Assembly (NCBI RefSeq): GCF_000186245.1 | Contig: NC_014935.1 | Coordinates: 744,001 to 808,000, forward strand | Source of the DNA: Nitratifractor salsuginis DSM 16511 | GTDB taxonomy: Bacteria; Campylobacterota; Campylobacteria; Campylobacterales; Sulfurovaceae | Reading direction: 5' to 3' | DNA length: 64,000 nucleotides | Shown here: one piece after another, positions 1 through 64,000 of the stretch | How positions within the stretch are numbered: the first letter of the stretch is position 1 | Layout of the letters: each line of letters starts with the position of its first letter | Made by a program: the position numbers and the translations under genes | Notes under the pieces: generated by a model | Seen by the model: only the letters and a program-made list of their open reading frames with translations | What the model was told of the DNA's origin: nothing | Databases searched by the model: none

Positions 1-75
1 GGCAGCTTGGCCAAGCCTACTAGGGCAAAAGCCGATCAATTCGGAGGACCACCAAGCGATCCATCTGGCTGGTAA
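1..75 (+). CDS. C-terminal tail of an ORF entering from the left (possible RiPP precursor)
   Basis: Frame 1 is open from the window edge to a TAA at 73-75 and encodes 24 residues. It contains GSLAKPTR followed by a Gly/Pro-rich tail ending DPSGW. The GSLAK-x-T pattern resembles the end of lasso-type leader peptides (Y-G-S-[LV]-x-x-L-T), and an HPr-kinase-like protein, a known partner in some such clusters, lies 0.8 kb downstream. The tail lacks an Asp or Glu at core position 7-9, so a classical lasso core is not evident. The start lies outside the window. It could also be the plain end of an unrelated protein. Confidence 0.3.
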   Translation, partial: GSLAKPTRAKADQFGGPPSDPSGW

Positions 76-296
76 TAAGAAAGGGTCCTCTATCAAGATC
101 GATAAAAATCAGAATATGATCAGAAGATGAGGCGTGTGAACTTTGTCAAAGTAAATGGAAATATCCGCTATACAGAAACCAATCTAACTAAAAAAGGATG
201 GTAAACCGATTCATTCTAATGGATACGGACAATATAAACAGATATACCTTCCAATGCCGGATTCAGTAGCGTTTTGATAGAAAGGGACGAATATTT
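76..296. other. AT-rich spacer with no confident gene
   Basis: This stretch is AT-rich compared with the rest of the window. A short frame at 127-204 could encode 25 residues starting MRRVNF and ending KKGW, but it has no convincing ribosome binding site and is not called. No tRNA, repeat or terminator was recognised. Confidence 0.5.
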
Positions 297-716
297 ATGC
301 CGAAAAATCGAGCGATTTTATATGGAGTGATTCTTCTTGTGTTGGTAGTGGTCGCTTTTATGAGATTCAATACTGATAAAGTGAATCAAAAACCTGCCGC
401 TACGGGCGCAGCGACAACCCAAACAGAGAACACATCCTCTGCCATAGATGCAAATGAGGCTCTGAACGCTGGAGTTGAGAGGGGATTTCACCCGAAAAAT
501 TCCAATACCGAAGAGGAAAAGAACTCTTCGCTCAATGCGGAGAGAATGGAGAGCGCAGAATCTGGATCGAACGAAGATGAAGGAACCGGTGACGAAGAGG
601 CCGAAGATGAAGCTTCCTATGTCAAAAGAACTCACCTCATAGGCGGTGCCGATGTGGTATGGGAACCGCCAAAACCCAAAGATTCTGAAGATAAGTTTGG
701 AGAACCGCCTGAATAA
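297..716 (+). CDS. membrane-anchored acidic protein of unknown function
   Basis: A 139-residue protein that I do not recognise. Residues 6-23 form one hydrophobic segment (LYGVILLVLVVVAF), which looks like a signal anchor. The rest is hydrophilic, low in complexity and rich in Glu, Ser and Asn, with an acidic run around residues 85-105. The C-terminal 25 residues are Pro- and Gly-rich (GGADVVWEPP), loosely like the tail encoded at 1-75. It precedes the HPr-kinase-like gene on the same strand, so the two may share a transcript. Base composition is lower in GC than the core genes, suggesting recent acquisition. Start ATG at 297 follows a weak GA-rich site (AAAGGGACG). Confidence 0.5.
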   Translation: MPKNRAILYGVILLVLVVVAFMRFNTDKVNQKPAATGAATTQTENTSSAIDANEALNAGVERGFHPKNSNTEEEKNSSLNAERMESAESGSNEDEGTGDEEAEDEASYVKRTHLIGGADVVWEPPKPKDSEDKFGEPPE

Positions 717-814
717 CCTGACAAAAAGAAAAACTGATTTTATAAAAAATCCGACACATATTCTATTGAGTTCACTGAATATCGTCAGATGTGGGGAGAA
801 ATGAAGAAGTTTGT
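717..814 (+). other. spacer before the HPr-kinase-like gene
   Basis: An alternative GTG start at 791 in frame with the next gene has no Shine-Dalgarno sequence. The ATG at 815 has GAAGAAG five bases upstream, so the downstream start was preferred. Confidence 0.4.
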
Positions 815-1726
815 ATGATACATGGACATCAATTCCTCTTTGTCGATCAGCAAAGTTTGCAAGAAGAGTATGACTCTTTCAAATTTTCTCATTCCGGCAA
901 CGATAGATTAAACACGATCGAAGTAAGGGAAATCGACACATATCAGGGGTTTGAGCGACGAAGCTCTCTGTTGTATCTGTCTGGACGTGGATGCTATTAT
1001 TTGAGCAACACTTCTCCTGAGAAGATTGAGCGAGATCATGACTGGGGATTGGAGATTGTAAATGTCTTGACCCTGGTTTGGGATGGCAAAAGTAGACGCA
1101 TCCTTTATGCAAAAGGAAGAGACTTTACCCCCCGATTACTTCAATTTTGGATTTATCATACTTTTTTCCCGATCGCGCTTGAATTGGAAAGAAATTACAC
1201 GATGCTTCATGTTGGGGCAGTGGAAATCGATGGAGGAGTGGTTTTCTTTTCTGCCCCCTCCTTCGGGGGGAAATCGACACTTACAGACTATTTCATTGGA
1301 CGCGGGCATACTCTTTTTGCGGATGATACACTCCCGATAAAGCAAGAAAACGGGGAATTTATTGTCTACCCTTCATTCCCTTACCATCGTCCCTATCGAC
1401 AACCGGAAACTCTGGGGCGTCGCGTGGAGAATTTTGCCGGGGAACCTGCCCTTCTCAAAGCCCTTTTTGAGTTGAGACAATGCGAACCGAACGATTCAAT
1501 CGACGTAAGGCCTCTGGAAGGCATTGAAAAGTTCAGGGCTTTTTATCAAAGTGTCTTTGTGAGTTTTTCTTTTATGAAGAAAGAACGCTTTGAATTTTTT
1601 GCGAAAATGGCGATGAAAACTCCCGCTTATCGTGTCTCAATACCCTGGGATAAAGAACGCTTGCCTGAAGTCTACAACGCTATTGTCAAACAGCTTCAGG
1701 ATCAGTCTCAAGTTTCTATAGTATAG
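815..1726 (+). CDS. HPr kinase/phosphorylase-like (HprK-related) protein
   Basis: The 303-residue protein has the HprK-type P-loop fold. The Walker A motif APSFGGKST lies near residues 148-156, preceded by the typical LHVGAVEIDGGVVFF strand and followed by RGHTLFADDTLPI, which matches the acidic Mg-binding element of the family. It is not the carbon-catabolite HPr kinase: it is shorter and lacks the N-terminal domain. Stand-alone HprK relatives of this kind occur in peptide-modification (lasso-type RiPP) clusters, where some phosphorylate the precursor, and in clusters of unknown function. The two small upstream ORFs fit such a setting, but no cyclase, PqqD or leader peptidase is visible in the window; they may lie to the left. 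Start chosen at ATG 815. Confidence 0.7.
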   Translation: MIHGHQFLFVDQQSLQEEYDSFKFSHSGNDRLNTIEVREIDTYQGFERRSSLLYLSGRGCYYLSNTSPEKIERDHDWGLEIVNVLTLVWDGKSRRILYAKGRDFTPRLLQFWIYHTFFPIALELERNYTMLHVGAVEIDGGVVFFSAPSFGGKSTLTDYFIGRGHTLFADDTLPIKQENGEFIVYPSFPYHRPYRQPETLGRRVENFAGEPALLKALFELRQCEPNDSIDVRPLEGIEKFRAFYQSVFVSFSFMKKERFEFFAKMAMKTPAYRVSIPWDKERLPEVYNAIVKQLQDQSQVSIV

Positions 1727-1779
1727 CTAGGGGCATAAGGCAACATAGCGCTTTTGGAAAGTTCACATTACCAAGATGG

Positions 1780-1785
1780 TATAAT
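1780..1785 (+). promoter_or_regulatory. putative -10 box of the TauE/SafE gene
   Basis: A perfect TATAAT lies 26 bases before the ATG at 1812. No good -35 hexamer is visible, as is usual in Campylobacterota. Confidence 0.45.
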
Positions 1786-1811
1786 CGCGTATTTCTCTAT
1801 AGAGGATATGT

Positions 1812-2558
1812 ATGGAAATACTCCTTTTCTTTGTCGGAATGGGGATCGGCACGCTTTCGGGATTTTTCGGGATCGGGGGCGGTACGGTGCTGGTGCCGGT
1901 GCTGCTGTTGATGGGCTTTGGCTTCAAGCACGCGGTCGGAATCTCCATTATGCAGATGGTCTTCAGCTCCGTCTACGGCTCCTATCTCAATATCAAGAAG
2001 GGTTCCCTGCAACTGGGGGAAGGGCTCTTTGTCGGTTTCGGTGGTTTTTTGGGGGGATATCTGAGCGGTTACATCACCCCTTATGTACCCGATCGGGTGC
2101 TGCAGACGGTCTTCATCGGCTTTGTACTTTTTGCCTTGATTCGAATGATGACTTCCAAAGCCCATAGCGATGAAGAGGAGAGCAGATCCCTCCCCAAAGC
2201 GCTGCTCTTTGTCATCGGGGTAGGGATCGGAGTCATCGCCATCAGCATCGGGGTGGGTGGGGCGATCATTTTGATCCCCCTTCTTTCGGGCCTGTTGCAC
2301 TATCCGGTCAAAAAGGCGGTCAGCGCCGGGCTCTTTTTCGTCGTCTTCTCTTCGGTGGCGGGATTGATCGGGCGGTTGATGCATGGGCAGATTGATCTGC
2401 TCAGCGGCGCGATCGTGGGAGCCGGATCTTTGGCCGGGGTCTATCTGGGAGTCTGGCTCAAAGAGCATGTGTGTAACAAACGCCATAAAACTTTCATTGT
2501 CGTTATGTATTCGATCATTCTGGCGATCATGGTTTATAAGATGTTTTTTGCGAAATGA
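1812..2558 (+). CDS. TauE/SafE family (TSUP) membrane transporter
   Basis: The 248-residue integral membrane protein has the two-fold repeat of the TSUP family. Each half begins with a glycine-rich helix (GIGTLSGFFGIGGGTVLVPVL near residue 10; GVGIGVIAISIGVGGAIILIPLL near residue 137). About seven to eight membrane segments can be seen. Family members export or import sulfite, sulfoacetate, taurine or other sulfur-containing anions, which would suit a sulfur-oxidising lifestyle, but the substrate cannot be read from sequence. The gene stands alone with its own -10 box. A second, distant TSUP protein is encoded at 25305-26060. Confidence 0.85.
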   Translation: MEILLFFVGMGIGTLSGFFGIGGGTVLVPVLLLMGFGFKHAVGISIMQMVFSSVYGSYLNIKKGSLQLGEGLFVGFGGFLGGYLSGYITPYVPDRVLQTVFIGFVLFALIRMMTSKAHSDEEESRSLPKALLFVIGVGIGVIAISIGVGGAIILIPLLSGLLHYPVKKAVSAGLFFVVFSSVAGLIGRLMHGQIDLLSGAIVGAGSLAGVYLGVWLKEHVCNKRHKTFIVVMYSIILAIMVYKMFFAK

Positions 2559-2561
2559 GAT

Positions 2562-2580
2562 TTGAGCGTTGAGCGTTGAG
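2562..2580. repeat. TTGAGCG heptamer repeat
   Basis: Tandem TTGAGCGTTGAGCGTTGAG directly follows the TauE/SafE stop codon. The reverse complement (CTCAACGCTCAACGCT) recurs at 61485-61500 inside the composite intergenic repeat, and a degenerate CTCAACTCTCA is at 52976-52986. Confidence 0.6.
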
Positions 2581-2612
2581 AATAAAGAATTAAAACAAGG
2601 ATTGAAGAGTTT

Positions 2613-5447
2613 ATGAGCAAACATCACGACATCATCGAGGTCAAGGGTGCCCGAGAGCACAACCTCAAAAACATCGAGCTGGAGATCCCCAAGAACAAAA
2701 TGGTGGTGATCACCGGCATCAGCGGCAGCGGCAAATCGACTTTGGCGTTTAGCACCCTCTATGCCGAGGGGCAGCGGCGCTATATCGAATCGCTCAGCTC
2801 CTACGCCCGGCAATTCCTGGGTCGGGTGGGCAAGCCCGATGTGGACAAGATCGAGGGACTCACCCCCGCGATTGCCATCGACCAGAAGACCACCTCCAAA
2901 AACCCCCGTTCCACCGTGGGGACCATCACCGAGATCTACGACTACCTGCGCCTCTTTTTCGCCCGGGTGGGCAAGCAGTATTGCCACCACTGCGGCAAGC
3001 CCATCTCCAGTATGAGTGCCAGTGATATCATCACCGAGGTCCTGCGTCTGCCTGAGGGCTCCAAACTGGTCATTATGGCTCCCCTGGTCAAGGAGAAGAA
3101 AGGCACCTTCGCCGATATGATCGAATCGCTGCGGCACAAAGGGTATGTGCGGGCGATGATCGACGGGGTGATGGTGCGCCTGGATGATGAGATCGAATTG
3201 GCCAAGACCAAGAAACACACTATCAAGGTGGTCATCGACCGGGTCGTGGTCAAGGAGGGCTCCAAAGAGCGGATCGGCCAGGACATTGAAAAGGCCCTCA
3301 AAGAGAGTTACGGCGAAGTGGAGATTGAAGTGCTCAACCACGAAGAAGTAGGGCTGGACCGCAAGGATTTCCACTACTCTGAGCATCTGGCGTGCTTTGA
3401 CTGTAAGCTGAGCTTCGAGCCGCTGGAGCCGGTGAGCTTCTCCTTCAACTCCCCCAAAGGGGCCTGCCCCGCCTGTGACGGTTTGGGGATCCGCTATACC
3501 CTGGATATGAGCAAGATCATCGACTCCTCCCGCAGCATCGCCGAAGGGGCGGTGCGGATCATGCACGGCTTCAACAAGAGCTACTACTCCAAATTCCTCA
3601 CCGCCTTTTGTGAGCAGAACGATATCCCTACCGATATTCCCTGGGAAGAGTTGCCCGAGCATCAGCGCAAGCAGGTGCTCTACGGGATGGGGAGCGAACC
3701 GGTGAACTTTACCTGGAAGCGCCACAAGCTCAAGCGGGAGTGGCCCGGGGTGGTGAAGTTTGCCCACGAAATGTTCACCGACGAGAAGGACCTGGCCGAA
3801 TATATGACCGAGAAGGTCTGCGACAAGTGCGAGGGCAACCGCCTGCGCCCCCGGTCTTTGGCGGTGAAGATCGACGGGAAAAACATCGCGGATATCGTCA
3901 ATATGCCCATCGAGGAGAGTTACGCCTACTTCGCCGACGAGAGCAACTTCAGCCACCTCAGCGAGCAGCAGAAGCTCATCGCCGAGCCGATCCTCAAAGA
4001 GATCCGGGAGCGGCTCTTCTTCCTCTACGATGTGGGGCTGGGTTATCTGACTTTGAGCCGGGACGCCCGGACCATCAGCGGGGGCGAAGCCCAGCGTATC
4101 CGCATCGCCAGCCAGATCGGCAGCGGGCTGACGGGGGTGATGTATGTGCTCGACGAGCCCAGCATCGGGCTGCACGAGCGCGACACCCTCAAGCTGATCC
4201 GCACTCTCCAGTCCCTGCGGGACAAAGGCAACAGCGTCATCGTGGTCGAGCATGACAAAGAGACGATCCTGGCGGCGGACCATATCGTCGATATCGGGCC
4301 CGGAGCCGGGGAACACGGCGGGCAGATCGTCTTCAACGGTTCCCCGGCCAAGCTCAAGCGGGCCAAGACCCTCACCGCCCAATACCTCCACGGCAAAAAG
4401 GAGATCCGCTACCCCCACGCAAAGCGGCCCAGGGAGCAGTGGCTGGAGATCCGCAATGTCACCCTCAACAACATCGAGAATCTCTCCGCCCGCATCCCGC
4501 TGGGGAACTTCGTCTGTGTCACCGGGGTCAGCGGCAGCGGCAAGAGCTCTCTGATCCTTCAGACCCTGCTGCCCACCGCGAGGGAGATCCTCAACCGGGC
4601 CAAAAAGGTCAACCGGGTTGAGGGAGTCGAGATCGACGGGCTGGAGCACCTGGACAAGGTGATCTATCTCGATCAGAGCCCCATCGGCCGGACCCCCCGC
4701 TCCAACCCCGCCACCTACACCGGGGTGATGGATGAGATCCGCAAACTCTTCGCCCAGACCAAGGAGGCGGAGCTGCGGGGCTACAAGGTAGGACGCTTCA
4801 GCTTCAACGTCAAGGGCGGCCGCTGCGAAAAGTGCCAGGGGGAGGGGCAGATCAAGATCGAGATGCACTTCCTGCCCGATGTGATGGTCACCTGCGACGC
4901 CTGCAATGGGGCCCGCTACAATGAGCAGACCCTGGAAGTACGTTACAAGGGCAAGAACATCGCCGAAGTGCTCGATATGAGCGTCGCCGAGGCGATGGAG
5001 TTTTTCAAAGCGATCCCCGCCATCGCCGGCAAGCTCAAGACGCTGATGGACGTGGGGCTCGACTACATCAAACTGGGGCAAAACGCCACCACCCTTTCCG
5101 GCGGAGAAGCCCAGCGGATCAAGCTGGCCAAGGAGCTCAGCCGCAAAGATACGGGCCGGACCCTCTATGTGCTCGACGAACCCACCACGGGATTGCACTT
5201 CGCCGACGTGGACCGGCTTACGGGCGTGTTGCACCACCTCACGGAGCTGGGCAATAGCGTCATCGTCATCGAGCACAACCTCGATATGGTCAAAAATGCC
5301 GACTACATCATCGATATGGGCCCCGAAGGGGGGAACAAGGGCGGGCAGATCGTCGCCACCGGGACTCCCGAAGAGTTGGCAGCCGGCTATATGGAGACCG
5401 GAAGCTGTACGGGAGAATATCTGGCGAAAGAGTTGGGGCTTGAATAA
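2613..5447 (+). CDS. uvrA: UvrABC excinuclease subunit A
   Basis: UvrA is the DNA-damage sensor ATPase of nucleotide excision repair; it loads UvrB at lesions. The 944-residue length is normal. Two ABC modules are present: Walker A GISGSGKS at residues 35-42 and GVSGSGKS near 638, with signature motifs ISGGEAQRI near 488 and LSGGEAQRI near 827. The zinc modules are visible as CHHCGK near residue 128 and the C-terminal CEKCQG...CDACNG pair. The gene has no obvious operon partner. The spacer before it holds the heptamer repeat at 2562-2580. Confidence 0.98.
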   Translation: MSKHHDIIEVKGAREHNLKNIELEIPKNKMVVITGISGSGKSTLAFSTLYAEGQRRYIESLSSYARQFLGRVGKPDVDKIEGLTPAIAIDQKTTSKNPRSTVGTITEIYDYLRLFFARVGKQYCHHCGKPISSMSASDIITEVLRLPEGSKLVIMAPLVKEKKGTFADMIESLRHKGYVRAMIDGVMVRLDDEIELAKTKKHTIKVVIDRVVVKEGSKERIGQDIEKALKESYGEVEIEVLNHEEVGLDRKDFHYSEHLACFDCKLSFEPLEPVSFSFNSPKGACPACDGLGIRYTLDMSKIIDSSRSIAEGAVRIMHGFNKSYYSKFLTAFCEQNDIPTDIPWEELPEHQRKQVLYGMGSEPVNFTWKRHKLKREWPGVVKFAHEMFTDEKDLAEYMTEKVCDKCEGNRLRPRSLAVKIDGKNIADIVNMPIEESYAYFADESNFSHLSEQQKLIAEPILKEIRERLFFLYDVGLGYLTLSRDARTISGGEAQRIRIASQIGSGLTGVMYVLDEPSIGLHERDTLKLIRTLQSLRDKGNSVIVVEHDKETILAADHIVDIGPGAGEHGGQIVFNGSPAKLKRAKTLTAQYLHGKKEIRYPHAKRPREQWLEIRNVTLNNIENLSARIPLGNFVCVTGVSGSGKSSLILQTLLPTAREILNRAKKVNRVEGVEIDGLEHLDKVIYLDQSPIGRTPRSNPATYTGVMDEIRKLFAQTKEAELRGYKVGRFSFNVKGGRCEKCQGEGQIKIEMHFLPDVMVTCDACNGARYNEQTLEVRYKGKNIAEVLDMSVAEAMEFFKAIPAIAGKLKTLMDVGLDYIKLGQNATTLSGGEAQRIKLAKELSRKDTGRTLYVLDEPTTGLHFADVDRLTGVLHHLTELGNSVIVIEHNLDMVKNADYIIDMGPEGGNKGGQIVATGTPEELAAGYMETGSCTGEYLAKELGLE

Positions 5448-5549
5448 GAATTGAGCTTGACGGCAGGAGCATCGGGATTTCAGATAGCCATTTTCTTACG
5501 CGCTTGAGGGAAAATACTCTAAAATGAGTGTCAAAAAGAGGGGGGATCG

Positions 5550-6113
5550 ATGATCGTGGGAATTGAAGGAAAAGTGGAAGCCAGAGAGCCGACCTGGCTT
5601 CATCTCAATGTGGGCGGCCTGATCTATGAGGTGAATGTCTCTCTCAATACCTCCAACACCGTTGCGGGCAAGGAGCAGGTGAAGCTCTACGTCACCCAGA
5701 TCATCCGGGAGGATGCGAATCTCCTCTTCGGTTTCGCCGACCGGAACGAGAAGAAGATGTTTGACACCCTGCTCAAGATCAACGGTGTGGGGCCCAAGGT
5801 GGCTCAGGCGGTCTGCTCCACCTTCACCCCCGAGAGCTTCGCCAAGATCGTCGCCGCCAAAGACGTGGCACTGCTCAAAAGAGTCCCCGGCATCGGTCCC
5901 AAAGCGGCCAGCCGGATCCTGGTGGAATTGGCCGACTTCATCGTCGACGGTTCTACCGCCGAGGGGAGTGCCGCGGCCGATCATCAGGAGGCGGTCATGG
6001 CCCTGGAGAGCCTGGGCTTCAAGAAAGAGGCGATCCGCAAAGCCCTGGCGGGAGAGAGCGGCGACACCGCCACTCTGGTCAAGGCGGCGCTGAAGAAGTT
6101 GCAGAGACTTTGA
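5550..6113 (+). CDS. ruvA: Holliday junction branch migration protein RuvA
   Basis: RuvA binds four-way junctions and recruits the RuvB motor during recombinational repair. The 187-residue protein has the N-terminal OB fold ([14 protein letters not shown]), two helix-hairpin-helix motifs ([10 protein letters not shown] near residue 75 and [13 protein letters not shown] near 110) and a C-terminal RuvB-binding helical domain ([16 protein letters not shown]). The start follows a strong GAGGGGGG site. A copy of the composite intergenic repeat follows its stop codon directly, in the convergent gap with tonB. Confidence 0.97.
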
Positions 6114-6255
6114 AACAACCGAGTAACCGAGTAACGGAGCAATGAGTAACCGAACAAAAGAGTGGTGAAAGACAAGGCAATCACTTAACACGTAGCACGT
6201 AACACTTAGTACAAAAAATCTTGCGACTTGAGGGGCGAAGCCCCGTGCTTGCGAC
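6114..6255. repeat. composite intergenic repeat, copy A
   Basis: This gap between the convergent ruvA and tonB contains degenerate tandem AACCGAGT octamers (6117-6155), an ACGTAGCACGTAACAC stretch near 6190, and a hairpin unit at 6220-6255. The hairpin stem is GGGGC-GAA-GCCCC at 6232-6244, framed by direct repeats of TTGCGAC (6221-6227 and 6249-6255). Related copies are at 24042-24176, 52911-52958 and 61428-61558. The hairpin may also act as a bidirectional terminator. Confidence 0.7.
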
Positions 6256-6264
6256 GAGGGACTC

Positions 6265-7191
6265 TCAATAGAGCCTGTACCGCACATAAATAATGATCTT
6301 CGTAGTCGTTTTGGGCCTGGGATAGTGCATATAGGCGGTTTTGATCACTTCGATTGTTTGGCGGTCGAGGGAAGTGGAGCCGGTGCGCCTCAGGAGGCGC
6401 AGGCCGCTGATGTCACCGTTGGGGTGGAGGTAGAACTGCACGATGTTGGTTCCCTGTTCTCCGAAGCGGGCGGCCTCCTGGGGGTAGCCGAGGTAGTTGA
6501 GGGTCTGCTGGGAGATCTGGAGGATGCGGCGGAGATTCTCGTCGACGAATTTGCGTTGCGTCGAACTCATTCGTGAGTAGCTGCTGCCGTAGAGCCGTTT
6601 GATGAGGCGGCTGGCGGGGCCGGTGGGGACATGGCGGACGGCACGGCGGCTTTTGCGTTGCTGCGTCGGTTTCCGGGGGCGGCTGAATTGTTTGGGTCGT
6701 CTCTTCTGGGGAAGCGCCTTGCTCCTTTTGGGTGTGGTTGCGATCTTTTTCCTGGGCGGAGCCGGCTTTTTCTCGGTCATTTTTATGACGATCTTTTTGC
6801 TGTTTTTCTCACCTTTGTTTTGGGTGAGATTCTCGTCCGTTTTTTGGATCCGCTTTTGTTCTTCCCCCCGGGCGATCTTCTTTTCGGGATTTTTGGCGGC
6901 CGGTCGAGGCTTGGGTTTCGGCCGGAGGATCGGTTTGGGCGCCGGCTGTGCTCTTTTCGGTTTCGGCGGCATCGGCTTGGGACGGGGCGGCAGAGCTTTT
7001 GGCCTGGGTTTGGGATGGGAGGCCGGTGCTTTGGGCGGCAGGGTTTGGAAGCGGGTCAAATCCAGGGTGATCTTGGTCCGGTTGATTGCTTTGGGGGTGA
7101 CCCGGCTCTGGTGGATGAGCCAGAGGATCAGCCCCAGCAGGGTCATATGCAGCAGCACGGAGAGGACAAATCCCGTCGCTAATCGTCGAAT
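6265..7191 (-). CDS. tonB: TonB-like energy transducer (apparent ATT start)
   Basis: TonB couples the ExbB-ExbD proton channel to outer-membrane receptors. The protein has an N-terminal hydrophobic anchor, a long Pro/Lys/Arg-rich spacer (roughly residues 40-200) and a C-terminal TonB domain (FGEQGTNIVQFYLHPNGDI onward). The first standard in-frame start is a GTG at 7158, which has no Shine-Dalgarno and would cut into the anchor. Eleven codons upstream, an ATT at 7189-7191 follows a perfect AAGGAGG at good spacing and gives a typical TonB start (x-RRLATGFVLSVLLH). An in-frame TAG lies six codons before the ATT. I therefore place the start at 7191, giving 308 residues. It is divergent from hemL. 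No exbB or exbD is in the window. Confidence 0.8.
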   Translation of the reverse strand: MRRLATGFVLSVLLHMTLLGLILWLIHQSRVTPKAINRTKITLDLTRFQTLPPKAPASHPKPRPKALPPRPKPMPPKPKRAQPAPKPILRPKPKPRPAAKNPEKKIARGEEQKRIQKTDENLTQNKGEKNSKKIVIKMTEKKPAPPRKKIATTPKRSKALPQKRRPKQFSRPRKPTQQRKSRRAVRHVPTGPASRLIKRLYGSSYSRMSSTQRKFVDENLRRILQISQQTLNYLGYPQEAARFGEQGTNIVQFYLHPNGDISGLRLLRRTGSTSLDRQTIEVIKTAYMHYPRPKTTTKIIIYVRYRLY

Positions 7192-7220
7192 CTCCGCCTC
7201 CTTGCCCTACCGCTCTTTAC

Positions 7221-7253
7221 CGGGATTTCTCTCGGGAATGTAGTATAATCCCG
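7221..7253. promoter_or_regulatory. hemL promoter with inverted repeat
   Basis: A perfect TATAAT -10 box lies at 7244-7249, 42 bases before the hemL start. It overlaps the right arm of a perfect inverted repeat, CGGGATT (7221-7227) and AATCCCG (7247-7253). A repressor site is possible but not shown. Confidence 0.45.
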
Positions 7254-7290
7254 AATTATCAATTTGTGAAATTATATCCAAAGGGGCACT

Positions 7291-8583
7291 ATGGGTTACG
7301 AGAAGAGTGAAGCGGCTTTTGAAGAGGCTTACCGATACATTCCGGGGGGCGTGGATTCCCCGGTGCGGGCCTTCGGCAGTGTAGGGGGCGTGCCTCCTTT
7401 TATCGAGCGGGGAGAGGGGCCCTACCTCTACGACATCGACGGCAACCGCTACATCGATTACGTCCAGAGTTGGGGGCCGCTCATTTTCGGCCATTGTGAT
7501 CCCGAGATTGAAAATGCGGTGATCGAAACTGCCAAAAAGGGCCTGAGCTTCGGGGCACCTACGGAGCTTGAGACGGCCCTGGCCAAAGAGATCGTGGAGC
7601 TCTTCGATTCCATCGACAAGGTTCGTTTCGTCAACTCCGGTACCGAGGCGGTGATGAGCGCCCTGCGTCTGGCGAGGGGCTATACCGGACGGGATGATTT
7701 CGTCAAATTTACCGGCTGCTATCACGGCCACAGTGACAGCCTGCTGGTCCAGGCGGGCAGCGGCGCGGCCACTTTCGGCGCTCCCAGCAGCCCCGGTGTG
7801 CCGGCGGACCTGACCAAGCATACCCTCCTGGCCACCTACAACGATCTGGAGAGTGTGAAGCGCTGTTTCGAGCAGAGCGAGGGAGGGATCGCCTGTGTGA
7901 TCATCGAGCCCATCGCCGGCAATATGGGGCTGGTCCCGGCAGAAGAGAGCTTTTTGCAGGGGCTGCGCGAGCTCTGCGACGCTCACGGCGCGCTGCTGAT
8001 CTTCGATGAGGTGATGAGCGGATTCCGCGCTTCCCTCAAAGGAGCGCAGGGCTTGACCACCGTCCGGCCCGACCTGGTGACCCTGGGCAAGGTGATCGGC
8101 GGGGGAATGCCCGTAGGGGCTTTCGGCGGCCGGGCGGAGATCATGCACAAGCTCAGTCCCGAAGGGCCGGTCTACCAGGCGGGGACCCTCAGCGGCAACC
8201 CGGTGGCGATGGCGGCCGGATTGACAAGCCTGCGGAAGCTCAAAGCCAACCCGAGCCTCTACGTGACCCTGGCCGAGCGTGCCCGCAAGCTGATGGAAGG
8301 CTTCGAAGCGGCGGCTAGAAGCGCGGGCCTGCCTCTGGTGACCGAAGTGCGGGGGAGTATGTTCGGTTTTTTCTTCACCGATGAGCCGGTGAAGAATTTC
8401 GAAGATGCCAAGCGCGGGGATAACGAATATTTCAAAAAGTTCCACCGCGCGATGCTGGACCGGGGCGTCTATCTGGCCTGTTCCAGTTACGAGACGGGCT
8501 TCATCTCCACCGCCCTGGATGACGCGTTGATCGACGAGACGATCCGGATCGCTTACGAAGCGATGCAGAGTATCCACGGATAA
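7291..8583 (+). CDS. hemL: glutamate-1-semialdehyde 2,1-aminomutase
   Basis: HemL is a PLP-dependent enzyme that converts glutamate-1-semialdehyde to 5-aminolevulinate, the last step of the C5 route into heme. The 430-residue length is standard. Visible features are the N-terminal [13 protein letters not shown] block, the PLP-phosphate region [14 protein letters not shown] near residue 113, the Asp of [11 protein letters not shown] near 241 and the Schiff-base lysine in [13 protein letters not shown] near residue 267. It is followed after 3 bases by the AtpZ-like gene, so hemL probably heads a four-gene operon (to 9888). Confidence 0.97.
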
Positions 8584-8586
8584 GCT

Positions 8587-8874
8587 ATGAATGACAACGA
8601 CCCCAAAATCAAAAAGATCGTCACCGCGGCCGACGGCCTGAGTCTGGGGATCTCCATCGTGGTGGCGGTGCTTATCGGCGTCGCCATCGGCCTGGGGCTC
8701 AAGCGGCTTACGGGAGCGGGCTGGACCCTCTGGATCGGCGTATTAATCGGCCTGGGGGCCGCGCTGCGGAATATCCAGATCGCCTATAAAAAACAGAAAG
8801 CTTCCCTCGATGAGCTGGCGCGGGATCCCCGGTACAACAAGCGCCGCTACGATGATGAGGACGACGAGGATTGA
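8587..8874 (+). CDS. AtpZ/AtpI-like small membrane protein
   Basis: This 95-residue protein has two hydrophobic helices (residues 18-38 and 45-60) separated by a short basic loop, then a charged tail ending in an Asp/Glu run. The arrangement and the sequence LSLGISIVVAVLIGVAIGLGL fit the AtpZ/AtpI family, thought to assist assembly or Mg transport for the F0F1 ATP synthase. No atp genes are nearby, which is usual in Campylobacterota. Its TGA stop at 8872-8874 overlaps the ATG of the next gene. Confidence 0.7.
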   Translation: MNDNDPKIKKIVTAADGLSLGISIVVAVLIGVAIGLGLKRLTGAGWTLWIGVLIGLGAALRNIQIAYKKQKASLDELARDPRYNKRRYDDEDDED

Positions 8875-9404
8875 TGCGACGCACGTTGCTGACCCTGCTG
8901 GCTGGGGATGGAGTATTGCTGCTTTTGACCTTGATCGTGGGGGATCTCCGGGTGATCGCGAGTGCTCAGGTGGGCTACTGGAGCAGCGCTCTGGTGGTTC
9001 TGGCCTCCTTCGGCACTTATCGCAGGATGGTGCAGCGCCGCCTGGAGGCCGAGAGTATCCCCGCCGCCGATATCGACCGTGATGTGATCGACAGGCTCGA
9101 AGACCCCTACGACCTCTACAGCGAAGAGGCGGAAGAGACAACAGAGGAGAAATCGGCACGGGAGCAGATCCGGGAGGAGAAAAAGCGGCTCAAAAAGCAG
9201 CGACGCTCCCCCGCAGCCGCCGCCCGGGATGCGGTGCCGGCCTTCTCCCCCTGGCGGCTGGGGGCCTATGGGGTGCTGGTCGCTGGATTTTTCTTTCTCA
9301 ACGGTGCGCATCTGCTGCACCTGGGAAGTTACCTTTTGTCTCTGGCACTTCCCATCATTTTGGCGGTCTGGAGCCTGATGAACCCGGGGAGCGAAAATGC
9401 TTAG
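8874..9404 (+). CDS. conserved membrane protein of unknown function
   Basis: I do not recognise a characterised family. The 176-residue protein has two N-terminal hydrophobic segments (LLTLLAGDGVLLLLTLIVG; a second near residues 35-48), a charged middle with a Glu/Lys-rich stretch (residues 80-110), and two C-terminal hydrophobic segments (near 128-148 and 152-170). The ATG at 8874 was chosen over the TTG at 8871 because it forms a TGATG overlap with the preceding stop. It overlaps the next gene by 8 bases. Translational coupling suggests that it works with its two neighbours at the membrane. Confidence 0.65.
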   Translation: MRRTLLTLLAGDGVLLLLTLIVGDLRVIASAQVGYWSSALVVLASFGTYRRMVQRRLEAESIPAADIDRDVIDRLEDPYDLYSEEAEETTEEKSAREQIREEKKRLKKQRRSPAAAARDAVPAFSPWRLGAYGVLVAGFFFLNGAHLLHLGSYLLSLALPIILAVWSLMNPGSENA

Positions 9405-9888
9405 GCGGCTGCGGCGTCCGGGCTATTGGATCGTGCTTCTGGCGATCCTGGCGGTCTATTTCTACCGGCAGTATCTCCATCAGGAGGAGCTTCAGCGGCT
9501 CGAAGCGAAAAAGCGTCTCTATCAGAGCTACGGTGAGCGTTTTCTGGGGCAGCTGGGCGAGGGGAATTTCACCGGCTGTCAAAGCTGTTTCGACCGGGAA
9601 GGCAACGCCAGTATCGCCCTGGAGGATATCGCCCTGTTTGTCGAAACCCTCCATCTGGACCGTCCCCATACCCTCCGCTGGAAAAACCTGAACGAAAACA
9701 ACGACACCGTCACCCTCTCCGGAGAGCTCACTCTGGATGGAAACGGAAGCTATCCCATCGACATTATGGTGGTCCGGCGAGGGAAAAAGATCCTGATGCG
9801 TAAAGTCCACGTCGGCCCCAAAACCCTCCAGCTGCACCACGAGGGCTTTCCCTTTACGACGTCCCAAGAGAATAACGTAACGAAGTAA
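9397..9888 (+). CDS. single-span membrane protein of unknown function
   Basis: A 163-residue protein with an N-terminal anchor (residues 10-24, YWIVLLAILAVYFY), a short Glu/Leu-rich helix and a soluble domain, probably periplasmic, with two cysteines spaced CQSC near residues 61-64. The CxxC-like pair could be redox active or bind metal, but the surrounding sequence is not a thioredoxin fold. It is the last gene of the hemL operon. No family was recognised. Confidence 0.6.
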   Translation: MLRRLRRPGYWIVLLAILAVYFYRQYLHQEELQRLEAKKRLYQSYGERFLGQLGEGNFTGCQSCFDREGNASIALEDIALFVETLHLDRPHTLRWKNLNENNDTVTLSGELTLDGNGSYPIDIMVVRRGKKILMRKVHVGPKTLQLHHEGFPFTTSQENNVTK

Positions 9889-10006
9889 GGCCTGTAGGTC
9901 TTATTGTGGTGTGGATAAGGTGATTATCCTGATAAATATAGGAAGCCACGATGATTTTTACTGATTGTCTTTAAAAACTTTGAAAAGAGTTGGGAAATAA
10001 AGAGGA

Positions 10007-10093
10007 TGGTGCGGACGAGAGGACTTGAACCTCCACGGGATTGCTCCCACTAGAACCTGAATCTAGCGCGTCTACCAATTCCGCCACGTCCGC
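10007..10093 (-). tRNA. tRNA-Leu (anticodon CAG)
   Basis: The reverse strand folds as a class II tRNA: acceptor stem GCGGACG/CGTCCGC, D-arm GGCGGAATTGGTAGACGC, anticodon stem CTAGA/TCTAG with loop TTCAGGT, a long variable arm (TGGGAGCAATCCCGT) and T-arm GAGGTTCAAGTCCTC. The 3' CCA is encoded (10007-10009). Confidence 0.95.
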
Positions 10094-10229
10094 ATCGATG
10101 AAGAATCAATGCGTTAGCTTTGATGGGCAGAATTATACTTGAGATAGCTTAATCAAAACTTGAAAAAAGCAAGGCCGGGAGATTTTTTTCGTACCTTTTT
10201 TCATACAGGCTGATGTCGGCATCCTGGGG

Positions 10230-10235
10230 TATAAT
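10230..10235 (+). promoter_or_regulatory. putative -10 box of the IscU-like operon
   Basis: TATAAT lies 25 bases before the ATG at 10261; the Shine-Dalgarno GAGGAG follows at 10250-10255. Confidence 0.5.
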
Positions 10236-10260
10236 TCCTCAATATCCTTGAGGAGTCTCA

Positions 10261-10740
10261 ATGTCTATCGAAGTCAACGACGAACTGGTCCAGCATATGG
10301 CCAATCCCAACAACTACGGAAGCCTGGAAGAGCCCGACGCCATTGGGATCGGGGAGAACCCGGAGAACGGTGAAAAGGTCATCATCTATCTCAAGGTGGA
10401 TGAGAGCGAAGGAACCGAGCGGATCGAGGAGATCCGTTTTCAGGCGATCGCGTGTATGACCACGGTCGTGGCGGGGTCGATCATCACCAAGGAGGCGGAG
10501 CGGCTCAGTTTCGAGCAGGCCGAGGATCTCATCGCCGTGACTCTGGGGATGCTGGAGGGGGTCCCGCCCGATCAGGCGGCCTGTTCGGAGATGGTGGTCG
10601 TAGCCCTACGGGCGGCGATGGATACCTACCGGGCCAAGAAAGAGAACCCGGAGATCCCCGCCATCATCTACAAGATCGAGCAGAGCTGCAACCCCGAAGC
10701 GGCGGACCCGAGTATGAAGCAAACAGAGGAGGCAAAATGA
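10261..10740 (+). CDS. IscU/NifU-N-like Fe-S scaffold missing one ligand cysteine
   Basis: The 159-residue protein has the IscU fold. Scaffold proteins of this family assemble [2Fe-2S] clusters on three cysteines. Two of them are kept, Cys65 (IACMTT, matching YGCGSA of IscU) and Cys108 (AACSEM, matching KIHCSI). The first, in the usual N-x-x-C-G-D block, is replaced: the sequence reads NPENGEK, with Asn36 in the Cys position and Glu38 in place of the conserved Asp. Cluster assembly by the standard mechanism is therefore doubtful, and a role as a variant carrier or binding partner is possible. It heads a tightly overlapping operon with a ferritin-like protein and psd (ATGA overlap at 10737-10740). 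Confidence 0.8.
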   Translation: MSIEVNDELVQHMANPNNYGSLEEPDAIGIGENPENGEKVIIYLKVDESEGTERIEEIRFQAIACMTTVVAGSIITKEAERLSFEQAEDLIAVTLGMLEGVPPDQAACSEMVVVALRAAMDTYRAKKENPEIPAIIYKIEQSCNPEAADPSMKQTEEAK

Positions 10741-11576
10741 AACGACTGCTGGTCAAGACCCACGAACTTTGGCTGGAGACCCTGATGGCGTCTCTGATGA
10801 GCCGCGACGGTGAAAACAAACGGGTGCTGGGGGAATTCTCCAGCATTCTCTGGCGCCATTTCACCTGGATCGAGCACGATCTGATCCAAAAAGGGATCGA
10901 GTATGACTACAACCGGGACAATATCCCCATCAAAGTCGATCGGCTCAGCGTCATCGTCGCCGACATTATCCGCAGGATGAACGATCAGGAGCTGCTATTG
11001 GTGCATTGCGACGACGCGGCGCTCAAACAGCGGATCGAAACCGATCTGGAGTATATGAAATACGCCCTGGGCAAGCTGCCCGATGAAGAGGTGCACGCCT
11101 TCGATATGAACCGGACCTACCGGGATATCGAGCTGGATGAGGAGGCGACGGGGGCGCTGACCCTTTTCCTCTTCGAAGAGAGTTACAAAGAGTATGAGCT
11201 GATTATGATCTACAACTATCTCCAGGCTCACAGCGAGGATGCTTTCCTCAACCGGATCTTCCAGATCCTCATCGACGAGAGTTTCTTTCACCTGCGCAGC
11301 TTCGGGGAGATGATGGCGGAGATGGGGATCCTGGGGGTGCCGAGGGTGATCCACGAGAGCCTCTACAAGGTCAGCGATATCGAGAAATTCCTCCTCGACG
11401 GGATCGAAGAGGAGATCGCCGCCAAGGATCAGTGCCGGGAGCTCTCCGACGCCGTAGCCGCCAAGAGCGAGGAGTTGGCGAAGTTCTTCGACTTTATCAA
11501 TCATCAGGAGAATTACCACATCGAGCTGATGCGCGAAGCGGTGGAACACTACCGAAAGCAGCATCGCGATGGCTAG
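10737..11576 (+). CDS. ferritin-like helical protein of unknown function
   Basis: This 279-residue protein is predicted to be almost entirely helical. Helix pairs carry carboxylate-histidine patterns: EESYKEYE near residue 150, DESFFHLR near 180 and QENYHIELM near 262. This is suggestive of a ferritin-like or rubrerythrin-like four-helix diiron fold, although spacing is not canonical throughout. The start ATG at 10737 overlaps the stop of the IscU-like gene, and the coding frame is also open further upstream by chance. Co-translation with an Fe-S scaffold variant suggests a role in iron handling; this is inference. Confidence 0.6.
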   Translation: MKRLLVKTHELWLETLMASLMSRDGENKRVLGEFSSILWRHFTWIEHDLIQKGIEYDYNRDNIPIKVDRLSVIVADIIRRMNDQELLLVHCDDAALKQRIETDLEYMKYALGKLPDEEVHAFDMNRTYRDIELDEEATGALTLFLFEESYKEYELIMIYNYLQAHSEDAFLNRIFQILIDESFFHLRSFGEMMAEMGILGVPRVIHESLYKVSDIEKFLLDGIEEEIAAKDQCRELSDAVAAKSEELAKFFDFINHQENYHIELMREAVEHYRKQHRDG

Positions 11577-12396
11577 CCACTACACGTCGCTCCTCTCCCG
11601 CCTCTTCGGTAAGTTCGCCGTCACGAGCTTTCCCGGCCCCTTTCAGCGGCTGATCAACCGTTCCTACGTTCGGCTGATGGGCTTGGATATGAGCGAATTT
11701 GCCCCGGCGGAGAGCTACTCTTCTCTCAATCGGCTCTTTACCCGGGCGTTAAAAGCCCAGCGAAGCATCGATCCCGATCCGCTGGCGGTCATCGCCCCCT
11801 GCGACGCACTGATCACCGATCTGGGGACCATTAGCGATGGAAAAGCGTACCAGATCAAGGGGATGGCCTACGATACCGCCGCGCTGCTGGGGGAGCATTA
11901 TGCCAGTGAAGCGGAGCGTCTGGAGGGGGGGAATTATGCCAACTTCTATCTCTCTCCCCGGGATTATCACCGCTATCACGCCCCGATGGATCTAAAGATC
12001 GAGAGTATCACCCATATCCCCGGGCGTCTCTATCCGGTCAATATGCCCCTGCTGAAAAACAAGCTCAACCTCTTCATCGAGAATGAGCGGGTGATCCTCC
12101 AGGCAGCGGACCGGCAAGGTCGGCGTCACTTCCTTGTGCTGGTAGGGGCGCTCAATGTGGGGAAGATGGTCGTGACCTTTGAGGAGCGTATCCACACCAA
12201 CACTGCGCCCGGCCCCGCACGCCATTACCGCTACGAGACGCCAATCTCTTTGAAAAAAGGGGAGCTCTTCGGCTGGTTCGAGATGGGCTCGACGATCGTG
12301 ATGCTGAGTCAGAAAGGGGCTTTGGAGTATGAGATCGAAGCGGGAGAGAAGGTCCGCTTCGCCCAAACCATCGGTCGATTGAAGGAGGATGGATGA
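11569..12396 (+). CDS. psd: phosphatidylserine decarboxylase proenzyme
   Basis: Psd converts phosphatidylserine to phosphatidylethanolamine at the inner membrane. The proenzyme cleaves itself at a Gly-Ser bond and the Ser becomes the pyruvoyl cofactor; here the motif is MGST near residue 240 (usually LGST). The conserved SPRDYHRYHAP block near residues 128-138 carries the histidine of the protease triad. The 275-residue length fits the bacterial type. It overlaps the upstream gene by 8 bases and the downstream gene by 4. Confidence 0.95.
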   Translation: MASHYTSLLSRLFGKFAVTSFPGPFQRLINRSYVRLMGLDMSEFAPAESYSSLNRLFTRALKAQRSIDPDPLAVIAPCDALITDLGTISDGKAYQIKGMAYDTAALLGEHYASEAERLEGGNYANFYLSPRDYHRYHAPMDLKIESITHIPGRLYPVNMPLLKNKLNLFIENERVILQAADRQGRRHFLVLVGALNVGKMVVTFEERIHTNTAPGPARHYRYETPISLKKGELFGWFEMGSTIVMLSQKGALEYEIEAGEKVRFAQTIGRLKEDG

Positions 12397-13301
12397 AGAT
12401 CCAGGAGATACAGGAGTTTGCCGAGATACGGACCAAGGCGAGAGCCTATCTCTGTTTCATTATGGAGCGCAACCTGCCCAACCATTTGCCGGGGATCGAG
12501 CTGGATGACCTGGTCGCCGGGATGAAGAAGATCAGCAACGAGATCGGGAAAGTCGATGCGATCTATGTGCTGGATCCGATGGGACGGCAGATCACCAATA
12601 CCGTCAGCATCGATCCCAAATTCGCCCGCAAAGGGGCAGGGGAGAACCGCAGCAACCGCGCCTACTACTACCGGGTGATCAAGGAGAAGCGCTGTGTGCT
12701 GACCGATCCTTATCCCTCCCTGGGGGGCAACAAGCTGGTTGTCACCGCCGCTTACCCCATCTTCAACGACAAAAACGAGCTGCAGTACATCGTCTGCGTG
12801 GATATCACCCTGGAGGATATCCTCCATATGATCCATCCCACTTCCATCGATTCGATGATCGGGCGATTTAACAAGGGGGTCTATGGCGCTTTTAGCTTGG
12901 CGCTTTTCGCAGTGGCGCTGCTGCTCTTCGTCAAAGCGATCGACAGTTTCATCACCTACGGAATGGAGTTCAAGGAGATCACCGTCAAAGATATGTTCCA
13001 ATCGACGATCCTCCTGACCCTCTCTCTGGCTATTTTCGATCTGGTCAAGGCGATCTTCGAAGAGGAGGTCCTGGGGGCCCATCGCAAACACGCGGAAGAC
13101 GATATCCACAAAACGATGGTGCGCTTCCTCGGCTCCATCATCATCGCCTTGGCGATCGAAGCGCTGATGCTGGTCTTCAAATTTGCCATCACCGATCCCA
13201 ATAAACTCCTCTATGCCGTCGGGCTGCTTCTGGGGATCACCGCGCTGATGATCGGCCTTTCGGTCTATCTGCGGGCGATCAACGGCCACAGAAAACCATA
13301 G
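12393..13301 (+). CDS. membrane protein with N-terminal PDC/Cache-like sensor domain
   Basis: The 302-residue protein has an N-terminal soluble domain of about 150 residues with the PDC/Cache pattern (VDAIYVLDPMGRQITNT, NRAYYYRVIKEKRCVLTDPY, VVTAAYPIFNDKNELQYIVCVDI). It is followed by about four membrane helices (residues 165-185, 205-220, 247-268, 275-292). No kinase, GGDEF or methyl-accepting domain follows, so output would be through the membrane part or a partner. There is no N-terminal anchor, so the sensor domain may be cytoplasmic. The start ATG overlaps the psd stop. Confidence 0.65.
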   Translation: MKIQEIQEFAEIRTKARAYLCFIMERNLPNHLPGIELDDLVAGMKKISNEIGKVDAIYVLDPMGRQITNTVSIDPKFARKGAGENRSNRAYYYRVIKEKRCVLTDPYPSLGGNKLVVTAAYPIFNDKNELQYIVCVDITLEDILHMIHPTSIDSMIGRFNKGVYGAFSLALFAVALLLFVKAIDSFITYGMEFKEITVKDMFQSTILLTLSLAIFDLVKAIFEEEVLGAHRKHAEDDIHKTMVRFLGSIIIALAIEALMLVFKFAITDPNKLLYAVGLLLGITALMIGLSVYLRAINGHRKP

Positions 13302-13305
13302 ATCG

Positions 13306-13968
13306 ATGGCGACTCTCCGAAAACGCCTGGCCATCTTCGATATGGACGGCACCCTGGTCGACAGTTCCCTGGCCATCGCCAACGCCATCAACTTCGTCCG
13401 TTCCCGCCTGGGATTGCCACCTCTGCCCAGGGAGGAGATCATCTCCAGGATCAACGATCCCCATCTCAACGCCGCAGAGTATTTTTACGCCACCGACCAT
13501 TTCGAGGTGCGGCACGAAGAGTGGTTTTCGGAATATTACAGCGCCCACCATCAGGAGGAGCTCCGGCTCTATCCAGGCATCCTGGAGCTGCTGGAGTGGC
13601 TGAAGGGTCAAGGCTGCCTCCTGGCCGTCGCTACCAACGCCTATCGCCGTTCGGCCCTGGAGACTTTGGAGCATCTGGGGATCAGCGATTATTTTGACGC
13701 GGTGGCGAGCTACGACGATGTGGAGCGGGGAAAGCCGGCTCCCGATATGCTTGTGAAGATTTTAGAGGAGTTGAAGGTTTCCCGGGAAGAGGCGATCTTC
13801 ATCGGAGACGGCCCCCGGGACGCAATGGCCGCCGAAGCGGCCGGGATCGAGTTTATCCTGGTGCAGTGGGGCTTTAGCGACCACCGTCACGCGGTGGAGA
13901 GTGTGGAGGAGCTCCGGAGTATTCTGGAGCGCCGCTGTCAGGAGAGAAGCTCTCTGGCGAAGAAGTAG
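13306..13968 (+). CDS. HAD-family phosphatase, phosphoglycolate phosphatase-like
   Basis: The 220-residue protein belongs to the HAD superfamily with an alpha-helical cap. Motif I is FDMDGTLVDS (residues 8-17), motif II is VATNAY, the motif III lysine is in ERGKPAPDM, and motif IV is FIGDGPRDAMAA. The overall organisation matches Gph/PGMB-type phosphatases of small sugar phosphates, but the substrate is not determined by sequence. It is the last gene of the IscU-like operon and ends 31 bases inside the convergent neighbour. Confidence 0.8.
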   Translation: MATLRKRLAIFDMDGTLVDSSLAIANAINFVRSRLGLPPLPREEIISRINDPHLNAAEYFYATDHFEVRHEEWFSEYYSAHHQEELRLYPGILELLEWLKGQGCLLAVATNAYRRSALETLEHLGISDYFDAVASYDDVERGKPAPDMLVKILEELKVSREEAIFIGDGPRDAMAAEAAGIEFILVQWGFSDHRHAVESVEELRSILERRCQERSSLAKK

Positions 13969-14696
13969 ACCGCCGCGTTGTAGAGCGAGAGGAAATAGGC
14001 GCCGATCAGGGCGATGGGGATCAGCAAAATGGAGACGGTGAACCAGGAGAGGACCACCGCGGCCACGAAGACGATCACGGACCAGAGCAGGATCAGCAGG
14101 AAATAATCCTTGTTGAAGGTCCGCTTCCAGAATTTGGGGCTAAAGAGCAAAAAGGTTTTCATAAAGGCCGGGCCGAATCCGTCGGCGGCCATCACCTCTC
14201 CGGTGACCCCGGGAAAGATATAGGACAAAAAGAGCAGGATCAGCAAAAAGAACACCATCACTCCCATCGCTCCGGAGGTGGAGATCGCCGCGACGAAGGC
14301 TTGCATATCATTGCCCTGGATGGCGCTTACGTCGACGGTCGCGCTGAACATCATCATAAAGATCAGGCCCAGGACCATACTGATGGTGAAGTATCCCAGC
14401 ATTCCTCCCGCCGCGATGTCGAGATGACGGGTCAGAAGGTCGCCCAGTCTGGTACGCGCGGCGACATCGGCCATCTCCTCGGAGTTTGAGGCTTCGGGGA
14501 TCTGTCTCGCGACATAGACTTGTACTTCGAAGCTCAAAATCGCATAGGCCAGAGCGAAAGCCAGTCCCAGAAAGGGGACATACTGCAGTAGCGCCAGGGT
14601 GACCAGAATGGCGATGGCGGCCAGGGAGAGGGCCACATTGCCCTTGAAGAAATTGGCGGCGATGTTGATCGCCTCTTTGTTGCTCGGTTGGATCAT
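13938..14696 (-). CDS. polytopic membrane protein of unknown function
   Basis: A 252-residue protein with about six hydrophobic segments, for example LSLAAIAILVTLALL, MVLGLIFMMMF, VMVFFLLILLFLSYIF and the last three near the C terminus. The helices at both ends and the soluble loop near residues 65-90 resemble DUF4013-type proteins, but I cannot assign a family with confidence. It is monocistronic and overlaps the convergent HAD gene by 31 bases at its 3' end. Confidence 0.65.
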   Translation of the reverse strand: MIQPSNKEAINIAANFFKGNVALSLAAIAILVTLALLQYVPFLGLAFALAYAILSFEVQVYVARQIPEASNSEEMADVAARTRLGDLLTRHLDIAAGGMLGYFTISMVLGLIFMMMFSATVDVSAIQGNDMQAFVAAISTSGAMGVMVFFLLILLFLSYIFPGVTGEVMAADGFGPAFMKTFLLFSPKFWKRTFNKDYFLLILLWSVIVFVAAVVLSWFTVSILLIPIALIGAYFLSLYNAAVYFFARELLS

Positions 14697-14768
14697 TTCA
14701 CACTCCTCTTGAAAACTTTTTCTCCATTGTATCAGTTTGAATCGCCAAGCAGTGCAATCCAGGTCGCT

Positions 14769-16646
14769 TTACCAGGAGCCGCCGCCCCCGCCTCCGCCTC
14801 CGCCGCCGGAGAAGCCGCCCCCGCCGGAGAAGCCGCCGGTCTCGCTGGGGGGAGGGGAAGCGAGCTCCGCGGCGCTGTCGTAGAAATCGTCGATCGTATC
14901 GAAATCCCCCACATACCAGACCGGTGCCTGGGGAAGCAGCTCGGTATAGAGCTCTTTCCAGGCGTTGGTCATTCCGAAGAGCATAGCGTAGGGGAGGGTC
15001 TTGTCGAGGTAGAGGGGGTCTTGTTTGAGAAAACGGCGGATGCGGTCCTTCTCGACTCGCGATATGAACTCTTTGAGCCCCAGGAGGTAGCGGTGCATCT
15101 CGGCACCTTTGGGGGTGAAAGGACCGATACGGCGGTAGTAATACCAGAGGCTCAGAGCGATGACCAACAGATAACCGAAGGGGCCGAAGAGAAGGGAACG
15201 CAGATCCCCGGTCTGCAAAAGATCACCCAGCAGGGCAAAAGAGCTGAAGGCGGTCCAGACCAGGCCGAAGATCCCCTGGCTGATGCTGCGGAGCTCCCAG
15301 GCGCGATAGAGCATCCCCAGGCCGACCCCGATAAAGACGACAGCAAAGAGGGAGAGGATGAGCTGTTCCGGATGCCCCGCCTCCACAGCACGATAAGCCA
15401 GCAGGCCCGCGATGGGGAGGGCCAGGAGGATCGATTTCAACAGGAATTTTGAGCGGGCTTTGGTGGGCTTTTCGGTGAAGTAGCCTTCCCGGACCGACCA
15501 GTCGTAGAGGATCCGGTCGAGATCACTGAGCTTTTGGATGAAAAGTTCCCGACGCTCTCTCATATCGGGATCGAAGGTGAAGGTGTCGGCGCCGACGAAG
15601 AGGATCCGGGTGAGCAGGTAGCGCTGATCTTCCGTCAGGCTCTCATCCAGGGGCTTGTCGGTGCGTTGGACATAGGCGGGGTCTCGTCCGTCCTTGTGGA
15701 TGACGAGGTATCCTTTCTCCGCCAGTTCCACGATGGCGGCGGAGATATCCCGGTGGTCGCTGAATTTGTCGTAGATGAGCCCCGACTGGAGGAGGCTGAG
15801 ATCTTTGGGCGGGTAATATTGGGGGGCGATGCTCCCTTCGCCGCTGCCCACACCGCTCTTTTTGGCAAATTGGCGGAGGAAGAGGAGATAAAGCAGCAGC
15901 AGAGGCAAGGGAAGGGCATCGGCGAGACGGTCCCAGAGCGATGTTTGGACATTCTCGGTCCCCCGCTGCCCCAGGAGCCCTTCGGGGAAAGCCACCTCTA
16001 CCGTCACCCCTTCGTGGGGGCCGAGATTATGTGCCGTGAGTATGAAGCGGTGATCGTCGATCCATCGGGGCGGCTCTGTGGGGGTGGTGGAGCCGTAACG
16101 CCCCCGCCAGCTGTGGAGGGTGACGTTTTGGCGGCTCAGAACCGGAGGGAGAATGACTTCGGCGCGGAAACGCTCGATGGGGACTTTCCAGCCGGTCCCC
16201 ACGAGGTTCCAGCGCACGGCATCCCCCGAACCGTCGGAGGTGGGGAGCACCCCCTTGCTGACGCGGTAGTCGATGGTGTAGCGGTGGGTGCCGCTGATGA
16301 GCCGATCCGGATCGCCGATTTTGAGGCGGAGCATCTTGCCGGCCTGGGAGGAGTAGAGGCTCTCCTTGTGCCAAGGCACGGAGGCTCCGTCCATCCGGAC
16401 CCCGGTCGCTTGGATCCCCAGGTCCACGGGATGGGCATACTCAGAGACTTTGACGGTGACGGGGATATCCCGGAAGATCCCGTGACGCCAACTGTTCTCG
16501 AAATCGTAGAGGATCTCTTCGTGGAGCTGGAGGGTCCCGTCGGGGTGGATTTCCAGTCGAGTCTGATAATCAGCGATCTTTTCTGCCGCGAGGGAGGTAT
16601 CCAGGGCCAGCAGGAACCCAAGGACAAAAAGGAGTCGTTGAATCAT
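14769..16646 (-). CDS. DUF2207 membrane protein with Gly-rich tail
   Basis: The 625-residue protein begins with a signal peptide (MIQRLLFVLGFLLALDTSLAA), followed by an immunoglobulin-like DUF2207 domain (residues ~25-210, with ILYDFENSWRHGIFRDIPV). A membrane helix is near residue 255, a cytoplasmic winged-helix-like region follows (IYDKFSDHRDISAAIVELAEKGYL), then further membrane helices and a C-terminal Gly/Ser-rich tail ending GGGSW. The reading frame is open upstream, but the ATG at 16646 gives the signal peptide and sits 4 bases after the lemA stop. Function unknown; the lemA-DUF2207 pairing is common in bacteria. Confidence 0.85.
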   Translation of the reverse strand: MIQRLLFVLGFLLALDTSLAAEKIADYQTRLEIHPDGTLQLHEEILYDFENSWRHGIFRDIPVTVKVSEYAHPVDLGIQATGVRMDGASVPWHKESLYSSQAGKMLRLKIGDPDRLISGTHRYTIDYRVSKGVLPTSDGSGDAVRWNLVGTGWKVPIERFRAEVILPPVLSRQNVTLHSWRGRYGSTTPTEPPRWIDDHRFILTAHNLGPHEGVTVEVAFPEGLLGQRGTENVQTSLWDRLADALPLPLLLLYLLFLRQFAKKSGVGSGEGSIAPQYYPPKDLSLLQSGLIYDKFSDHRDISAAIVELAEKGYLVIHKDGRDPAYVQRTDKPLDESLTEDQRYLLTRILFVGADTFTFDPDMRERRELFIQKLSDLDRILYDWSVREGYFTEKPTKARSKFLLKSILLALPIAGLLAYRAVEAGHPEQLILSLFAVVFIGVGLGMLYRAWELRSISQGIFGLVWTAFSSFALLGDLLQTGDLRSLLFGPFGYLLVIALSLWYYYRRIGPFTPKGAEMHRYLLGLKEFISRVEKDRIRRFLKQDPLYLDKTLPYAMLFGMTNAWKELYTELLPQAPVWYVGDFDTIDDFYDSAAELASPPPSETGGFSGGGGFSGGGGGGGGGGSW

Positions 16647-16650
16647 CGGT

Positions 16651-17217
16651 TCAGTCGAATTTGATCTCGGGCATCTTCTTGACCGCCGCTTTCTCCGACT
16701 CTTCCAGCTCGAAAAACTCTTTGGGGGTGAAGTGGTATTTCTGGGCGATGAGGTTGTCGGGGAAGGATTCGATGCGGGTGTTGTAGTCGCGGACCACGGC
16801 GTTGTAGTAGCGACGGGCGTTTTGGATGGCGTCTTCGATTTCGCTGAGCTGCTGCTGGAGATTGAGGAAGTTTTCATTGGCCTTGAGGTCGGGATAGGCT
16901 TCGGCCAGGGCAAAGAGCTTGCCCAGGGCCTGGGTAAGCATCGTGTCGGCCTGCTCGTGCTCTTTGACGCTGCCGGCGTTCATCCCCAGTTGCCGTGCTT
17001 TGACCACTTTTTCCAGGGTATCGGCTTCGTAGTTCTTGTACCCCTTGACGGTTTCCACGAGGGCGGGGATGAGGTTGTAGCGGCGCTTGAGCTGTACGTC
17101 GATGTCGGACCAGGCGGCGTCGGCGGTCTGACGCAGGCTTACCAGGCGGTTGTAGAGGTAGACGGCATAGAGGACCGCTCCGACGATCAGCAGCAGGAGA
17201 ATGGTGCTGGTACTCAT
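16651..17217 (-). CDS. lemA: LemA family protein
   Basis: The 188-residue protein has an N-terminal signal anchor (ILLLLIVGAVLYAVYLYNRLV) and the LemA helical domain with the hallmark AWSDIDVQLKRRYNLIPALVE and FPDNLIAQKYHFTPKEFFE blocks. LemA proteins are anchored at the cytoplasmic membrane; the function is poorly defined. It is transcribed with the DUF2207 gene. Confidence 0.92.
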   Translation of the reverse strand: MSTSTILLLLIVGAVLYAVYLYNRLVSLRQTADAAWSDIDVQLKRRYNLIPALVETVKGYKNYEADTLEKVVKARQLGMNAGSVKEHEQADTMLTQALGKLFALAEAYPDLKANENFLNLQQQLSEIEDAIQNARRYYNAVVRDYNTRIESFPDNLIAQKYHFTPKEFFELEESEKAAVKKMPEIKFD

Positions 17218-17288
17218 AAAGACTCCTTCAGATTATCTTGTTCTATTGTATCACACTGAGCGTTTCAGAGTCGAAACCTATTCTTGAG

Positions 17289-17294
17289 TATAAT
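17289..17294 (+). promoter_or_regulatory. -10 box before the hsdM remnant
   Basis: TATAAT lies 32 bases before the TTG start of the hsdM remnant. It probably still drives the surviving Fic gene. Confidence 0.45.
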
Positions 17295-17325
17295 AGCCCA
17301 AGACTCCGCAGCAGAGAGGGAAAGA

Positions 17326-17489
17326 TTGATAGAACAAGAATTTTTAAAAAATCGTGAGAAAAAACTGTGGAGTTCGGCTAATAAATTGCTGTTGTCATTT
17401 GACGGCGACACTGAAAGAACAGAGCAGAGTTACACCGGCTCGAAGAAGAGATCAGGAAGAATCTGGCGGGGCTCGGGTACGAAGTATGA
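17326..17489 (+). pseudogene. hsdM remnant (N- and C-terminal ends only)
   Basis: From a TTG at 17326, with GAGAGGG upstream, the frame encodes IEQEFLKNREKKLWSSANKLL, matching the N terminus of type I restriction DNA methylases (HsdM). After about 30 codons the match stops. At 17427-17489 a different frame encodes ELHRLEEEIRKNLAGLGYEV followed by TGA, which matches the HsdM C terminus (x-L-E-x-E-I-x-x-N-L-x-x-L-G-Y). The catalytic core (about 450 residues, with the NPPY motif) is absent. The stop codon overlaps the ATG of the Fic gene. An internal deletion is the simplest reading. Confidence 0.7.
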
Positions 17490-18457
17490 GTGAGATAGTC
17501 ATTTACGAGGATGGCGATGTCGCGATCAGGACGACGCTAGAGAACGAGTCCATCTGGCTGAGGCAGAGCGACATTGCTATGATCTTCGCTAAAGACAGGA
17601 CAGTTATTACCCGACATATAAATAATATTTTGAGAGACAAAGAGGTGGATGAAAAAAGCAATGTGCAAAAAATGCACATTGCAAATAGTGACAAACCTGT
17701 AAAGTTCTATAGTTTGGACATCGTACTGGCCGTGGGGTATAGAACAAACTCTGCGAAAGCTATAAAATTCCGTCGATGGGCCACCAAAGTGCTCAAAGAG
17801 TATCTCCTCAAAGGCTACGCCATCGACCAAAAGAGGCTTCAAGCGCAAAAATTGCAAGAGCTTAACGAGACACTCAGGATGATCCGTCTTGCCGTCGAGA
17901 ATCGGGAGCTCAGTGCCAATGAAGCCAGAGGGTTTGTGGAGATCATCAGCCACTATGCCAAAAGCTGGGCGCTGCTGCAAGGCTATGATGAGCAGTCACT
18001 TACAGAAATAAAGGGCCACAAAGAGGGGCGATTTATTCTCGACTATGATGAAGCGAAAAGAGCGATTGCTCAGCTCAAAGCTACATTAATGGCAAAAGGA
18101 GAGGCAACAGAGCTTTTTGGCAATGAAAAGGCGGGAGAGTTCAAAGGCAATCTGCTCAATATCTACCAATCCTTCGGAGGGGAGGATCTCTTGCCCTCTC
18201 TCGAAGCCAAAGCGGCGAATCTGCTCTACTATGTGGTCAAGGGGCATCCTTTCAACGACGGGAACAAACGCATCGGAGCCTATCTGTTCGTGCTGTTCTT
18301 ACACAAAAACGACATGCTCCACGATGCCAAAGGGGAGGCCGTCATCAATGACAATACCTTGGTATCGTTGACGCTATTGGTGGCCCAGAGCGATCCGGGG
18401 CACAAAGAGATCATTATCAAGCTGATAATGAATATGCTGTATGGGGAAAGTCTGTGA
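17486..18457 (+). CDS. RhuM-Fic domain protein (putative AMP/NMP transferase)
   Basis: The 323-residue protein has an N-terminal RhuM/virulence-type DNA-binding-like domain (ESIWLRQSDIAMIFAKDRTVITRHI; AVGYRTNSAKAIKFRRWATKVLKEYLLKGY) and a C-terminal Fic domain with the complete active-site motif HPFNDGNKR near residue 255. Fic proteins transfer AMP or other phosphate-containing groups to target proteins; RhuM-Fic genes are often embedded in type I restriction loci. Here it lies exactly between an hsdM and an hsdS remnant and keeps the ATGA overlap with the former. No inhibitory (S/T)xxxE(G/N) motif was noticed. The open frame reaches back to 17354, but the real start is the ATG at 17486. Confidence 0.85.
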   Translation: MSEIVIYEDGDVAIRTTLENESIWLRQSDIAMIFAKDRTVITRHINNILRDKEVDEKSNVQKMHIANSDKPVKFYSLDIVLAVGYRTNSAKAIKFRRWATKVLKEYLLKGYAIDQKRLQAQKLQELNETLRMIRLAVENRELSANEARGFVEIISHYAKSWALLQGYDEQSLTEIKGHKEGRFILDYDEAKRAIAQLKATLMAKGEATELFGNEKAGEFKGNLLNIYQSFGGEDLLPSLEAKAANLLYYVVKGHPFNDGNKRIGAYLFVLFLHKNDMLHDAKGEAVINDNTLVSLTLLVAQSDPGHKEIIIKLIMNMLYGESL

Positions 18458-18545
18458 TGACAAGAGAAGATTTTAGTGGGGGTTAGGTATGAAATCGAAG
18501 TGGAAATAATTCAAAATCAGTGATTTTACAGATGTCATCGGGGAG
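18457..18545 (+). pseudogene. hsdS N-terminal remnant with nonsense codon
   Basis: After the Fic stop, a 9-codon frame (MTREDFSGG, 18457-18486) overlaps it, then an ATG at 18489 encodes MKSKWK, a TAA at 18507-18509, and FKISDFTDVIG to 18542. Reading through the stop gives a typical N terminus of a type I specificity subunit (W-x-x-x-K-L-x-D-x-x-x-V-I-G-G). The rest of hsdS is gone, and pta starts 30 bases later. Confidence 0.6.
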
Positions 18546-18574
18546 ATACTCTATCAACAAAAGAAGGAGCCAAA

Positions 18575-20674
18575 ATGACCCCAAACAAGCGGATCGAAAG
18601 CCTCTATGTCACTTCCCGGGAGCCGGGGGCGGGGAGTATGGTCCTGGCCCTGGGGCTGATGAGCCTCCTGCGCCGGCGTTACGGGAGGATCGCCCTGTTC
18701 CGTCCCCTGGTCTTCGAGGAGCGGGACCGGGACCTGGAGACACTCCGGCGGGAGTTCGGCCTCAGCCAGAGCCCGAAGTCGAGTAGGGGGATCGGCATCG
18801 AAGAGGCGGAGCGGATCGTGGCGGAAGAAGGGCTTTCGGTACTGATGGAGCGGATCCTGGAGCACTACGAGGCTCTGAACGCGGAGGCGGATTTCATCTT
18901 CTGCCTGGGAAGCCGCGTCGAGGGGCTCAACCGGGAGCTGGGGATGGATCTCAACATCGAGCTGGCCAAGAACCTCTCGGCCCCCGTGGCGGGGGTCTTC
19001 TCGATGGCCGGGGAGGGGCCCGAAGCTCTCGAAGAGTCTTTTGGGCTTTGGAGCGCCGCCATCCGTCGGCAGGGGGCCGAGATCTTCCTGCTCTGTGCCA
19101 ATCGCTGCTGCGAAGAGGTGCAGGAGGCGATGGGGTTGATCCGGCAGGAGGGGCTTTTTGATTTCCCGACTGCGTGCCTGCCCCGGGTCGAAGCCCTGGA
19201 GTGGCTCAGCATCGAAGATCTGATGGAGCATCTGCCCCTGGAGTGGGTAGCGGGGGAACCGAGGCAGCGCCTGAACTATCTGCAGAGTATCCGGGTGGGG
19301 ACGCTGCATCTGCAGAGTCTGCTCAAAGAGTTCAAACCCTACGAATTTCTCGTCACCGCTTCCGATCGGGCCGATCTGCTTACGGGCCTGCTCCTTTCGG
19401 CCCAGAGTGTCGCCACTCCGATGCCGGCGGGGATCCTCCTCTGCGGTCCGCGGCCCGACGAGGCCCTTTTCCGTCTTTTGGAAGGCTTGGACGATGTTCC
19501 GATCCCTGTACTTTATACTAATAAATATGAATACGAGCTTGCCCCGAGCTTTTTCGAGATCAAACCCGGCATCCGGCCGGGGGACCGACGCAGGATCGAT
19601 ACCGCCCTGGAACTCTTCGAGAGCCATATCGATACCGAGGAGCTTCAGCAACGCCTGAGCGAACCGAGGGAGCCCATCGTCACGCCGGCGATGTTCCGGG
19701 TGCGTATCTTCGAGCAGGCCAAAAGAGAGCTCAAGAGGATTCTGCTACCCGAGATCGAGGATGATCGGATCCTCAAAGCGGCGGAGAGCCTTTTGCGGCG
19801 CAAGGTGGTCATCCCGGTGCTGGTGGGATCCGAAGAGGAGATCCGACGCCGGGAACGTCTGTTGGGGCTGGACCTCACTGCTGCCGAGAGGGTCGACCCT
19901 GCCGATGAAAAGCTTATCGAGCGCTTTGCCGATCTCTACTACGCGGAACGTAAGCACAAGGGAGTGACCCGGGAGATGGCGAGGGACCGGGTGAGCGCCA
20001 ACAAGACCCTTTTTGCCACGATGGCCCTCTACGACGGCCGGGCCGACGGCTTGGTGAGTGGGGCGATCCACTCGACCCGGGATACCATCTCTCCCGCTCT
20101 GCAGGTGATCAAGACCAAAGAGGGCTACCCCCTAGCGTCGAGCTGCTTTTTTATGTGCCTGCCGACCCGGGTGCTGGTCTATGCTGACTGCGCGGTCAAT
20201 CCCGAACCTACTGCCGACGAGCTGGCGGTGATTGCCCTGGAGACGGTGGAGACGGCGGAGCGCTTCGGCATCGAGCCGAGGGTGGCGATGCTCTCCTACT
20301 CCACGGGCGACTCTGGGGTGGGTCCCGATGTGGAGAAGGTGCGGCGTGCTACGGAGCTGCTGCAAAAAAGGCGCCCCGATCTCCCCGTAGCCGGACCGAT
20401 CCAGTACGACGCCGCCATCGATCCGGAGGTGGCGAAGATCAAGATGCCCGACAATCCCGTAGCCGGGCACGCCACGATTTTCATCTTTCCCGATCTCGAT
20501 ACCGGCAACATCGCCTACAAAGCGGTGCAGCGCTCCAGCGGGGCGGTGGCGGTAGGGCCGGTGATGCAGGGGCTGCGCAAACCGGTCAATGACCTGAGCC
20601 GCGGCTGCACCATCGATGATATCATCGACACGGTGGCCATCACCGCCATCCAGGCCCAGGAGGAGGAAGCGTGA
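18575..20674 (+). CDS. pta: phosphate acetyltransferase (long form)
   Basis: Pta interconverts acetyl-CoA and acetyl phosphate. The 699-residue protein has the long architecture: an N-terminal BioD-like domain (SREPGAGSMVLALGL, without a functional Walker lysine), a central DRTGG domain (residues ~215-325) and the C-terminal catalytic domain (from about residue 375, with YADCAVNPEPTADELAVIAL and GPIQYDAAIDPEVA). Start ATG follows AAGGAG. Its stop overlaps the GTG start of ackA, so the acetate pathway is translated as a coupled pair. Confidence 0.96.
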   Translation: MTPNKRIESLYVTSREPGAGSMVLALGLMSLLRRRYGRIALFRPLVFEERDRDLETLRREFGLSQSPKSSRGIGIEEAERIVAEEGLSVLMERILEHYEALNAEADFIFCLGSRVEGLNRELGMDLNIELAKNLSAPVAGVFSMAGEGPEALEESFGLWSAAIRRQGAEIFLLCANRCCEEVQEAMGLIRQEGLFDFPTACLPRVEALEWLSIEDLMEHLPLEWVAGEPRQRLNYLQSIRVGTLHLQSLLKEFKPYEFLVTASDRADLLTGLLLSAQSVATPMPAGILLCGPRPDEALFRLLEGLDDVPIPVLYTNKYEYELAPSFFEIKPGIRPGDRRRIDTALELFESHIDTEELQQRLSEPREPIVTPAMFRVRIFEQAKRELKRILLPEIEDDRILKAAESLLRRKVVIPVLVGSEEEIRRRERLLGLDLTAAERVDPADEKLIERFADLYYAERKHKGVTREMARDRVSANKTLFATMALYDGRADGLVSGAIHSTRDTISPALQVIKTKEGYPLASSCFFMCLPTRVLVYADCAVNPEPTADELAVIALETVETAERFGIEPRVAMLSYSTGDSGVGPDVEKVRRATELLQKRRPDLPVAGPIQYDAAIDPEVAKIKMPDNPVAGHATIFIFPDLDTGNIAYKAVQRSSGAVAVGPVMQGLRKPVNDLSRGCTIDDIIDTVAITAIQAQEEEA

Positions 20675-21861
20675 AGATCCTCGTCCTCAACTCCGGCAGC
20701 TCCTCTCTGAAGTTCAAACTCTATGAGATGTCCGGTAAGCGGGTTCTGGCTCAGGGATTGATCGAACGGATCGGGGAAGAGGGGTCGGCGGTTCATATTA
20801 ATTACGATGGCCATCACTCCGATCAGGAGATCCCGATTCCCGATCATGACCGGGCATTGGGGATCCTGGCCGAGACGCTACCGAAGCTGGGCATCCTGGA
20901 GAGTTTTCACGCCCTGGGCGGGGTGGGGCACCGGGTGGTCCACGGAGGTGAAGCCTTCACCGAGCCTGTCCTCATCGACGAAAAGGTGCGCGAAACCATT
21001 CGCCGCCTCATCCCCCTGGCGCCCCTGCACAACCCGGCCAACCTTCGGGGGATCGAAGCGGTCAGCCGCCTGGCTCCGGAGCTGCCCCAGGTGGCGGTCT
21101 TCGATACCGCCTTTCATCAGAGTATGGCTCCCGAGGCCTATTGCTACGCCGTGCCCGAATCCTGGTACAGGGAGTATCACGTTCGCCGTTATGGTTTTCA
21201 CGGCACGTCCCATTACTACGTCTCCCGTCAGCTGGCCCGGCTAATGGAGATGCCATTAAAAAATATCAACGCCATTACGCTGCATCTGGGTAACGGGGCG
21301 AGTGCCTGTGCCGTCCAGGGGGGCAGAAGTATCGAAACCTCTATGGGCTTGACCCCGCTGGAAGGGCTGGTGATGGGGACCCGCAGTGGGGATATCGACC
21401 CGGGGATCCATCTCTATATGAATAAATATGGCAAACTTTCTCCCGAGGAGATCGACCGGCAGCTCAACCACGAGAGCGGCCTGCTGGGGATCGCCGGGGT
21501 CAACGATATGCGCGAAATCCAGGCGCGGATGGAGCAGGGGGATGAGCGGGCGAAACTGGCCTTCGAAATCTTCGTCCATCGCCTCGTCAAATATGTGGGG
21601 GCCTACGCTGCGCTCCTGGGGCGTCTGGATGCCCTGGTATTCACCGGAGGGATCGGCGAGCACAGCGCCCCGGTCCGCCGGGCCCTCTGCGAACGGCTGG
21701 AGATCCTGGGAATTCGCCTGGACCCTGAAGCCAATGAACGCACCGGCGATGAAGCCCATGCCATTCACGATACGCAGAGCCGGGTAGCCCTCTGGGTCAT
21801 CCCCACCGACGAGGAGGGGGTGATCGCTGAGGAGAGTTATCGGTTGATCGGGAAAGAGTGA
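20671..21861 (+). CDS. ackA: acetate kinase
   Basis: AckA converts acetyl phosphate and ADP to acetate and ATP. The 396-residue protein carries the ASKHA-fold signatures NSGSSSLKF at the N terminus, GFHGTSHYYV near residue 175, HLGNGASACAVQGGRS near 206 and FTGGIGEHS near 327. Catalytic residues Asp (VAVFDTAFHQ) and Arg (MGTRSGDIDPG) are present. It starts with GTG in a GTGA overlap with pta. Confidence 0.97.
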   Translation: MKILVLNSGSSSLKFKLYEMSGKRVLAQGLIERIGEEGSAVHINYDGHHSDQEIPIPDHDRALGILAETLPKLGILESFHALGGVGHRVVHGGEAFTEPVLIDEKVRETIRRLIPLAPLHNPANLRGIEAVSRLAPELPQVAVFDTAFHQSMAPEAYCYAVPESWYREYHVRRYGFHGTSHYYVSRQLARLMEMPLKNINAITLHLGNGASACAVQGGRSIETSMGLTPLEGLVMGTRSGDIDPGIHLYMNKYGKLSPEEIDRQLNHESGLLGIAGVNDMREIQARMEQGDERAKLAFEIFVHRLVKYVGAYAALLGRLDALVFTGGIGEHSAPVRRALCERLEILGIRLDPEANERTGDEAHAIHDTQSRVALWVIPTDEEGVIAEESYRLIGKE

Positions 21862-21892
21862 GTGTTTTTATGTCAATGGGAGATCGAATGAA

Positions 21893-22192
21893 CTACGCGA
21901 TCCGTTCTACGATCTTATCGAGGATCTTCTCTTCCTGCTTGCGGGCACGGTAGAGATCCCAGCGCATTTGGAGATTGAGCCAAAAGTCCGGGGAATTGCT
22001 GAAATATTTTGAAAGCCTCAAGGCAGTAGAGGGTGTGATGCCTCTTTTGCCGTTGACAAGCTCGTTGATGCGCTGATAGGGTACGTGGATCGCTTTGGCC
22101 AACTCTTTTTGGGAAATCCCCATCGGTTCCAAAAACTCGTAGAGCAGCATTTCGCCGGGATGAGTGGGCGCTCGGTGTGTCGGTAGTCTCAT
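21893..22192 (-). CDS. higA: HigA-type antitoxin, XRE family
   Basis: The 99-residue protein is a HigA antidote with the N-terminal HPGEMLLYEFLEPMGISQKELA helix-turn-helix and the family tail SKYFSNSPDFWLNLQ. It neutralises the HigB toxin encoded 9 bases upstream and probably represses the operon. The order toxin-antitoxin is typical of higBA. Confidence 0.92.
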   Translation of the reverse strand: MRLPTHRAPTHPGEMLLYEFLEPMGISQKELAKAIHVPYQRINELVNGKRGITPSTALRLSKYFSNSPDFWLNLQMRWDLYRARKQEEKILDKIVERIA

Positions 22193-22201
22193 GCCTTTCT
22201 C

Positions 22202-22495
22202 CTAGTGGTAGTCGATGATTTCTACATTGGTGGGACCGGCCTCTTCCCAATAAAAACATATCCTGAACTGATCGTTGATGCGGATACTGTAGGTGCCTTG
22301 CCGATCCCCGCCCAATTTCTCCAGACGATTGCCGGGCGGAATACGCAACTCCTCGATCGAGAGCACAGCATCCAACTGATCGAGTTTGCGTTGGGCAATT
22401 CGCCAAAGGTGTTCGGGGAGTCGTTTGCGCGCAGCCTTGCTTCTCCGTCCGTCGAAAATATCCTCAGTCACCTGATCTTTGAATGAAACGATCAT
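22202..22495 (-). CDS. higB: HigB-type toxin, RelE superfamily
   Basis: The 97-residue protein (start at the MIVSFK methionine) resembles HigB mRNA interferases, which cleave mRNA on the ribosome. Diagnostic stretches are RRSKAARKRLPEHLWRIAQRKL, LRIPPGNRLEKLGGDRQGTYSIRIN and the C-terminal RICFYWEEAGPTNVEIIDYH. A longer in-frame start at 22543 is possible but gives no family similarity. No clear Shine-Dalgarno precedes 22495, while TATTAT sequences lie immediately upstream, so the mRNA may have a very short leader. Confidence 0.88.
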   Translation of the reverse strand: MIVSFKDQVTEDIFDGRRSKAARKRLPEHLWRIAQRKLDQLDAVLSIEELRIPPGNRLEKLGGDRQGTYSIRINDQFRICFYWEEAGPTNVEIIDYH

Positions 22496-22572
22496 AGCAA
22501 ATAATAGCATAATATCCGTGATATCAGGAGAACCGTATTCCACTCAAGGTGATCTCAAATCGAGAAGAGAGC

Positions 22573-23385
22573 CTAACTCTGCGCCATCTCCCGCCGATTG
22601 GCCCGCTCCTGGAGCCAGTCGGAGATCTGGATGAGGCTGAAGGTCACCAGAAAGATCATCAGTCCCGGGAAGAAGCTGACCCACCAGGCGATTTCCATCA
22701 TCGCCTTGCCGTCGCTGAGGATGCTTCCCCAGCTCATCTCGGGCGGGGTGATGCCCAGGCCCAGGTAGCTCAGCCCGCTTTCGGCCAGGATGGCGCCGCT
22801 GACGCCGAAGGTGAAGCTGACGAAGAAGATCGGAGCCAGCAGAGGCAGGAAGTATTTGAAGATGACGACGCGGGTGGGGACCCGGGCGAGGCGGAGGACT
22901 TTGATGAAGGGTTGGGAAGCGATGCGGTAGCTCTCGCTGCGGATCAGCCGGGCGGTGCCCATCCAGCCGGTGATGGAGATAACTATGATGAGGATCAGCG
23001 AAGAGGCGGGGATGTAGCTGACAAGGGTCAGGAGCAGGAAAAAGGTGGGGAAGGTCAAAAAGAGATCGACGATGACGACGAAGCCCTTGTCCCACCAGCC
23101 CCGGAAATAGCCCGCGCTGACCCCCATTATGAGCCCGATGAGGGAAGCGATGACGGCGGAGCCCACGCCGATGAGCAAAGAGACGCGGCCGCCCTGCATA
23201 ATGCGGGCCAGCAGATCCCGGCCCAGGCGGTCGGTGCCCATCAGGTGCTCCGGGCTCGGGGGGTGGAGGATCAGCCCTTTGTGGAAGGTGTAGGGGTCCT
23301 GGCCGTAGAGCAGCGGCCCGACGAGGCTCAGTAGCACCAGCGCCGCCAGGATACCCAGGCTCAGGTAGGGGGGCTTAGGCTTCAT
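22573..23385 (-). CDS. OppC/DppC-type ABC transporter permease
   Basis: The 270-residue integral membrane protein is a binding-protein-dependent permease of the peptide/nickel class. It has the N-terminal DPYTFHKGLILHPPSPEHLMGTDRLGRDLLARI block typical of OppC proteins and the EAA loop ESGLSYLGLGITPPEMSWG. It would form a heterodimer with an OppB partner, with ATPases and a binding protein. None of these is nearby: the neighbours are rsmD (11-base overlap) and higBA. It is therefore an orphan here, and the partners must be elsewhere if it is functional. Confidence 0.88.
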   Translation of the reverse strand: MKPKPPYLSLGILAALVLLSLVGPLLYGQDPYTFHKGLILHPPSPEHLMGTDRLGRDLLARIMQGGRVSLLIGVGSAVIASLIGLIMGVSAGYFRGWWDKGFVVIVDLFLTFPTFFLLLTLVSYIPASSLILIIVISITGWMGTARLIRSESYRIASQPFIKVLRLARVPTRVVIFKYFLPLLAPIFFVSFTFGVSGAILAESGLSYLGLGITPPEMSWGSILSDGKAMMEIAWWVSFFPGLMIFLVTFSLIQISDWLQERANRREMAQS

Positions 23386-24004
23386 CGGGCTCCGCCGGGG
23401 TGTAGTAGCTCAGGGTGCTTTTGCCGAAGCGGCGCTTTTTGCTTAGCTGGAGATCCCCGATGCGCTCGGGGAGGTCCACGGTGGTCATATGCTCCACGAT
23501 GGCCCGTTCGCAGGATTCGGGACGGATCCGCTCCAGCAGGGCGATGGTCTTGTCGTAGATATCCTCCATCCCCTCCCGGATGCTGAAGGGGGGGTCGAAG
23601 TAGAAGTAGGCCTTCTCTCCCGTCGCTTCGAGTTGCCGATAGATCCGCTCGAACTCCTCGAAGCTGTCGCCCCAGATCGTCTCGATGCGTCCGGGAGCGA
23701 TGCGCTCGACGTTAGAGCGCAGGATTTCGTAGACATCCCGGTTTTTCTCGATGCACCAGGCCCGGGAAGCCCCACGGCTGACCGCCTCCAGAGCTACGGA
23801 ACCGCTGCCGGCGAAGACTTCGACGAAGGGCTTGCCCACCAGATCGAACTGTAGGGTATTAAAGAGGGATTCACGCAGGATCGATTTGGAACTGCGGGTG
23901 GTGGCCACGGAGGGGATCTCGACCGGCTTGCCCTTGAACTCCCCGGCAATGATGGGAGCGCTGTAGGTTTTCATTCGGCTTTTGCGTCGTCTGGGTGCAG
24001 GCAT
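23375..24004 (-). CDS. rsmD: 16S rRNA (guanine966-N2)-methyltransferase RsmD
   Basis: The 209-residue protein has the RsmD signature: IIAGEFKGKPVEIPS followed by RSSKSILRESLFNTL, the SAM-binding FVEVFAGSGSVALEAVSRGA and the catalytic YFDPPF. It methylates G966 in the small-subunit rRNA. The frame is open to 24127, but the ATG at 24004 is the first start that fits the family; a second ATG 10 codons later is also possible. It overlaps the permease gene by 11 bases. Confidence 0.92.
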   Translation of the reverse strand: MPAPRRRKSRMKTYSAPIIAGEFKGKPVEIPSVATTRSSKSILRESLFNTLQFDLVGKPFVEVFAGSGSVALEAVSRGASRAWCIEKNRDVYEILRSNVERIAPGRIETIWGDSFEEFERIYRQLEATGEKAYFYFDPPFSIREGMEDIYDKTIALLERIRPESCERAIVEHMTTVDLPERIGDLQLSKKRRFGKSTLSYYTPAEPDEA

Positions 24005-24041
24005 GGGAGACTCTTTTTTGAAAGCAATTATAGCACTGCGA

Positions 24042-24176
24042 TAATGAGCAATGAGCAACCGAGTAACCGAGCAACCGAATAATGGAGAATGGAGAATGAT
24101 ATTTTTTACAATAATTCCAATGCCCATTCCTCTTGCGACTTGAGGGGGCCGTAGGCCCGTGCCTGTGACTTGCGAC
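24042..24176. repeat. composite intergenic repeat, copy B
   Basis: The gap between rsmD and the divergent small gene holds tandem octamers (AACCGAGT, AACCGAGC, AACCGAAT; 24042-24090). After a short AT-rich spacer comes a hairpin unit at 24132-24176 with stem GGGCC-GTA-GGCCC (24146-24158) framed by TTGCGACTTG and TTGCGAC. It matches copy A and copy D in order and sequence. Confidence 0.7.
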
Positions 24177-24225
24177 TTTTATCCAGCCTGGAGTAAAATG
24201 ACTCACTCTATCGGAAAGGATCGTG

Positions 24226-24528
24226 ATGGTTCGTCGCAGCGGCAAGATGCAGTTTCTCTTTTGGGCTTTTTTCTTTTCGGTGCTGCTCTATCTCTGGATC
24301 CTCTGGATCGGGGTGCGGACCTTTTTGCTGCATCGGGGGGAGATCATGCAGTTGCCCCAGCAGGAGACGGCATTGCTTTTCATCCTCTACGGCCTGCTGA
24401 TTCTCTCGACCCTCTCGGGAACGATCGTTTCGATTATGATCGGCAATCAGTCCTATATCCGGCGTTTCGGGGCGATGGTGATTTTGGTTTTCGCCACCAT
24501 CGTCGCTTCCAAAGGGATCTTCGGCTAA
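24226..24528 (+). CDS. small membrane protein of unknown function
   Basis: A 100-residue protein with three hydrophobic helices (residues 10-30, 47-68 and 78-95). The ATG at 24226 was preferred over the GTG at 24223 because GAAAGGA lies six bases upstream. A TAAAAT box at 24195-24200 may be its promoter. No family was recognised; it stands alone. Confidence 0.6.
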   Translation: MVRRSGKMQFLFWAFFFSVLLYLWILWIGVRTFLLHRGEIMQLPQQETALLFILYGLLILSTLSGTIVSIMIGNQSYIRRFGAMVILVFATIVASKGIFG

Positions 24529-24689
24529 ACAAGCCGGAGCTTTCACCCGATAGCTCCTTTACTATTAGACGATCGGCTTAACGGTTGCCGGAGAATAACG
24601 ACAGGTATCCGGATTGGAAGAAGCGGGGGAAATGAGCTACAATTGCGCCACAACTTTTCCCGCTGCGGCGGGAATGCTCGGGAGACGAT

Positions 24690-25295
24690 ATGCGCTATGA
24701 ATGTGTCATCCCTCTGATGAAGGCCCAGGATCCCAGGATCACCGAAAAGTTCGGCTCCCTGGGCAAGATCCTCCCCAACGCCGCCGAATCTTTGGATGAG
24801 CTGCGGGATTTTTTCGAACACGCGATCCTGGATGTCTTTCCGGGACTTTTGCCCGAGAACGACCCGAGGATCAAGCTGCTCGATTGCGAATATTTCCGCC
24901 TCTCGGCGGAGCGGAACTACCTGGAGTTCGCCCGCCGGGTCTTTCGGGAGAACGGCGGTGTGTGCTACTGGCATACCCAGGAGTTCAAGCTGGGGGATAT
25001 GCAGAACTACCTCTACAAGATCAAGCTGATGGACCGGATCGATGAGATGATCTACTCCCGGCAGTTCGAGATACGTGAAGGAAACGTCCTCTTTCGGATC
25101 GAGGATCTGGAGATCCTGGAGTTCGCCGTCAAGTATTTTCTGCGGGAGTTGGTGGGTGGAGCGCTCTTTTTCGAGAAGCGCCCCCTGATGATCGCCTACA
25201 GCTATGACCTCTCCCTGCCGGTGCTCACCGAGACGCCGGAGGATCTGGCCCACTATCGGGAGATCGCCCGCAGCTGCGGACTCTATTTCCGCTAA
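24690..25295 (+). CDS. conserved soluble protein of unknown function
   Basis: The 201-residue protein has no signal peptide or membrane segment. It appears to mix helices and strands (LMKAQDPRITEKFGSLGKIL, DCEYFRLSAERNYLEFARRVF, LFRIEDLEILEFAVKYFLREL). No catalytic motif stands out and I do not recognise the family. It lies 9 bases before the second TauE/SafE gene, so the two probably form an operon. Start ATG follows GGGAG. Confidence 0.6.
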   Translation: MRYECVIPLMKAQDPRITEKFGSLGKILPNAAESLDELRDFFEHAILDVFPGLLPENDPRIKLLDCEYFRLSAERNYLEFARRVFRENGGVCYWHTQEFKLGDMQNYLYKIKLMDRIDEMIYSRQFEIREGNVLFRIEDLEILEFAVKYFLRELVGGALFFEKRPLMIAYSYDLSLPVLTETPEDLAHYREIARSCGLYFR

Positions 25296-25304
25296 GGATC
25301 GGGG

Positions 25305-26060
25305 ATGCCGCCGATAGAGACTCTGCTTCTGGCGGCCTCGATCCTACTTCTCTCCAGCGCCGTCCAGTCGGTCATCGGCTTCGCTTTCAACCTGCTGGCG
25401 GTGCCGCTGCTGATCTGGAGTGGCCTGAGCCTGGCCCAGGCGGTGGCGCTCACCTCCGTGCCGATCCTGGTGCAAGTCTCCATCGCTACCTGGAAGCTCC
25501 GGGCTGACGTCCCCTGGCGGGAGGTGCTCCCCGCTTCACTGATCCGTTTCGTGACCCTGCCGGTGGGGATCTCTCTGCTTTATCTCATCAACAGCTATGA
25601 CCCGGGAACGGTCAAGCAGTTCGTGGGGGCGATACTGCTGCTGATTCTGGCAGCCCAGCATTGGATCCATATCACTCCGAGGCCCAGGCTCCATCCGGCC
25701 TGGGATCTTTTGGCCTTCGGGCTCAGCGGCATTATGCTGGGGATGATCGCTATGGGCAGCCCCCCGGTGGTTCTCTGGCTGATGGCCCGTGATTTGAGTG
25801 TCCTAAACACCCGGGCTTTTATGGCGGCCCTTTTCCTGATGGCGGCGCCGGTGCAGTTGGGCCTGCTCTATTGGAAGCTGGGGGATGAAGTGGCGGATTT
25901 TTTCCTCTATGGACTCTTGATGACGCCGCTGGTGATCGCCGGATCTCTGGCGGGGATCCGGCTGGGCAACCGCCTGGACCGGGAGCGCCTGCGCCGGCTC
26001 ATTCTCTTTTTCCTCTTTCTCACGGGGCTGGCTTCGCTGCTGGGGCCCTGGCTGCGTTGA
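25305..26060 (+). CDS. second TauE/SafE family (TSUP) membrane transporter
   Basis: The 251-residue integral membrane protein has about eight helices and the TSUP pattern SAVQSVIGFAFNLLAVPLLIWSG in the first half and FGLSGIMLGMIAMGSPPVVLWLMA in the second. It is diverged from the protein at 1812-2558. Substrate is likely a small organic or sulfur-containing anion. The start ATG at 25305 follows AAGGAT at 25294-25299. Confidence 0.85.
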   Translation: MPPIETLLLAASILLLSSAVQSVIGFAFNLLAVPLLIWSGLSLAQAVALTSVPILVQVSIATWKLRADVPWREVLPASLIRFVTLPVGISLLYLINSYDPGTVKQFVGAILLLILAAQHWIHITPRPRLHPAWDLLAFGLSGIMLGMIAMGSPPVVLWLMARDLSVLNTRAFMAALFLMAAPVQLGLLYWKLGDEVADFFLYGLLMTPLVIAGSLAGIRLGNRLDRERLRRLILFFLFLTGLASLLGPWLR

Positions 26061-26066
26061 GGGAGT

Positions 26067-26753
26067 CTACTCGGTCGATTTCTCTTTTTTCTTTTTGGAC
26101 TTTCTCGCCGGTTTTTTCAAATCTTCGACAGGGACGAAACGGTACTCGAGGGGGTTGAAATACTCCAGGTTGCCGGAGTGGACGTGGTAGTACCATCCCA
26201 TCACGTGGAGTTCGTGGTTGTGGACCCGCTTTTTGACGGCAGGATAGCTAAGCAGGTGGGTGAGCTGGTCGATGACGTTGAACTTTTCCGTGGCACGGAG
26301 CAGGTCATCCTTGTCGCCGTCACCGATGAGGGCCAGGGCCTGCTCCTTGGCCTCTTCGCCGTAGCGCATCCAGCGCCGGAGGTTGAGCTCTTCGTCACTG
26401 TCGGGGATCTCGTGATAGAGGGCTTCGCAGGCGCCGCAGTGGGTGTGGCCGCAGACGATGATGGTTTCGACATTGAGGTGCACGAGGGCATATTCGATCA
26501 CCGCCGCCGTCGCGCAGTTGTCCCGCTCGGGATCGTAGGGTGGAATGAAGTTGCCGATATTGCGGGTGACGAAGAGATCGCCCGGCTTGGTATAGGTGAT
26601 GAGGTTGGGGACGACACGGGAGTCGCTGCAGCTGATGAAGAGAGTCTTGGGGGCCTGGCCCTTCTCGGCGAGGTCCTTGAAGAGCTGGATGTACTTTTTG
26701 CCGTACTCCTCTTTGAACTTTTTGTGGGAGTGGGCCATAGCGTCCAAAGGCAT
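26067..26753 (-). CDS. beta-class carbonic anhydrase
   Basis: The enzyme interconverts CO2 and bicarbonate, supplying carbon fixation and pH control. The 228-residue protein has the zinc ligands and catalytic dyad of the beta class: CSDSRVVPNLI (Cys, Asp-Arg dyad) near residue 42 and CGHTHCGACEAL (His and Cys ligands) near residue 100. Further family blocks are DLFVTRNIGNFIPP and VIEYALVHL. The C-terminal tail is Lys-rich. It lies 28 bases downstream of the phosphagen kinase and is probably co-transcribed with it. Confidence 0.95.
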   Translation of the reverse strand: MPLDAMAHSHKKFKEEYGKKYIQLFKDLAEKGQAPKTLFISCSDSRVVPNLITYTKPGDLFVTRNIGNFIPPYDPERDNCATAAVIEYALVHLNVETIIVCGHTHCGACEALYHEIPDSDEELNLRRWMRYGEEAKEQALALIGDGDKDDLLRATEKFNVIDQLTHLLSYPAVKKRVHNHELHVMGWYYHVHSGNLEYFNPLEYRFVPVEDLKKPARKSKKKKEKSTE

Positions 26754-26781
26754 GATGAACTCCTTTCGCGGTGGGTTGAGC

Positions 26782-27816
26782 TTAGAGGGAAGCCTCGGCT
26801 TCGATCAGTTCGACGACCCCGTCGTGCATCTCCTGCACCGCCTCCACTTCGGTGATGCCCAGGCGGCGGCGGTTGCTGATATCGTAGATGCCCCCTTCGC
26901 TCTCGCTGTGTTCACCGTGGATGCCGCGGATCTGCAGATGATGCCGGTCGGTGATCGCCTTGAAGCGCTCCATATCCCGGGCGAGTTTGGGCAGCCGGAT
27001 ATGGACACTGGCACGCATTGCCGTGCCGAGGTTGGTGGGGCAACTGGTGATGTAGCCCAGGTGCTCGTCAAAAGCGAAGGTGAGCTGCTTTTCGAGGGCT
27101 GCCACGGCGCGGGAGAGGCGGGCGAAGACCGCTTCGATGTCCCCGCCGGGCTGCATGGAGATGATGCGCAGCTGATCCTCTTCGTTGACCCAGACGAGGA
27201 AGGTCTTGTCCCGGTTGTGGTAGATGCCTCTGCCTTCGGGCCAGTCGCGGTTGAGGCCGGCGGCTTCGAGGAAGCGATCCCCCTCTTTGAAGAGGAAGTG
27301 GTCTTCGATGAGTTGCTGCTGCACCTCTTTGCTCATCCCCAGCAGGGGATAGTATTCGCCCGCCAGGTCCCCCTCGAGGGCTTTGAGGGCGTCGGAGATC
27401 ATACACTCGGCGATCAGGCGCTCCCTCCGCGCGATGTTGGGCCCCAGGGGAAAACAGTGGAGATTGCGGCCTACGCGGATGCGGGTGGAGAGGATGTAGT
27501 TCCCCTCCGGGTCGGGATTGGGGGCTTTGAGATGCTCGGGGTTCATGTCGCTGAGGTGCTTTTGCCCCTTTGTAAAGCCGTGGTACTCTTCGATGATCGG
27601 GTCGAAGAGGGGGGCGAAGAGTTCGTAGGACTCCTCGTCGCCTGCATAGACGCCGATGCTGCTGTCGGGGTTGATGACGCCGGAGTTGATCGCCTGCCGC
27701 AGGGTAAAACCGTAGCGGGTCTTTTTGTCTTTGAGCGTTTCGAAGAGTTCGGGGGTGAGGTATTTGCAGAGCAGTGATTTGCAATCGTTCGGAAAACGGG
27801 GATAGTCGTTGGTCAT
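26782..27816 (-). CDS. ATP:guanido phosphotransferase (arginine-kinase-like phosphagen kinase)
   Basis: Phosphagen kinases reversibly phosphorylate a guanidino substrate with ATP to buffer cellular energy. The 344-residue protein is a full-length homologue, with both the N-terminal helical domain (FTLRQAINSGVINPDSSIGVYAGDEESYELF) and the catalytic domain. Key elements are STRIRVGRNL (nucleotide-binding arginines, near residue 110), NEEDQLRIISM (catalytic Glu, near 211), the signature CPTNLGT with the reactive cysteine at about residue 259, and GIYDISNRRRLGITE near 320. It is not McsB, which lacks the N-terminal domain. Such kinases are rare in bacteria but known in a few marine groups. Arginine is the likely substrate by similarity; not proven. 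Confidence 0.93.
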   Translation of the reverse strand: MTNDYPRFPNDCKSLLCKYLTPELFETLKDKKTRYGFTLRQAINSGVINPDSSIGVYAGDEESYELFAPLFDPIIEEYHGFTKGQKHLSDMNPEHLKAPNPDPEGNYILSTRIRVGRNLHCFPLGPNIARRERLIAECMISDALKALEGDLAGEYYPLLGMSKEVQQQLIEDHFLFKEGDRFLEAAGLNRDWPEGRGIYHNRDKTFLVWVNEEDQLRIISMQPGGDIEAVFARLSRAVAALEKQLTFAFDEHLGYITSCPTNLGTAMRASVHIRLPKLARDMERFKAITDRHHLQIRGIHGEHSESEGGIYDISNRRRLGITEVEAVQEMHDGVVELIEAEASL

Positions 27817-27888
27817 AAGACCCTTTCATACATTATATTACTTCCCCCAATGATACTCCAAAAAAGAAGCTTTGGGAAGGGATTATTC

Positions 27889-28872
27889 TCACAAATTCAA
27901 GACCTTTTTGTAGTTGCTCCAGAGGGGGTGGTCCTCGGGGAAATACTCCAGCAGCGTTTCGACGTATCGGTCGAAGGGGTTGGCGATGCGGGAGAGCTCC
28001 AGGCGCCGCCGCCAGGGGAGGTCGTGGGTATTGAGAAGCGTGGTGTAGGGAACGGGAAAATCGGTGCCGAAGAGGAGCTTGCGGTGGATTCGGGTCTGCC
28101 TGGCCAGGTGGGGCAGGGCCCGGGCGCGGACGGGGGTGAGGATGGCGGAGAGGTCGGCGTAGAGGGTGTCGTGCTCTTCGAGCATCTCCAGGAGCCGTCG
28201 GTAGTGGGCGCCGAAGTGCCTGGGATCCCGGGAGAGGGCACGGATCGGATGCCGGGGGGAGTACTCCAGGCCCATATGGGCGGCGATGACGGTGACTCCG
28301 CAGCTCAGGGGCTGTTCCAGCATCTCCAGGCTTTCGCACTCTTTGTAGGAATGCACGCTGCTCTCGCTGCCGATATGGATGATGAGGGGGAGATCCAGTT
28401 CGCGCAGTTTGCGGAAAAAGGGGGCGAAACGCTTTTGGCGCAGATCGACGTTCCAGTAGTTTTGCAAAAATTTCACCCCCCGGAACCCCCTGGCGGCCCA
28501 ATGCTCCACCCGGGTGAGGGCATCGGGGCGCAGGGGATTGACCGACATAAAGGGAATGATAAGCTCGGGGGCGCGGCGGTAGAGGGTATCGACCGCTTCG
28601 TTGCCGGCGCAAACGGTGGGGTCCCGGTGCAGCTCCCGGCCCGCTTCGTCCACCCGCGCATCCACGCCGAAGATGACGGCACGCTCCAGGTAGCGCGATT
28701 CCCGAAGCCGATTCACTACCGTATCGCAGTAGGCGGCATAGGGATCGGCCAGGAGTCTGTCGGCATCGGCCCCCAGCTTCCCGGCGAAGAAGCGGATCGC
28801 CAGACGGTCGTAAAAGCGGTTGAACCGCACCTGGGGGTTGAGCAGATGCATATGGATATCGACGGTGGTCAT
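27889..28872 (-). CDS. amidohydrolase-related metal-dependent hydrolase
   Basis: The 327-residue protein has the TIM-barrel amidohydrolase-2 pattern: an N-terminal DIHMHL metal-binding motif (residues 5-10), a lysine-containing FRGVKFLQ strand near residue 140, IIHIGSES, VIAAHMG near 203 and the metal-binding Asp in LLFGTDFPVPY near 280. These enzymes hydrolyse or decarboxylate ring or amide substrates, but the substrate cannot be inferred. Its ATG overlaps the stop of the DUF2339 gene upstream, so both are translated from one mRNA. Confidence 0.8.
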   Translation of the reverse strand: MTTVDIHMHLLNPQVRFNRFYDRLAIRFFAGKLGADADRLLADPYAAYCDTVVNRLRESRYLERAVIFGVDARVDEAGRELHRDPTVCAGNEAVDTLYRRAPELIIPFMSVNPLRPDALTRVEHWAARGFRGVKFLQNYWNVDLRQKRFAPFFRKLRELDLPLIIHIGSESSVHSYKECESLEMLEQPLSCGVTVIAAHMGLEYSPRHPIRALSRDPRHFGAHYRRLLEMLEEHDTLYADLSAILTPVRARALPHLARQTRIHRKLLFGTDFPVPYTTLLNTHDLPWRRRLELSRIANPFDRYVETLLEYFPEDHPLWSNYKKVLNL

Positions 28873-31502
28873 TTCCGGCCCCCTCTCTCTTCTTCGGAGT
28901 GCAAACTATCGGGAGCTTCAGGTTCTCGTATTTGCTCGTCGTCGCTGTGGGAGGGTGGGAGGGGGACCCGGTAGCCCAGAAGGAGCAGTACCGTGCCCAC
29001 CCCGATGAAGGAGACGATACGCGCCAGGGTTCCGGTGCTGGATAGGTCGATGAGGAAGAGCTTGAGTACGACGGCGACCAGTAATCCGAAGCCGACGAAC
29101 CAGAGCAGACGGTTGTGACGCTTCTTGGCCGCAAGGACCAGGGCAAAGGCGATCAGCGTATAGATCAGGCTCACCCCGCTTTGGAAGATGGGGCTCAGCC
29201 CAAGATCGAAAAGGGTCCACGGAATATCGAACAGCCGTGAGGCGGCCCGGGACCAGAGCATAGCGGGCAGGGGAAGTAGGACCAAGCCGTAGAGGGTTTG
29301 CAGCGCCGGCTGTGTTCGCGGGGAGAGCTGGGGTGAAATCCGGCGAATCCAGAGGCCCAGAAGCAGGGCCGCGGCGAGTTGGGTGAGGTCCAGGGGATTC
29401 AGCAGCGGGATCTGCGGCCCCCAAAATCCGCGGAACATCCCCAGATAGAGCATCAGCTCCGCGACGAAGAGCGCCGGGATCGCGGCCCCCTCGAGGCGAT
29501 AGTCTGTTTGGAACGGGGCGAAACGGCGGGGGAGGGGCACAAGGAAGGCGGCGGCGAATCCCGCCATAAGCGCCAGGGTCATCGCCAGCCATTTCCCTTC
29601 GGGGGCCGGGATCAGCCTCTCCCCCCAGTATCCCGCCTCGAGGGTCACTAGCCCCAGGGTACTCTCAAACCAGAGCAGGTGGAGCCACCGGGCGCTCTCC
29701 CAGTGATCCTGATAGCGCCAGAGCAGTCGATAACCCCAGGCGAGCAGGGCGAGATAGAGGAGCCAGCCGTATTGGGCGAAGGGATGAAAGAGTCTCTGAC
29801 CCTCGATCAGGTCCCAGAAGAAGCCGAGTAGCGCAAGCGGGCCGTAGAGGGCCTGGGCCCGGAGGAGACGCGGCCACCGGAGGCGAAAATGGAGCAGTTC
29901 GAGGACGAGGGAGCCCAGAAGCAGGCTCAGGGGCAGGATGTGGCGGGGGAGGACACCCAGATCCCGCAGCGGGGTGTAGAGTGAGAGAATCCAGACCAGC
30001 ACAGCCAGGGCGAAATAGAATGCGGCGGAGCCTCTAAAGAAGGAGACGACGGCAGCGGGACGATCAAGAGCCCAGGCCGCCGCGAGGTAGGAGGCGACGA
30101 TCGCCAGACGGCCGGCAAGGGCGTGGGTGGGGCTTGTGCAGCCGTGGAGGCAAAGGAGTACGAGGGCCGCCAGAAGCAGAGCGTGCCCCGCGAACTCCCA
30201 GAGCCTGAGCGGAGTTTTCGTCCCGGCACGGTAGAGCAGGACCGCCCCTTCCAGGGCCCAGATGGCCGCCGTGCTCTCTTCCCCGAAATAGAGAGGGACC
30301 GCCAGGGTCAGAAAAATCAGTCCCAAAGCCCCGTAGGCCCGGGAGAGTTTTCGACCGTAGGCGCGGCGATGCAGCCAAAGCGCCAGGAGCAGATAGAGGA
30401 TGCCCAGTATCACCGAGGTGGCGAGATCGCCGTGTTCTATATTTTGCACCAGGCGCAGTTGTTGGGGCAGGGCCAGCAGAGGAAGGCCGAAGACCACCGC
30501 GGCGTTGAAGGGGAGTCTCCTGTGCAGCCTGTGGCCCGTGCGGGCTTCGAGGATCGGCAGCGCCAGGTAGAGCAGGTAGAAATAGATCCAGAAGGGTTCG
30601 ATGACCGCGAAGGATTCAGGCCGATAGTTCAGGACGCCCCAGAGGGTGGCGATGAGGTAGGTGAAGAGAAAGCCCGCCAGATTGAGCAGGGGCCAGGCGC
30701 GCCGCAGGGCGAGCAGCCCGATCCCGAGATCGAGGAGGGCGTAGTATCCGAAAAAGAGTGTCACATCGCCGTGGCGCGTATCAGTCAGGATCGGCACCAG
30801 AAATCCCCCCGCTTCCGCAAAAAGCGCCAGGGGTTGTGCATCCTGCCGCAGGGCCAGCCAAACCGTAGCCGCAACGGCGATCAGCATCGCGGCGAAGGTC
30901 TCGGCCGGGGTCAGAATCCCGTAAAACTTCTGGGCGGCAAAGAGGCTCAGATAGACGGTGGCGGCTCCCACCCCCTGGAGGATCATACCGTAGGCACCCG
31001 GGCGGCGGCGCAGCCTCCAGCCCAGAGCACCGATCCCCAGGCCGACGGCGATGAGGCCGGCTACCTTCATCTCCGGGCTCAGATGGGTGTGGGCCGCGGC
31101 ATATTTGGCCAGAAAGGCCAGCCCGAAAAAGAGGACCACCCCGCCCAGGCGCACCAGGATGTTCCCGCCGAAGAGCCGTCGCGATATTTCGTGGAAAAGG
31201 CCGGAGGCTTGGGGGGAAGCGGCCGGCCTCTCCCCCGCTGCTTTTTCGATCCGTTCTGCCGGGGCTTCCAAGGATCGGAAGTCGGTATCGCTCGTATCGG
31301 GTGGAAGATGCGACGTTTCAATGGTCACATCCCTGACGGCAACGGGGGCGGCTACAGCAGGCTCCGCCGTCCGGGTGCAGCTTTCATCCTGCGGCTCTTC
31401 GTATGAGAGCTCCTTCATTTTCTCTTCGAGCCTCTTCACTCTGGACTGAAGTGTCAGGATCCACAGAGCAAGAAGTATCAGCAGCAAAAGGGTGAATTCC
31501 AT
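28869..31502 (-). CDS. DUF2339 multi-spanning membrane protein
   Basis: The 877-residue protein begins with a hydrophobic segment (TLLLLILLALWILTL) and a coiled-coil and low-complexity part (residues 20-95). Then come more than twenty predicted membrane helices, the overall plan of DUF2339. The N-terminal GNILVRLGGVVLFFGLAFLAKYA block is typical. Function is unknown; a role in envelope assembly or transport is often proposed. A strong promoter with a palindrome and a leader hairpin precede it (31521-31586). Confidence 0.88.
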   Translation of the reverse strand: MEFTLLLLILLALWILTLQSRVKRLEEKMKELSYEEPQDESCTRTAEPAVAAPVAVRDVTIETSHLPPDTSDTDFRSLEAPAERIEKAAGERPAASPQASGLFHEISRRLFGGNILVRLGGVVLFFGLAFLAKYAAAHTHLSPEMKVAGLIAVGLGIGALGWRLRRRPGAYGMILQGVGAATVYLSLFAAQKFYGILTPAETFAAMLIAVAATVWLALRQDAQPLALFAEAGGFLVPILTDTRHGDVTLFFGYYALLDLGIGLLALRRAWPLLNLAGFLFTYLIATLWGVLNYRPESFAVIEPFWIYFYLLYLALPILEARTGHRLHRRLPFNAAVVFGLPLLALPQQLRLVQNIEHGDLATSVILGILYLLLALWLHRRAYGRKLSRAYGALGLIFLTLAVPLYFGEESTAAIWALEGAVLLYRAGTKTPLRLWEFAGHALLLAALVLLCLHGCTSPTHALAGRLAIVASYLAAAWALDRPAAVVSFFRGSAAFYFALAVLVWILSLYTPLRDLGVLPRHILPLSLLLGSLVLELLHFRLRWPRLLRAQALYGPLALLGFFWDLIEGQRLFHPFAQYGWLLYLALLAWGYRLLWRYQDHWESARWLHLLWFESTLGLVTLEAGYWGERLIPAPEGKWLAMTLALMAGFAAAFLVPLPRRFAPFQTDYRLEGAAIPALFVAELMLYLGMFRGFWGPQIPLLNPLDLTQLAAALLLGLWIRRISPQLSPRTQPALQTLYGLVLLPLPAMLWSRAASRLFDIPWTLFDLGLSPIFQSGVSLIYTLIAFALVLAAKKRHNRLLWFVGFGLLVAVVLKLFLIDLSSTGTLARIVSFIGVGTVLLLLGYRVPLPPSHSDDEQIREPEAPDSLHSEEERGGRK

Positions 31503-31520
31503 AGCCTCTCCTTTTTATTC

Positions 31521-31535
31521 CCGGGTTTTACCCGG
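31521..31535 (-). other. hairpin in the leader of the DUF2339 mRNA
   Basis: CCGGGT-TTT-ACCCGG forms a perfect 6-bp stem with a 3-base loop. It lies between the -10 box and the Shine-Dalgarno AAGGAG, so it would sit near the 5' end of the transcript. Confidence 0.5.
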
Positions 31536-31545
31536 ATACGACACC

Positions 31546-31586
31546 ATTTTAGAATAAATAGCATAAAGCGTCAAGTAATACTTTAC
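31546..31586 (-). promoter_or_regulatory. sigma70 promoter and 17-bp palindrome of the DUF2339 operon
   Basis: On the minus strand TTGACG (31569-31574) and TAAAAT (31546-31551) are separated by 17 bases. A palindrome, GTAAAGTATTACTTGAC on the minus strand (31570-31586), overlaps the -35 box. The same palindrome overlaps the -35 box of the MerR gene at 42249-42265. Confidence 0.6.
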
Positions 31587-31706
31587 AGTATGGAAAAACA
31601 ATGCGAGATGAACGATAAAATGGGGATGCTTCGATTTAGATCATTTTGTTAGTCTGTCTTTTGAGGGGCGTTTTTCTTAAAAAGCCGGTCCGGAGGAGTC
31701 TTAGGC

Positions 31707-31712
31707 TATAAT
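31707..31712 (+). promoter_or_regulatory. -10 box of tRNA-Ser
   Basis: TATAAT lies 17 bases before the first base of tRNA-Ser. Confidence 0.5.
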
Positions 31713-31728
31713 GTCATCGTTTTTCTTC

Positions 31729-31819
31729 GGAGAGATGGCAGAGTGGTCGAATGCGGCGGCTTCGAAAGCCGTTGTCCGGGCTTCCCGGACCGGGGGTTCG
31801 AATCCCCCTCTCTCCGCCA
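31729..31819 (+). tRNA. tRNA-Ser (anticodon CGA)
   Basis: The sequence folds as a class II tRNA: acceptor GGAGAGA/TCTCTCC, anticodon stem GCGGC/GCCGT with loop TTCGAAA, long variable arm (TGTCCGGGCTTCCCGGACC) and T-arm GGGGGTTCGAATCCCCC. CCA is encoded (31817-31819). Its 3' end is repeated at 36139, marking an integration site. Confidence 0.95.
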
Positions 31820-31828
31820 CCCAACTTT
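31793..31828 (+). repeat. left 36-bp direct repeat (att-like) in tRNA-Ser
   Basis: It starts GGGGTTCGAATCCCCC and ends CACCCAACTTT; identical to 36139-36174. Confidence 0.85.
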
Positions 31829-31875
31829 GTATCAACTATATTGACGGCTTCGAAATCTTCTCGCTAAAATCAGCT

Positions 31876-32508
31876 ATGTCTATGAATAAAAAACTATTTC
31901 TACTCATGATCTGGGGGATCGCCTTCGGCTATATGGAAGCGGCTGTGGTGGTTTACCTGCGGGCGCTCTACTATCCCGAGGGCTTCACTTTTCCCCTCAA
32001 ACTCATCAGCGGAACTATTATGTGGACCGAGATCGGCCGGGAGGCGGCGACTTTGGTGCTGATGGCGGTGACGGTGATGTTGGCCTATGATCGTTTCCAG
32101 AGCCGTTTCGCGGCTTTTGCGGTGCTCTTTGGAGTCTGGGATATCTTCTACTATCTCTTTCTTTGGCTCATCCTGGGCTGGCCCGAGAGTCCAAAGACCT
32201 GGGATCTGCTTTTTCTCATCCCCTTACCCTGGGTCGGGCCGGTTTGGGCGCCGGTGCTGGTTTCGCTCGGATTGATCGGTGTGGGAAGTGCCGTTCTGAC
32301 GCTCAATGCCCGCAGGCGCTATCCCCATTTCAGCAAAGGTTTTGTAGTGACGGAAACAGTGGCGGGGTTGATGATCGTTGCCTCGTTCCTGCTCTCGGGA
32401 CGCAATATTGCTGTGACTGGAATGCCCGAACCCTTTCTCTGGCCGCTGTTTCTGGCGGGTTTTTTGTTGGGGGTTGGGGCTTTTTTCTATAGCATCAGGA
32501 AGAGATAG
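31876..32508 (+). CDS. polytopic membrane protein, intact copy 1
   Basis: The 210-residue protein has about six hydrophobic helices (for example LFLLMIWGIAFGYMEAAVVVY, AAFAVLFGVWDIFYYLFLWLILGW, LVSLGLIGVGSAVLTL). I do not recognise its family. The frame is open back through the tRNA, but the ATG at 31876 is the first plausible start; a second ATG lies two codons later. A second, broken copy is at 36225-38069. The last 289 bases of similarity (32196-32484) are identical between copies, whereas the preceding 245 bases differ at about 16 positions. The C-terminal residues (FFYSIRKR) differ from those of copy 2 (FHLALMKR). Confidence 0.75.
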   Translation: MSMNKKLFLLMIWGIAFGYMEAAVVVYLRALYYPEGFTFPLKLISGTIMWTEIGREAATLVLMAVTVMLAYDRFQSRFAAFAVLFGVWDIFYYLFLWLILGWPESPKTWDLLFLIPLPWVGPVWAPVLVSLGLIGVGSAVLTLNARRRYPHFSKGFVVTETVAGLMIVASFLLSGRNIAVTGMPEPFLWPLFLAGFLLGVGAFFYSIRKR

Positions 32509-32559
32509 TGATTCGGCATAGTAGATCTCGGTATGCTTGAGTCCCTGCGGTTTCCATCC

Positions 32560-34000
32560 GGCTGCGCAAACAATAATAGGGGCAGTCTGTTTTCAAAAGG
32601 CGCGTCGGAGATATTGACCTATGAAGCGGACGAGAAATAGACAGGTAAAGTTCGAAACAGACACCGTCGCACATAAACCTAAGCTCTTTTTGCATGAAAG
32701 CTCTCAAGAGGGCGATGATCTGGATCAGATCGGTATTCTCCTTGACACAGGTATCGATTTGTATGAGTTTTGTCAGAATCTCAAGAAAGCGCTGCATGGA
32801 GATGGCCAATACCTCAAATTCGCATTTGTAGATTCCTGAAGAGTTCTCCCAGTGTTTGGGGTTCGTGCTGAAGTCGATTGATGGTGGTGACCAGATTGTA
32901 GGTGAATAGGTGAATATGGAGAGTCTTATCCGGGCAATGAGCGCTTCATAAAGTCGGTTTTTCCTCCTTGCCCAGACCGAAATGTTCCCTGAGGTCTTTG
33001 TACCCCTGTTCGATATTCCACCGTTTTTTGTAGGTCTCGATCATCGCTTTGCCTGAAAGCGATGATCGGCACTGATGAAGATGATAAGCTCTTTGCCCGT
33101 ATGCAGGAAAAGGAGTTTGACTCTGCCAAGTAACTGATGTTCGGCGATCACGGTAGTAAATCTTTCTATGGGTACCGTAATGTTTACGGTGGTTGTTTTT
33201 ATGATGATGTAAAGAGCCTGAAGCGATTTGTATTTACTCTTGAAATGCCAGAGGCGGTTAGTGTTGGCAATCCGGGCAATGACAGGTAAACTCATTGCAT
33301 TGGCCTGATGAATGAAATCGGGTTTGGCATACCAACTGTCAATAAGTAGATAATCTGCCACAATCCCGGCATACAAAGCATGTTCCAGTATTTCGAGCGC
33401 AAGAAGATTTTTATCCCTGAGCCCCTCTTTGCATCGTTTGAATGCATTGCTGCGGTGGTGGAGACTTTGTGAAAAATCGGCCAGTTTCTTGTGACGGCTT
33501 GTATTGAGTCGCAAGGCGAAGTCTAACTGGAAAGTGGAATGGCTGTCGGCATAATTGAGCGAAACATTATTGAGGCTGCTAATGAGACGATGCTCCTTAT
33601 TGCTCCAAAGATACCGGCAGCCTCCCTCGATCTGTTTACCGCGTTTGGGTTCAACCGTATCGTCGATGATCAGTAGACGCTGCTCCCCTCTACGATGTAA
33701 GGGATCTATCTTTGCAATGAGCATCACGGCACTCAGCAATAACAGTTTGCGCCAGTTAAAACGGTGCTTCTTAAGAAAACGGTAGTAGATATCCTTTCCA
33801 AAGGCATTCCCAGGCTTTATTTGATGAAAGAGGATTGGCGTTTATGCTAAAGAAGCATATAGACAAAATGCAACAGCACCCAATAGGGAGCAAAGCCGAC
33901 AGAACGCTTGGTGAAGTTTGCCTGTCTGAGCACTGAAGAGATACCTATCTCACACAGCAGGGAAGAATCAGGTTTGTTAGTACGCCTCTTAACGCAGATT
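32560..34000 (-). pseudogene. decayed IS4-type transposase
   Basis: On the minus strand the remnants of a DDE transposase can be followed from about 34000 to 32560 through several frames. They are CEIGISSVLRQANFTKRS, GKDIYYRFLKKHRFNWRKLL, LLIIDDTVEPKRGKQIEGG (first Asp), YLLIDSWYAKPDFI (second Asp) and the Y-x-x-R-W-x-I-E motif in ETYKKRWNIEQGYKDLREHFGLG. The C-terminal parts follow (TYNLVTTINRLQHEPQTLGELFRNLQ; ISMQRFLEIL). The longest intact stretch is 33041-33739. At least four frameshifts or stops interrupt it, so it cannot act. No clear terminal inverted repeats were found. Confidence 0.75.
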
Positions 34001-34162
34001 CGATATACTTCTCAAGCTCCAAAAATTGGTCCTTTTCGCAATGTGTGTGGTTACAAAGTGTCTTTTTATGGGCTTTCTCTGATGGATTTATCTCTGAAAT
34101 CTATGTGAGAAAGTTGAGTTTATGTAGATAAACTGATGTAAAAATAATAAGGAGATTTTATA

Positions 34163-35977
34163 ATGGAAGAAAAAAAAGAAAATGATATGAACTTTATCAT
34201 CAATTTAAAAAACGAAATAGAATTGGATATACAAAAATTAGTATACAGATTGGATACAAATGGATTGATCAAATTTATTCTAGTAATGTTTGAAAATGAA
34301 TTATTTAATCAAGAATATGAAAAAAATCAGGCAAATTTATTTTATAAAGAAGATATTTCGGAAGAACTTTCATATGTTTTATATTTAAAGTTAAATCATT
34401 TTAATAAAAAATTAAATCTATTAAAAATAGAGAATATAGATTATATAAAGTTTGTTAAGAAAAATAATGAAATATTAAATCAGTTGTTGGAGCTATTAAA
34501 AGCTAGAAGTATAATTCGTGAAATGGATATATATATTACAAAGCAAGGATATACATTATCTATTGTTAATAATGTCATTTCTGTGGAGCATCCAATAAAA
34601 AACTTTCAACATTATTATCAAATGGGATATTTGAGAAATACATTGGAGAATATTACAATTGGTTTTAATGTATATGATGAAAAAGAAATAAAGTTTGAAA
34701 ATATGTCAGAGTCTTTTAATGAGCATTTATTTAAATTAACGAAAATAATTGATTATGAGATAAAATACCATAGATCTGTGAAAGAAGCAATTATATTTAG
34801 GATAAATCCACAAGGATTAGCTAAATTGCATAGAATTCTGACTGATGAGCATGATATGAGGTATAATCAAATAATGAGTAAATACCTTGATAATATAGGT
34901 ATGAATATTAATGACAAGTGCACCAAAAAGGGAAATTTAAAATGGATTGATCTTGTGTTTTTCTCAATTGTTTTACAATATTTAGTGACATATATGAATA
35001 AAATCATTGATGAGAAATCTACAAGTGAAAGAATGAAAATTAACTCTAAGGTACACCTGATGAGTAATTCGTATAAAGGTGATTTTTTCTATACAATATT
35101 ACATGATATAAATTCTGAAATAACACAAAAAGATGTGCAAGCATTTTTGAGTAAGTTTTCTACAAATATAGAAAAAGTATCTGGAAGAATAGACTTACAA
35201 TTTATGCCTATAGTTAAAGCAAAGGAGTTTAGCTTTATACTCTTTAATACTTTTTCTATGGTTGATCTTGCCCGTGCGTATATTAAAAATTTTGATATTG
35301 CATTGGATGATCAAGGGAAAAAATTCGAAAATGTTGTTTTAAAGGTATTGTCGAAGCACTTTGATAATATTCATTCAAGTATTAAATATAAAGACAATGA
35401 TAATAAGGAAGGCGAAATTGATATTTGTATTATTGGAGATAAGAATATATATTTTATTGAATGTAAAAATAATTTACATCCGATCTCTGCTTCAACAGCA
35501 TCAACAAACTATAAAAATTTTTTAAAATCTACAGAACAAGTTGAGCAATCAGAAAACTATTTTAATATGGATAGAAAAGGTTTTTTGAAAAAGCATTTAA
35601 AAATAGAAATTGACAATATTGAGGAATATGTTGTCCATAAAGTAGTAATCATGTCAAATCGAAATATTTCAGGTTTGAATTATAAAGGAATTTCATTCCG
35701 CGATATATATAGCCTGGATAAGCTGCTAGATGATGGTGTTTTAAAAGAATATACTAGAGTTCCAGGTGAGTCAAAAAAATTAGAAAAAAAAATATATATG
35801 TATAAAAATAGAACAGATTTCAATGAAATAGATTTTCTTAATTATTTATCTGAAAAATCGATTTATTTTGAAGTTCTTAATGGGTTAGCTAAAAAAATTT
35901 ATAATGAGGCAAAATATAAGCAATATATTCTAAGAGAGTCAATGTATGCATTTGATCTCATTGAACCAAGAAATTGA
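34163..35977 (+). CDS. AT-rich PD-(D/E)XK nuclease-like protein, candidate defence factor
   Basis: The 604-residue protein has a much lower GC content (about 27 percent by eye) than the surrounding genes. Residues ~1-380 are rich in Lys, Asn and Ile, mostly helical, with no motif I recognise. Residues ~385-500 form a restriction-endonuclease-like core: the leading glutamate in GKKFENVVLKVL (~389), the aspartate in GEIDICIIGD (~419) and E-x-K in IYFIECKNN (433-435), followed by a conserved-looking helix (QVEQSENYF). This is the catalytic triad of PD-(D/E)XK nucleases of the NERD/Mrr-like kind. A good AAGGAG site precedes the ATG. It is alone in a tRNA-linked island, as many phage-defence genes are. 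The target and activity are unknown. Confidence 0.7.
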   Translation: MEEKKENDMNFIINLKNEIELDIQKLVYRLDTNGLIKFILVMFENELFNQEYEKNQANLFYKEDISEELSYVLYLKLNHFNKKLNLLKIENIDYIKFVKKNNEILNQLLELLKARSIIREMDIYITKQGYTLSIVNNVISVEHPIKNFQHYYQMGYLRNTLENITIGFNVYDEKEIKFENMSESFNEHLFKLTKIIDYEIKYHRSVKEAIIFRINPQGLAKLHRILTDEHDMRYNQIMSKYLDNIGMNINDKCTKKGNLKWIDLVFFSIVLQYLVTYMNKIIDEKSTSERMKINSKVHLMSNSYKGDFFYTILHDINSEITQKDVQAFLSKFSTNIEKVSGRIDLQFMPIVKAKEFSFILFNTFSMVDLARAYIKNFDIALDDQGKKFENVVLKVLSKHFDNIHSSIKYKDNDNKEGEIDICIIGDKNIYFIECKNNLHPISASTASTNYKNFLKSTEQVEQSENYFNMDRKGFLKKHLKIEIDNIEEYVVHKVVIMSNRNISGLNYKGISFRDIYSLDKLLDDGVLKEYTRVPGESKKLEKKIYMYKNRTDFNEIDFLNYLSEKSIYFEVLNGLAKKIYNEAKYKQYILRESMYAFDLIEPRN

Positions 35978-36138
35978 TATTTTAATTTGAATACATATAC
36001 GGTTATTCAGCAACTGTCAGTTGATTTGTCAGTAACTAACGTTCATTATCTACTGATATTCATATTTTTTTGATACAATAAACAATAATAAAGTCCTATA
36101 CTACGGGGGTTAGAGCTATTCCACTGCTAGCTATCCGA
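35978..36138. other. AT-rich spacer at the right end of the island
   Basis: No gene is seen. The composition changes from AT-rich to GC-rich near 36110-36140, close to the right direct repeat. Confidence 0.5.
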
Positions 36139-36174
36139 GGGGTTCGAATCCCCCTCTCTCCGCCACCCAACTTT
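36139..36174 (+). repeat. right 36-bp direct repeat (tRNA-Ser 3' end)
   Basis: It is identical to 31793-31828 and contains only the T-arm and acceptor end of tRNA-Ser, so it cannot form a complete tRNA. Confidence 0.85.
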
Positions 36175-36337
36175 CTTTTATCAACTATATTGACGGCTTC
36201 GGAATCTTCTCGCTAAAATCAATTATGTCTATGAATAAAAAACTATTTCTGCTCATCATCTGGGGGATTTTTCGGCTATATGGAAGCGGCTGTGGTGGTT
36301 TACCTGCGGGTATAATGACCCCTCCCTTTCTGCACAC

Positions 36338-37156
36338 CTAAGCCGCTAAACGAAATACCTCTGCCGGTGTTTTGTATCGCAGCGCCGAATGTTTGCGCTT
36401 TTGGTTGTAAAAGTCGATCCAGTCTCCGATGATCCGATTGGCCTCCTTAAGCGATTTGAAATTGTGGTGCCAGATGCACTCTTCTTTGATCGTTCGGAAG
36501 AATCGTTCGATCATACCGTTCTGTTCCGGAGTGTAGGGAGTGATGAACTCCTGAATAAAATTGTAGTCTTTGACCGTTTTGGTGAAGGACTTACTACTGA
36601 GGACAAGCCCGTTGTCACTTCGAAGGGCTATAGGCTTTCTCAGCCGCTTAAGTTGGCCAAATCGATAGATCAATCCCTCCTGCAAAGCCGCTTCCGCTGT
36701 TTTCGTCTTGCCGCTTTTTGAGAGTCTCCACCCTACGATCTCCCGGGTACAGGTATCGATGACACAGGCTAGGGTTCCCCATCCTTCCTGGGCACTCCAA
36801 ACTCTGGTCATATCGATGGCCCATCTTTGATTGGGATATTGTGAGCGTGAGGGCATCATTTGGGCCCTTGGCCTGTGGCCTTTTGCTCGTTTTCTCACCT
36901 GCCAGCCTTTGAGCTGTAGAATCCGCTGAACCGCTTTCTTGTTCATCCCCAGCAGTAGAGCCAGACGCCGATAGCCGTAGGTAGGGAACTCCTCGATCTT
37001 CTCTTGAACCTTTCGCACACGCTCTTCATCTACTCTTGGAGTTCTCTCGATCGGTTTGTAATAAAAGCTCCTACGAGGGATTCCAAACAGACCGCAGAGT
37101 TTCGTGATGCTGATGGGATGCCCTTCCTCTCTCATTTCGCTCCGAACCCGCATCAC
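36338..37156 (-). CDS. IS3-family transposase OrfB (integrase core)
   Basis: The 272-residue protein has the N-terminal HTH_21-like region (YGYRRLALLLGMNKKAVQRIL) and the rve core with DDE residues: Asp in RWAIDMTRVW, Asp in LRSDNGLVL and Glu in NGMIERFFRTIKEE, with the usual 35-residue D-E spacing. It overlaps orfA by 4 bases at a GTGA. An AAAAAAG heptamer (37183-37189, minus strand) in the 3' part of orfA is followed by an orfB frame that is open upstream, so a -1 frameshift would yield an OrfAB fusion, the active transposase in this family. Confidence 0.93.
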   Translation of the reverse strand: MMRVRSEMREEGHPISITKLCGLFGIPRRSFYYKPIERTPRVDEERVRKVQEKIEEFPTYGYRRLALLLGMNKKAVQRILQLKGWQVRKRAKGHRPRAQMMPSRSQYPNQRWAIDMTRVWSAQEGWGTLACVIDTCTREIVGWRLSKSGKTKTAEAALQEGLIYRFGQLKRLRKPIALRSDNGLVLSSKSFTKTVKDYNFIQEFITPYTPEQNGMIERFFRTIKEECIWHHNFKSLKEANRIIGDWIDFYNQKRKHSALRYKTPAEVFRLAA

Positions 37157-37461
37157 TTCTTCTCTCCGAACAGAGCGTCGTACTTTTTTAGGGCGATATT
37201 CTCCAGGGTCAGCTCACCGATGACAGCTTTCATCTCTTTGATCTCCTCTTCGTACTGAGCGGCGATATCTTTAGGCCGTGCCCGCAATTGATTCTCCATT
37301 CCCCGACGGGCCTCATCCATCCACTCTTCTACGGTAGCGGGGGTCAAATCATACTTACGGGAAACCTCGGCGATGCTGGTCTTTCCCTGGAAGATATCCA
37401 TCACAATTTGTGCCTTTTTCTTGGCGGTAAAACGTTTGATCTCATTAGCCCCTTTTTCCAT
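37153..37461 (-). CDS. IS3-family transposase OrfA (HTH_Tnp_1)
   Basis: The 102-residue protein has an N-terminal helix-turn-helix (FTAKKKAQIVMDIFQGKTSIAEVSRKYDLTPATVEEW) that would bind the terminal repeats, and a C-terminal leucine-zipper-like helix (EEEIKEMKAVIGELTLEN). The slippery AAAAAAG lies about 12 codons before its stop. Confidence 0.92.
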   Translation of the reverse strand: MEKGANEIKRFTAKKKAQIVMDIFQGKTSIAEVSRKYDLTPATVEEWMDEARRGMENQLRARPKDIAAQYEEEIKEMKAVIGELTLENIALKKYDALFGEKK

Positions 37462-38082
37462 ACTGTCACTCCTGTATTCCTTGCATTATACATTGTGCAG
37501 TCGGGCTGGGGGTCAGTATACGGGCGCTCTACTATCCCGAGGGCTTCACTTTTCCCCTCAAACTCATCACGGGAACGATTATGTGGACCGAGATCGGCCG
37601 GGAGGTGGCGACTTTGGTACTAATGGCGGTGACGGTGATGCTGGCCTATGATCGTTTCCAGAGCCGTTTTGCGGCTTTTGCAGTGCTCTTCGGAGTCTGG
37701 GATATCTTCTATTACATTTTTCTTCGGCTCATCCTGGGCTGGCCCGAGAGTCCAAGGACCTGGGATCTGCTTTTTCTCATCCCCTTACCCTGGGTCGGGC
37801 CGGTTTGGGCGCCGGTGCTGGTTTCGCTCGGATTGATCGGTGTGGGAAGTGCCGTTCTGACGCTCAATGCCCGCAGGCGCTATCCCCATTTCAGCAAAGG
37901 TTTTGTAGTGACGGAAACAGTGGCGGGGTTGATGATCGTTGCCTCGTTCCTGCTCTCGGGACGCAATATTGCTGTGACTGGAATGCCCGAACCCTTTCTC
38001 TGGCCGCTGTTTCTGGCGGGTTTTTTGTTGGGGGTTGGGGCTTTTCATTTGGCTTTGATGAAGCGATAGTCACAGAGGCTTC

Positions 38083-41000
38083 TCAGCTCTGGAGCTGCTC
38101 GGCTAACCTCCTGGCCCCTTTGAAGTCGGCTTTGCCGCTGGCGAGTTTGGGAAGAGTTTCGACTTGATAGACGGAGTCGGGCCGCATAATGGGGGGCAGG
38201 TCAGAGGTTTTGATCCTCTCGATGAGCTCCTCGGGGGCGATCTCTCCGCTGTAGAGCAGGACGATCCGCTCTCCCTTTTTTTCGTCGGGGAGGGCCACGG
38301 CGGCCAGTTCGATCCCTTCGCCCAGCAGTGCGGCGAGCTTCTCCTCCACAGCACCCAGGCTGATCATCTCTCCGCCGATCTTGGCGAAGCGGCTGTAGCG
38401 GTCGACGATGGTGATGAAGCCGTCTTCATCGAGGTGCCCTTTGTCCCCCGTCTTGTAGTAGCGGACTCCGTCGATTTCGGCGATCACTTCGGCGGTCTTC
38501 TCCGGGTCGCGGAGGTAGCCTTTCATCACCTGCACCCCGGCGACCATAATGAGACCGTCCTCACCGGTGGGGAGTTCCTCCAGGCTTTCGGGGTCGCTGA
38601 TGCGGATCAGGGTGCCGGGCAGGGGCTGGCCCACGGTGCCGGGGCGGTTGCCCTGGATCACCCGGAAGGTATCGGGATCGAGCCTGTCGGGCATATTGAC
38701 CGAGATCACCGGAGAGGTCTCGGTGGTGCCGTAACCCTCGTAGAGTTCCACGCCGAACTTGGCCCGGAAGGCCTCTTTGATCTCGGGCTTGAGCTTTTCG
38801 GCCCCGGCGACACCCATACGGATGGAGGCGAACATCAGGGGGTGCAGTTTGCGGTTACGGGCGTAGAGGCGGAAGAAGGTGGAGGTCCCAAAGAGGATCG
38901 TCGCCCCGTAGCGCGCCGCCATCTTGCCCACGCTGAGGGCATCGGTGGGATCGGGGACGGCCGCCACGGGGATCCCTTCGCAGAGCGGCAGCAGGGTGGT
39001 CACCGTCAGCCCGAAGCTGTGGAAAATCGGCAGCGATCCCAGGATCAGGTCATCGTCGCTGAAGTTGAGCATGGCGCTGACCTGTTTGATGTTGCCCAGG
39101 AGGTTGCGGTGGCTCAGCTCGATCCCTTTTGGAGTCCCTTCGCTCCCGCTGCTAAAAAGGATGGTCGCCGTCTCCTCCAGCGTCACCGGCTCGAAATAGA
39201 GCGCCCGGATCCAGGAGGCGGGCAGGAGCAGGGCCCGGGCCATCGCCAGCGCTTTGGATCGGGTATCGAAGCCTTTACCTACCGTCTCGGCCATCAGCAG
39301 GCGCTCCCCCAGGAGTGCGGCGGGGTCGAAGCCTTTGGCGGAGAGCTTTTTGAGGAATTGCTCGGAGCTGATCACGGTCTGGAGCCCGGCCCGATCTACC
39401 GCCGCCTCCATCGCTTCGGCGGAGAGAGTGTAGTTGAGATTGACGGGGCGTTTGCCCAGGGCCATCAGCGCCAGGTTGACGATGCTGCCCGCGGCGGAGG
39501 AAGGCAGCAGTACCCCCACATTCTTCTGGTCTTTGAGCGCAGGTTTGAGCGCTTTGATGAAAAGGAGCACGGCGGTGAGCAGCTGCACGCGGTTGAGGTC
39601 GGTGCCGGAGGCGTCGGCGACGGCCCGCTCGAAGGGGTGCTCTTTGCAGCGGCGCAGCCACTGGAGGTGCAGAGGCTCCTGCCGGTCGATGGTCTGGTCC
39701 CAGGCACGGAAGGAGAGGGAGCGCACCGCCTGCTTGACCCGGTCGGCCCTGGCGTCGGAGGGTAGCGGCGCACCGAACCAGACCCCGAGCTCCCGGCGGG
39801 CGCCGTGGCGGGAGACCAGGCGGTAGCGGGGGTTGGCCCGGGAAAAGGTCGAGCCCCAGAGGCCGTGGAGGTAAAAGGGGACGATGGGCACGTCGCACGC
39901 CTCCATCACCTTTTCGAAGCCCCTTTTGAATTCATTGAGTTGGCCGTTGTAGCTGATACGCCCCTCGGGAAATAGGGCCACCACCTCTCCGGCGTCCAGA
40001 CGCCTGCGGATTGCTTCGATGGCCCCTTTGGAGGCGGAGCCCGAGATGGGAATCATATCAAACCACCGCAAAAACCAGCGCAGATACCACTGCTCGTAGA
40101 TCCGTTTCTCCATTACGAACTTGATGGTGCGGGGGCTGGCGACCTGGAGGATGAGCCAGTCGATCCAGCTGATGTGGTTGCCCAGCAAGAGCACGCCCCC
40201 CTTGGGAGGGAGGTGCTCCAGCCCCTCCACGCTGAGGCGGTAGCGGGTGCGCAGCAGGGGCAGCAGCAGGAGCCTGGCCCCCAGCTGGGGCAGCTGCAGC
40301 AGGGCATAGACCGCCGCCGCGAGGGTGAGCCAGGCGGAAGTATGCAGGATCCCCAGGGTCGAGAAGCCCGTCCAGACCATCAGGATGGTTCCCAGCAGGG
40401 CGGCGAGCATCGCCAGGTTCTGGACGAAGTTGCTGCCGGCGAGGATCACCCCCAGCTTCTCCAGGGGAGCCAAAAACTGCACCGTGGCATTCAGCGGCAC
40501 GATGGCCAGCCCCCCGAAAAAGCCGAAGGCCAGGGTGGCTACCCCCATCCAGAAGGGGGTGGCGGAGGCGGCTAGGAGCGTCAGGGAGGCAAAGAGCCCG
40601 AAGGCTCCCAGGGGGACCAGCCCCAGCTCGATGTGCAGCCGGCTGAAGCGTCCGGCCACGAGGCTGCCCAGGACGATCCCCACGGCGCTCAGGGCCAGCA
40701 GCCCCTGGATCATCACGGTGTTGTCGTCGCCGGTGAGGAGCTTGTAGTGGGTGGGGAAAGCGGCGATGATGAGCTGCGAAAGGCCCCAGAAGACGGCCAA
40801 ACCGACGATGGAGAGCCAAATGTTCCGGTCGCTTTTGAGGGTGGAGAGGTTGCGGCGCAGGTACTCCAGGCGCAGGTAGCGGCCCAACTCGAAGAGTTCC
40901 CGGTTTGCTTCGCCCGTGGAGGGGATGCGCCGGGCAAAAAGATACTCCATGCCGCTCATGAGGATGAGCCCCCACCCCAGGGGTGCCACGGAGCGCAGAA

Positions 41001-41523
41001 CGTTACCGGAGGCACGGCTGCCATCGTAGAGCCCTTCGAAGACCCACGAGAAGAGAAGGCCGCTGACGAGGATCGCCGCGATGGTGAGGGCCTGGACCAG
41101 GGCGTTGGCCGCCGCCAGCCGCTCGGTGCCCGCCAGGTGCCGGATGAGGGCGTATTTGGCGGGGGAGTAGAGGGCACTCTGGACCGCCAGGAGCAGGGTC
41201 ATCCCAAAGGCGGCGACGAACCAGCCCTGATAGTAGGACAGGGTCGCCGCCACGGCCAGGAAGAAGCCCGCCAGGGCCATCCCCCGGACGATGCGGCTTT
41301 TGTCGAAGCGGTCGCTGAGCCAGCCCGAGGGGGAGAAAAATAGGATAAAGGGCAGAAGGATCAGGGCGTTGACCAGGGCGCTGAGAATCAGCAGAGTATC
41401 GCCGGAATAGCTCTTGATGAGGACGTTTTGGATGGTGATCTTGTGGGCGATGTCGGTCATGGCATTGAAGACCAGCACCAGCAGAAAGGGGGCAAAACCC
41501 CTCAGGCTCAGCAGCGTTTTCAT
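38083..41523 (-). CDS. aas: LplT-like MFS / PlsC acyltransferase / acyl-CoA (ACP) synthetase fusion
   Basis: The 1146-residue protein joins three modules: an N-terminal MFS transporter of about 12 helices (residues 1-405) like LplT, which flips lysophospholipids inward; a PlsC-type 1-acyl-glycerophosphate acyltransferase domain with GNHISWID (H-x4-D, near residue 455) and FPEGRISYNG; and an AMP-binding synthetase domain with ILFSSGSEGTPKGIELSH near residue 790 and YKTGDKGHLDEDGF. In E. coli, LplT and Aas are separate proteins acting together in lysophospholipid repair, so the fusion puts uptake, acyl activation and re-acylation in one chain. It is translationally coupled to an upstream MerR regulator (ATGA overlap). 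Confidence 0.92.
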   Translation of the reverse strand: MKTLLSLRGFAPFLLVLVFNAMTDIAHKITIQNVLIKSYSGDTLLILSALVNALILLPFILFFSPSGWLSDRFDKSRIVRGMALAGFFLAVAATLSYYQGWFVAAFGMTLLLAVQSALYSPAKYALIRHLAGTERLAAANALVQALTIAAILVSGLLFSWVFEGLYDGSRASGNVLRSVAPLGWGLILMSGMEYLFARRIPSTGEANRELFELGRYLRLEYLRRNLSTLKSDRNIWLSIVGLAVFWGLSQLIIAAFPTHYKLLTGDDNTVMIQGLLALSAVGIVLGSLVAGRFSRLHIELGLVPLGAFGLFASLTLLAASATPFWMGVATLAFGFFGGLAIVPLNATVQFLAPLEKLGVILAGSNFVQNLAMLAALLGTILMVWTGFSTLGILHTSAWLTLAAAVYALLQLPQLGARLLLLPLLRTRYRLSVEGLEHLPPKGGVLLLGNHISWIDWLILQVASPRTIKFVMEKRIYEQWYLRWFLRWFDMIPISGSASKGAIEAIRRRLDAGEVVALFPEGRISYNGQLNEFKRGFEKVMEACDVPIVPFYLHGLWGSTFSRANPRYRLVSRHGARRELGVWFGAPLPSDARADRVKQAVRSLSFRAWDQTIDRQEPLHLQWLRRCKEHPFERAVADASGTDLNRVQLLTAVLLFIKALKPALKDQKNVGVLLPSSAAGSIVNLALMALGKRPVNLNYTLSAEAMEAAVDRAGLQTVISSEQFLKKLSAKGFDPAALLGERLLMAETVGKGFDTRSKALAMARALLLPASWIRALYFEPVTLEETATILFSSGSEGTPKGIELSHRNLLGNIKQVSAMLNFSDDDLILGSLPIFHSFGLTVTTLLPLCEGIPVAAVPDPTDALSVGKMAARYGATILFGTSTFFRLYARNRKLHPLMFASIRMGVAGAEKLKPEIKEAFRAKFGVELYEGYGTTETSPVISVNMPDRLDPDTFRVIQGNRPGTVGQPLPGTLIRISDPESLEELPTGEDGLIMVAGVQVMKGYLRDPEKTAEVIAEIDGVRYYKTGDKGHLDEDGFITIVDRYSRFAKIGGEMISLGAVEEKLAALLGEGIELAAVALPDEKKGERIVLLYSGEIAPEELIERIKTSDLPPIMRPDSVYQVETLPKLASGKADFKGARRLAEQLQS

Positions 41524-42197
41524 GAAGTCTCCTTCACTTTGTGGCGGTCGCCGAAACGCTGGCGATAGGTTTCGAAGAGCTGCATATTGAAGAGGTAGGG
41601 TTTGAGGATCAGGGTCGCGTCGAAGAGGGCTTTGATGGTGCGGTTGGTATCGAAGCTGTATTCGATGAGGCGCTGGGCCAGGTCGACCTCTGATCGGGCG
41701 ACGGAACGGGCGTGGGCTACATAGGCCTGGACCAATTCTCCGTCGGGGTCCACCGCCTCGAGTTCTTTGAGGATTCTGAGGATCTCCAGCTCCTTTTCGC
41801 TGAAGCCCCCGTCCCGTTCGAAGATCACGTTGTTGATGAGGTAGTGGTCGAGGCGATCGCAGTCGATTTCCGCAGCCTTGCAGAGCTCTTCTTTGGTATA
41901 GCGCCTGGGGGAGGGGGGCGCCATCAGAAGATCCAGGGTATCGAGGATCGACTCATACCCCCGGCTTAGGTCAAACTCCTCCCGCTGCATCAGCTCCCGG
42001 ATCTGATCGATGGAGGCATTGAAATTTTTCTGGAGGTATTTGATAAATTTGATCCGCTCGACGAAGCTCTCGTCATAGAGATGGACATTGGGTTTGGGCT
42101 TTTCAGGCTCGGGTAGCAACCCCTCTTTGATGTAATAGAGGATCGTCGATTTGGGTGTATCGGTCAGTTGGACCAGATCTTTCATTTTGAGGGCCAT
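41520..42197 (-). CDS. MerR-family transcriptional regulator
   Basis: The 225-residue protein has an N-terminal MerR winged helix (LVQLTDTPKSTILYYIKEGLLPEPEKPKPNVHLYDESFVERI) and the dimerisation helix (FIKYLQKNFNASIDQIRELM). It has a long C-terminal effector region without the cysteine pattern of metal sensors. Placed directly before the aas fusion gene, it probably controls membrane-lipid repair; a fatty-acid-derived effector is possible. Its promoter carries a 17-bp palindrome shared with the DUF2339 operon. Confidence 0.88.
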   Translation of the reverse strand: MALKMKDLVQLTDTPKSTILYYIKEGLLPEPEKPKPNVHLYDESFVERIKFIKYLQKNFNASIDQIRELMQREEFDLSRGYESILDTLDLLMAPPSPRRYTKEELCKAAEIDCDRLDHYLINNVIFERDGGFSEKELEILRILKELEAVDPDGELVQAYVAHARSVARSEVDLAQRLIEYSFDTNRTIKALFDATLILKPYLFNMQLFETYRQRFGDRHKVKETS

Positions 42198-42224
42198 TCG
42201 GGGCTCCTTTGGGTATTTTTCAGC

Positions 42225-42265
42225 ATTTTAACCTGAAAAGTAAAAAGTGTCAAGTATGACTTTAC
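42225..42265 (-). promoter_or_regulatory. sigma70 promoter and 17-bp palindrome of the MerR-aas operon
   Basis: On the minus strand a perfect TTGACA (42248-42253) and TAAAAT (42225-42230) are 17 bases apart. GTAAAGTCATACTTGAC (42249-42265, minus strand) is a palindrome overlapping the -35 box and matches the site at 31570-31586 in 15 of 17 positions. Confidence 0.65.
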
Positions 42266-42543
42266 AAATAATTCAATTCCCATAAAATGGATAATATTTG
42301 GCAAAATGGCCCTACTGTGTATTGTATATTCATAAATATAAACACTTTGCTATTTCCGGGGTGTTTTTTCGTCCAAAAACATTGATTCCCACAAAATCGG
42401 ACTATTGCATACAGATAAAAATTTCAATCTTTTTTCACAGAAGAGAAGTACTGTGAAGCGGAAAAAGCCGATCCTTATATTGGCTGAAGAAAAACTCACT
42501 ACAATGCGCGCGACGATTCAACATACTGAACAGAAGGAAACTA
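42266..42543. other. AT-rich intergenic region with a direct repeat
   Basis: No gene is called. A 15-base direct repeat, ATTCCCAYAAAATSG, occurs at 42276-42290 and 42385-42399. An open frame at 42405-42629 overlaps the next gene and shows no coding character. Confidence 0.4.
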
Positions 42544-43080
42544 ATGAAAAAGATTCTATTGATCCTCTCGCTCCTCATCGTTGTCGGGGGAGGTCTGCTC
42601 TTCGCCCTCAAGGGAAAGAGCAGCTATGAGCCCGAAAAATATTCGCTGCAGGTCAGCCCGGAAGGGAAACCTTTCGGAGTGGGATCGACCTTGGCCTTCA
42701 CACTCCCCGATCAGTTCGGCAAGAGCCACAGCCTCTCACCGGATACCCGCACCGTTGCCTTCGCCTTTTCCAAAAAAGCGGGGCACATCATCCGCAGCGC
42801 GATGCAAAAAGCTCCCGCCGGCTTCCTCCAGCGTCACCACGCGGTGCTCATCGCCGATATCAGCGGAATGCCCACCGTCATCCAGAACCTCTTCGCTCTG
42901 CCCGATCTGCGCAAGAGTCACTACTCTATGCTGCTCATCTACGACAAGAATATGGCCAAGCGCCTCGAGCAAAGCGAAAACGCAGAGCAGGTGGTCGTGA
43001 TGCATCTCGATCACGGCAAAGTCAGCTCCATCGAACACGCCGAGTCCCCCGAAAAGCTCCTGAAACTCCTGAGCAAATAG
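42544..43080 (+). CDS. periplasmic thioredoxin-fold-like protein
   Basis: The 178-residue protein has an N-terminal signal sequence (MKKILLILSLLIVVGGGLLFAL). The soluble part (FTLPDQFGKSHSLSPDTRTVAFAFSKKAG) resembles the start of a thioredoxin or YtfJ-type fold, but the CxxC is absent, so it is not an obvious oxidoreductase. Relatives in Campylobacterota are often misannotated as FAD/FMN dehydrogenases. Start ATG follows AAGGAA. It is monocistronic. Confidence 0.6.
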   Translation: MKKILLILSLLIVVGGGLLFALKGKSSYEPEKYSLQVSPEGKPFGVGSTLAFTLPDQFGKSHSLSPDTRTVAFAFSKKAGHIIRSAMQKAPAGFLQRHHAVLIADISGMPTVIQNLFALPDLRKSHYSMLLIYDKNMAKRLEQSENAEQVVVMHLDHGKVSSIEHAESPEKLLKLLSK

Positions 43081-43340
43081 CCTTGGCTGCCCCCTATGGG
43101 GTCTTGTTTAACCTGAAATCCTCTCGATCACTCACGGGATCGGCGACACTGACAGAATATTCACAGAGATTTCATACACTACTATTGAAATGACCAATCT
43201 TCTTTTCGCACCTGCCGGTATTGCCGGGATGGAGTGAAAACCTTGGAGTCATAGCGGCTTCGCTCACGTCTTTTGTGTTAGAATTGATTGAGATTCACTG
43301 TAGGCATAAGAAGTTATTGAGTGTGAAGAGAAGGGTCGCT

Positions 43341-44177
43341 ATGAAATGGATGAACTACACCGTATCGCTTCTGCTGGGAAGCTCCCTCTGGTTGCAGGCG
43401 GGTTGCCCTGATCTGCTCAGAGCCTATCCGCAGCAACTCAAAGAGTGCCGGGGCAATACCCTGATCTGGAGAGACGGAACCCGTATGCGCTACGATGACG
43501 GAAAGAAGAACAAAAGTTTCGAAGAGCTGCTCAACCGTCCCGACCTGGAGGATATGTTTCATTACCGTTATCCGAAGGGAAGGGCCGGTTACGGGAAAGC
43601 TCCCGCAATCAATCACGACCCGGGACGGATCCGCTACGAGCCTTTTTTTCGTAAGATGTACGGCAACAGCGCTGCACAGGTAAAGGGGCATTTGACCACC
43701 ATTCCCTGGCTCCCGCGTAATACCGGAGGGCGTTACCGGGTCACGGTCACCCGGGTCAACGGTGTGGATCGGAGACTTGCCGCCGTCTCCCGTGATCTGG
43801 ATACCCTGCTGCGGCGCCACCCCGAGTACAAAAAATACCTCGTTCCCATGGGCGGGACCTTCAAATGGCGTAAAATCGCCGGGACCCGTCGCCTCAGCGT
43901 CCACTCCTTCGGTGCCGCCATCGATATCAATGTCAAACACTCCGCCTACTGGCGCTGGAACAAAGGTCCCTACCGCTACCGCAACGAGATCCCCCTTCCC
44001 ATCGTCGAAACCTTTGAAAAGCACGGTTTCATCTGGGGCGGGAAATGGTACCACTACGATACGATGCATTTCGAGTATCGGCCGGAGATCCTGGGGGCGT
44101 CCGGAACAGGGAGTCATAAAAAGATTCGAAAGAGCGGGAAAAAGAGATCGGCTGCTGAACCTGCCAGTCTGTTCTAA
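43341..44177 (+). CDS. M15-family peptidase (D-Ala-D-Ala carboxypeptidase-like)
   Basis: The 278-residue protein is exported (signal MKWMNYTVSLLLGSSLWLQAG, with a possible lipobox cysteine next). The C-terminal half carries the VanY/M15 zinc site: LSVHSFGAAIDIN (His and Asp ligands, near residue 195) and HYDTMHFEYRPE (catalytic region and second His, near 238). Such enzymes trim peptidoglycan stem peptides. The frame is open to 43221, but the ATG at 43341 has GAGAAGGG upstream and gives the signal peptide. The tail is Lys/Arg-rich. Confidence 0.85.
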   Translation: MKWMNYTVSLLLGSSLWLQAGCPDLLRAYPQQLKECRGNTLIWRDGTRMRYDDGKKNKSFEELLNRPDLEDMFHYRYPKGRAGYGKAPAINHDPGRIRYEPFFRKMYGNSAAQVKGHLTTIPWLPRNTGGRYRVTVTRVNGVDRRLAAVSRDLDTLLRRHPEYKKYLVPMGGTFKWRKIAGTRRLSVHSFGAAIDINVKHSAYWRWNKGPYRYRNEIPLPIVETFEKHGFIWGGKWYHYDTMHFEYRPEILGASGTGSHKKIRKSGKKRSAAEPASLF

Positions 44178-44226
44178 AGTATAAAAATGTGAGAAAAGAG
44201 GGAAAAATAAAAGGAGAGTGATTCGA

Positions 44227-44301
44227 TGGAGCGGGAGACGGGATTCGAACCCGCGACCCCAACCTTGGCAAGGTTGTGCTCTACCCCTGAGCTACTCCCG
44301 C
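44227..44301 (-). tRNA. tRNA-Gly (anticodon GCC)
   Basis: The reverse strand gives GCGGGAG/CTCCCGC as acceptor stem, D-arm GCTCAGGGGTAGAGC, anticodon arm AACCTTGCCAAGGTT and T-arm GCGGGTTCGAATCCCGT, with encoded CCA (44227-44229). It lies 14 bases after tRNA-Leu on the same strand. Confidence 0.96.
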
Positions 44302-44315
44302 ACCGATTCAAAATC

Positions 44316-44400
44316 TGGTACCTCGGGCCGGACTCGAACCGGCACACCCGAAGGCGGCAGATTTTGAATCTGCTGCGTCTACCAATTCCGCCACCGAGGC
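44316..44400 (-). tRNA. tRNA-Leu (anticodon CAA)
   Basis: A class II tRNA on the reverse strand: acceptor GCCTCGG/CCGAGGT (final G-T wobble), anticodon stem GCAGA/TCTGC with loop TTCAAAA, short variable arm (CGCCTTCGGGTG) and T-arm GCCGGTTCGAGTCCGGC; CCA is encoded (44316-44318). Confidence 0.94.
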
Positions 44401-44447
44401 ATACTTTTGGGTGACGGAATTGTAGGGAATCGAAGCTTAAAGAATGT

Positions 44448-44720
44448 TTATTCTACCGCTTCTTTGAGAAGTTTTCCCGGTTTGAATCGGACACTGTATT
44501 TGGCGGGGACTTTGACTTTACGGGTCGTGCCGGGGATGGTGATCTCCCGCTCGTTCTTCTTGACCGCCTGGAAGGAGCCGAATCCGAGGAATGAGACGTT
44601 TTCCCTACGTTTCAGCGCTTCGGTAATGGTCTCGAGTGCCGCATCGATGACCGCCTCGGTATCCTTTTTGGAGAGGCCGCTTTTCTGGGCGACTTCGGCG
44701 ATAAAATCCGTTTTCTTCAT
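44448..44720 (-). CDS. hup: HU-family DNA-binding protein
   Basis: HU is a small dimeric nucleoid protein that bends DNA. The 90-residue protein has the typical order KKTDFIAEVAQKSGLSKKDTEAVIDAAL, the FGSFQAVKKNEREITIPGTTRKVKVPA beta-arm (the family has GRNPQTG here; this one is diverged) and the FKPGKLLKEAV end. The ATG at 44720 was chosen over that at 44726 because the AAGGAGG site lies seven bases upstream of it. A TTGACA at 44774-44779 (minus strand) marks the likely promoter. Confidence 0.95.
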   Translation of the reverse strand: MKKTDFIAEVAQKSGLSKKDTEAVIDAALETITEALKRRENVSFLGFGSFQAVKKNEREITIPGTTRKVKVPAKYSVRFKPGKLLKEAVE

Positions 44721-44859
44721 CTGCATTCCTCCTTTGGATTTTGAACTATTCTAGCATAAAGCGTATTTCATTTTGTCAATGATAGGTAACACTTTGTGAA
44801 GAAGATGGTATACAATCACCGTCGAAAGAGTCGCGTAAGGGAGATTCATATTGATATGT

Positions 44860-44865
44860 TATAAT
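44860..44865 (+). promoter_or_regulatory. -10 box of ftsK
   Basis: TATAAT lies 26 bases before the GTG at 44892. Confidence 0.5.
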
Positions 44866-44891
44866 ATGGCTTTAACCGAGAAGGAGTGTAT

Positions 44892-47327
44892 GTGCGGATT
44901 GTAGCGGTGATTATCGGTGCCATAGTTTTGATCTATGGAGCTTTTTCGACGGTGATGCACGACACTACGCTCGTGGGGCAGGTCGGACGGCAGATCGGCA
45001 CCTGGAACCTGCGCCTCTTCGGTTATCTCGCCTATGTGGACTTCTTGATCCTCTTCTATCCGCTCTATCTTTTCTATCGCGATCCTTCGGTGATGAAACG
45101 ACGGGAAGGGTATGTGGGGTGGATGCTCTTTTTCATCTCCCTGGTGATCCTCCAGCCCCTTCTGGTCGGGCGCATCCAGAGCGGGCTCATCGGCCGGGAG
45201 CTCTATGATGCGATGATCCCCTTCATCGGCCTGGCGGGGCTTTGGCTCTTCTGGCTGATGGTTTTCGCCCTCTCTCTGACCCTGGTGATGGATGGGGAGT
45301 GGAAAGTTGCCGATCGTTTGAGCCACTGGCTGGAGCGGCGACGTGAGAAGCGCCGGGAACGTCTGGAACAGCGTGCGGAGAAAAAGGCTATGCGATCCGG
45401 ATCGGTATCGGTCAAATCGCCAAGAAAGCGAATCAAAGTTCCCACGATCTCCTTCGCGTGGATCCGGGAACTTTTCCGCAACCCCTTCGACCACAATCGG
45501 GAGAAGGAGATCGAGCGGATTATCACGATGGATCTTCCGCCGATCGAAGTGGAAGATACGATCAAAAATACCCCCCGCAGAAAACCGAGGGGGCTCCCCG
45601 CCGCCAGGCGCCGAGTCGATAGCGAACCCGAAGAGGAGCTCGAGAGTTACAAAAGCGAGCTGGAAGAGAACGTAGAGCAGGAAGAGACGCTGCTTGAGAG
45701 CCTGGAGCAGGCTCCTGCGGTGTCTCAAAATCGAGAAGAGCCTGAAGAGGAATTGCCGTCCATCCTCGAGGAAAAACCGGCAACGAAAAATGCCAAGCCT
45801 ACCCCCAAAACGACCCGCAAGAGAGAGAAAAAACCGGCTTCCCCCGGTAACGTGACCATCGTCGATCAGCTCGAAGAGAATGCCAAGCTCCTCGAAGGGA
45901 TCGAAAAAGGCAAGATGGCCAAACCCAAGAATTTCCGCCTCCCCAAGCTCGATTTTCTGGCCAAACCTCCCCGCAGCTCCAAAAAGATCAACGAAACGGA
46001 GATCGACCGGAAGATCGGGGAGCTGCTGGACAAACTGGGGCGCTTCAAGATCGAAGGGGATGTGGTCCGCACCTACAGCGGTCCGCTGGTCACTACCTTT
46101 GAATTCAAACCGGCTCCCAACGTCAAAGTCTCCAAGATCCTGGGCTTGCAGGATGACCTGGCGATGGCGCTCAGTGCCGAGACGATCCGGATCCAGGCCC
46201 CCATCCCGGGGCGTGATGTAGTCGGGATCGAAATCCCCAACGAGACTTTCGAGACCATCTACCTGCGGGAGATCCTGGAGAGCGATCTCTTCAAAAATTC
46301 CAAATCACCTCTCACCGTAGCCCTGGGCAAGGACATTGTGGGCAATCCCTTCGTCACCGACCTCAAGAAACTGCCCCATCTGCTTATCGCGGGGACCACC
46401 GGAAGCGGAAAGTCGGTGGGGATCAACGCGATGCTTCTCAGCCTCCTTTACCGCAACGACCCCGACCGGCTCAAGCTGGTCCTCATCGACCCCAAGATGC
46501 TGGAGTTCAGTATCTACAACGACATTCCCCATCTCCTCACCCCGGTGATCATCGAACCCAAAAAGGCGATCTCGGCTCTGGCCAATATGGTCCACGAAAT
46601 GGAACGGCGCTACAAAGTGATGGCCGAGAGCCGGGTCAAGAATATCGACAATTACAATGAAAAGGCCCGCCAGGAGGGTTGGGAGGAGATGCCCTTCATC
46701 GTCGTCGTCATCGACGAGCTGGCCGACCTGATGATGAACGGGGGCAAGGATGTGGAGTACTCCATCGCCAGATTGGCCCAGATGGCACGGGCGGCGGGGA
46801 TCCATCTCATCGTGGCTACCCAGCGCCCCAGCGTCGATGTGGTCACCGGGCTCATCAAAGCGAATCTCCCCTCCCGCCTCAGCTACCGTGTCGGGCAAAA
46901 GATCGACTCGAAGGTGATCCTGGACCAGATGGGTGCCGAGAGTCTGCTGGGCCGGGGCGATGCCCTCTTCACCCCTCCGGGAGCCATCGGCCTGGTGCGT
47001 CTTCACGCTCCCTGGAACAGCGAAGAGGAGATCGAGAAGGTGGTCGAATTCCTCAAAGCCCAGCGGGAGCCCGAATATGACGAGAGTTACCTGAGCGAGG
47101 GGGGTACCTCCGGCGGAGAGGGAGAGGGTGATGTCGACGAAGAGCTCGATCCCCTCTACGAGCAGGCCAAAGAGATCGTCCTGACCGACAAGAAGACTTC
47201 CATCTCCTATCTCCAGCGCAAACTCCAGATCGGCTACAACCGCTCCGCCAACCTGATCGAGCAGCTGGAGCGCACCGGCGTGCTCAGTGCCCCCAACGCC
47301 AAAGGGCAGCGGGAGCTGCTGCTTTAG
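44892..47327 (+). CDS. ftsK: DNA translocase FtsK/SpoIIIE
   Basis: FtsK pumps DNA at the septum and coordinates chromosome dimer resolution with division. The protein (811 residues from GTG 44892) has four N-terminal membrane helices (residues 3-20, 38-58, 75-95, 105-130), an acidic linker (230-310), the RecA-like motor with Walker A GTTGSGKSVGINAM near 508 and Walker B IVVVIDELADLMM near 607, and the C-terminal gamma winged helix (TSISYLQRKLQIGYNRSANLIEQLE) that reads polar sequences. GTG 44892 was preferred over GTG 44886 because of its spacing to AAGGAG (44881-44886). Confidence 0.96.
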   Translation: MRIVAVIIGAIVLIYGAFSTVMHDTTLVGQVGRQIGTWNLRLFGYLAYVDFLILFYPLYLFYRDPSVMKRREGYVGWMLFFISLVILQPLLVGRIQSGLIGRELYDAMIPFIGLAGLWLFWLMVFALSLTLVMDGEWKVADRLSHWLERRREKRRERLEQRAEKKAMRSGSVSVKSPRKRIKVPTISFAWIRELFRNPFDHNREKEIERIITMDLPPIEVEDTIKNTPRRKPRGLPAARRRVDSEPEEELESYKSELEENVEQEETLLESLEQAPAVSQNREEPEEELPSILEEKPATKNAKPTPKTTRKREKKPASPGNVTIVDQLEENAKLLEGIEKGKMAKPKNFRLPKLDFLAKPPRSSKKINETEIDRKIGELLDKLGRFKIEGDVVRTYSGPLVTTFEFKPAPNVKVSKILGLQDDLAMALSAETIRIQAPIPGRDVVGIEIPNETFETIYLREILESDLFKNSKSPLTVALGKDIVGNPFVTDLKKLPHLLIAGTTGSGKSVGINAMLLSLLYRNDPDRLKLVLIDPKMLEFSIYNDIPHLLTPVIIEPKKAISALANMVHEMERRYKVMAESRVKNIDNYNEKARQEGWEEMPFIVVVIDELADLMMNGGKDVEYSIARLAQMARAAGIHLIVATQRPSVDVVTGLIKANLPSRLSYRVGQKIDSKVILDQMGAESLLGRGDALFTPPGAIGLVRLHAPWNSEEEIEKVVEFLKAQREPEYDESYLSEGGTSGGEGEGDVDEELDPLYEQAKEIVLTDKKTSISYLQRKLQIGYNRSANLIEQLERTGVLSAPNAKGQRELLL

Positions 47328-47389
47328 GTTTTGTTCCCATCGGGTAACGAAGAGACGCTACAATACACTATCCAAGCAAGGAGTGGAAT

Positions 47390-47788
47390 ATGGCCTATTT
47401 CAGCAAAGCGAAAGAGGGAGACAAGGTCTACGGCCTGGTCTTCGGCAAAGGAAAGATCCTCGAAGTCTATCCCGACAGCCACTATTCGATTATGGTTGAG
47501 TTTGACAACGGCTATCAGGTTCCCTATACCGAGGAGGGAGTTCCCGGTTGGGGCCGCTTCAAAAAGCAGACTCTCTTCTATCGCAACGATGTGGACCTGA
47601 GCAACGCCGACTTCTCCCCTGTGGAGAAGATCCTCTCCCCCAGGAAGATCATCAAACTCCGGGAGAAGAAGCAGCTTCAGGTCCGTCTGCCTTCCGGGCT
47701 CTGGGTCAATGTCAAAAAGGCCGATCCCGATTATGTGGAGGGTCTGCTGGAGAACGAAAAGTACCACCTCTTCCGCAAAAAGCCCTGA
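47390..47788 (+). CDS. conserved hypothetical protein, beta-rich N terminus
   Basis: A 132-residue soluble protein. Residues 1-50 (GDKVYGLVFGKGKILEVYPDSHYSIMVEFDNGYQVPYTEEG) look like a small beta-barrel (Tudor/SH3-like), which often binds nucleic acid or protein. The C-terminal half is Lys-rich. I do not know a function. It begins 62 bases after ftsK and may be transcribed with it. Confidence 0.65.
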   Translation: MAYFSKAKEGDKVYGLVFGKGKILEVYPDSHYSIMVEFDNGYQVPYTEEGVPGWGRFKKQTLFYRNDVDLSNADFSPVEKILSPRKIIKLREKKQLQVRLPSGLWVNVKKADPDYVEGLLENEKYHLFRKKP

Positions 47789-47792
47789 TCGA

Positions 47793-47816
47793 AGCCTCGG
47801 CTGCGGGAGCGAGGCT
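47793..47816 (+). terminator. hairpin after the small ORF
   Basis: AGCCTCG (47793-47799) and CGAGGCT (47810-47816) pair perfectly around a 10-base loop. No U-tract follows, so termination is uncertain. Confidence 0.35.
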
Positions 47817-47941
47817 CCCCGGCTGTAACCATCCGCTACACACTTCATTCCCTACTTTCTTTTATTTTTCTTTTTATAAAAGAGTTTCATCGAGCTTCTG
47901 CTACCATCTTGTTACCAATACCATCAAGAGGGAGAACCTAA

Positions 47942-50515
47942 ATGTCTCTGATCGAAGATTACAAAAAACATACCGAAGAGCGCGCCAAACTGGGCGTTCC
48001 CCCGCTGCCCCTCACGGCACAGCAGACCGCCGAACTGGTCGAGCTCCTCAAGCAGGATCCCATTCCCGAAGAGGAGTACCTCCTCGACCTGCTCAAAAAC
48101 CACGTCAACCCCGGGGTCGATGACGCCGCTTACGTCAAGGCGGCCTTCCTCAACGACATCGTCCAGGGCAAAGCCCAGAGCAAGGCGATCAGCCCCGTTG
48201 AGGCGGTACGGATCCTCGGTATGATGCTGGGCGGATACAATGTCGGCCCGCTGGTCGATGCCCTCAAACACTCCGATGCCGAGATCGCCCAGGCGGCCGC
48301 CGACGAGCTCAAGCACACCATCCTCGTCTACGATGCCTTCAACGATGTCAAAGAGTTGATGGATCAGGGCAACGAATACGCCAAGCAGGTGATCGAATCC
48401 TGGGCCAACGCCGAGTGGTTCCTCAACCGTGAGCCTCTGCCCGAAGAGATGAAACTGACCGTCTTCAAGGTCCCCGGCGAAACCAACACCGACGACCTCT
48501 CTCCCGCCAGCGAAGCCTTCACCCGCTCCGATATTCCTCTGCATGCCCAGTCGATGCTGGTCAACCGGATGGATAATCCCCTCGAAACGATCAAAAAGCT
48601 CAAAGAGCGGGGCAACGACCTGGCCTATGTGGGCGATGTCGTCGGAACCGGAAGCTCCCGGAAATCGGGGATCAACTCCGTGCAGTGGTGGTTCGGCCAC
48701 GACATTCCCGGCGTCCCCAACAAGCGCACCGGCGGCGTAGTCATCGGCTCCATCATCGCCCCCATCTTCTTCAACACCGCCGAGGACAGCGGTTGTCTGC
48801 CCATCGAAGCGCCCGTCGACGCCCTGGAGACCGGCGATGAGATCGTCGTCAAACCCTACGAGGGTAAGATCCTCAAAAACGGCGAAGTGGTCAGCGAATT
48901 CACCCTCAAGCCCAACACCCTGCCTGACGAGATGCGCGCCGGCGGGCGGATCCCTCTCATCATCGGCAAGGGTCTGACCAACAAGGCCCGCGAAGCTCTG
49001 GGCCTCGGCCACAGCGACGTCTTCACCAAGCCCGAGCAGCCCGCCGACAGCGGCAAAGGCTACACCCTGGCCCAGAAGATGGTCGGTAAAGCCTGCGGTA
49101 TGGAGGGCGTGCGCCCCGGAATGTACGTCGAGCCCGTCGTCACCACCGTCGGAAGCCAGGATACCACGGGCCCGATGACCCGCGACGAGATCAAAGAGTT
49201 GGCGGCCTTGAGCTTCGGCGCCGACCTGGTGCTGCAGACCTTCTGCCACACCGCCGCCTATCCCAAGCCCGCCGATGTGGAGCTGCAGCACACCCTGCCT
49301 CCCTTCTGGACCAGCCGCGGCGGCGTGATCCTCAAGCCCGGCGACGGGGTTATCCACAGCTGGCTGAACCGTATGATCCTCCCCGATACTGTCGGAACCG
49401 GCGGCGACAGCCACACCCGCTTCCCCATCGGGATCAGCTTCCCCGCCGGCTCCGGCCTGGTCGCTTTCGCCGCGGTAACGGGAATGATGCCTCTGAATAT
49501 GCCCGAATCGGTTTTGGTGAAGTTCAAGGGCGAAATGCAGCCCGGTATCACCCTGCGTGACCTGGTCAACGCCATCCCCTATCAGGCGATCAAAGAGGGG
49601 CTGCTGACCGTCGAGAAGAAAGGGAAGAAAAACGTCTTCGCCGGACGGATCCTGGAGATCGAAGGTCTGGAGGATCTGAAGGTCGAGCAGGCTTTCGAGC
49701 TCTCCGACGCCTCCGCCGAGCGGAGTGCCGCCGCCTGTACCGTCAAGCTCAACAAAGAGCCGGTTATCGAGTATCTGCGCTCCAACATCAAACTCCTCGA
49801 AAAGATGATCGAGCAGGGCTACGAGGACAAGCGTACCCTCCAGCGCCGGATCGACAAGATGAAAGCGTGGCTGGAGAACCCCACGCTGATGGAGCGGGAC
49901 GAAGACGCCGAATACGCCGCCGTGATCGAGATCGATCTCAACGAGATCACCGAGCCCATCGTCGCCTGCCCCAATGATCCCGACGATGTGGCGACTCTGA
50001 GCGAAGTGCTGGCCGACGAGAAGCGGCCCAAGAACATCGACGAAGTCTTCGTGGGAAGCTGTATGACCAACATCGGCCTCTTCCGTGCCCTGGGTGAGGT
50101 GCTCAAGGGCGAAGGCCCCGTCGATACCCGCCTCTGGGTCACTCCCCCCACCAAGATGGACCAGAAAGAGCTCATCGAAGAGGGCTACTACGCTATCTTC
50201 GGCCAGGCGGGAGCCCGCACCGAGATCCCCGGCTGTTCCCTGTGTATGGGGAACCAGGCACGGGTCCGGGACAATTCGGTCGTCTTCTCCACCTCTACCC
50301 GGAACTTCGACAACCGGATGGGTAAAGGGGCTCAGGTCTATCTGGGCTCCTCCGAGCTGGCGGCGGTCTGCGCCCTGCTGGGACGCATCCCCAGCAAAGA
50401 GGAGTACCTGGAGATCGTCAACAAGAAGATTACCGACGATAAGAAGGATCAGGTCTATAAGTATCTGAACTTCGACCAGATCCCCGAAGAGATCCTCGAC
50501 GAGATGATGGATTGA
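47942..50515 (+). CDS. acnB: aconitate hydratase B / 2-methylisocitrate dehydratase
   Basis: AcnB isomerises citrate to isocitrate in the (oxidative or reductive) TCA cycle using a [4Fe-4S] cluster. The 857-residue protein has the AcnB order: N-terminal HEAT-like domain (residues 1-160), the swivelling domain (~165-385, [16 protein letters not shown]) and the catalytic domains. Cluster cysteines are seen in [10 protein letters not shown] near residue 704 and in [13 protein letters not shown] near 763. The reductive TCA cycle is usual in autotrophic Campylobacterota, which would make this a carbon-fixation enzyme; that is inference. Confidence 0.97.
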
Positions 50516-50525
50516 TTCTTCTTTC

Positions 50526-50542
50526 GGCGCTTTTGAAGCGCC
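50526..50542 (+). terminator. probable acnB terminator
   Basis: GGCGCTT-TTG-AAGCGCC forms a 7-bp GC-rich stem with a 3-base loop, 10 bases after the acnB stop, followed by a pyrimidine-rich ATTGCTCCTTTTC. Confidence 0.6.
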
Positions 50543-50623
50543 ATTGCTCCTTTTCTATACTTCAATCAAAAGGTATTGGTCTATTTGATCGAAAATATTT
50601 TGTTCATCTATATATTTTGTCTT

Positions 50624-51520
50624 TCACTCTAAGCTCCAGCAGGGAGACTCATCTTGACAAGCATCTAAGACTTCCTGAATAAGTTCCTCCGACTTAGCAG
50701 GTTTTACCGCTATTCTGGCTGCATTTATATATTCACGGCATAAATCTGCAGCGATAATTTTACACTGAGAGAGATTGGGACGATAGATTGTTCGTGGGAA
50801 ATTGCCTACATTGGCATTGATGATCCGATCAATAAGTTCATCTTTACTACCGGAAATTTTGAGAGAGTGTTTTCTGGCGATCTCTTTGAGGTCAATGAGT
50901 CTGTAATTATCATTAATATATGATGAAATTGTTTCTTTTGTCATATCTATTTTTTTAATAGCACCATATTTCAAAAGTAATTCAGCTGTTTTTTTTGGAA
51001 GGGTCAACAGTGAGCAGTCTGACTGACTCTCATATTTATCCACAGTATTTACGATAAAAATTAGGGACTTTTGATTTGAAGCAAGGTCTGGATATTTGGT
51101 GAGTTTCGCAAATGTGTCAGTCTTTGCAAACTGCTTAAAAGGTTGTATTTCAATCTCGAACATTGGCATTTGCCTGTAATAGTAGGATAAGGCTTCCTCG
51201 AAAGAGTTTAGAGTCAGGAATCCTTCTTTGATATCCTTTTTCATATCGTTGATGATATCTTGATCCGGCACTATTTTCTTAATAGGTGGGATGGTAAAAG
51301 CCGAGAAGAATTCTCGGAGATCTCTTTTAAACGTTCTTATGTCATAGAATGGCTTCTCTGATACTATATTGATCTCAGGACTTCTCTGATGTGGACTGAT
51401 GTTCGTTGAACCATTTAGGCGTTTTTCGGATGTTGTGACTGTTGGTGTGGAATTGAAAAATTTCTTTGGAGTGTGTTTTTTATCTGATGTTTTGAATAGC
51501 TTTTTTATAAATTTGAACAA
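50624..51520 (-). CDS. SAP-domain protein of unknown function (AT-rich)
   Basis: The 298-residue protein differs from its neighbours in composition (clearly AT-rich). It starts with a basic stretch (FKFIKKLFKTSDKKHTPKKFF). Near residues 208-240 it has a SAP-type helix-extension-helix (LIDLKEIARKHSLKISGSKDELIDRIINA), a fold that binds DNA or protein in many nucleic-acid proteins. The remaining sequence shows no motif I recognise. It is a lone gene between acnB and an antiporter, which together with composition suggests horizontal transfer. Confidence 0.65.
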   Translation of the reverse strand: MFKFIKKLFKTSDKKHTPKKFFNSTPTVTTSEKRLNGSTNISPHQRSPEINIVSEKPFYDIRTFKRDLREFFSAFTIPPIKKIVPDQDIINDMKKDIKEGFLTLNSFEEALSYYYRQMPMFEIEIQPFKQFAKTDTFAKLTKYPDLASNQKSLIFIVNTVDKYESQSDCSLLTLPKKTAELLLKYGAIKKIDMTKETISSYINDNYRLIDLKEIARKHSLKISGSKDELIDRIINANVGNFPRTIYRPNLSQCKIIAADLCREYINAARIAVKPAKSEELIQEVLDACQDESPCWSLE

Positions 51521-51671
51521 TACTCATCCCTTTCTCTTCCTACATTCGATAAAGTTTTCTATTTTAGATAGTTCTTTTAAATAAAATCAAGATTAGATTC
51601 CATTTTATCAAAGAATAGTGAAAAGGGTACAGTGCGGGTCGCTATTTCATCAAGATCCCCACCATAAAATA

Positions 51672-52841
51672 TTAGTGGTAGAGGGTCGCGATGATGGCGT
51701 ATCCTACGAAGAACATCAAGTGGCTGATCCCTTCGAAGTAGTTGGTCTCTCCATCGTCGGTAGTTTTCCAGGCTAGGATGATGGTCAGGATCAAAGCTCC
51801 GATCTGGAAGGCGTTGAAGTCCAGGGTCAACTGGATGCCGTTGAAATAGGCCAGTCCCATCAGGATGGGTACTGTAAGCATAACGGAAACGGTGGAGGCG
51901 CCCATCGCGATATTGATGACCCGCTGGATCTCGTCGTCGCGGGCGGCTTTGATGGCGGTCATGATCTCCGGGGCTACGGCGATCAGCGCGATGATGAGCC
52001 CTGCCAGGCCGGTGGAGATTCCCTGTTCTTTGGCGATGGGCATTCCGTCGCTGGCCAGTAGCTCCGCCAAAACCCCCACGATGAGGATAAAGAAAAAGAT
52101 GGCGAAAAAGTTGGCCACGTTGCCCAAACGGTCGAAGATGTAATCTTCGTCCTCATCCTCCTCTTCGTCGTGTTTCTTCTTGATACGGAAGAGGCGGCTC
52201 TTGGCCGTGGCTTTGAAAAAGTGGGAGTGGGTCCGGGTTTGGAAGATGAAGATTGCCACATAGAAAAGGATCAGCATCGAAGCGATCATCACCGAAGCTT
52301 CGAAAAGCGTGTGGCTATCTTCGGAGTAGGTGAGGATACTGGGGACCAGCAGGGCCGAAGAAGCCACCAGCAGAATGGTGGTATAGGTGCTGGACGTGTC
52401 TTCGTTGTGCTCCTGCTCCTTGTAGCTCAGTCCTCCGATGAAGACCGCCAGGCCCAGCAGGACGTTCATATCGACGATCACGGCCGAGATGATTCCCCCT
52501 TTGACCGTTTCCAGGGCTGCGGGGTTGTGGACCCCCTCCCGGACGATCATAAAGAGAAGGATGATCTCTACCGCGACGGCGGAGAAGGTCAATACAAAAC
52601 TGGCATAGGGTTCGTCCAGCCGCTCGGCGAGGATCTCGGCGATCTCGGCGACGGTGATGGAAAAAGCACCGATAGCGATGGCGGCACTGATGACGGAAAT
52701 GTAGGGACTGTGCGTCATATGGAAATAGAAGGCCAGTGCTCCAAAGATGCTTCCGATGATGATGTCCGAATATTCAGAAAGAAAGTGAAGGGTAGGATTG
52801 TAGTGGGTGTGATTAGATCCCGACGGAGGTTGTGAATCCAA
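51672..52841 (-). CDS. ChaA-type Ca2+/H+ (cation/proton) antiporter
   Basis: The 389-residue membrane protein has the two inverted alpha repeats of the CaCA superfamily: SAAIAIGAFSITVAEIAEIL near residue 52 and GLIIALIAVAPEIMTAIKAARD near 285. An acidic cytoplasmic loop (KKHDEEEDEDEDY) sits near residue 217. It would exchange Ca2+ or Na+ for protons. The frame is open to 52928, but a TTG at 52841 follows CAGGAG at good spacing, and a TATGAT -10-like box lies upstream of it, so this start was chosen. Confidence 0.85.
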   Translation of the reverse strand: MDSQPPSGSNHTHYNPTLHFLSEYSDIIIGSIFGALAFYFHMTHSPYISVISAAIAIGAFSITVAEIAEILAERLDEPYASFVLTFSAVAVEIILLFMIVREGVHNPAALETVKGGIISAVIVDMNVLLGLAVFIGGLSYKEQEHNEDTSSTYTTILLVASSALLVPSILTYSEDSHTLFEASVMIASMLILFYVAIFIFQTRTHSHFFKATAKSRLFRIKKKHDEEEDEDEDYIFDRLGNVANFFAIFFFILIVGVLAELLASDGMPIAKEQGISTGLAGLIIALIAVAPEIMTAIKAARDDEIQRVINIAMGASTVSVMLTVPILMGLAYFNGIQLTLDFNAFQIGALILTIILAWKTTDDGETNYFEGISHLMFFVGYAIIATLYH

Positions 52842-52910
52842 GGTTTTGGCTCCTGTTTCAAAAGTTAAGGGCGAATCATACCATAAATGAAGAGATGGAA
52901 AAGTGAGGAT

Positions 52911-52958
52911 TAATGAGCAACCGAGCAACCGAGTAACCGAGTAACCGAATAATGGAGC
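52911..52958. repeat. composite intergenic repeat, copy C (octamers only)
   Basis: Four near-perfect AACCGAGY octamers and degenerate flanks (AATGAGC, AACCGAAT, AATGGAGC) lie between the antiporter promoter and the end of the NlpC gene. A degenerate CTCAACTCTCA follows up to the NlpC stop codon. The GC-rich hairpin is not seen here. Confidence 0.65.
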
Positions 52959-52983
52959 GATAGGGCTTCTCAGCGCTCAACTC

Positions 52984-54306
52984 TCAAAAGGTGATAATCT
53001 GCTGCAGGGTGTTGATCAGTTCGCTCTTTTTGCGGGTATTGGGGAGCTCGTCGCCCGGGTGGGTGGTGGTGATGATGGTGCGGCAGAGGGGGTATTTGCT
53101 CCAATCCTTTTGGCGGATGCCCCAATAGGTATGCATGATCACCGGTTCCCCTCTGTATTTCCCCAGATAGAGGGTGATATGCCCGGGGACATAGAGCATG
53201 GAGCGGAAGGGCTTGGCATAGCGGAGGATGGCGGCCTTTTTTTGAGTTGCAGGCAGCCCTTTGATCTTCGTGGCGTGACCCGCTTTCACCTGCTTGGCGG
53301 AGTTGCGCTTGAGAAAAATCCCGAATTCGGCGAAAAAGTCCCGGGTAGTGGCGGAGCAGTCCCGGGTCATCATCTTGCCGCCCCAGCCGTAGGGTTCTCC
53401 GTAGAGTTCCCGGGCGATCCTCGCGACGTTGCGCGGGGTGAAGCGCAGGGGTTTGAGGGCGATCAGCTTCTTGGAGGGACGTCGGATGCGGGTTAGGAGG
53501 GCTTGGCCCCGGGCGCCCCGTCGGGCGAAAAGGAGCCACCGGCCGCTGCGATCCAGGGGGAAGAGGGTGCTCATCTTGATGAGACTGTAGCGCTTCTTGC
53601 CTTCTTTGAGCCAGAGGTCGTCTTTGGTCGTCAGATAGTAGCGACCGGTTTTGAAAGCTTTGATAAAACGCTCATTGACCAGGGCGATGTCTTTTACCGG
53701 CACCCAGCCGTTGGCGTGGGCCGCCTGCACAAAGGCCCAGCGCCCGTCTTTGGAGTAGTGGGAGAGGTAGAGGGGGACATTGAGATGGAGTTCGCTGTTT
53801 TGCAGATAGTCGAAGGGAAAGCCCTCGGTGCTCTTCCAGGGGTCCCGGTAGGCGGGTGTGCGGGTCGGCAGGGCGCGCAGGTCGGTGTGCCGGACGCTGA
53901 TGGCCCGGGCACCCACACTGCCCAGCTTCTCCATCTGGGCGTTGCGGACCCAGGCTTGGCGGCGTTTCATCGGGATCAGCCGTTTGCGGGTATCGTAGAG
54001 CTTGCGCTTCAGTACAAAAGGGGTAGCCCAGAGGAGTTCCTCTTTGGGCTCCTCGATTCGGTAGCCAGGCTCCCAGGGGCTGAAGTAGATCCGGTTGTAT
54101 TCCCGGTCGTAAGCCAGCTGACGGCTGCGGCTCATCGGCCGGAGCTGCCGGGCATAGTAGGCGGGGTTCTGGGGGATGGTCCGCATATCCCGGACACTTT
54201 TGAAGGGGAGCCGGTCGATGGCGCTGCGGGGGCGCTTGCCGGGCTCCAGGTGCCAGGAGGCCAGGAGCCAGAGGGGCAATAAGCAGAGCCAGAGCGCTTG
54301 GATCAT
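52984..54306 (-). CDS. SH3-domain NlpC/P60 peptidoglycan hydrolase
   Basis: The 440-residue exported protein (signal MIQALWLCLLPLWLLASW) has an N-terminal stabilising domain, SH3b-like domains (residues ~130-280, SVRHTDLRALPTRTPAY) and a C-terminal NlpC/P60 (C40) domain. The catalytic cysteine is in RDCSATTRDFF near residue 316, the histidine in VPGHITLYLG near 375, and a third polar residue in IMHTYWG. It would cleave D-Glu-diaminopimelate bonds. Its ATG overlaps the DUF2905 stop. The stop codon abuts repeat copy C. Confidence 0.85.
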   Translation of the reverse strand: MIQALWLCLLPLWLLASWHLEPGKRPRSAIDRLPFKSVRDMRTIPQNPAYYARQLRPMSRSRQLAYDREYNRIYFSPWEPGYRIEEPKEELLWATPFVLKRKLYDTRKRLIPMKRRQAWVRNAQMEKLGSVGARAISVRHTDLRALPTRTPAYRDPWKSTEGFPFDYLQNSELHLNVPLYLSHYSKDGRWAFVQAAHANGWVPVKDIALVNERFIKAFKTGRYYLTTKDDLWLKEGKKRYSLIKMSTLFPLDRSGRWLLFARRGARGQALLTRIRRPSKKLIALKPLRFTPRNVARIARELYGEPYGWGGKMMTRDCSATTRDFFAEFGIFLKRNSAKQVKAGHATKIKGLPATQKKAAILRYAKPFRSMLYVPGHITLYLGKYRGEPVIMHTYWGIRQKDWSKYPLCRTIITTTHPGDELPNTRKKSELINTLQQIITF

Positions 54307-54503
54307 CGGTTGAAGAGCCAGAGAATGAGGCTGAAGAGGATGGAAAGCAGCAGCATCGAGGTGATGGGAGCGTAAAAGACGAAGTTTTCCCCCTGATAGC
54401 GGATATCACCGGGAAGCTTGCCGAACCATCCCAGCAGCCCATACTGCAAAGCCGCTCCCAGCAGGATCAGGAAGAGTCCCAAAACCATCAGCACTTTTCC
54501 CAT
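54303..54503 (-). CDS. DUF2905 small membrane protein
   Basis: A 66-residue protein with two membrane helices (residues 3-22 and 44-64) around the conserved loop LGWFGKLPGDIRYQGENFVFYAPI, which is the DUF2905 signature. The surrounding frame is open for nearly 600 codons on this strand, but that is a shadow of rmuC; the ATG at 54503 is the only sensible start. It is coupled to the NlpC/P60 gene (ATGA overlap). Function unknown. Confidence 0.85.
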   Translation of the reverse strand: MGKVLMVLGLFLILLGAALQYGLLGWFGKLPGDIRYQGENFVFYAPITSMLLLSILFSLILWLFNR

Positions 54504-54634
54504 AGAGGCTCCTTGGCATTTTCCAATGATTATAACACGCAGCGGTGACCCTCGGAAGTGCTTTCGATATTTTTGCATTGCGCTTTCATTTATGACACCG
54601 TGACATCCTTGTGGAGTCTTCGGGCTTTGGCCGA

Positions 54635-54640
54635 TATAAT
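54635..54640 (+). promoter_or_regulatory. -10 box of rmuC
   Basis: TATAAT lies 28 bases before the ATG at 54669. Confidence 0.5.
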
Positions 54641-54668
54641 TGAGTAACAATTCAAAATATGGAGCAAT

Positions 54669-56105
54669 ATGGAACTTCACATCGATCCGGAACAATTGCG
54701 AAATCTTCTCTGGCTTCTTGGCGGTTTCGTCGGGGGAGTCCTGCTTACCACACTCTGGGCCTGGCGCCTGGCTTCCCTGCGTCGCCGCCGCTGGGAGGAG
54801 GAGCGCCAAACCTTTGAGGAGCGTCTGGCGGAGTCGGAGATCCGGGAGGTGCAGCAGCAGGAGCGCCTGAGCCGACTGGAGCAGGAGCGTATCCGCCTCC
54901 TGACGGAGCTGAAGCGGATTCCCGAGCTCAGGGGCGAGCTCGAGGAAGCGCAGCGCCGGCTCGATCTTGGGGCAGAGGAGCGCTCGGAGCTGGAGCGGGA
55001 GGCAGAACGCCTGCAGACCCGTCTCGAGGAGCAGGAGCGCCACTACCGGCAGCTCACCGAAGAGCTCAAAGAAGCCCGTGAGACCCAGCGCAAAGAGTTC
55101 GAGCGCCTGGCGTCGCAGATTATGGAGCGCAACGCCCTGCGTTTCAAGGCAGTTTCCCAGGAGGGCGTAGCCCAGATCCTCAAGCCTCTGCAGCAGCAGG
55201 TGGAGAGCTTTCGCAAGCGGATCGACGAAGTCCATGGAGAGGAGAGCCGGGAGCTGGCGAGTCTGCTGGGAGAGATCCGCACCCTGCGGGAGCTCAATCA
55301 GCGCATCGGCAAGGAGGCGGAGAATCTGACCCGGGCGCTCAAAGGAGAGAGCAAGACTCAGGGGATCTGGGGGGAGATGGTGCTGGAGCGGATCCTGGAG
55401 GCTTCGGGCCTGCGCCGGGGCGAAGAGTTCGAGCGGGAAGTGAGCCTGCAGGATGGGCAAAACCGCCGCTTCCGCCCTGATGTGATCGTGCATCTGCCAG
55501 GCGGGCGGGATATCGTCATCGACGCCAAAACTTCCCTGCGGGCCTACGAACGCTATGTGAACGCCGAGAGCGAGGAGGAGCGCCACCTCCACGCTCGGGC
55601 CCATCTGAGCGCGGTCAAAGAGCACATCGCTGCCCTGGCGGAGAAGAACTATGCCGGATTGGAGGGGATCGAGACGCTGGATTTTATCTTTATGTTCCTC
55701 CCTATCGAGGGGGCTTTGAGCCTGGCGCTGCAGGAGGATCCGGGGCTTTATGAGCGGGCGCTGGAGCGTAAGATCGTGCTGGTGAGTCCCACGACGCTGC
55801 TGGTGGCCCTGCGGGCGGTGGAGAGCAGTTGGAAGCGGGAGCGCCAGAACCGCAACGCGAGGGAGATCGCCCGCCGCGCCGGTGCGCTTTACGACAAGTT
55901 TGCCCTCTTTGCCACCGATCTGGAGAAGCTGGGGCGACAGATCGAAACGACCCAGGGCACCTACCGGACCCTCTGGAACCGCCTGGGGCAGGGCAAAGGC
56001 AATATCCTCCGCCAGATCGAGGGGCTGCGGGAGTTGGGCGCCTCCACGAGCAAAGAGTTGCCGCCAAAGCTCAGGGAGGAATTGGAAGAGGAGCCTCAAA
56101 GCTGA
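54669..56105 (+). CDS. rmuC: DNA recombination protein RmuC
   Basis: RmuC limits inversions at short inverted repeats in E. coli and has a nuclease-like core. The 478-residue protein has an N-terminal membrane anchor (LLWLLGGFVGGVLLTTLWAW), a long coiled coil rich in Glu, Arg and Leu (residues 30-175) and the RmuC domain (from about 225: QGIWGEMVLERILEASGLRRGEEF, RPDVIVHLPGGRDIVIDAKTSL with the E-D-DxK pattern of PD-(D/E)XK folds). Start ATG follows GGAGCA. Confidence 0.93.
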   Translation: MELHIDPEQLRNLLWLLGGFVGGVLLTTLWAWRLASLRRRRWEEERQTFEERLAESEIREVQQQERLSRLEQERIRLLTELKRIPELRGELEEAQRRLDLGAEERSELEREAERLQTRLEEQERHYRQLTEELKEARETQRKEFERLASQIMERNALRFKAVSQEGVAQILKPLQQQVESFRKRIDEVHGEESRELASLLGEIRTLRELNQRIGKEAENLTRALKGESKTQGIWGEMVLERILEASGLRRGEEFEREVSLQDGQNRRFRPDVIVHLPGGRDIVIDAKTSLRAYERYVNAESEEERHLHARAHLSAVKEHIAALAEKNYAGLEGIETLDFIFMFLPIEGALSLALQEDPGLYERALERKIVLVSPTTLLVALRAVESSWKRERQNRNAREIARRAGALYDKFALFATDLEKLGRQIETTQGTYRTLWNRLGQGKGNILRQIEGLRELGASTSKELPPKLREELEEEPQS

Positions 56106-56189
56106 AAAGATAGTTTGCCTTAAGATTCAAAAACCTTGCATCGAAACCCGTGTTTGCCGGGAATGTCGATCACCTGCCGTGCTCCAAGT

Positions 56190-56528
56190 TCAAAGATCGC
56201 TTTCTGCTTTATCCCGTAACTGCTCATCACCCCATTTTTGCAATGCATCGAGGATCGGCAACAGGCTTTGGCCCTTTGGGGTGAGGGAGTATTCCACTTT
56301 CGGTGGGACGACGGGGTAGACTTCGCGGTGGATCAGTCCCTCCTCTTCGAGGCGGCGGAGGGTCTGGGTGAGCATCTTTTGGGTGATGCCTTTGAGCTCC
56401 CGCCGGAGTTGGGAGTAGCGTAGGGTGCCGCGGCGCCCCAGATAGAAGAGCACCAAACCTTTCCACTTGCCGCTGAGGATCTCCAGAGCGTATTCAAAGG
56501 GGCAGATAAACTCTTTTTGCTGTTCCAT
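56190..56528 (-). CDS. HxlR-family transcriptional regulator
   Basis: The 112-residue protein is a winged-helix DUF24/HxlR regulator: CPFEYALEILSGKWKGLVLFYLGRRGTLRYSQLRREL and ITQKMLTQTLRRLEEEGLIHREVYPVVPPKVEYSLTPKG are the diagnostic blocks. An N-terminal cysteine (Cys9 in EFICPFEYA) is the redox or electrophile sensor in several members. The ATG at 56528 with AAAGGA upstream was preferred over 56552. It is divergent from the isochorismatase-family gene and probably controls it from the 98-bp shared promoter region. Confidence 0.92.
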   Translation of the reverse strand: MEQQKEFICPFEYALEILSGKWKGLVLFYLGRRGTLRYSQLRRELKGITQKMLTQTLRRLEEEGLIHREVYPVVPPKVEYSLTPKGQSLLPILDALQKWGDEQLRDKAESDL

Positions 56529-56626
56529 CGGTATCCTTTTGGTATGTATCATACTTTTTAGTCAGTTCTTGACAAAAGTATACCGGCTCTATAGACTGTC
56601 GACAAATTTATCTCTCAGGAGCTGAA

Positions 56627-57175
56627 ATGAACGAGATCGATGCGATGCTGATCGTCGATATGCAAAAAGATTACTATCCCGGTGGCCGCTGTGAACTTAG
56701 CGGGATTCTCACGGCCCACGCCAATACCTTGCGCCTGATCCGCCAAGCCGAAGTACGCGGGATCGAGCGGATCTATGTGCGGCATATCGCCGATGAAGAG
56801 GCCGCTTTTTTCGCCCAGGGGAGTGAAGGGTCAGAACTCCACGAGGAGCTGCCTCGGCAAGAGAAGGAGCGGATCGTCATCAAAGCCCACCCCAACAGTT
56901 TCCGGGATACGGAGCTGGATGCCTATCTCAAAGAGCGCGGCCATCGCCGTTTGCTCATCTGTGGCGCGATGACCCATATGTGCATCGATACCACCGTACG
57001 AGCGGGGTATGACCTGGGGTACGCGATCACTCTGGCCCATAACGCCTGTGCGACCAGGAATCTCTATTTCGGGGGAGAGAGGATACCCGCCCAAACGGTT
57101 CACAACAGTTTTGTCGCGGCAATGGACGGGAAATTCTGCCGGGCCGAATCGACGGAACGGTTGATCGGCATTTAG
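56627..57175 (+). CDS. isochorismatase-family cysteine hydrolase
   Basis: The 182-residue protein has the family catalytic triad: Asp in LIVDMQKDYY (residue ~10), Lys in VIKAHPNSF (~85) and Cys in GAMTHMCIDTTVRAG (~118), together with the cis-peptide before the Cys region. Members hydrolyse isochorismate, nicotinamide or related amides; the substrate is not clear. The divergent HxlR regulator suggests induction by an electrophilic or oxidising compound. Confidence 0.88.
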   Translation: MNEIDAMLIVDMQKDYYPGGRCELSGILTAHANTLRLIRQAEVRGIERIYVRHIADEEAAFFAQGSEGSELHEELPRQEKERIVIKAHPNSFRDTELDAYLKERGHRRLLICGAMTHMCIDTTVRAGYDLGYAITLAHNACATRNLYFGGERIPAQTVHNSFVAAMDGKFCRAESTERLIGI

Positions 57176-57285
57176 AAGCGCTTTAGGCACTATGCTCCTA
57201 AGAGTTATCTTGAATAAGAATAAAATGATGAGGTAAGGATGGGTATGATATCATACATATAGTTCATACATACAAAGGATCTGCC

Positions 57286-57534
57286 TTGACTGTAAGAAAA
57301 AACTTCAACTTCGACGAGACGGTGGCAAAGCATCTCGAAGAGATCGCCAAAGCGGAGGGAAAGACACAGACGCAAATCGCTCAGGAAGCGATCGAGGAGC
57401 GCTATCGACAGATAGCCAATAAGAAAAAGTTGGAAATATTTGATGAGATCCAAGATGCTTTCCATGGAGTATTGACCGATGTGGATGCCAAAGCTGTACG
57501 TATCGAACAGGCCATAGAGAAATATGGCAAATAA
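57286..57534 (+). CDS. RHH-type antitoxin of a PIN toxin-antitoxin pair
   Basis: The 82-residue protein has a ribbon-helix-helix pattern (TVRKNFNFDETVAKHLEEIAKAEGKTQTQIAQEAIEERY), an N-terminal DNA-binding and dimerisation fold, followed by an acidic tail that would block the toxin. It starts with TTG at 57286 preceded by AAAGGAT. It overlaps the PIN gene by 11 bases. Confidence 0.85.
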   Translation: MTVRKNFNFDETVAKHLEEIAKAEGKTQTQIAQEAIEERYRQIANKKKLEIFDEIQDAFHGVLTDVDAKAVRIEQAIEKYGK

Positions 57535-57940
57535 TATCTATTTCGATACCAATATCTTTCTCGATCTTCTCGACAGTACACGTCCTTTTGCCAAGGCGTC
57601 GGCAACGCTCTTTAGAGAACTTTTGGAAGAGGGGAAAACCGTCTACATCAACTCTGATACCGTGACGACAGCATTCTATGTGATGAGTCGGGCAAGACGA
57701 TACCCACCGGAGGAGCTCTGTAAATTTTTTCAGAAACTCGTCTCTCTTTTCGTGATCGTGCCTGTTGAGAATAGTGAAGCAATGGATGCGTTCTCACTCT
57801 GTGCAGATCCAAACAATCCCTATGAGGATTATGAGGATACTTTGCAGTATATCTGCGCCAAAAAGATCGGTGCGGAATTTATCGTCACTAACGATCAATC
57901 ATTCGTGGAGTTGGATATAGAGGTTCGAAGTGTGCTGTAG
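57524..57940 (+). CDS. PIN-domain RNase toxin
   Basis: The 138-residue protein has the PIN acidic residues: Asp in IYFDTNIFLDLL (residue ~7), Glu in YPPEELCKFF-side helix, Asp in NNPYEDYEDTLQYICA and Asp in EFIVTNDQSFV. PIN toxins cleave tRNA, rRNA or mRNA. With the overlapping RHH gene it forms a type II toxin-antitoxin pair. Confidence 0.88.
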   Translation: MANNIYFDTNIFLDLLDSTRPFAKASATLFRELLEEGKTVYINSDTVTTAFYVMSRARRYPPEELCKFFQKLVSLFVIVPVENSEAMDAFSLCADPNNPYEDYEDTLQYICAKKIGAEFIVTNDQSFVELDIEVRSVL

Positions 57941-57959
57941 CCCTTTTTCATTTCACTGT

Positions 57960-58146
57960 GTCATTCCCGGCTTTGATAAGATGGCAGAGAGTCGAAGCTC
58001 AATGGACCCCCATTGCCCAGGAGTCGGGCTTTTATGACCTCAGCCATTTTGTCAAAAACTTCCAGCGGGCCTATTCGCTAAGCCCCGGCAAGTACCGTGG
58101 GGAATCCAGGAAACTCTCAGCCTTTGATATAATCGAAGAAGAATGA
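57960..58146 (+). pseudogene. AraC-family regulator remnant (C-terminal HTH)
   Basis: The frame encodes WTPIAQESGFYDLSHFVKNFQRAYSLSPGKYR, which matches the second helix-turn-helix of AraC regulators (I-A-x-x-x-G-F-x-D-x-S-H-F-x-x-x-F-K-R-x-x-G-x-S-P-x-x-Y-R). The rest of the protein is absent; the preceding gene is the unrelated PIN toxin. Its end overlaps the open frame before the HAD gene. It is most likely a leftover of a larger gene. Confidence 0.65.
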
Positions 58147-58166
58147 CTTGTCGCAGGAGGTACGCC

Positions 58167-58928
58167 GTGAAGAACGTCAAAGGGATTCTGATGGATATCG
58201 GCGGGGTGCTCTATGTGGGCGAGACCCCGGTGGCTGGAGCAGTGGAGGCGGTAGCCAAGCTCCGGGAACGCTATGCCCTGTGCTTCGTGACCAATACGAC
58301 CCGGCGTTCCCCCGAAAGCGTGCGGCAGAAGCTTTTGAAGATGGGCTTTGCCATCACACCCGAGCAGCTTTTTACGGCTCTGGCGGCGGCTCGGCGCATC
58401 GTCGAAGAGGCGGAGGGAAGGGCCGTGACGATCCTCACCGAAGAGGCGGAGAGGTACTTCGGCGAACTGTGCAGTATCGATACGGTTTCCCACTTTGTCG
58501 TGGTGGGGGATGCGGGAGAGAATTTTACCTTTGCGCGGATGAACCGGGGCTTCCGCGCCCTGATCCGCGGCGCCCGGCTCATCGCCGCGGCCCGGAACCG
58601 CTATTTCAAGGATGCTGACGGTGAACTTTCGCTGGACGCCGGAGGTTTCGTCAAAGCCCTGGAGTATGCGGCGGGGACGGAGGCGACGGTGGTGGGTAAA
58701 CCGAGCTGGGAGTTTTTCCATCAGGCGCTGAAGTCGATGGGTGTGCGCCCCGAAGAGGCGATCATGGTAGGTGACGACATTGAGAGCGATATCGCCGGAG
58801 CCCAGGCGGCCGGCATCCGCGCGGTGATGGTACGCACGGGCAAATTCCGCCCTGCCGACCTGGAGGGGGCGATCTTCCCCGACGCGGTTATCGACTCGGT
58901 GGCTGAGCTGCCGGAGCTGCTCGAATAG
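58167..58928 (+). CDS. HAD-IIA hydrolase, LHPP/HDHD2-like
   Basis: The 253-residue protein belongs to HAD subfamily IIA: motif I MDIGGVLYVGETPV (D-I-G/S-G pattern typical of the LHPP/HDHD2 group), FVTNTTRRS, a cap domain, and motif IV IMVGDDIESDIAGAQAAG. These enzymes act on small phosphates (for instance phospholysine or pyrophosphate). GTG at 58167 with AGGAGG upstream was chosen over a longer ATG start at 58143. Confidence 0.82.
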   Translation: MKNVKGILMDIGGVLYVGETPVAGAVEAVAKLRERYALCFVTNTTRRSPESVRQKLLKMGFAITPEQLFTALAAARRIVEEAEGRAVTILTEEAERYFGELCSIDTVSHFVVVGDAGENFTFARMNRGFRALIRGARLIAAARNRYFKDADGELSLDAGGFVKALEYAAGTEATVVGKPSWEFFHQALKSMGVRPEEAIMVGDDIESDIAGAQAAGIRAVMVRTGKFRPADLEGAIFPDAVIDSVAELPELLE

Positions 58929-58985
58929 GGCTTTTTATCCCCATTTACGATAAAATTTCCCATACTTCACAACAAGGATGCATCT

Positions 58986-59927
58986 ATGTCAGTCAAATGC
59001 GCCTTCCTCTTCCCCGGCCAGGGGTCCCAGGCTGTGGGAATGGGGAAAGATTTCTACGATAACAGCGAAAGTGTGCGGGATCTTTTCGATGCCGCTTCCA
59101 AGCGGACCGGGATCGATTTCGCCGAGCTGCTCTTTACCGAGAATGACCGCCTGGAGCAAACGGAGTTCACCCAGCCGGCGATCCTGCTGGTGAGTGCGGC
59201 CGCCCACAAGCTCTTCGAGAACGAAATGCCCATCAAACCGGTTTTCGCTCTGGGGCACTCCCTGGGCGAATTTTCGGCATTGGCGGGCGTAGGAGCTCTG
59301 GATACGGTGGACGCGGTAGAGCTGGTGAATCTGCGGGGACGCTTGATGGCCGATGCCTGCGCCGACCAGGATGTGGGGATGCTGGTGAGCCTGGGATTGG
59401 ACGATGAGACCGTGGAGCGGCTCTGCGAAGAGCAGCGCGCCCAGGGGCGGCAGGTTTGGCCGGTCAACTACAATGCCGAAGGCCAGATCGTCATCGCCGG
59501 GATCAAAGAGGACCTCAAAGCTCTGGAACCGATCCTCAAGGAAGCCGGCGCGCGGCGTGCTATGCTGCTCAATATGTCCGTCGCCAGCCACTGCCCGCTG
59601 CTGCAAAGCGCCGTGGAACCCCTGGCCGAGGCGCTGGAGAATACCCTGCGTGACGAGTTCGTCGCCCCGGTAGTCTCCAACGTCACCGCCGAGAAATACA
59701 GTGACAAGGCCACGGCGCTGGAGCTGCTGCCCAAACAGTTGGTCTCTCCCGTGCTCTACAAGCAGTCCATCGCCAGGCACGACGATGAGGTCGATTGCTA
59801 CATCGAGTTCGGCCATGGCGCCGTCCTCAAAGGGCTCAACCGCCGGGCGACCAAAAAGCCCCACTTCAATGTTTCGGATATGGCCTCGCTGGAAGCGACC
59901 CTCCAGGCGATCGGCGAAATGCAATGA
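58986..59927 (+). CDS. fabD: malonyl-CoA:ACP transacylase
   Basis: FabD loads malonate onto acyl carrier protein at the start of fatty-acid synthesis. The 313-residue protein has the N-terminal FPGQGSQAVGMG, the active-site Ser in GHSLGEFSAL (Ser near residue 90), the QPAILLVSAA block and the catalytic His in NMSVASHCPLL (near 200). It overlaps the nucleosidase gene by 4 bases. Confidence 0.96.
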   Translation: MSVKCAFLFPGQGSQAVGMGKDFYDNSESVRDLFDAASKRTGIDFAELLFTENDRLEQTEFTQPAILLVSAAAHKLFENEMPIKPVFALGHSLGEFSALAGVGALDTVDAVELVNLRGRLMADACADQDVGMLVSLGLDDETVERLCEEQRAQGRQVWPVNYNAEGQIVIAGIKEDLKALEPILKEAGARRAMLLNMSVASHCPLLQSAVEPLAEALENTLRDEFVAPVVSNVTAEKYSDKATALELLPKQLVSPVLYKQSIARHDDEVDCYIEFGHGAVLKGLNRRATKKPHFNVSDMASLEATLQAIGEMQ

Positions 59928-60628
59928 GAATTGCATTGATGGGGGCGATGCCCGAGGAGATCGAGCCGCTGCTGGAGAAGATCGACGATATCTGCCTGAC
60001 GGAGTACGGCGCCAACCGATACTACATCGGCACCTATGCCGGTAAAGAGGTGGTGGTGGCCTACTCCAAGATCGGAAAGGTCTTCGCCTCCCTGACCGCG
60101 GCGATGTTGTTGGAGAAGTTTGGCTGCGATACTTTGCTCTTTTCCGGAGTGGCGGGGGCGATCCGTGAGGATCTGCATATCGGCGACCTGATCATGGCCG
60201 AGAGCCTCTGCCAACACGACCTGGACATCACTGCCTTCGGCCACCCCTACGGCTATGTCCCCGAGGGCAAAGTCTATGTCCCCACCGACGAGAAGCTCCG
60301 CGCCCTGGCCCGTCAAGTCGCACGGGAAAAGGGGATCGAGCTCAAAGAGGGGATCATCGCCACCGGTGATCAATTCATCGCCGATCCCGAGCGCAAAGCC
60401 TGGATCGCCGAGACCTTCAACGCCGCGGCTCTGGAGATGGAGGGCGCGGCCGTCGCGGTGGTCTGCGATGCCCTGGAAGTCCCCTTTTTCGTTCTGCGTG
60501 CTATCAGCGACAGTGCCGATATGGAAGCGGGCTTCGATTTTGACGCCTTTTTGCACAAGTCGGCACGCATCAGCGCCGACTTCATTCTGGAGATGGTGCG
60601 CCGCCTCCCCGACGGGGATAACGACTGA
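59924..60628 (+). CDS. mtnN: 5'-methylthioadenosine/S-adenosylhomocysteine (aminodeoxyfutalosine) nucleosidase
   Basis: The 234-residue protein is an MTA/SAH nucleosidase: MRIALMGAMPEEIEPLLEKI at the N terminus, FSGVAGAIREDLHIGDLI, the substrate motif ALEMEGAAVAVVC (near residue 170) and the catalytic Asp in AISDSAD. In Campylobacterota the same enzyme also cleaves 6-amino-6-deoxyfutalosine in menaquinone synthesis. Its ATG overlaps the fabD stop. Confidence 0.93.
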   Translation: MRIALMGAMPEEIEPLLEKIDDICLTEYGANRYYIGTYAGKEVVVAYSKIGKVFASLTAAMLLEKFGCDTLLFSGVAGAIREDLHIGDLIMAESLCQHDLDITAFGHPYGYVPEGKVYVPTDEKLRALARQVAREKGIELKEGIIATGDQFIADPERKAWIAETFNAAALEMEGAAVAVVCDALEVPFFVLRAISDSADMEAGFDFDAFLHKSARISADFILEMVRRLPDGDND

Positions 60629-60642
60629 AAAGGCTAGAAGGA

Positions 60643-61461
60643 ATGGAAGGGCAACGCCCCAAACGGGCGAAGATCGGCAAACGGCTGCTGAGGATCTTCG
60701 GCAAGACCAATGCCCAGTACCGTCTCATCGGGGCGGGAGACCGGGTGCTGGTGGGGCTCAGCGGGGGCAAAGACTCCCTGAGCCTGGTGCACCTGCTCAA
60801 AAATATGCAGATGCACGCTCCCTTTGATTTCGAATTCCACGCCTGCACTGTCAGCTATGGCATGCCGGGGGAGGACTACAGTGCCCTGCACGAGCACTGC
60901 GAAGCCTACGGCATCCCCCATACCGTCTACGAGACCGACATCTACGCCATCAGCCAGGAAACGATCCGGGAGGGGAGCTCCTTTTGCAGCTATTTCTCCC
61001 GGATGCGCCGCGGAGCCCTCTACAGTTTCGCCGAAAAAGGGGGCTACGACAAGATCGCCCTGGGACACCATTTCGACGATGCGGTAGAGAGCTTTTTTAT
61101 GAATATGTTCTACAACGGCGTGATGCGCTCGATGGCCCCCATTTACAAAGCCGACCGGGGCTTTCACGTCGTGCGCCCCCTCATCGAGGCGCGGGAAGCC
61201 CAGCTGCGGGCTTTTGCCGAGGAGAACGGCTTCGCCACCATCGGCGACGAAGCCTGCCCTGCTATGCGCATCGCCACCAAAGCCCCCTACGCCCGGGCCG
61301 CCACCAAGGAATGGCTGCGGCAGATGGAAGGGGAACACGACGAGCTCTTCAAGCGGATCAAAGCCTCCTTCAAGCATATCCACGATGATACCTTTCTCGA
61401 TCCGACGCGCTGGAAGAGAGAGGATATAACCGAGCAACTGAGCAACCGAGCAACCGAGTAA
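60643..61461 (+). CDS. TtcA-like PP-loop protein with altered cysteines
   Basis: The 272-residue protein has the PP-loop SGGKDSLSLVHLL (near residue 40) and follows TtcA, which makes 2-thiocytidine at tRNA position 32, through KIALGHHFDDAVESFFMNMFYNG. In TtcA a [4Fe-4S] cluster is held by a CxxC in TCGLCSRLRRG and a third Cys. Here the block reads FCSYFSRMRRG, keeping only the first Cys, and the third region reads ACPAM. Thiolation chemistry may thus differ or be lost. The last residues (EQLSNRATE) and the TAA stop are encoded by the octamer repeat that follows (copy D). It lies 14 bases after mtnN. Confidence 0.8.
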   Translation: MEGQRPKRAKIGKRLLRIFGKTNAQYRLIGAGDRVLVGLSGGKDSLSLVHLLKNMQMHAPFDFEFHACTVSYGMPGEDYSALHEHCEAYGIPHTVYETDIYAISQETIREGSSFCSYFSRMRRGALYSFAEKGGYDKIALGHHFDDAVESFFMNMFYNGVMRSMAPIYKADRGFHVVRPLIEAREAQLRAFAEENGFATIGDEACPAMRIATKAPYARAATKEWLRQMEGEHDELFKRIKASFKHIHDDTFLDPTRWKREDITEQLSNRATE

Positions 61462-61558
61462 TGAGTAACCGAATAATAAATTTTCTCAACGCTCAACGCT
61501 TCCAATGACCAAATTCTTGCGACTTGAGGGCCGAAGGCCCGTGCCTGCGACCTGCGAC
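61428..61558. repeat. composite intergenic repeat, copy D
   Basis: The most complete copy. AACCGAGC-type octamers run from 61428 to about 61475 and include the ttcA-like stop codon (61459-61461). CTCAACGCTCAACGCT follows at 61485-61500. The hairpin unit is at 61516-61558, stem GGGCC-GAA-GGCCC (61528-61540), framed by TTGCGACTTG and TGCGACCTGCGAC, and reaches the stop codon of the convergent bpt gene. Confidence 0.75.
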
Positions 61559-62319
61559 TACTCTTCCAGTTTGAAAGGCTCCCAATTCGGCTCTTCTTCG
61601 ACGGTGGGGAAGCCGTCGAGGATCTCCTGGGGGACGAAGCGGGTTTTGTAGGCGAAGGCTTTGCAGCCGTTGACCCAGTAGCCCAGATAGATCCAACGCT
61701 TACCCAGGCGCCGTGCCAGGCCGATCTGGTAGATGAGGCTGTGGGTCCCCAGGGAGTAGCGGGCGTAATCGGGGTCGTGGTAAAAGTAGATGGCGCTGAT
61801 ACCGTCCTCCACCACATCGATCAGATCGACGCCGATGAGCCGGTTGTCCCGGATGTAGAGGACTTCGTAGCCGAAGTCGTGGGCCCCCTCGACGAAATTT
61901 TCGTAATATTCCCGTTCGCTGATGTCCCGGTGCTTCCATCCGTCCTTTTCGGCTTTCCAGGCGTGGTAGCGGTTGTAGAGCGCCACGTGCCCCGGGGTGA
62001 GGCTGGGGGATTGGACGATGACGTGGGTGTCGCGGTTGCGTTTGATGGCGCGTTTCTGGGAGCGGGTGGGGCGGAAGGCTTCCACATCGATGCGCAGGCT
62101 TTTGCATTCGTTGCACCCCTGGCAGATGGGGTGGAAAAAGTAGTTGCCGAAGCGCCGCCACCCCCGTTCGATCACTGCCGAGACAAACTCGGGCGCGGCA
62201 TCGCGGATATAACGGTAGTACATCCGTGTCTTTTTCCCGGGCAGGTAGGCACAGTCGTAGTCCAGCATGCAAAAATCGGTGGACTCGGGATGGAGGCGGT
62301 CTTCGTTGGGTTGCTTCAT
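61558..62319 (-). CDS. bpt: aspartate/glutamate leucyltransferase (N-end rule)
   Basis: Bpt transfers leucine from Leu-tRNA to proteins with N-terminal Asp or Glu and marks them for ClpS-ClpAP degradation. The 253-residue protein has the ATE-family cysteine block ICQGCNECKSLRIDV near residue 70, RSQKRAIKRN near 90, and the C-terminal GNAT-like region (LGTHSLIYQIGLARRLGKRWIYLGYWVNGCKAFAYKTRF). Its stop codon lies at the edge of repeat copy D. Confidence 0.92.
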   Translation of the reverse strand: MKQPNEDRLHPESTDFCMLDYDCAYLPGKKTRMYYRYIRDAAPEFVSAVIERGWRRFGNYFFHPICQGCNECKSLRIDVEAFRPTRSQKRAIKRNRDTHVIVQSPSLTPGHVALYNRYHAWKAEKDGWKHRDISEREYYENFVEGAHDFGYEVLYIRDNRLIGVDLIDVVEDGISAIYFYHDPDYARYSLGTHSLIYQIGLARRLGKRWIYLGYWVNGCKAFAYKTRFVPQEILDGFPTVEEEPNWEPFKLEE

Positions 62320-62372
62320 GGCCCGGATTGTAGCAAATTAGGGTAAAATTGCCCAAAAATTACGAGGGTGGG

Positions 62373-63071
62373 ATGTTTCTCTACCAACCGCCGCAGGGTT
62401 ACTGCTACAACAGCGATTCGATCTTCCTCGTCGATTTTATCCGCCGCTTCAAACCCAAAGGCAAGCTCCTGGATGTGGGCTGCGGCGTGGGGATCATTTC
62501 GCTGCTGCTGGGGCGGGATTACCCCGTGGAGGTGTATCTTGCGGAGAAGCAGCCGAAGATGCTGGAGTATGCGCTGCACAATTTCACCCTCAACGGGATC
62601 GAGGCACACGCCTATCCCGGGGATTTTTTGGAAGCTCAGATCGAAGAGCGTTTCGACCTGATCGTCTCGAACCCTCCTTTCTATGACCCGAGGGTGACCC
62701 AGAGCGAAGAGGAGAGCCTCAACATCGCCCGCTACGCCCATCACCTCCCGCTGGAGCCCTTCGTGGAGCGGGTGCGCCGCTTGCTGAGGCCCAGGGGGCG
62801 CTTCATCCTCTGCTACGACGCCAAGCAGAGCGACCGGCTCCTGGCGGCGCTCAGGGAGGCGAAGCTCACCCCCGAGACCCTGCGTTTCGTCCATCCCAAG
62901 CTCGATCGGGAAGCGAAGATCGTGATGGTCCAGGCGAGGGCGGGTTCCAAATCCCTCTGCCGGGTCCTTCCGCCCCTGGTAGTCTTCGACGCGTCGGGAA
63001 GCTATACCCCCGAGGCGGCCCAGGCCTTCGAGCGGGCGGCGACCCACTCGATCAAAGGGCTGAGGGAGTGA
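62373..63071 (+). CDS. tRNA1(Val)-type adenine-N6 methyltransferase (TrmN6/YfiC-like)
   Basis: The 232-residue protein is a class I SAM methyltransferase: MFLYQPPQGYCYNSDSIFL at the start, LLDVGCGVGIISLLLG (SAM site, residue ~33), and the base-methylating IVSNPPFYDP (N-P-P-[FY]) near 100. These features match YfiC, which methylates A37 of tRNA1(Val). The ATG at 62373 with GAGGG upstream was chosen; a longer TTG start at 62349 overlaps a TAAAAT box. Confidence 0.85.
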   Translation: MFLYQPPQGYCYNSDSIFLVDFIRRFKPKGKLLDVGCGVGIISLLLGRDYPVEVYLAEKQPKMLEYALHNFTLNGIEAHAYPGDFLEAQIEERFDLIVSNPPFYDPRVTQSEEESLNIARYAHHLPLEPFVERVRRLLRPRGRFILCYDAKQSDRLLAALREAKLTPETLRFVHPKLDREAKIVMVQARAGSKSLCRVLPPLVVFDASGSYTPEAAQAFERAATHSIKGLRE

Positions 63072-63112
63072 AGAAGTGACGGTGGATTTTCGATTAGGGA
63101 TTATGGATTATA

Positions 63113-63535
63113 ATGAAAGAAAAAAGGGAGCCGATGAGTGAAGCGACGCAGGGTGAACGCTTGCCGATTATGGAGATGGCGGGATATGATTTCCGCTTCG
63201 ACCCCAATGCCTGCGCTGCGTGTGAGGGAGCCTGCTGCCGGGGGGAGAGCGGCTATATCTGGATGAAGTATCCCGAGATCGAAGCGATGGCGGAGTACCT
63301 GGGGATGGAGCTGGAAGCTTTCGCCGGAAGCTACCTGCGCAAAGTGGGCCACCGCTACTCCCTGACGGAAAAGAAGCTGGGGGAGGGGGATTACGCCTGT
63401 ATCTTTTTCGATGAGGAGAAGAAGCGCTGCAGTGTCTACCCCGTGCGGCCCCGGCAGTGTAGGACTTTTCCTTTCTGGGAACAGTTCAAAGGCGATGAAG
63501 AGGAGGTACGACGCGAATGTCCCGGAATTCTCTGA
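63113..63535 (+). CDS. YkgJ-family cysteine-cluster protein
   Basis: The 140-residue protein has the CxxCxxxCC signature (CAACEGACCRGE near residues 34-45) and the C-terminal CSVYPVRPRQCRTFPFW, typical of the UPF0153/YkgJ family, thought to bind zinc or an iron-sulfur cluster. An alternative ATG lies at 63134. The stop is 19 bases inside the next gene, suggesting translational coupling. Confidence 0.88.
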   Translation: MKEKREPMSEATQGERLPIMEMAGYDFRFDPNACAACEGACCRGESGYIWMKYPEIEAMAEYLGMELEAFAGSYLRKVGHRYSLTEKKLGEGDYACIFFDEEKKRCSVYPVRPRQCRTFPFWEQFKGDEEEVRRECPGIL

Positions 63536-64000
63536 GCCTCCTGCTCTCCGGCCTCCTTCTGAGTGCGACGCTCCTGTGGGCGGAAGATCCCGCACTCGGA
63601 GCCAAAGAGGACCGTCTGATCGTCGAAGCGATCTATCAGGATGAACAGCACAACTTCGCTGGAGCCGAAGCGCTTTTTTTGAAACTCTATGCTTTGACGA
63701 AAAAGACCGACTATCTGGTCCAGGCGGCCAAAGAGGCGATGCTCCCCGGCGGCCAACCCGAGAAGGTGGCTCCACTGCTCGAGAAATGGATCGAACGCCA
63801 CGGCGAGAAGCTGAAGGACCATCGGCCGGTGCGGATGCTGGTGGCCCTCTATGCCAAGGAGAAAGCCCTGGAAAAAGCGGAACCCCTGGCCGACCGATGG
63901 CTGGTCGAGAGCGAGGATCCGGCCGATCTGAAATTGGCGGCGACGCTCAAGATCGATCTGGGGAAATATGCCGAAGCGGTTAAACTCCTGCAAAAGGCTT
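63517..64000 (+). CDS. exported TPR-like protein (incomplete, runs off the window)
   Basis: The frame starts at an ATG at 63517 (AGGAGGT at 63501-63507) and is open to the window end (161 codons). It has a signal peptide (LLLSGLLLSATLLWAEDPA) and then helical repeats with the TPR spacing (AIYQDEQHNFAGAEALFLKLYALTKK; ALYAKEKALEKAEPLADRW; LKIDLGKYAEAVKLLQKA). It is likely a periplasmic assembly or scaffold protein. Confidence 0.75.
   Translation, partial: MSRNSLSLLLSGLLLSATLLWAEDPALGAKEDRLIVEAIYQDEQHNFAGAEALFLKLYALTKKTDYLVQAAKEAMLPGGQPEKVAPLLEKWIERHGEKLKDHRPVRMLVALYAKEKALEKAEPLADRWLVESEDPADLKLAATLKIDLGKYAEAVKLLQKA

What the first reader, a model, noticed from the sequence alone, without database searches (positions are those of the whole stretch)
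31793..36174. 4.3-kb island bounded by a 36-bp tRNA-Ser(CGA) direct repeat without an integrase
The last T-arm and acceptor bases of tRNA-Ser plus 9 bases recur perfectly at 36139. This is the signature of site-specific integration, but no tyrosine or serine recombinase is present between the repeats. The element may be a relic, mobilised in trans, or created by duplication.
Basis: partly seen in the sequence, partly recalled or inferred. Interest (0 to 1): 0.65.

Follow-up and report, generated by a model that had tools for sequence, protein, structure and literature searches.

The report
Integrase-less tRNA-Ser island with duplicated gene
A short stretch of foreign DNA carrying one putative nuclease gene sits behind a serine tRNA gene in a bacterium, framed by two diverged copies of the tRNA end plus a neighbouring gene, and looks like an ordinary decayed genomic island whose insertion enzyme is missing.

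Summary
The 36-bp repeat is real (31793-31828 = 36139-36174) but is only the left edge of a ~0.7-kb direct duplication: tRNA-Ser(CGA) 3' end + ~50 bp + a ~209-aa membrane-protein gene. Copy A (31793-32508) is intact. Copy B (36139-36310 + 37521-38069) is frameshifted and split by a separate IS3-family insertion with a 4-bp target duplication. Between the copies lie an IS4/IS701-type transposase remnant and a 25%-GC ORF (34163-35977) with a NERD nuclease domain. No recombinase lies between the repeats; the genome's five tyrosine-integrase matches and one resolvase match are over 400 kb away. The copies are a mosaic: dS 0.22/dN 0.03 on the left, then 289 identical bases, then 50%-identical tails. 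They look like diverged functional alleles later homogenised by gene conversion, not a fresh duplication. Genome length matches Nitratifractor salsuginis. In a congener the same tRNA-Ser-to-acyltransferase interval holds 17 kb of defence-type genes, with no integrase found and no repeat. Best reading: a decayed integrase-less tRNA island (CIME-like) accreted onto a resident tRNA-Ser/gene locus; a RecA-type single crossover in the 0.7-kb homology is the main rival. The empty site could not be tested. Known kind; modest interest.

The parts
31729..31819 (+). tRNA-Ser(CGA), complete gene, left end of the locus
   Evidence: ARAGORN; Rfam RF00005; only complete copy in the genome
31793..31828 (+). 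left copy of the 36-bp perfect repeat (T-arm + acceptor + CCA + 9 bp)
31793..32508 (+). duplicated unit, copy A: tRNA 3' end, ~50 bp, intact gene
31876..32508 (+). gene A, ~209-aa membrane protein (HlyIII similarity below the curated cut-off)
   Evidence: homologs at 55-60% in the family
32196..32484 (+). 289-bp stretch of copy A identical to copy B (37757-38045): likely gene-conversion tract
   Evidence: run test, 6 of 200000 random placements
33041..33739 (-). remnant of an IS4/IS701-type DDE transposase, about half of the model
   Evidence: no other DNA copy in the genome
34163..35977 (+). AT-rich 604-aa ORF with NERD (nuclease-related) domain at residues 385-495; putative cargo, possible defence gene
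   Evidence: relatives
36139..36174 (+). right copy of the 36-bp perfect repeat
   Evidence: no further tRNA similarity to its left
36139..36310 (+). duplicated unit, copy B, left piece (2-nt deletion shifts the frame of gene B)
36311..37520 (-). IS3-family element (orfA 37153-37461, orfB 36338-37156), inverted ends, 4-bp TSD CGGG; second copy at genome 2017943
37521..38069 (+). duplicated unit, copy B, right piece (gene B, pseudogene), ends 13 bp before the stop of the convergent MFS-acyltransferase gene
38083..41523 (-). MFS/acyltransferase/AMP-ligase gene, right chromosomal flank

Best explanation
The locus is a decayed, integrase-less tRNA-Ser(CGA) island. A resident locus [tRNA-Ser - gene B - acyltransferase gene] received, at the tRNA 3' end, a DNA segment or circle from a close relative that carried [tRNA-Ser 3' end - allele A of the same gene - IS remnant - AT-rich NERD nuclease gene]. 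The T-arm/acceptor core is duplicated because the incoming piece brought its own tRNA 3' end and so restored the tRNA. The recombinase was supplied in trans or was lost from the island (CIME-like accretion). Afterwards gene B was frameshifted and hit by an IS3 element, and the two copies exchanged a ~290-bp tract by gene conversion. Shown: the anatomy, the divergence mosaic, the foreign composition, the absence of a local integrase. Inferred: the order of events, the site-specific step, the donor, and any defence role of the NERD gene.
For: 36-bp perfect repeat with one edge inside the tRNA T-arm and no tRNA similarity to the left of copy B. The core is followed by a diverged allele of a whole gene, dN 0.031/dS 0.223 over 234 nt, i.e. 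divergence while functional. A 289-bp identical run, 6 of 200000 random placements, then 24-nt tails 12 of 24 identical with the same stop: a conversion tract. Cargo 24.9% GC vs 55.5%, with relatives only at 36-42% identity in 3 other genomes of the order. The gene is patchy: in G002, and as a decayed copy in G001, the homolog sits beside a DUF2231 gene, and that locus in the own genome lacks it. The interval tRNA-Ser to acyltransferase is 17 kb in G001, with RhuM/Fic, AAA_21, type III R-M-like and Abi_2 genes. Integrase-less islands bounded by repeats of an RNA-gene 3' end are documented: 31 ssrA islands detected in Dehalococcoides, 15 of them without integration module (PMC3146451, passages); CIME definition and accretion in PMC5704250 (passages).
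Against: No integrase on the island, and no PF00589 match on any contig carrying a tRNA-Ser(CGA) copy (97% or better) among the genus genomes, so no recombinase for this site is known in the genus; the contigs are short, so the test is weak, and serine recombinases were sought in the own genome only. A ~0.7-kb repeat including a whole gene is not what a single integrase event makes. No third core lies to the right of copy B. G001's insertion in the same interval has no repeat of the tRNA end, so DNA can enter there without one. No empty site was found.
Confidence: 0.47

Rival explanations
1. Homologous, integrase-free insertion: a non-replicating circle (or transformed DNA) from a sister strain carrying the tRNA-end/gene segment next to foreign DNA recombined by a single RecA-type crossover in the 0.7-kb homology, giving the direct duplication around the foreign DNA.
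For: Explains the whole 0.7-kb duplication, the allelic divergence and the missing integrase without any recombinase. The conversion tract indicates that the copies recombine with each other.
Against: Does not by itself explain why the homologous segment begins sharply inside the tRNA T-arm.
Confidence: 0.32
2. In-situ tandem duplication of the tRNA end + gene, followed by insertion of IS elements and the NERD gene between the copies and later divergence.
For: Both copies are in direct orientation at one locus and nowhere else in the genome. Relatives G003 and G006 each carry two tRNA-Ser(CGA) copies, so duplications of this tRNA occur in the genus. IS elements or remnants are present in and beside the copies.
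Against: dN/dS ~0.14 at dS 0.22 needs both copies to stay functional for long, whereas copy B is now a pseudogene. The last 24 nt differ at 12 positions next to 289 identical bases, which an in-situ duplicate does not predict without further recombination.
Confidence: 0.18

Closest known systems
CIME (cis-mobilizable element) / tandem accretion at tRNA genes (review PMC5704250, passages read)
   Same: Repeat-bounded segment at a tRNA 3' end, no integrase or transfer genes seen, foreign cargo
   Different: Here the repeat extends 0.7 kb through a gene; no related ICE/IME or integrase for the site is known; no accretion partner identified
ssrA genomic islands without integration module in Dehalococcoides (PMC3146451, passages read)
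   Same: Islands bounded by an RNA gene and a direct repeat of its 3' end; insertion at the T-loop; many members without integrase
   Different: ssrA, not tRNA-Ser; 20-bp repeats; integrase-bearing siblings exist there, none known here; no gene duplicated together with the repeat is described in the passages read
tRNA-linked defence hotspots (general knowledge; here compared with the G001 interval)
   Same: Variable defence-type genes next to a tRNA gene; the same interval in G001 holds type III R-M-like, Abi_2 and RhuM/Fic genes
   Different: Only one candidate gene here, and its defence role is untested

Membership tests
tRNA-associated integrative element / genomic island | Direct repeat of the tRNA 3' end at the distal boundary | tested here: met
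   36 bp exact at 31793 and 36139
tRNA-associated integrative element / genomic island | Integrase encoded within the element | tested here: not met
   No tyrosine or serine recombinase among the island's ORFs; five PF00589 and one PF00239 match elsewhere in the genome
tRNA-associated integrative element / genomic island | Foreign composition | tested here: met
   34111-36138 24.9% GC vs window 55.5%
tRNA-associated integrative element / genomic island | Empty site in close relatives | tested here: inconclusive
   No close strain held; genus relatives have unrelated DNA after tRNA-Ser
CIME | att-bounded, integration and transfer genes lost | tested here: inconclusive
   Repeats present and no integrase; no transfer gene among the ORFs scanned; but that such genes were once there is not shown
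CIME | att sites mobilisable by a related element | not testable with these tools
   Needs an excision assay; no related integrase identified
NERD-domain nuclease | PF08378 match above the curated cut-off | tested here: met
   29 bits vs cut-off 22.1, residues 385-495
Known anti-phage system (PADLOC) | Convincing match to a PADLOC-DB model | tested here: not met
   Only CARF_PDDEXK at E 0.21

The most novel reading that the evidence does not exclude
The two 0.7-kb copies, kept alike by gene conversion, act as an integrase-free cassette frame: homologous recombination between them deletes or swaps the cargo, and the cargo is a new single-gene NERD-nuclease phage-defence protein that moves among Campylobacterota as a lone AT-rich gene.
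Probability: 0.12. Interest if true: 0.55.

Novelty: new member of a known kind. Interest (0 to 1): 0.3.

Why it matters
It shows that a short tRNA repeat without an integrase can be the visible edge of a longer allelic duplication with gene conversion, which changes how such 'orphan' islands should be read. It also flags the tRNA-Ser(CGA)/acyltransferase interval of Nitratifractor as a variable site with defence-type genes, and a small family of AT-rich NERD proteins worth a simple phage-challenge test.

Tried and rejected
A 36-bp-only att repeat was rejected: the homology runs on through the gene. A second, decayed full tRNA left of copy B was looked for by anchored alignment against tRNA-Ser(CGA) and not found; in the same call the comparison with the tRNA at genome 42426 used that gene's reverse strand and so says nothing. 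The local alignments agreed before that script stopped on an error in a later step. A sub-threshold Rfam hit to an antisense tRNA-Ser-like plastid family left of copy B rests mostly on the conserved T-arm; 8 of 11 further letters match, so a trace of an older tRNA cannot be fully excluded. Truncation of gene B before its stop was considered and dropped because both tails have the same length and stop. That copy A's tail looks more like the homologs' tails than copy B's was noted but decides no order of events.

Searches that led nowhere: NERD protein in phages (no match), viral contigs (none), genome contigs with the single sequence (none), PDB by sequence (none); plasmids gave 3 records at ~24% identity over ~42% of the protein. 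Membrane protein in plasmids and viral contigs: none. The AlphaFold model of the NERD protein from 2 sequences was useless (mean pLDDT 32.5), so no fold search was run. The other papers were seen as listings only.

Full report
Identity of the window. The window is bases 744001-808000 of a single 2,101,285-bp contig. That length equals the published genome of Nitratifractor salsuginis E9I37-1T (PMC3156401, passages); the species name rests on this match alone.

Observation. tRNA-Ser(CGA) lies at 31729-31819. The 36-mer starts at 31793 and 36139 and nowhere else in the window. The similarity goes on: in the own genome the query tRNA+gene gives four matches, namely itself, a 93% piece (query 74-244), a 97% piece (query 241-765) and a 72% match to another tRNA-Ser. 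Copy B is cut at 36310/37521 by an IS3-family element with orfA and orfB, with ends TATAATGACCCC / TATACTGACCCC and a CGGG target duplication, and a 92% copy elsewhere in the genome. So the repeated unit is tRNA end + ~50 bp + gene, about 0.7 kb.

Mosaic of the two copies. After the 36 identical bases the rest of the first piece has differences scattered through it (161 identical of 175 aligned columns in all). In the second piece 16 of 524 positions differ, all in the first 235; the remaining 289 are identical, a run reached in 6 of 200000 random placements. The last 24 nt, stop included, are identical at only 12 positions (10 of the last 12; shuffle p 0.0115). In the 234-nt diverged coding part dN is 0.031 and dS 0.223; 14 codons differ, 9 of them silently by the listing. 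I read this as two alleles that diverged while functional and then shared a conversion tract. Copy B is now frameshifted and interrupted.

Content between the copies. 33041-33739 (-) is about half of an IS4/IS701-type transposase, without another DNA copy in the genome. 34163-35977 encodes 604 aa with a NERD domain (29 bits, cut-off 22.1); 34111-36138 has 24.9% GC against 55.5% for the window. PADLOC gives no convincing match. Relatives: 1 of 174 other genomes in the family (G060, 37%; contig length and position agree with Sulfurovum sp. clone C5) and 2 of 397 other genomes sampled in the order (G494, G348), at 36-42% identity. In G494 the homolog is next to a RhuM gene and a RhuM-Fic gene, families also found in the G001 interval below. 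A defence role is therefore plausible, but only by association.

Recombinases. The own genome has five PF00589 matches, the nearest 430 kb away (1206031 against 775729), and one PF00239 match at 2056573. In the genus (13 genomes, own included) no PF00589 match lies on a contig that carries a tRNA-Ser(CGA) copy of 97% identity or more, apart from the own closed chromosome (searches compared); many of those contigs are short. Serine recombinases were not sought in the relatives.

Neighbourhood in relatives. Five of 13 genus genomes, own included, have a close homolog (74% or more) of the right-flank acyltransferase. Besides the own genome only G001 has tRNA-Ser and that gene on one contig, 17 kb apart. 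The interval holds an AAA_21 ATPase, RhuM/Fic and Fic proteins, a helicase/res-like protein, a DNA methylase, Abi_2 and a restriction endonuclease domain, and no second copy of the tRNA end at up to 4 mismatches. Elsewhere in the genus tRNA-Ser(CGA) has different 3' flanks. The duplicated gene is rare in the genus: own, G002 (59%) and a 46% fragment in G001; in 9 other genomes of the family, all of one other genus, it is 55-60% identical. In G002 and G001 it lies beside a DUF2231 gene, while the own genome's DUF2231 gene (734891) is followed directly by the next conserved gene. So at tRNA-Ser the gene is probably an arrival, not an old neighbour. This weakens the picture of gene B as a plain ancestral flank, and leaves open that both copies came in with islands.

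Mechanism. The favoured account is a decayed integrase-less island accreted onto a resident tRNA-Ser/gene locus, with the recombinase in trans or lost. The main rival is a RecA-type single crossover in the 0.7-kb homology; in-situ tandem duplication is third. The T-arm edge favours a site-specific step at some time; the long homology and missing integrase favour homologous recombination. The data at hand do not settle this. Published parallels are ssrA islands without integration modules (31 islands detected, 15 without; PMC3146451, passages) and CIMEs (PMC5704250, passages).

Verdict.

Noticed in passing
G001:C17 (L037 5303-20000, L038 1-2290): 17-kb interval between tRNA-Ser(CGA) and the acyltransferase gene with AAA_21, RhuM/Fic, type III R-M-like, Abi_2 and endonuclease genes: a defence-type hotspot.
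   Followed up: partly
L046/L047 (G003), L048/L049 (G006): Two relatives carry two complete tRNA-Ser(CGA) genes each, and the tRNA sits in different gene contexts across the genus.
   Followed up: partly
L055 601-695 and ~880 onward (G000:C1:1764009): A tyrosine integrase (395-aa frame) lies just downstream of tRNA-SeC in the same genome, a likely separate integrated element.
   Followed up: no
L087 2344-7170, L081 7974-9755: NERD-protein homologs next to YjbR-type genes; in L087 (23% GC gene) also next to RhuM and RhuM-Fic genes.
   Followed up: partly
window 36311-37520: IS3-family element in copy B; second 92% copy at genome 2017943 and a fragment near 357.4 kb.
   Followed up: partly

Follow-up and report, generated by a model that had tools for sequence, protein, structure and literature searches.

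A horizontally acquired gene for a predicted NERD nuclease in Nitratifractor salsuginis is a candidate single-gene anti-phage system

Introduction

Defence systems that contain a NERD domain include MADS6. NERD domains also occur in the Mokosh type I and Nhi-like systems (PMC10952713), in the defence protein PglW (PMC9009780) and in the candidate defence system TALON (PMC12458937). Another group of defence nucleases has been characterised in the Shedu family, for which it was found that the N-terminal part binds DNA ends, and that EcSduA combines DNA-end sensing with cleavage at a fixed distance (PMC12904381), while the N-terminal part of VcSduA carries an ATPase (PMC12137116).

Here we describe a gene of N. 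salsuginis whose predicted product combines a NERD nuclease with a large N-terminal region. The gene neighbourhoods of its homologues make it probable that this horizontally acquired gene encodes a self-contained, Shedu-like anti-phage nuclease that works as a single gene; its helical N-terminal region is proposed to be a sensor.

The gene and its island

The gene lies in a 64-kb stretch of the N. salsuginis genome, the whole of which was analysed and is called the window below (Table 1). A first-pass annotation of this DNA had placed an open reading frame (ORF) for a 604-aa protein at 34163-35977, and an intact frame was recovered on the forward strand at exactly these positions behind a good ribosome-binding site. 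The deviating composition that had been estimated by eye at ~27% GC was computed as 24.5% for the gene versus 55.5% for the window; the low GC content extends over ~34.1 to 36.1 kb, which corresponds almost exactly to the gene. The gene is foreign and horizontally acquired; it is present in a single copy, and no second NERD-domain gene was found in the N. salsuginis genome (one 2,101,285-bp contig searched).

The gene had also been assigned to a tRNA-bounded island next to transposon debris. A tRNA pair at 44.2-44.4 kb turned out to be no boundary of this island, the real marker of which is a tRNA-Ser gene with a repeated 3' end, and the debris consists of a broken transposase-like remnant and an IS3-type element. 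The remnant had no match in PHROGs, so its family was not assigned by a tool. The membrane-protein gene that follows tRNA-Ser is duplicated (31876-32508 and 36176-38069, 93-97% identical), and between its two copies lie the NERD gene and, directly upstream of it, the remnant. Together, the duplicated tRNA-Ser end and gene copy look like the result of a mobile insertion or a recombination event at the end of a tRNA gene. None of the ORFs in the tRNA-Ser-marked island looked like an integrase, and no adjacent DNA methyltransferase was recognised by reading those between 31.7 and 38.1 kb. In an empty-site comparison, two members of the genus carried a gene related to the duplicated membrane gene. 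Beside it lay none of the other flanking genes that were tested, and a scan of 3.3-3.6 kb around it detected no tRNA; the comparison therefore did not show an empty insertion site.

Table 1. Features of the NERD gene and its island (positions within the window)
Feature	Position	Strand	Basis or remark
tRNA-Ser(CGA), intact, left marker of island	31729..31819	+	tRNA detection
Transposase-like remnant	33041..33739	-	reading frame broken over 32.5-34.1 kb (32495-34160)
AAGGAG ribosome-binding site	34149..34154	+	8 nt 5' of ATG, sequence
604-aa NERD-type PD-(D/E)XK protein gene	34163..35977	+	ORF list, Pfam, 24.5% GC
N-terminal region, residues 1-317, no recognised domain	34163..35113	+	low-confidence model, no Pfam match
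Region modelled apart, residues 318-604	35114..35974	+	AlphaFold, mean pLDDT 71, nuclease core ~90
NERD (PF08378) nuclease domain, residues 385-495	35315..35647	+	Pfam
E418-I-D420, second active-site motif	35414..35422	+	D420 kept in all 14 homologues
E433-C-K435-N436-x-x-H439-P440, ExK motif and family signature	35459..35482	+	homologue alignment
36-nt exact repeat of tRNA-Ser 3' end, att-like right marker	36139..36174	+	other copy 31793-31828
IS3-type insertion element, two ORFs, splits second membrane-protein gene copy	36338..37461	-	ORF list, PHROGs

The C-terminal nuclease domain

There is good support for the prediction that the C-terminal half folds as a PD-(D/E)XK (NERD) nuclease whose D420...E433-x-K435 site is intact and invariant. 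A nuclease fold had been proposed around residues 385-500, and three lines of evidence now cover this region: a match that exceeds the Pfam cut-off, invariant residues of catalytic type and a confident domain model. The NERD match (E 1.7e-6, 29.0 bits versus a gathering cut-off of 22.1) spans nearly the full Pfam model and recurs in 8 of 11 family members; no other Pfam domain, neither a kinase nor a helicase, was detected in any of the 11. The first-pass description of ~380 residues without a recognised domain holds for residues 1-380, but the nuclease that follows them belongs to a domain family already on record.

A single-sequence search of the PDB gave no match, and residues 318-604 were modelled apart with AlphaFold from eight homologues. 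The predicted elements (H382-397, E403-410, E416-424, E428-435, H443-469 and E490-497) follow the alpha-beta-beta-beta-alpha-beta order of PD-(D/E)XK enzymes. Structure comparison of this model gave Upx as the top match (Z 10.6, 190 aligned, rmsd 8.8), along with the small subunit of R.BspD6I (Z 9.5, 138 aligned, rmsd 3.5), McrC (Z 8.9), Cdn1 (Z 8.8), AF1548 (Z 8.4) and Can2 (Z 8.2). SduA (Z 8.8, 142 aligned, rmsd 4.0) is tied with other PD-(D/E)XK enzymes, and most of these matches fall within 1-2 Z units of each other, so the comparison establishes the fold and not one nearest relative. At the level of sequence profiles, AF1548 (PDB 1y88) was the only solved structure below E 0.001 (E 2.2e-5).

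Conservation across the family points to the same active site. Among 14 homologues with identity down to ~15%, D420, E433, C434, K435, P440, Q459, N499 and G525 are invariant, and E418 is kept in 13. The nuclease core had been read as E389, a D at ~419 and E433-x-K435; the last two elements stood, with the aspartate at D420, while E389 is not kept beyond the four Campylobacterota members; it lies therefore outside the shared active site and was rejected as one of its residues. A further motif, D344-x-Q346-x-x-P349, and R371 are also invariant upstream of the NERD match, so the conserved unit begins before that match. In addition, the two homologues closest to each other (78% amino acid identity) differ with dN 0.12 versus dS 0.82, indicating that the family is under purifying selection.

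The N-terminal region

Residues 1-317 are predicted to be mostly helical in the full-length AlphaFold model, where their pLDDT is mostly <50. The mean pLDDT of this model is 48 and its N-terminal part is unusable; we therefore assign no fold to residues 1-317, and structural matches of the helices to coiled coils were disregarded. The region has ~317 residues here and ~435 in relatives, and the Campylobacterota members are shorter at the N-terminus than the other members by ~115 residues. It is proposed, by analogy because the region lacks a confident model, that this part of the protein could serve as a sensor or oligomerisation region.

Distribution and gene neighbourhoods of the family

The family is rare, scattered and mobile. 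A single-sequence search found it in 2 of 397 genomes of the phylum, and profile searches found it in 4 of 399 genomes of the order (one a distant relative), in 2 of 398 genomes of Pseudomonadota (one a fragment) and in 2 of 298 genomes of the order of the Sphingomonas host. None of the five sister species of the genus included in the search had it, and no close relative of the single protein appeared in a scan of 84,980 genomes; an alignment-based search recovered four loci, those of Sulfurimonas and Sulfurovum included. Members are carried on sphingomonad, Cupriavidus and rhizobial plasmids, in phages or prophages, and in chromosomes. Several IMG/VR viral contigs carry the family, and a tblastn search of 50,697 annotated phages with three different members gave no match. 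Three homologues are phage or prophage cargo. Two copies lie among phage structural genes: that of locus L007, and that of L042, which has 29.9% GC in a phage of 57.5% GC and is placed between a baseplate and a tail-completion gene.

The first-pass annotation had suggested that the surroundings of homologues be checked for defence genes, and clear defence genes were found within ~8 kb at 6 of 14 independent loci. For example, a type I restriction-modification (RM) system and a kinase are directly adjacent to the homologue on a Novosphingobium plasmid, and AbiEi/AbiEii and a HEPN-Toprim gene are adjacent to that of S. fredii. The other clear cases are PtuA/PtuB of Septu (E to 5e-75) in one prophage (L026), a type I RM system in another (L040), parts of an HNH effector/NACHT protein with HEPN_AbiU2 in Cupriavidus, and a caspase in genome G1058 (L045). 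Weaker cases are RES and 'cll' genes 5-8 kb from the Sulfurovum homologue, HEPN and a near-threshold Mrr on sphingomonad plasmids, and PIN/HTH in N. decolorationis. The libraries used recognised no defence gene around the NERD gene in the window, nor beside the Sulfurimonas and R. etli copies.

PADLOC families were also counted around the gene and in a near-matched control, in which one rule took up to eight of the longest ORFs per stretch and the control stretches came mostly from the same replicons. At E<=1e-8, 181 families were matched around the gene (71 ORFs) versus 18 in the other stretches (72 ORFs); these are counts of models and not of genes, one type I RM system matching many models, so the difference shows a direction and not a rate. 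The sample is small, its control stretches were picked by position and not at random, and it includes one extra region. An earlier neighbour count of 316 families was dropped in favour of this rule-based set, since its ORFs had been picked as interesting.

The neighbouring genes differ at each locus, and neither a partner gene nor a recombination gene is conserved. As no partner is shared between loci, the protein should act by itself. No experimental phenotype was found for any homologue.

Several of these regions have features of their own. On Cupriavidus pBB1 (L013:1070-7171), the HNH/NACHT-like protein appears to be split by an insertion element, with its NACHT C-terminal (NCAB2) part beyond the transposase. 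In Sulfurovum (L010:16352-20077), a toxin-antitoxin-like pair may form a defence cluster with the PADLOC 'cll' match and the RES-domain protein ~5 kb from the homologue, and in Sulfurimonas (L006:2347-4365) two ORFs that look RhuM-like by eye adjoin the homologue. A distant relative of 695 aa, 28% identical in the nuclease region, comes from a different genome of the order (L043:7342-11501). Immediately downstream of it lie a retron II-A effector (PADLOC NDT_II-A) and an ORF that reads as reverse-transcriptase-like, and it could be a retron-associated partner.

Proposed mode of action and alternatives

In the mechanism that we propose, the N-terminal region would hold the nuclease inactive until it recognises something that a phage makes or exposes, which may be DNA ends, replication intermediates, a phage protein or a small ligand. 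The released nuclease would then cut DNA, either that of the phage, which would amount to restriction as in Shedu, or all DNA of the cell, which would lead to abortive infection. Of the two, an attack on the DNA of the phage itself is slightly favoured, since SduA, the single-gene nuclease with this layout whose mechanism is known, acts in this way.

The mobility of the family also allows for a nuclease that serves mobile elements instead of defending the host, through competition with plasmids or other phages, superinfection exclusion by a prophage, or recombination. Such a role would fit the copies on conjugative plasmids and in phage structural regions (L007, L042) and the position of the window gene at a tRNA-end repeat; it is nevertheless unlikely, given the copies in chromosomes without a visible element (L010, L006), the variable neighbours and the lack of a conserved recombination partner. 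A nuclease used in competition between phages would still be anti-phage, so this alternative overlaps with the preferred one. Rather improbable is a ligand-activated effector like Can2 or Card1 that degrades DNA or RNA indiscriminately in response to a signal made elsewhere, such as a cyclic oligonucleotide. Can2 structures are the best Foldseek matches of the domain model (E 2.1e-4), and PADLOC CARF_PDDEXK models match 5 of the 11 members (best 8.5e-6); this second match probably runs through the nuclease, however, and the PD-(D/E)XK core alone would explain it, while Pfam detected no CARF or SAVED domain in any of the 11 and the loci share no signal-making partner gene.

NERD and PD-(D/E)XK folds are also found in repair enzymes, and Hjc and AddAB appear in the structure comparison of the domain model. 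A housekeeping or repair nuclease would not be expected to be confined to so few genomes of its order and of Pseudomonadota, to be absent from the sister species searched or to have a foreign composition; this role is very improbable and was rejected on the distribution of the family. An anti-phage nuclease that acts as a single gene is the preferred reading.

Comparison with known systems

The NERD domain links the family to Mokosh type I, Nhi-like systems, PglW and MADS6, and the PADLOC model 'Viperin-associated NERD' matches 5 of the 11 members (best 1.8e-9). Those systems are multi-domain or multi-gene, whereas the family described here has no kinase or helicase domain. The nuclease fold is shared with the CRISPR ancillary nucleases Can2 and Card1; in the family, Pfam detected no CARF domain, and no CRISPR partner was seen at the loci examined. 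AF1548, at 199 residues, is without the large N-terminal region of the family.

Shedu has the same layout, a single gene whose product carries a variable N-terminal region ahead of a C-terminal PD-(D/E)XK nuclease (DUF4263 in SduA); its N-terminal region differs from that of the family, which has the NERD signature ECKN-x2-HP instead. Neither the DUF4263 nor the PADLOC SduA models matched any of the 11 members at E<=0.1; as this sequence signature of Shedu failed, it is proposed that the protein works like a Shedu and not that it is one. For Upx, the structural match takes in the stretch before the nuclease core as well, although its chain has 1,212 residues versus 604 here, no sequence match was found at E<=10, and the high rmsd makes a relation beyond the core uncertain.

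The chances are about even that the family constitutes a distinct single-gene defence system, in which a NERD nuclease is joined to a previously undescribed sensor of ~320-435 residues, that phages and plasmids have carried through Campylobacterota and Pseudomonadota, and that is not represented as a system of its own in the PADLOC and PHROGs models used. In that case, the sensor would be the part of interest, and the compact, lone gene, together with divergent copies from plasmids, prophages and chromosomes, makes the idea directly testable. The one-gene nuclease defences, a growing class that includes Shedu and Upx and in which one nuclease fold is combined with different sensors, would then gain a further layout.
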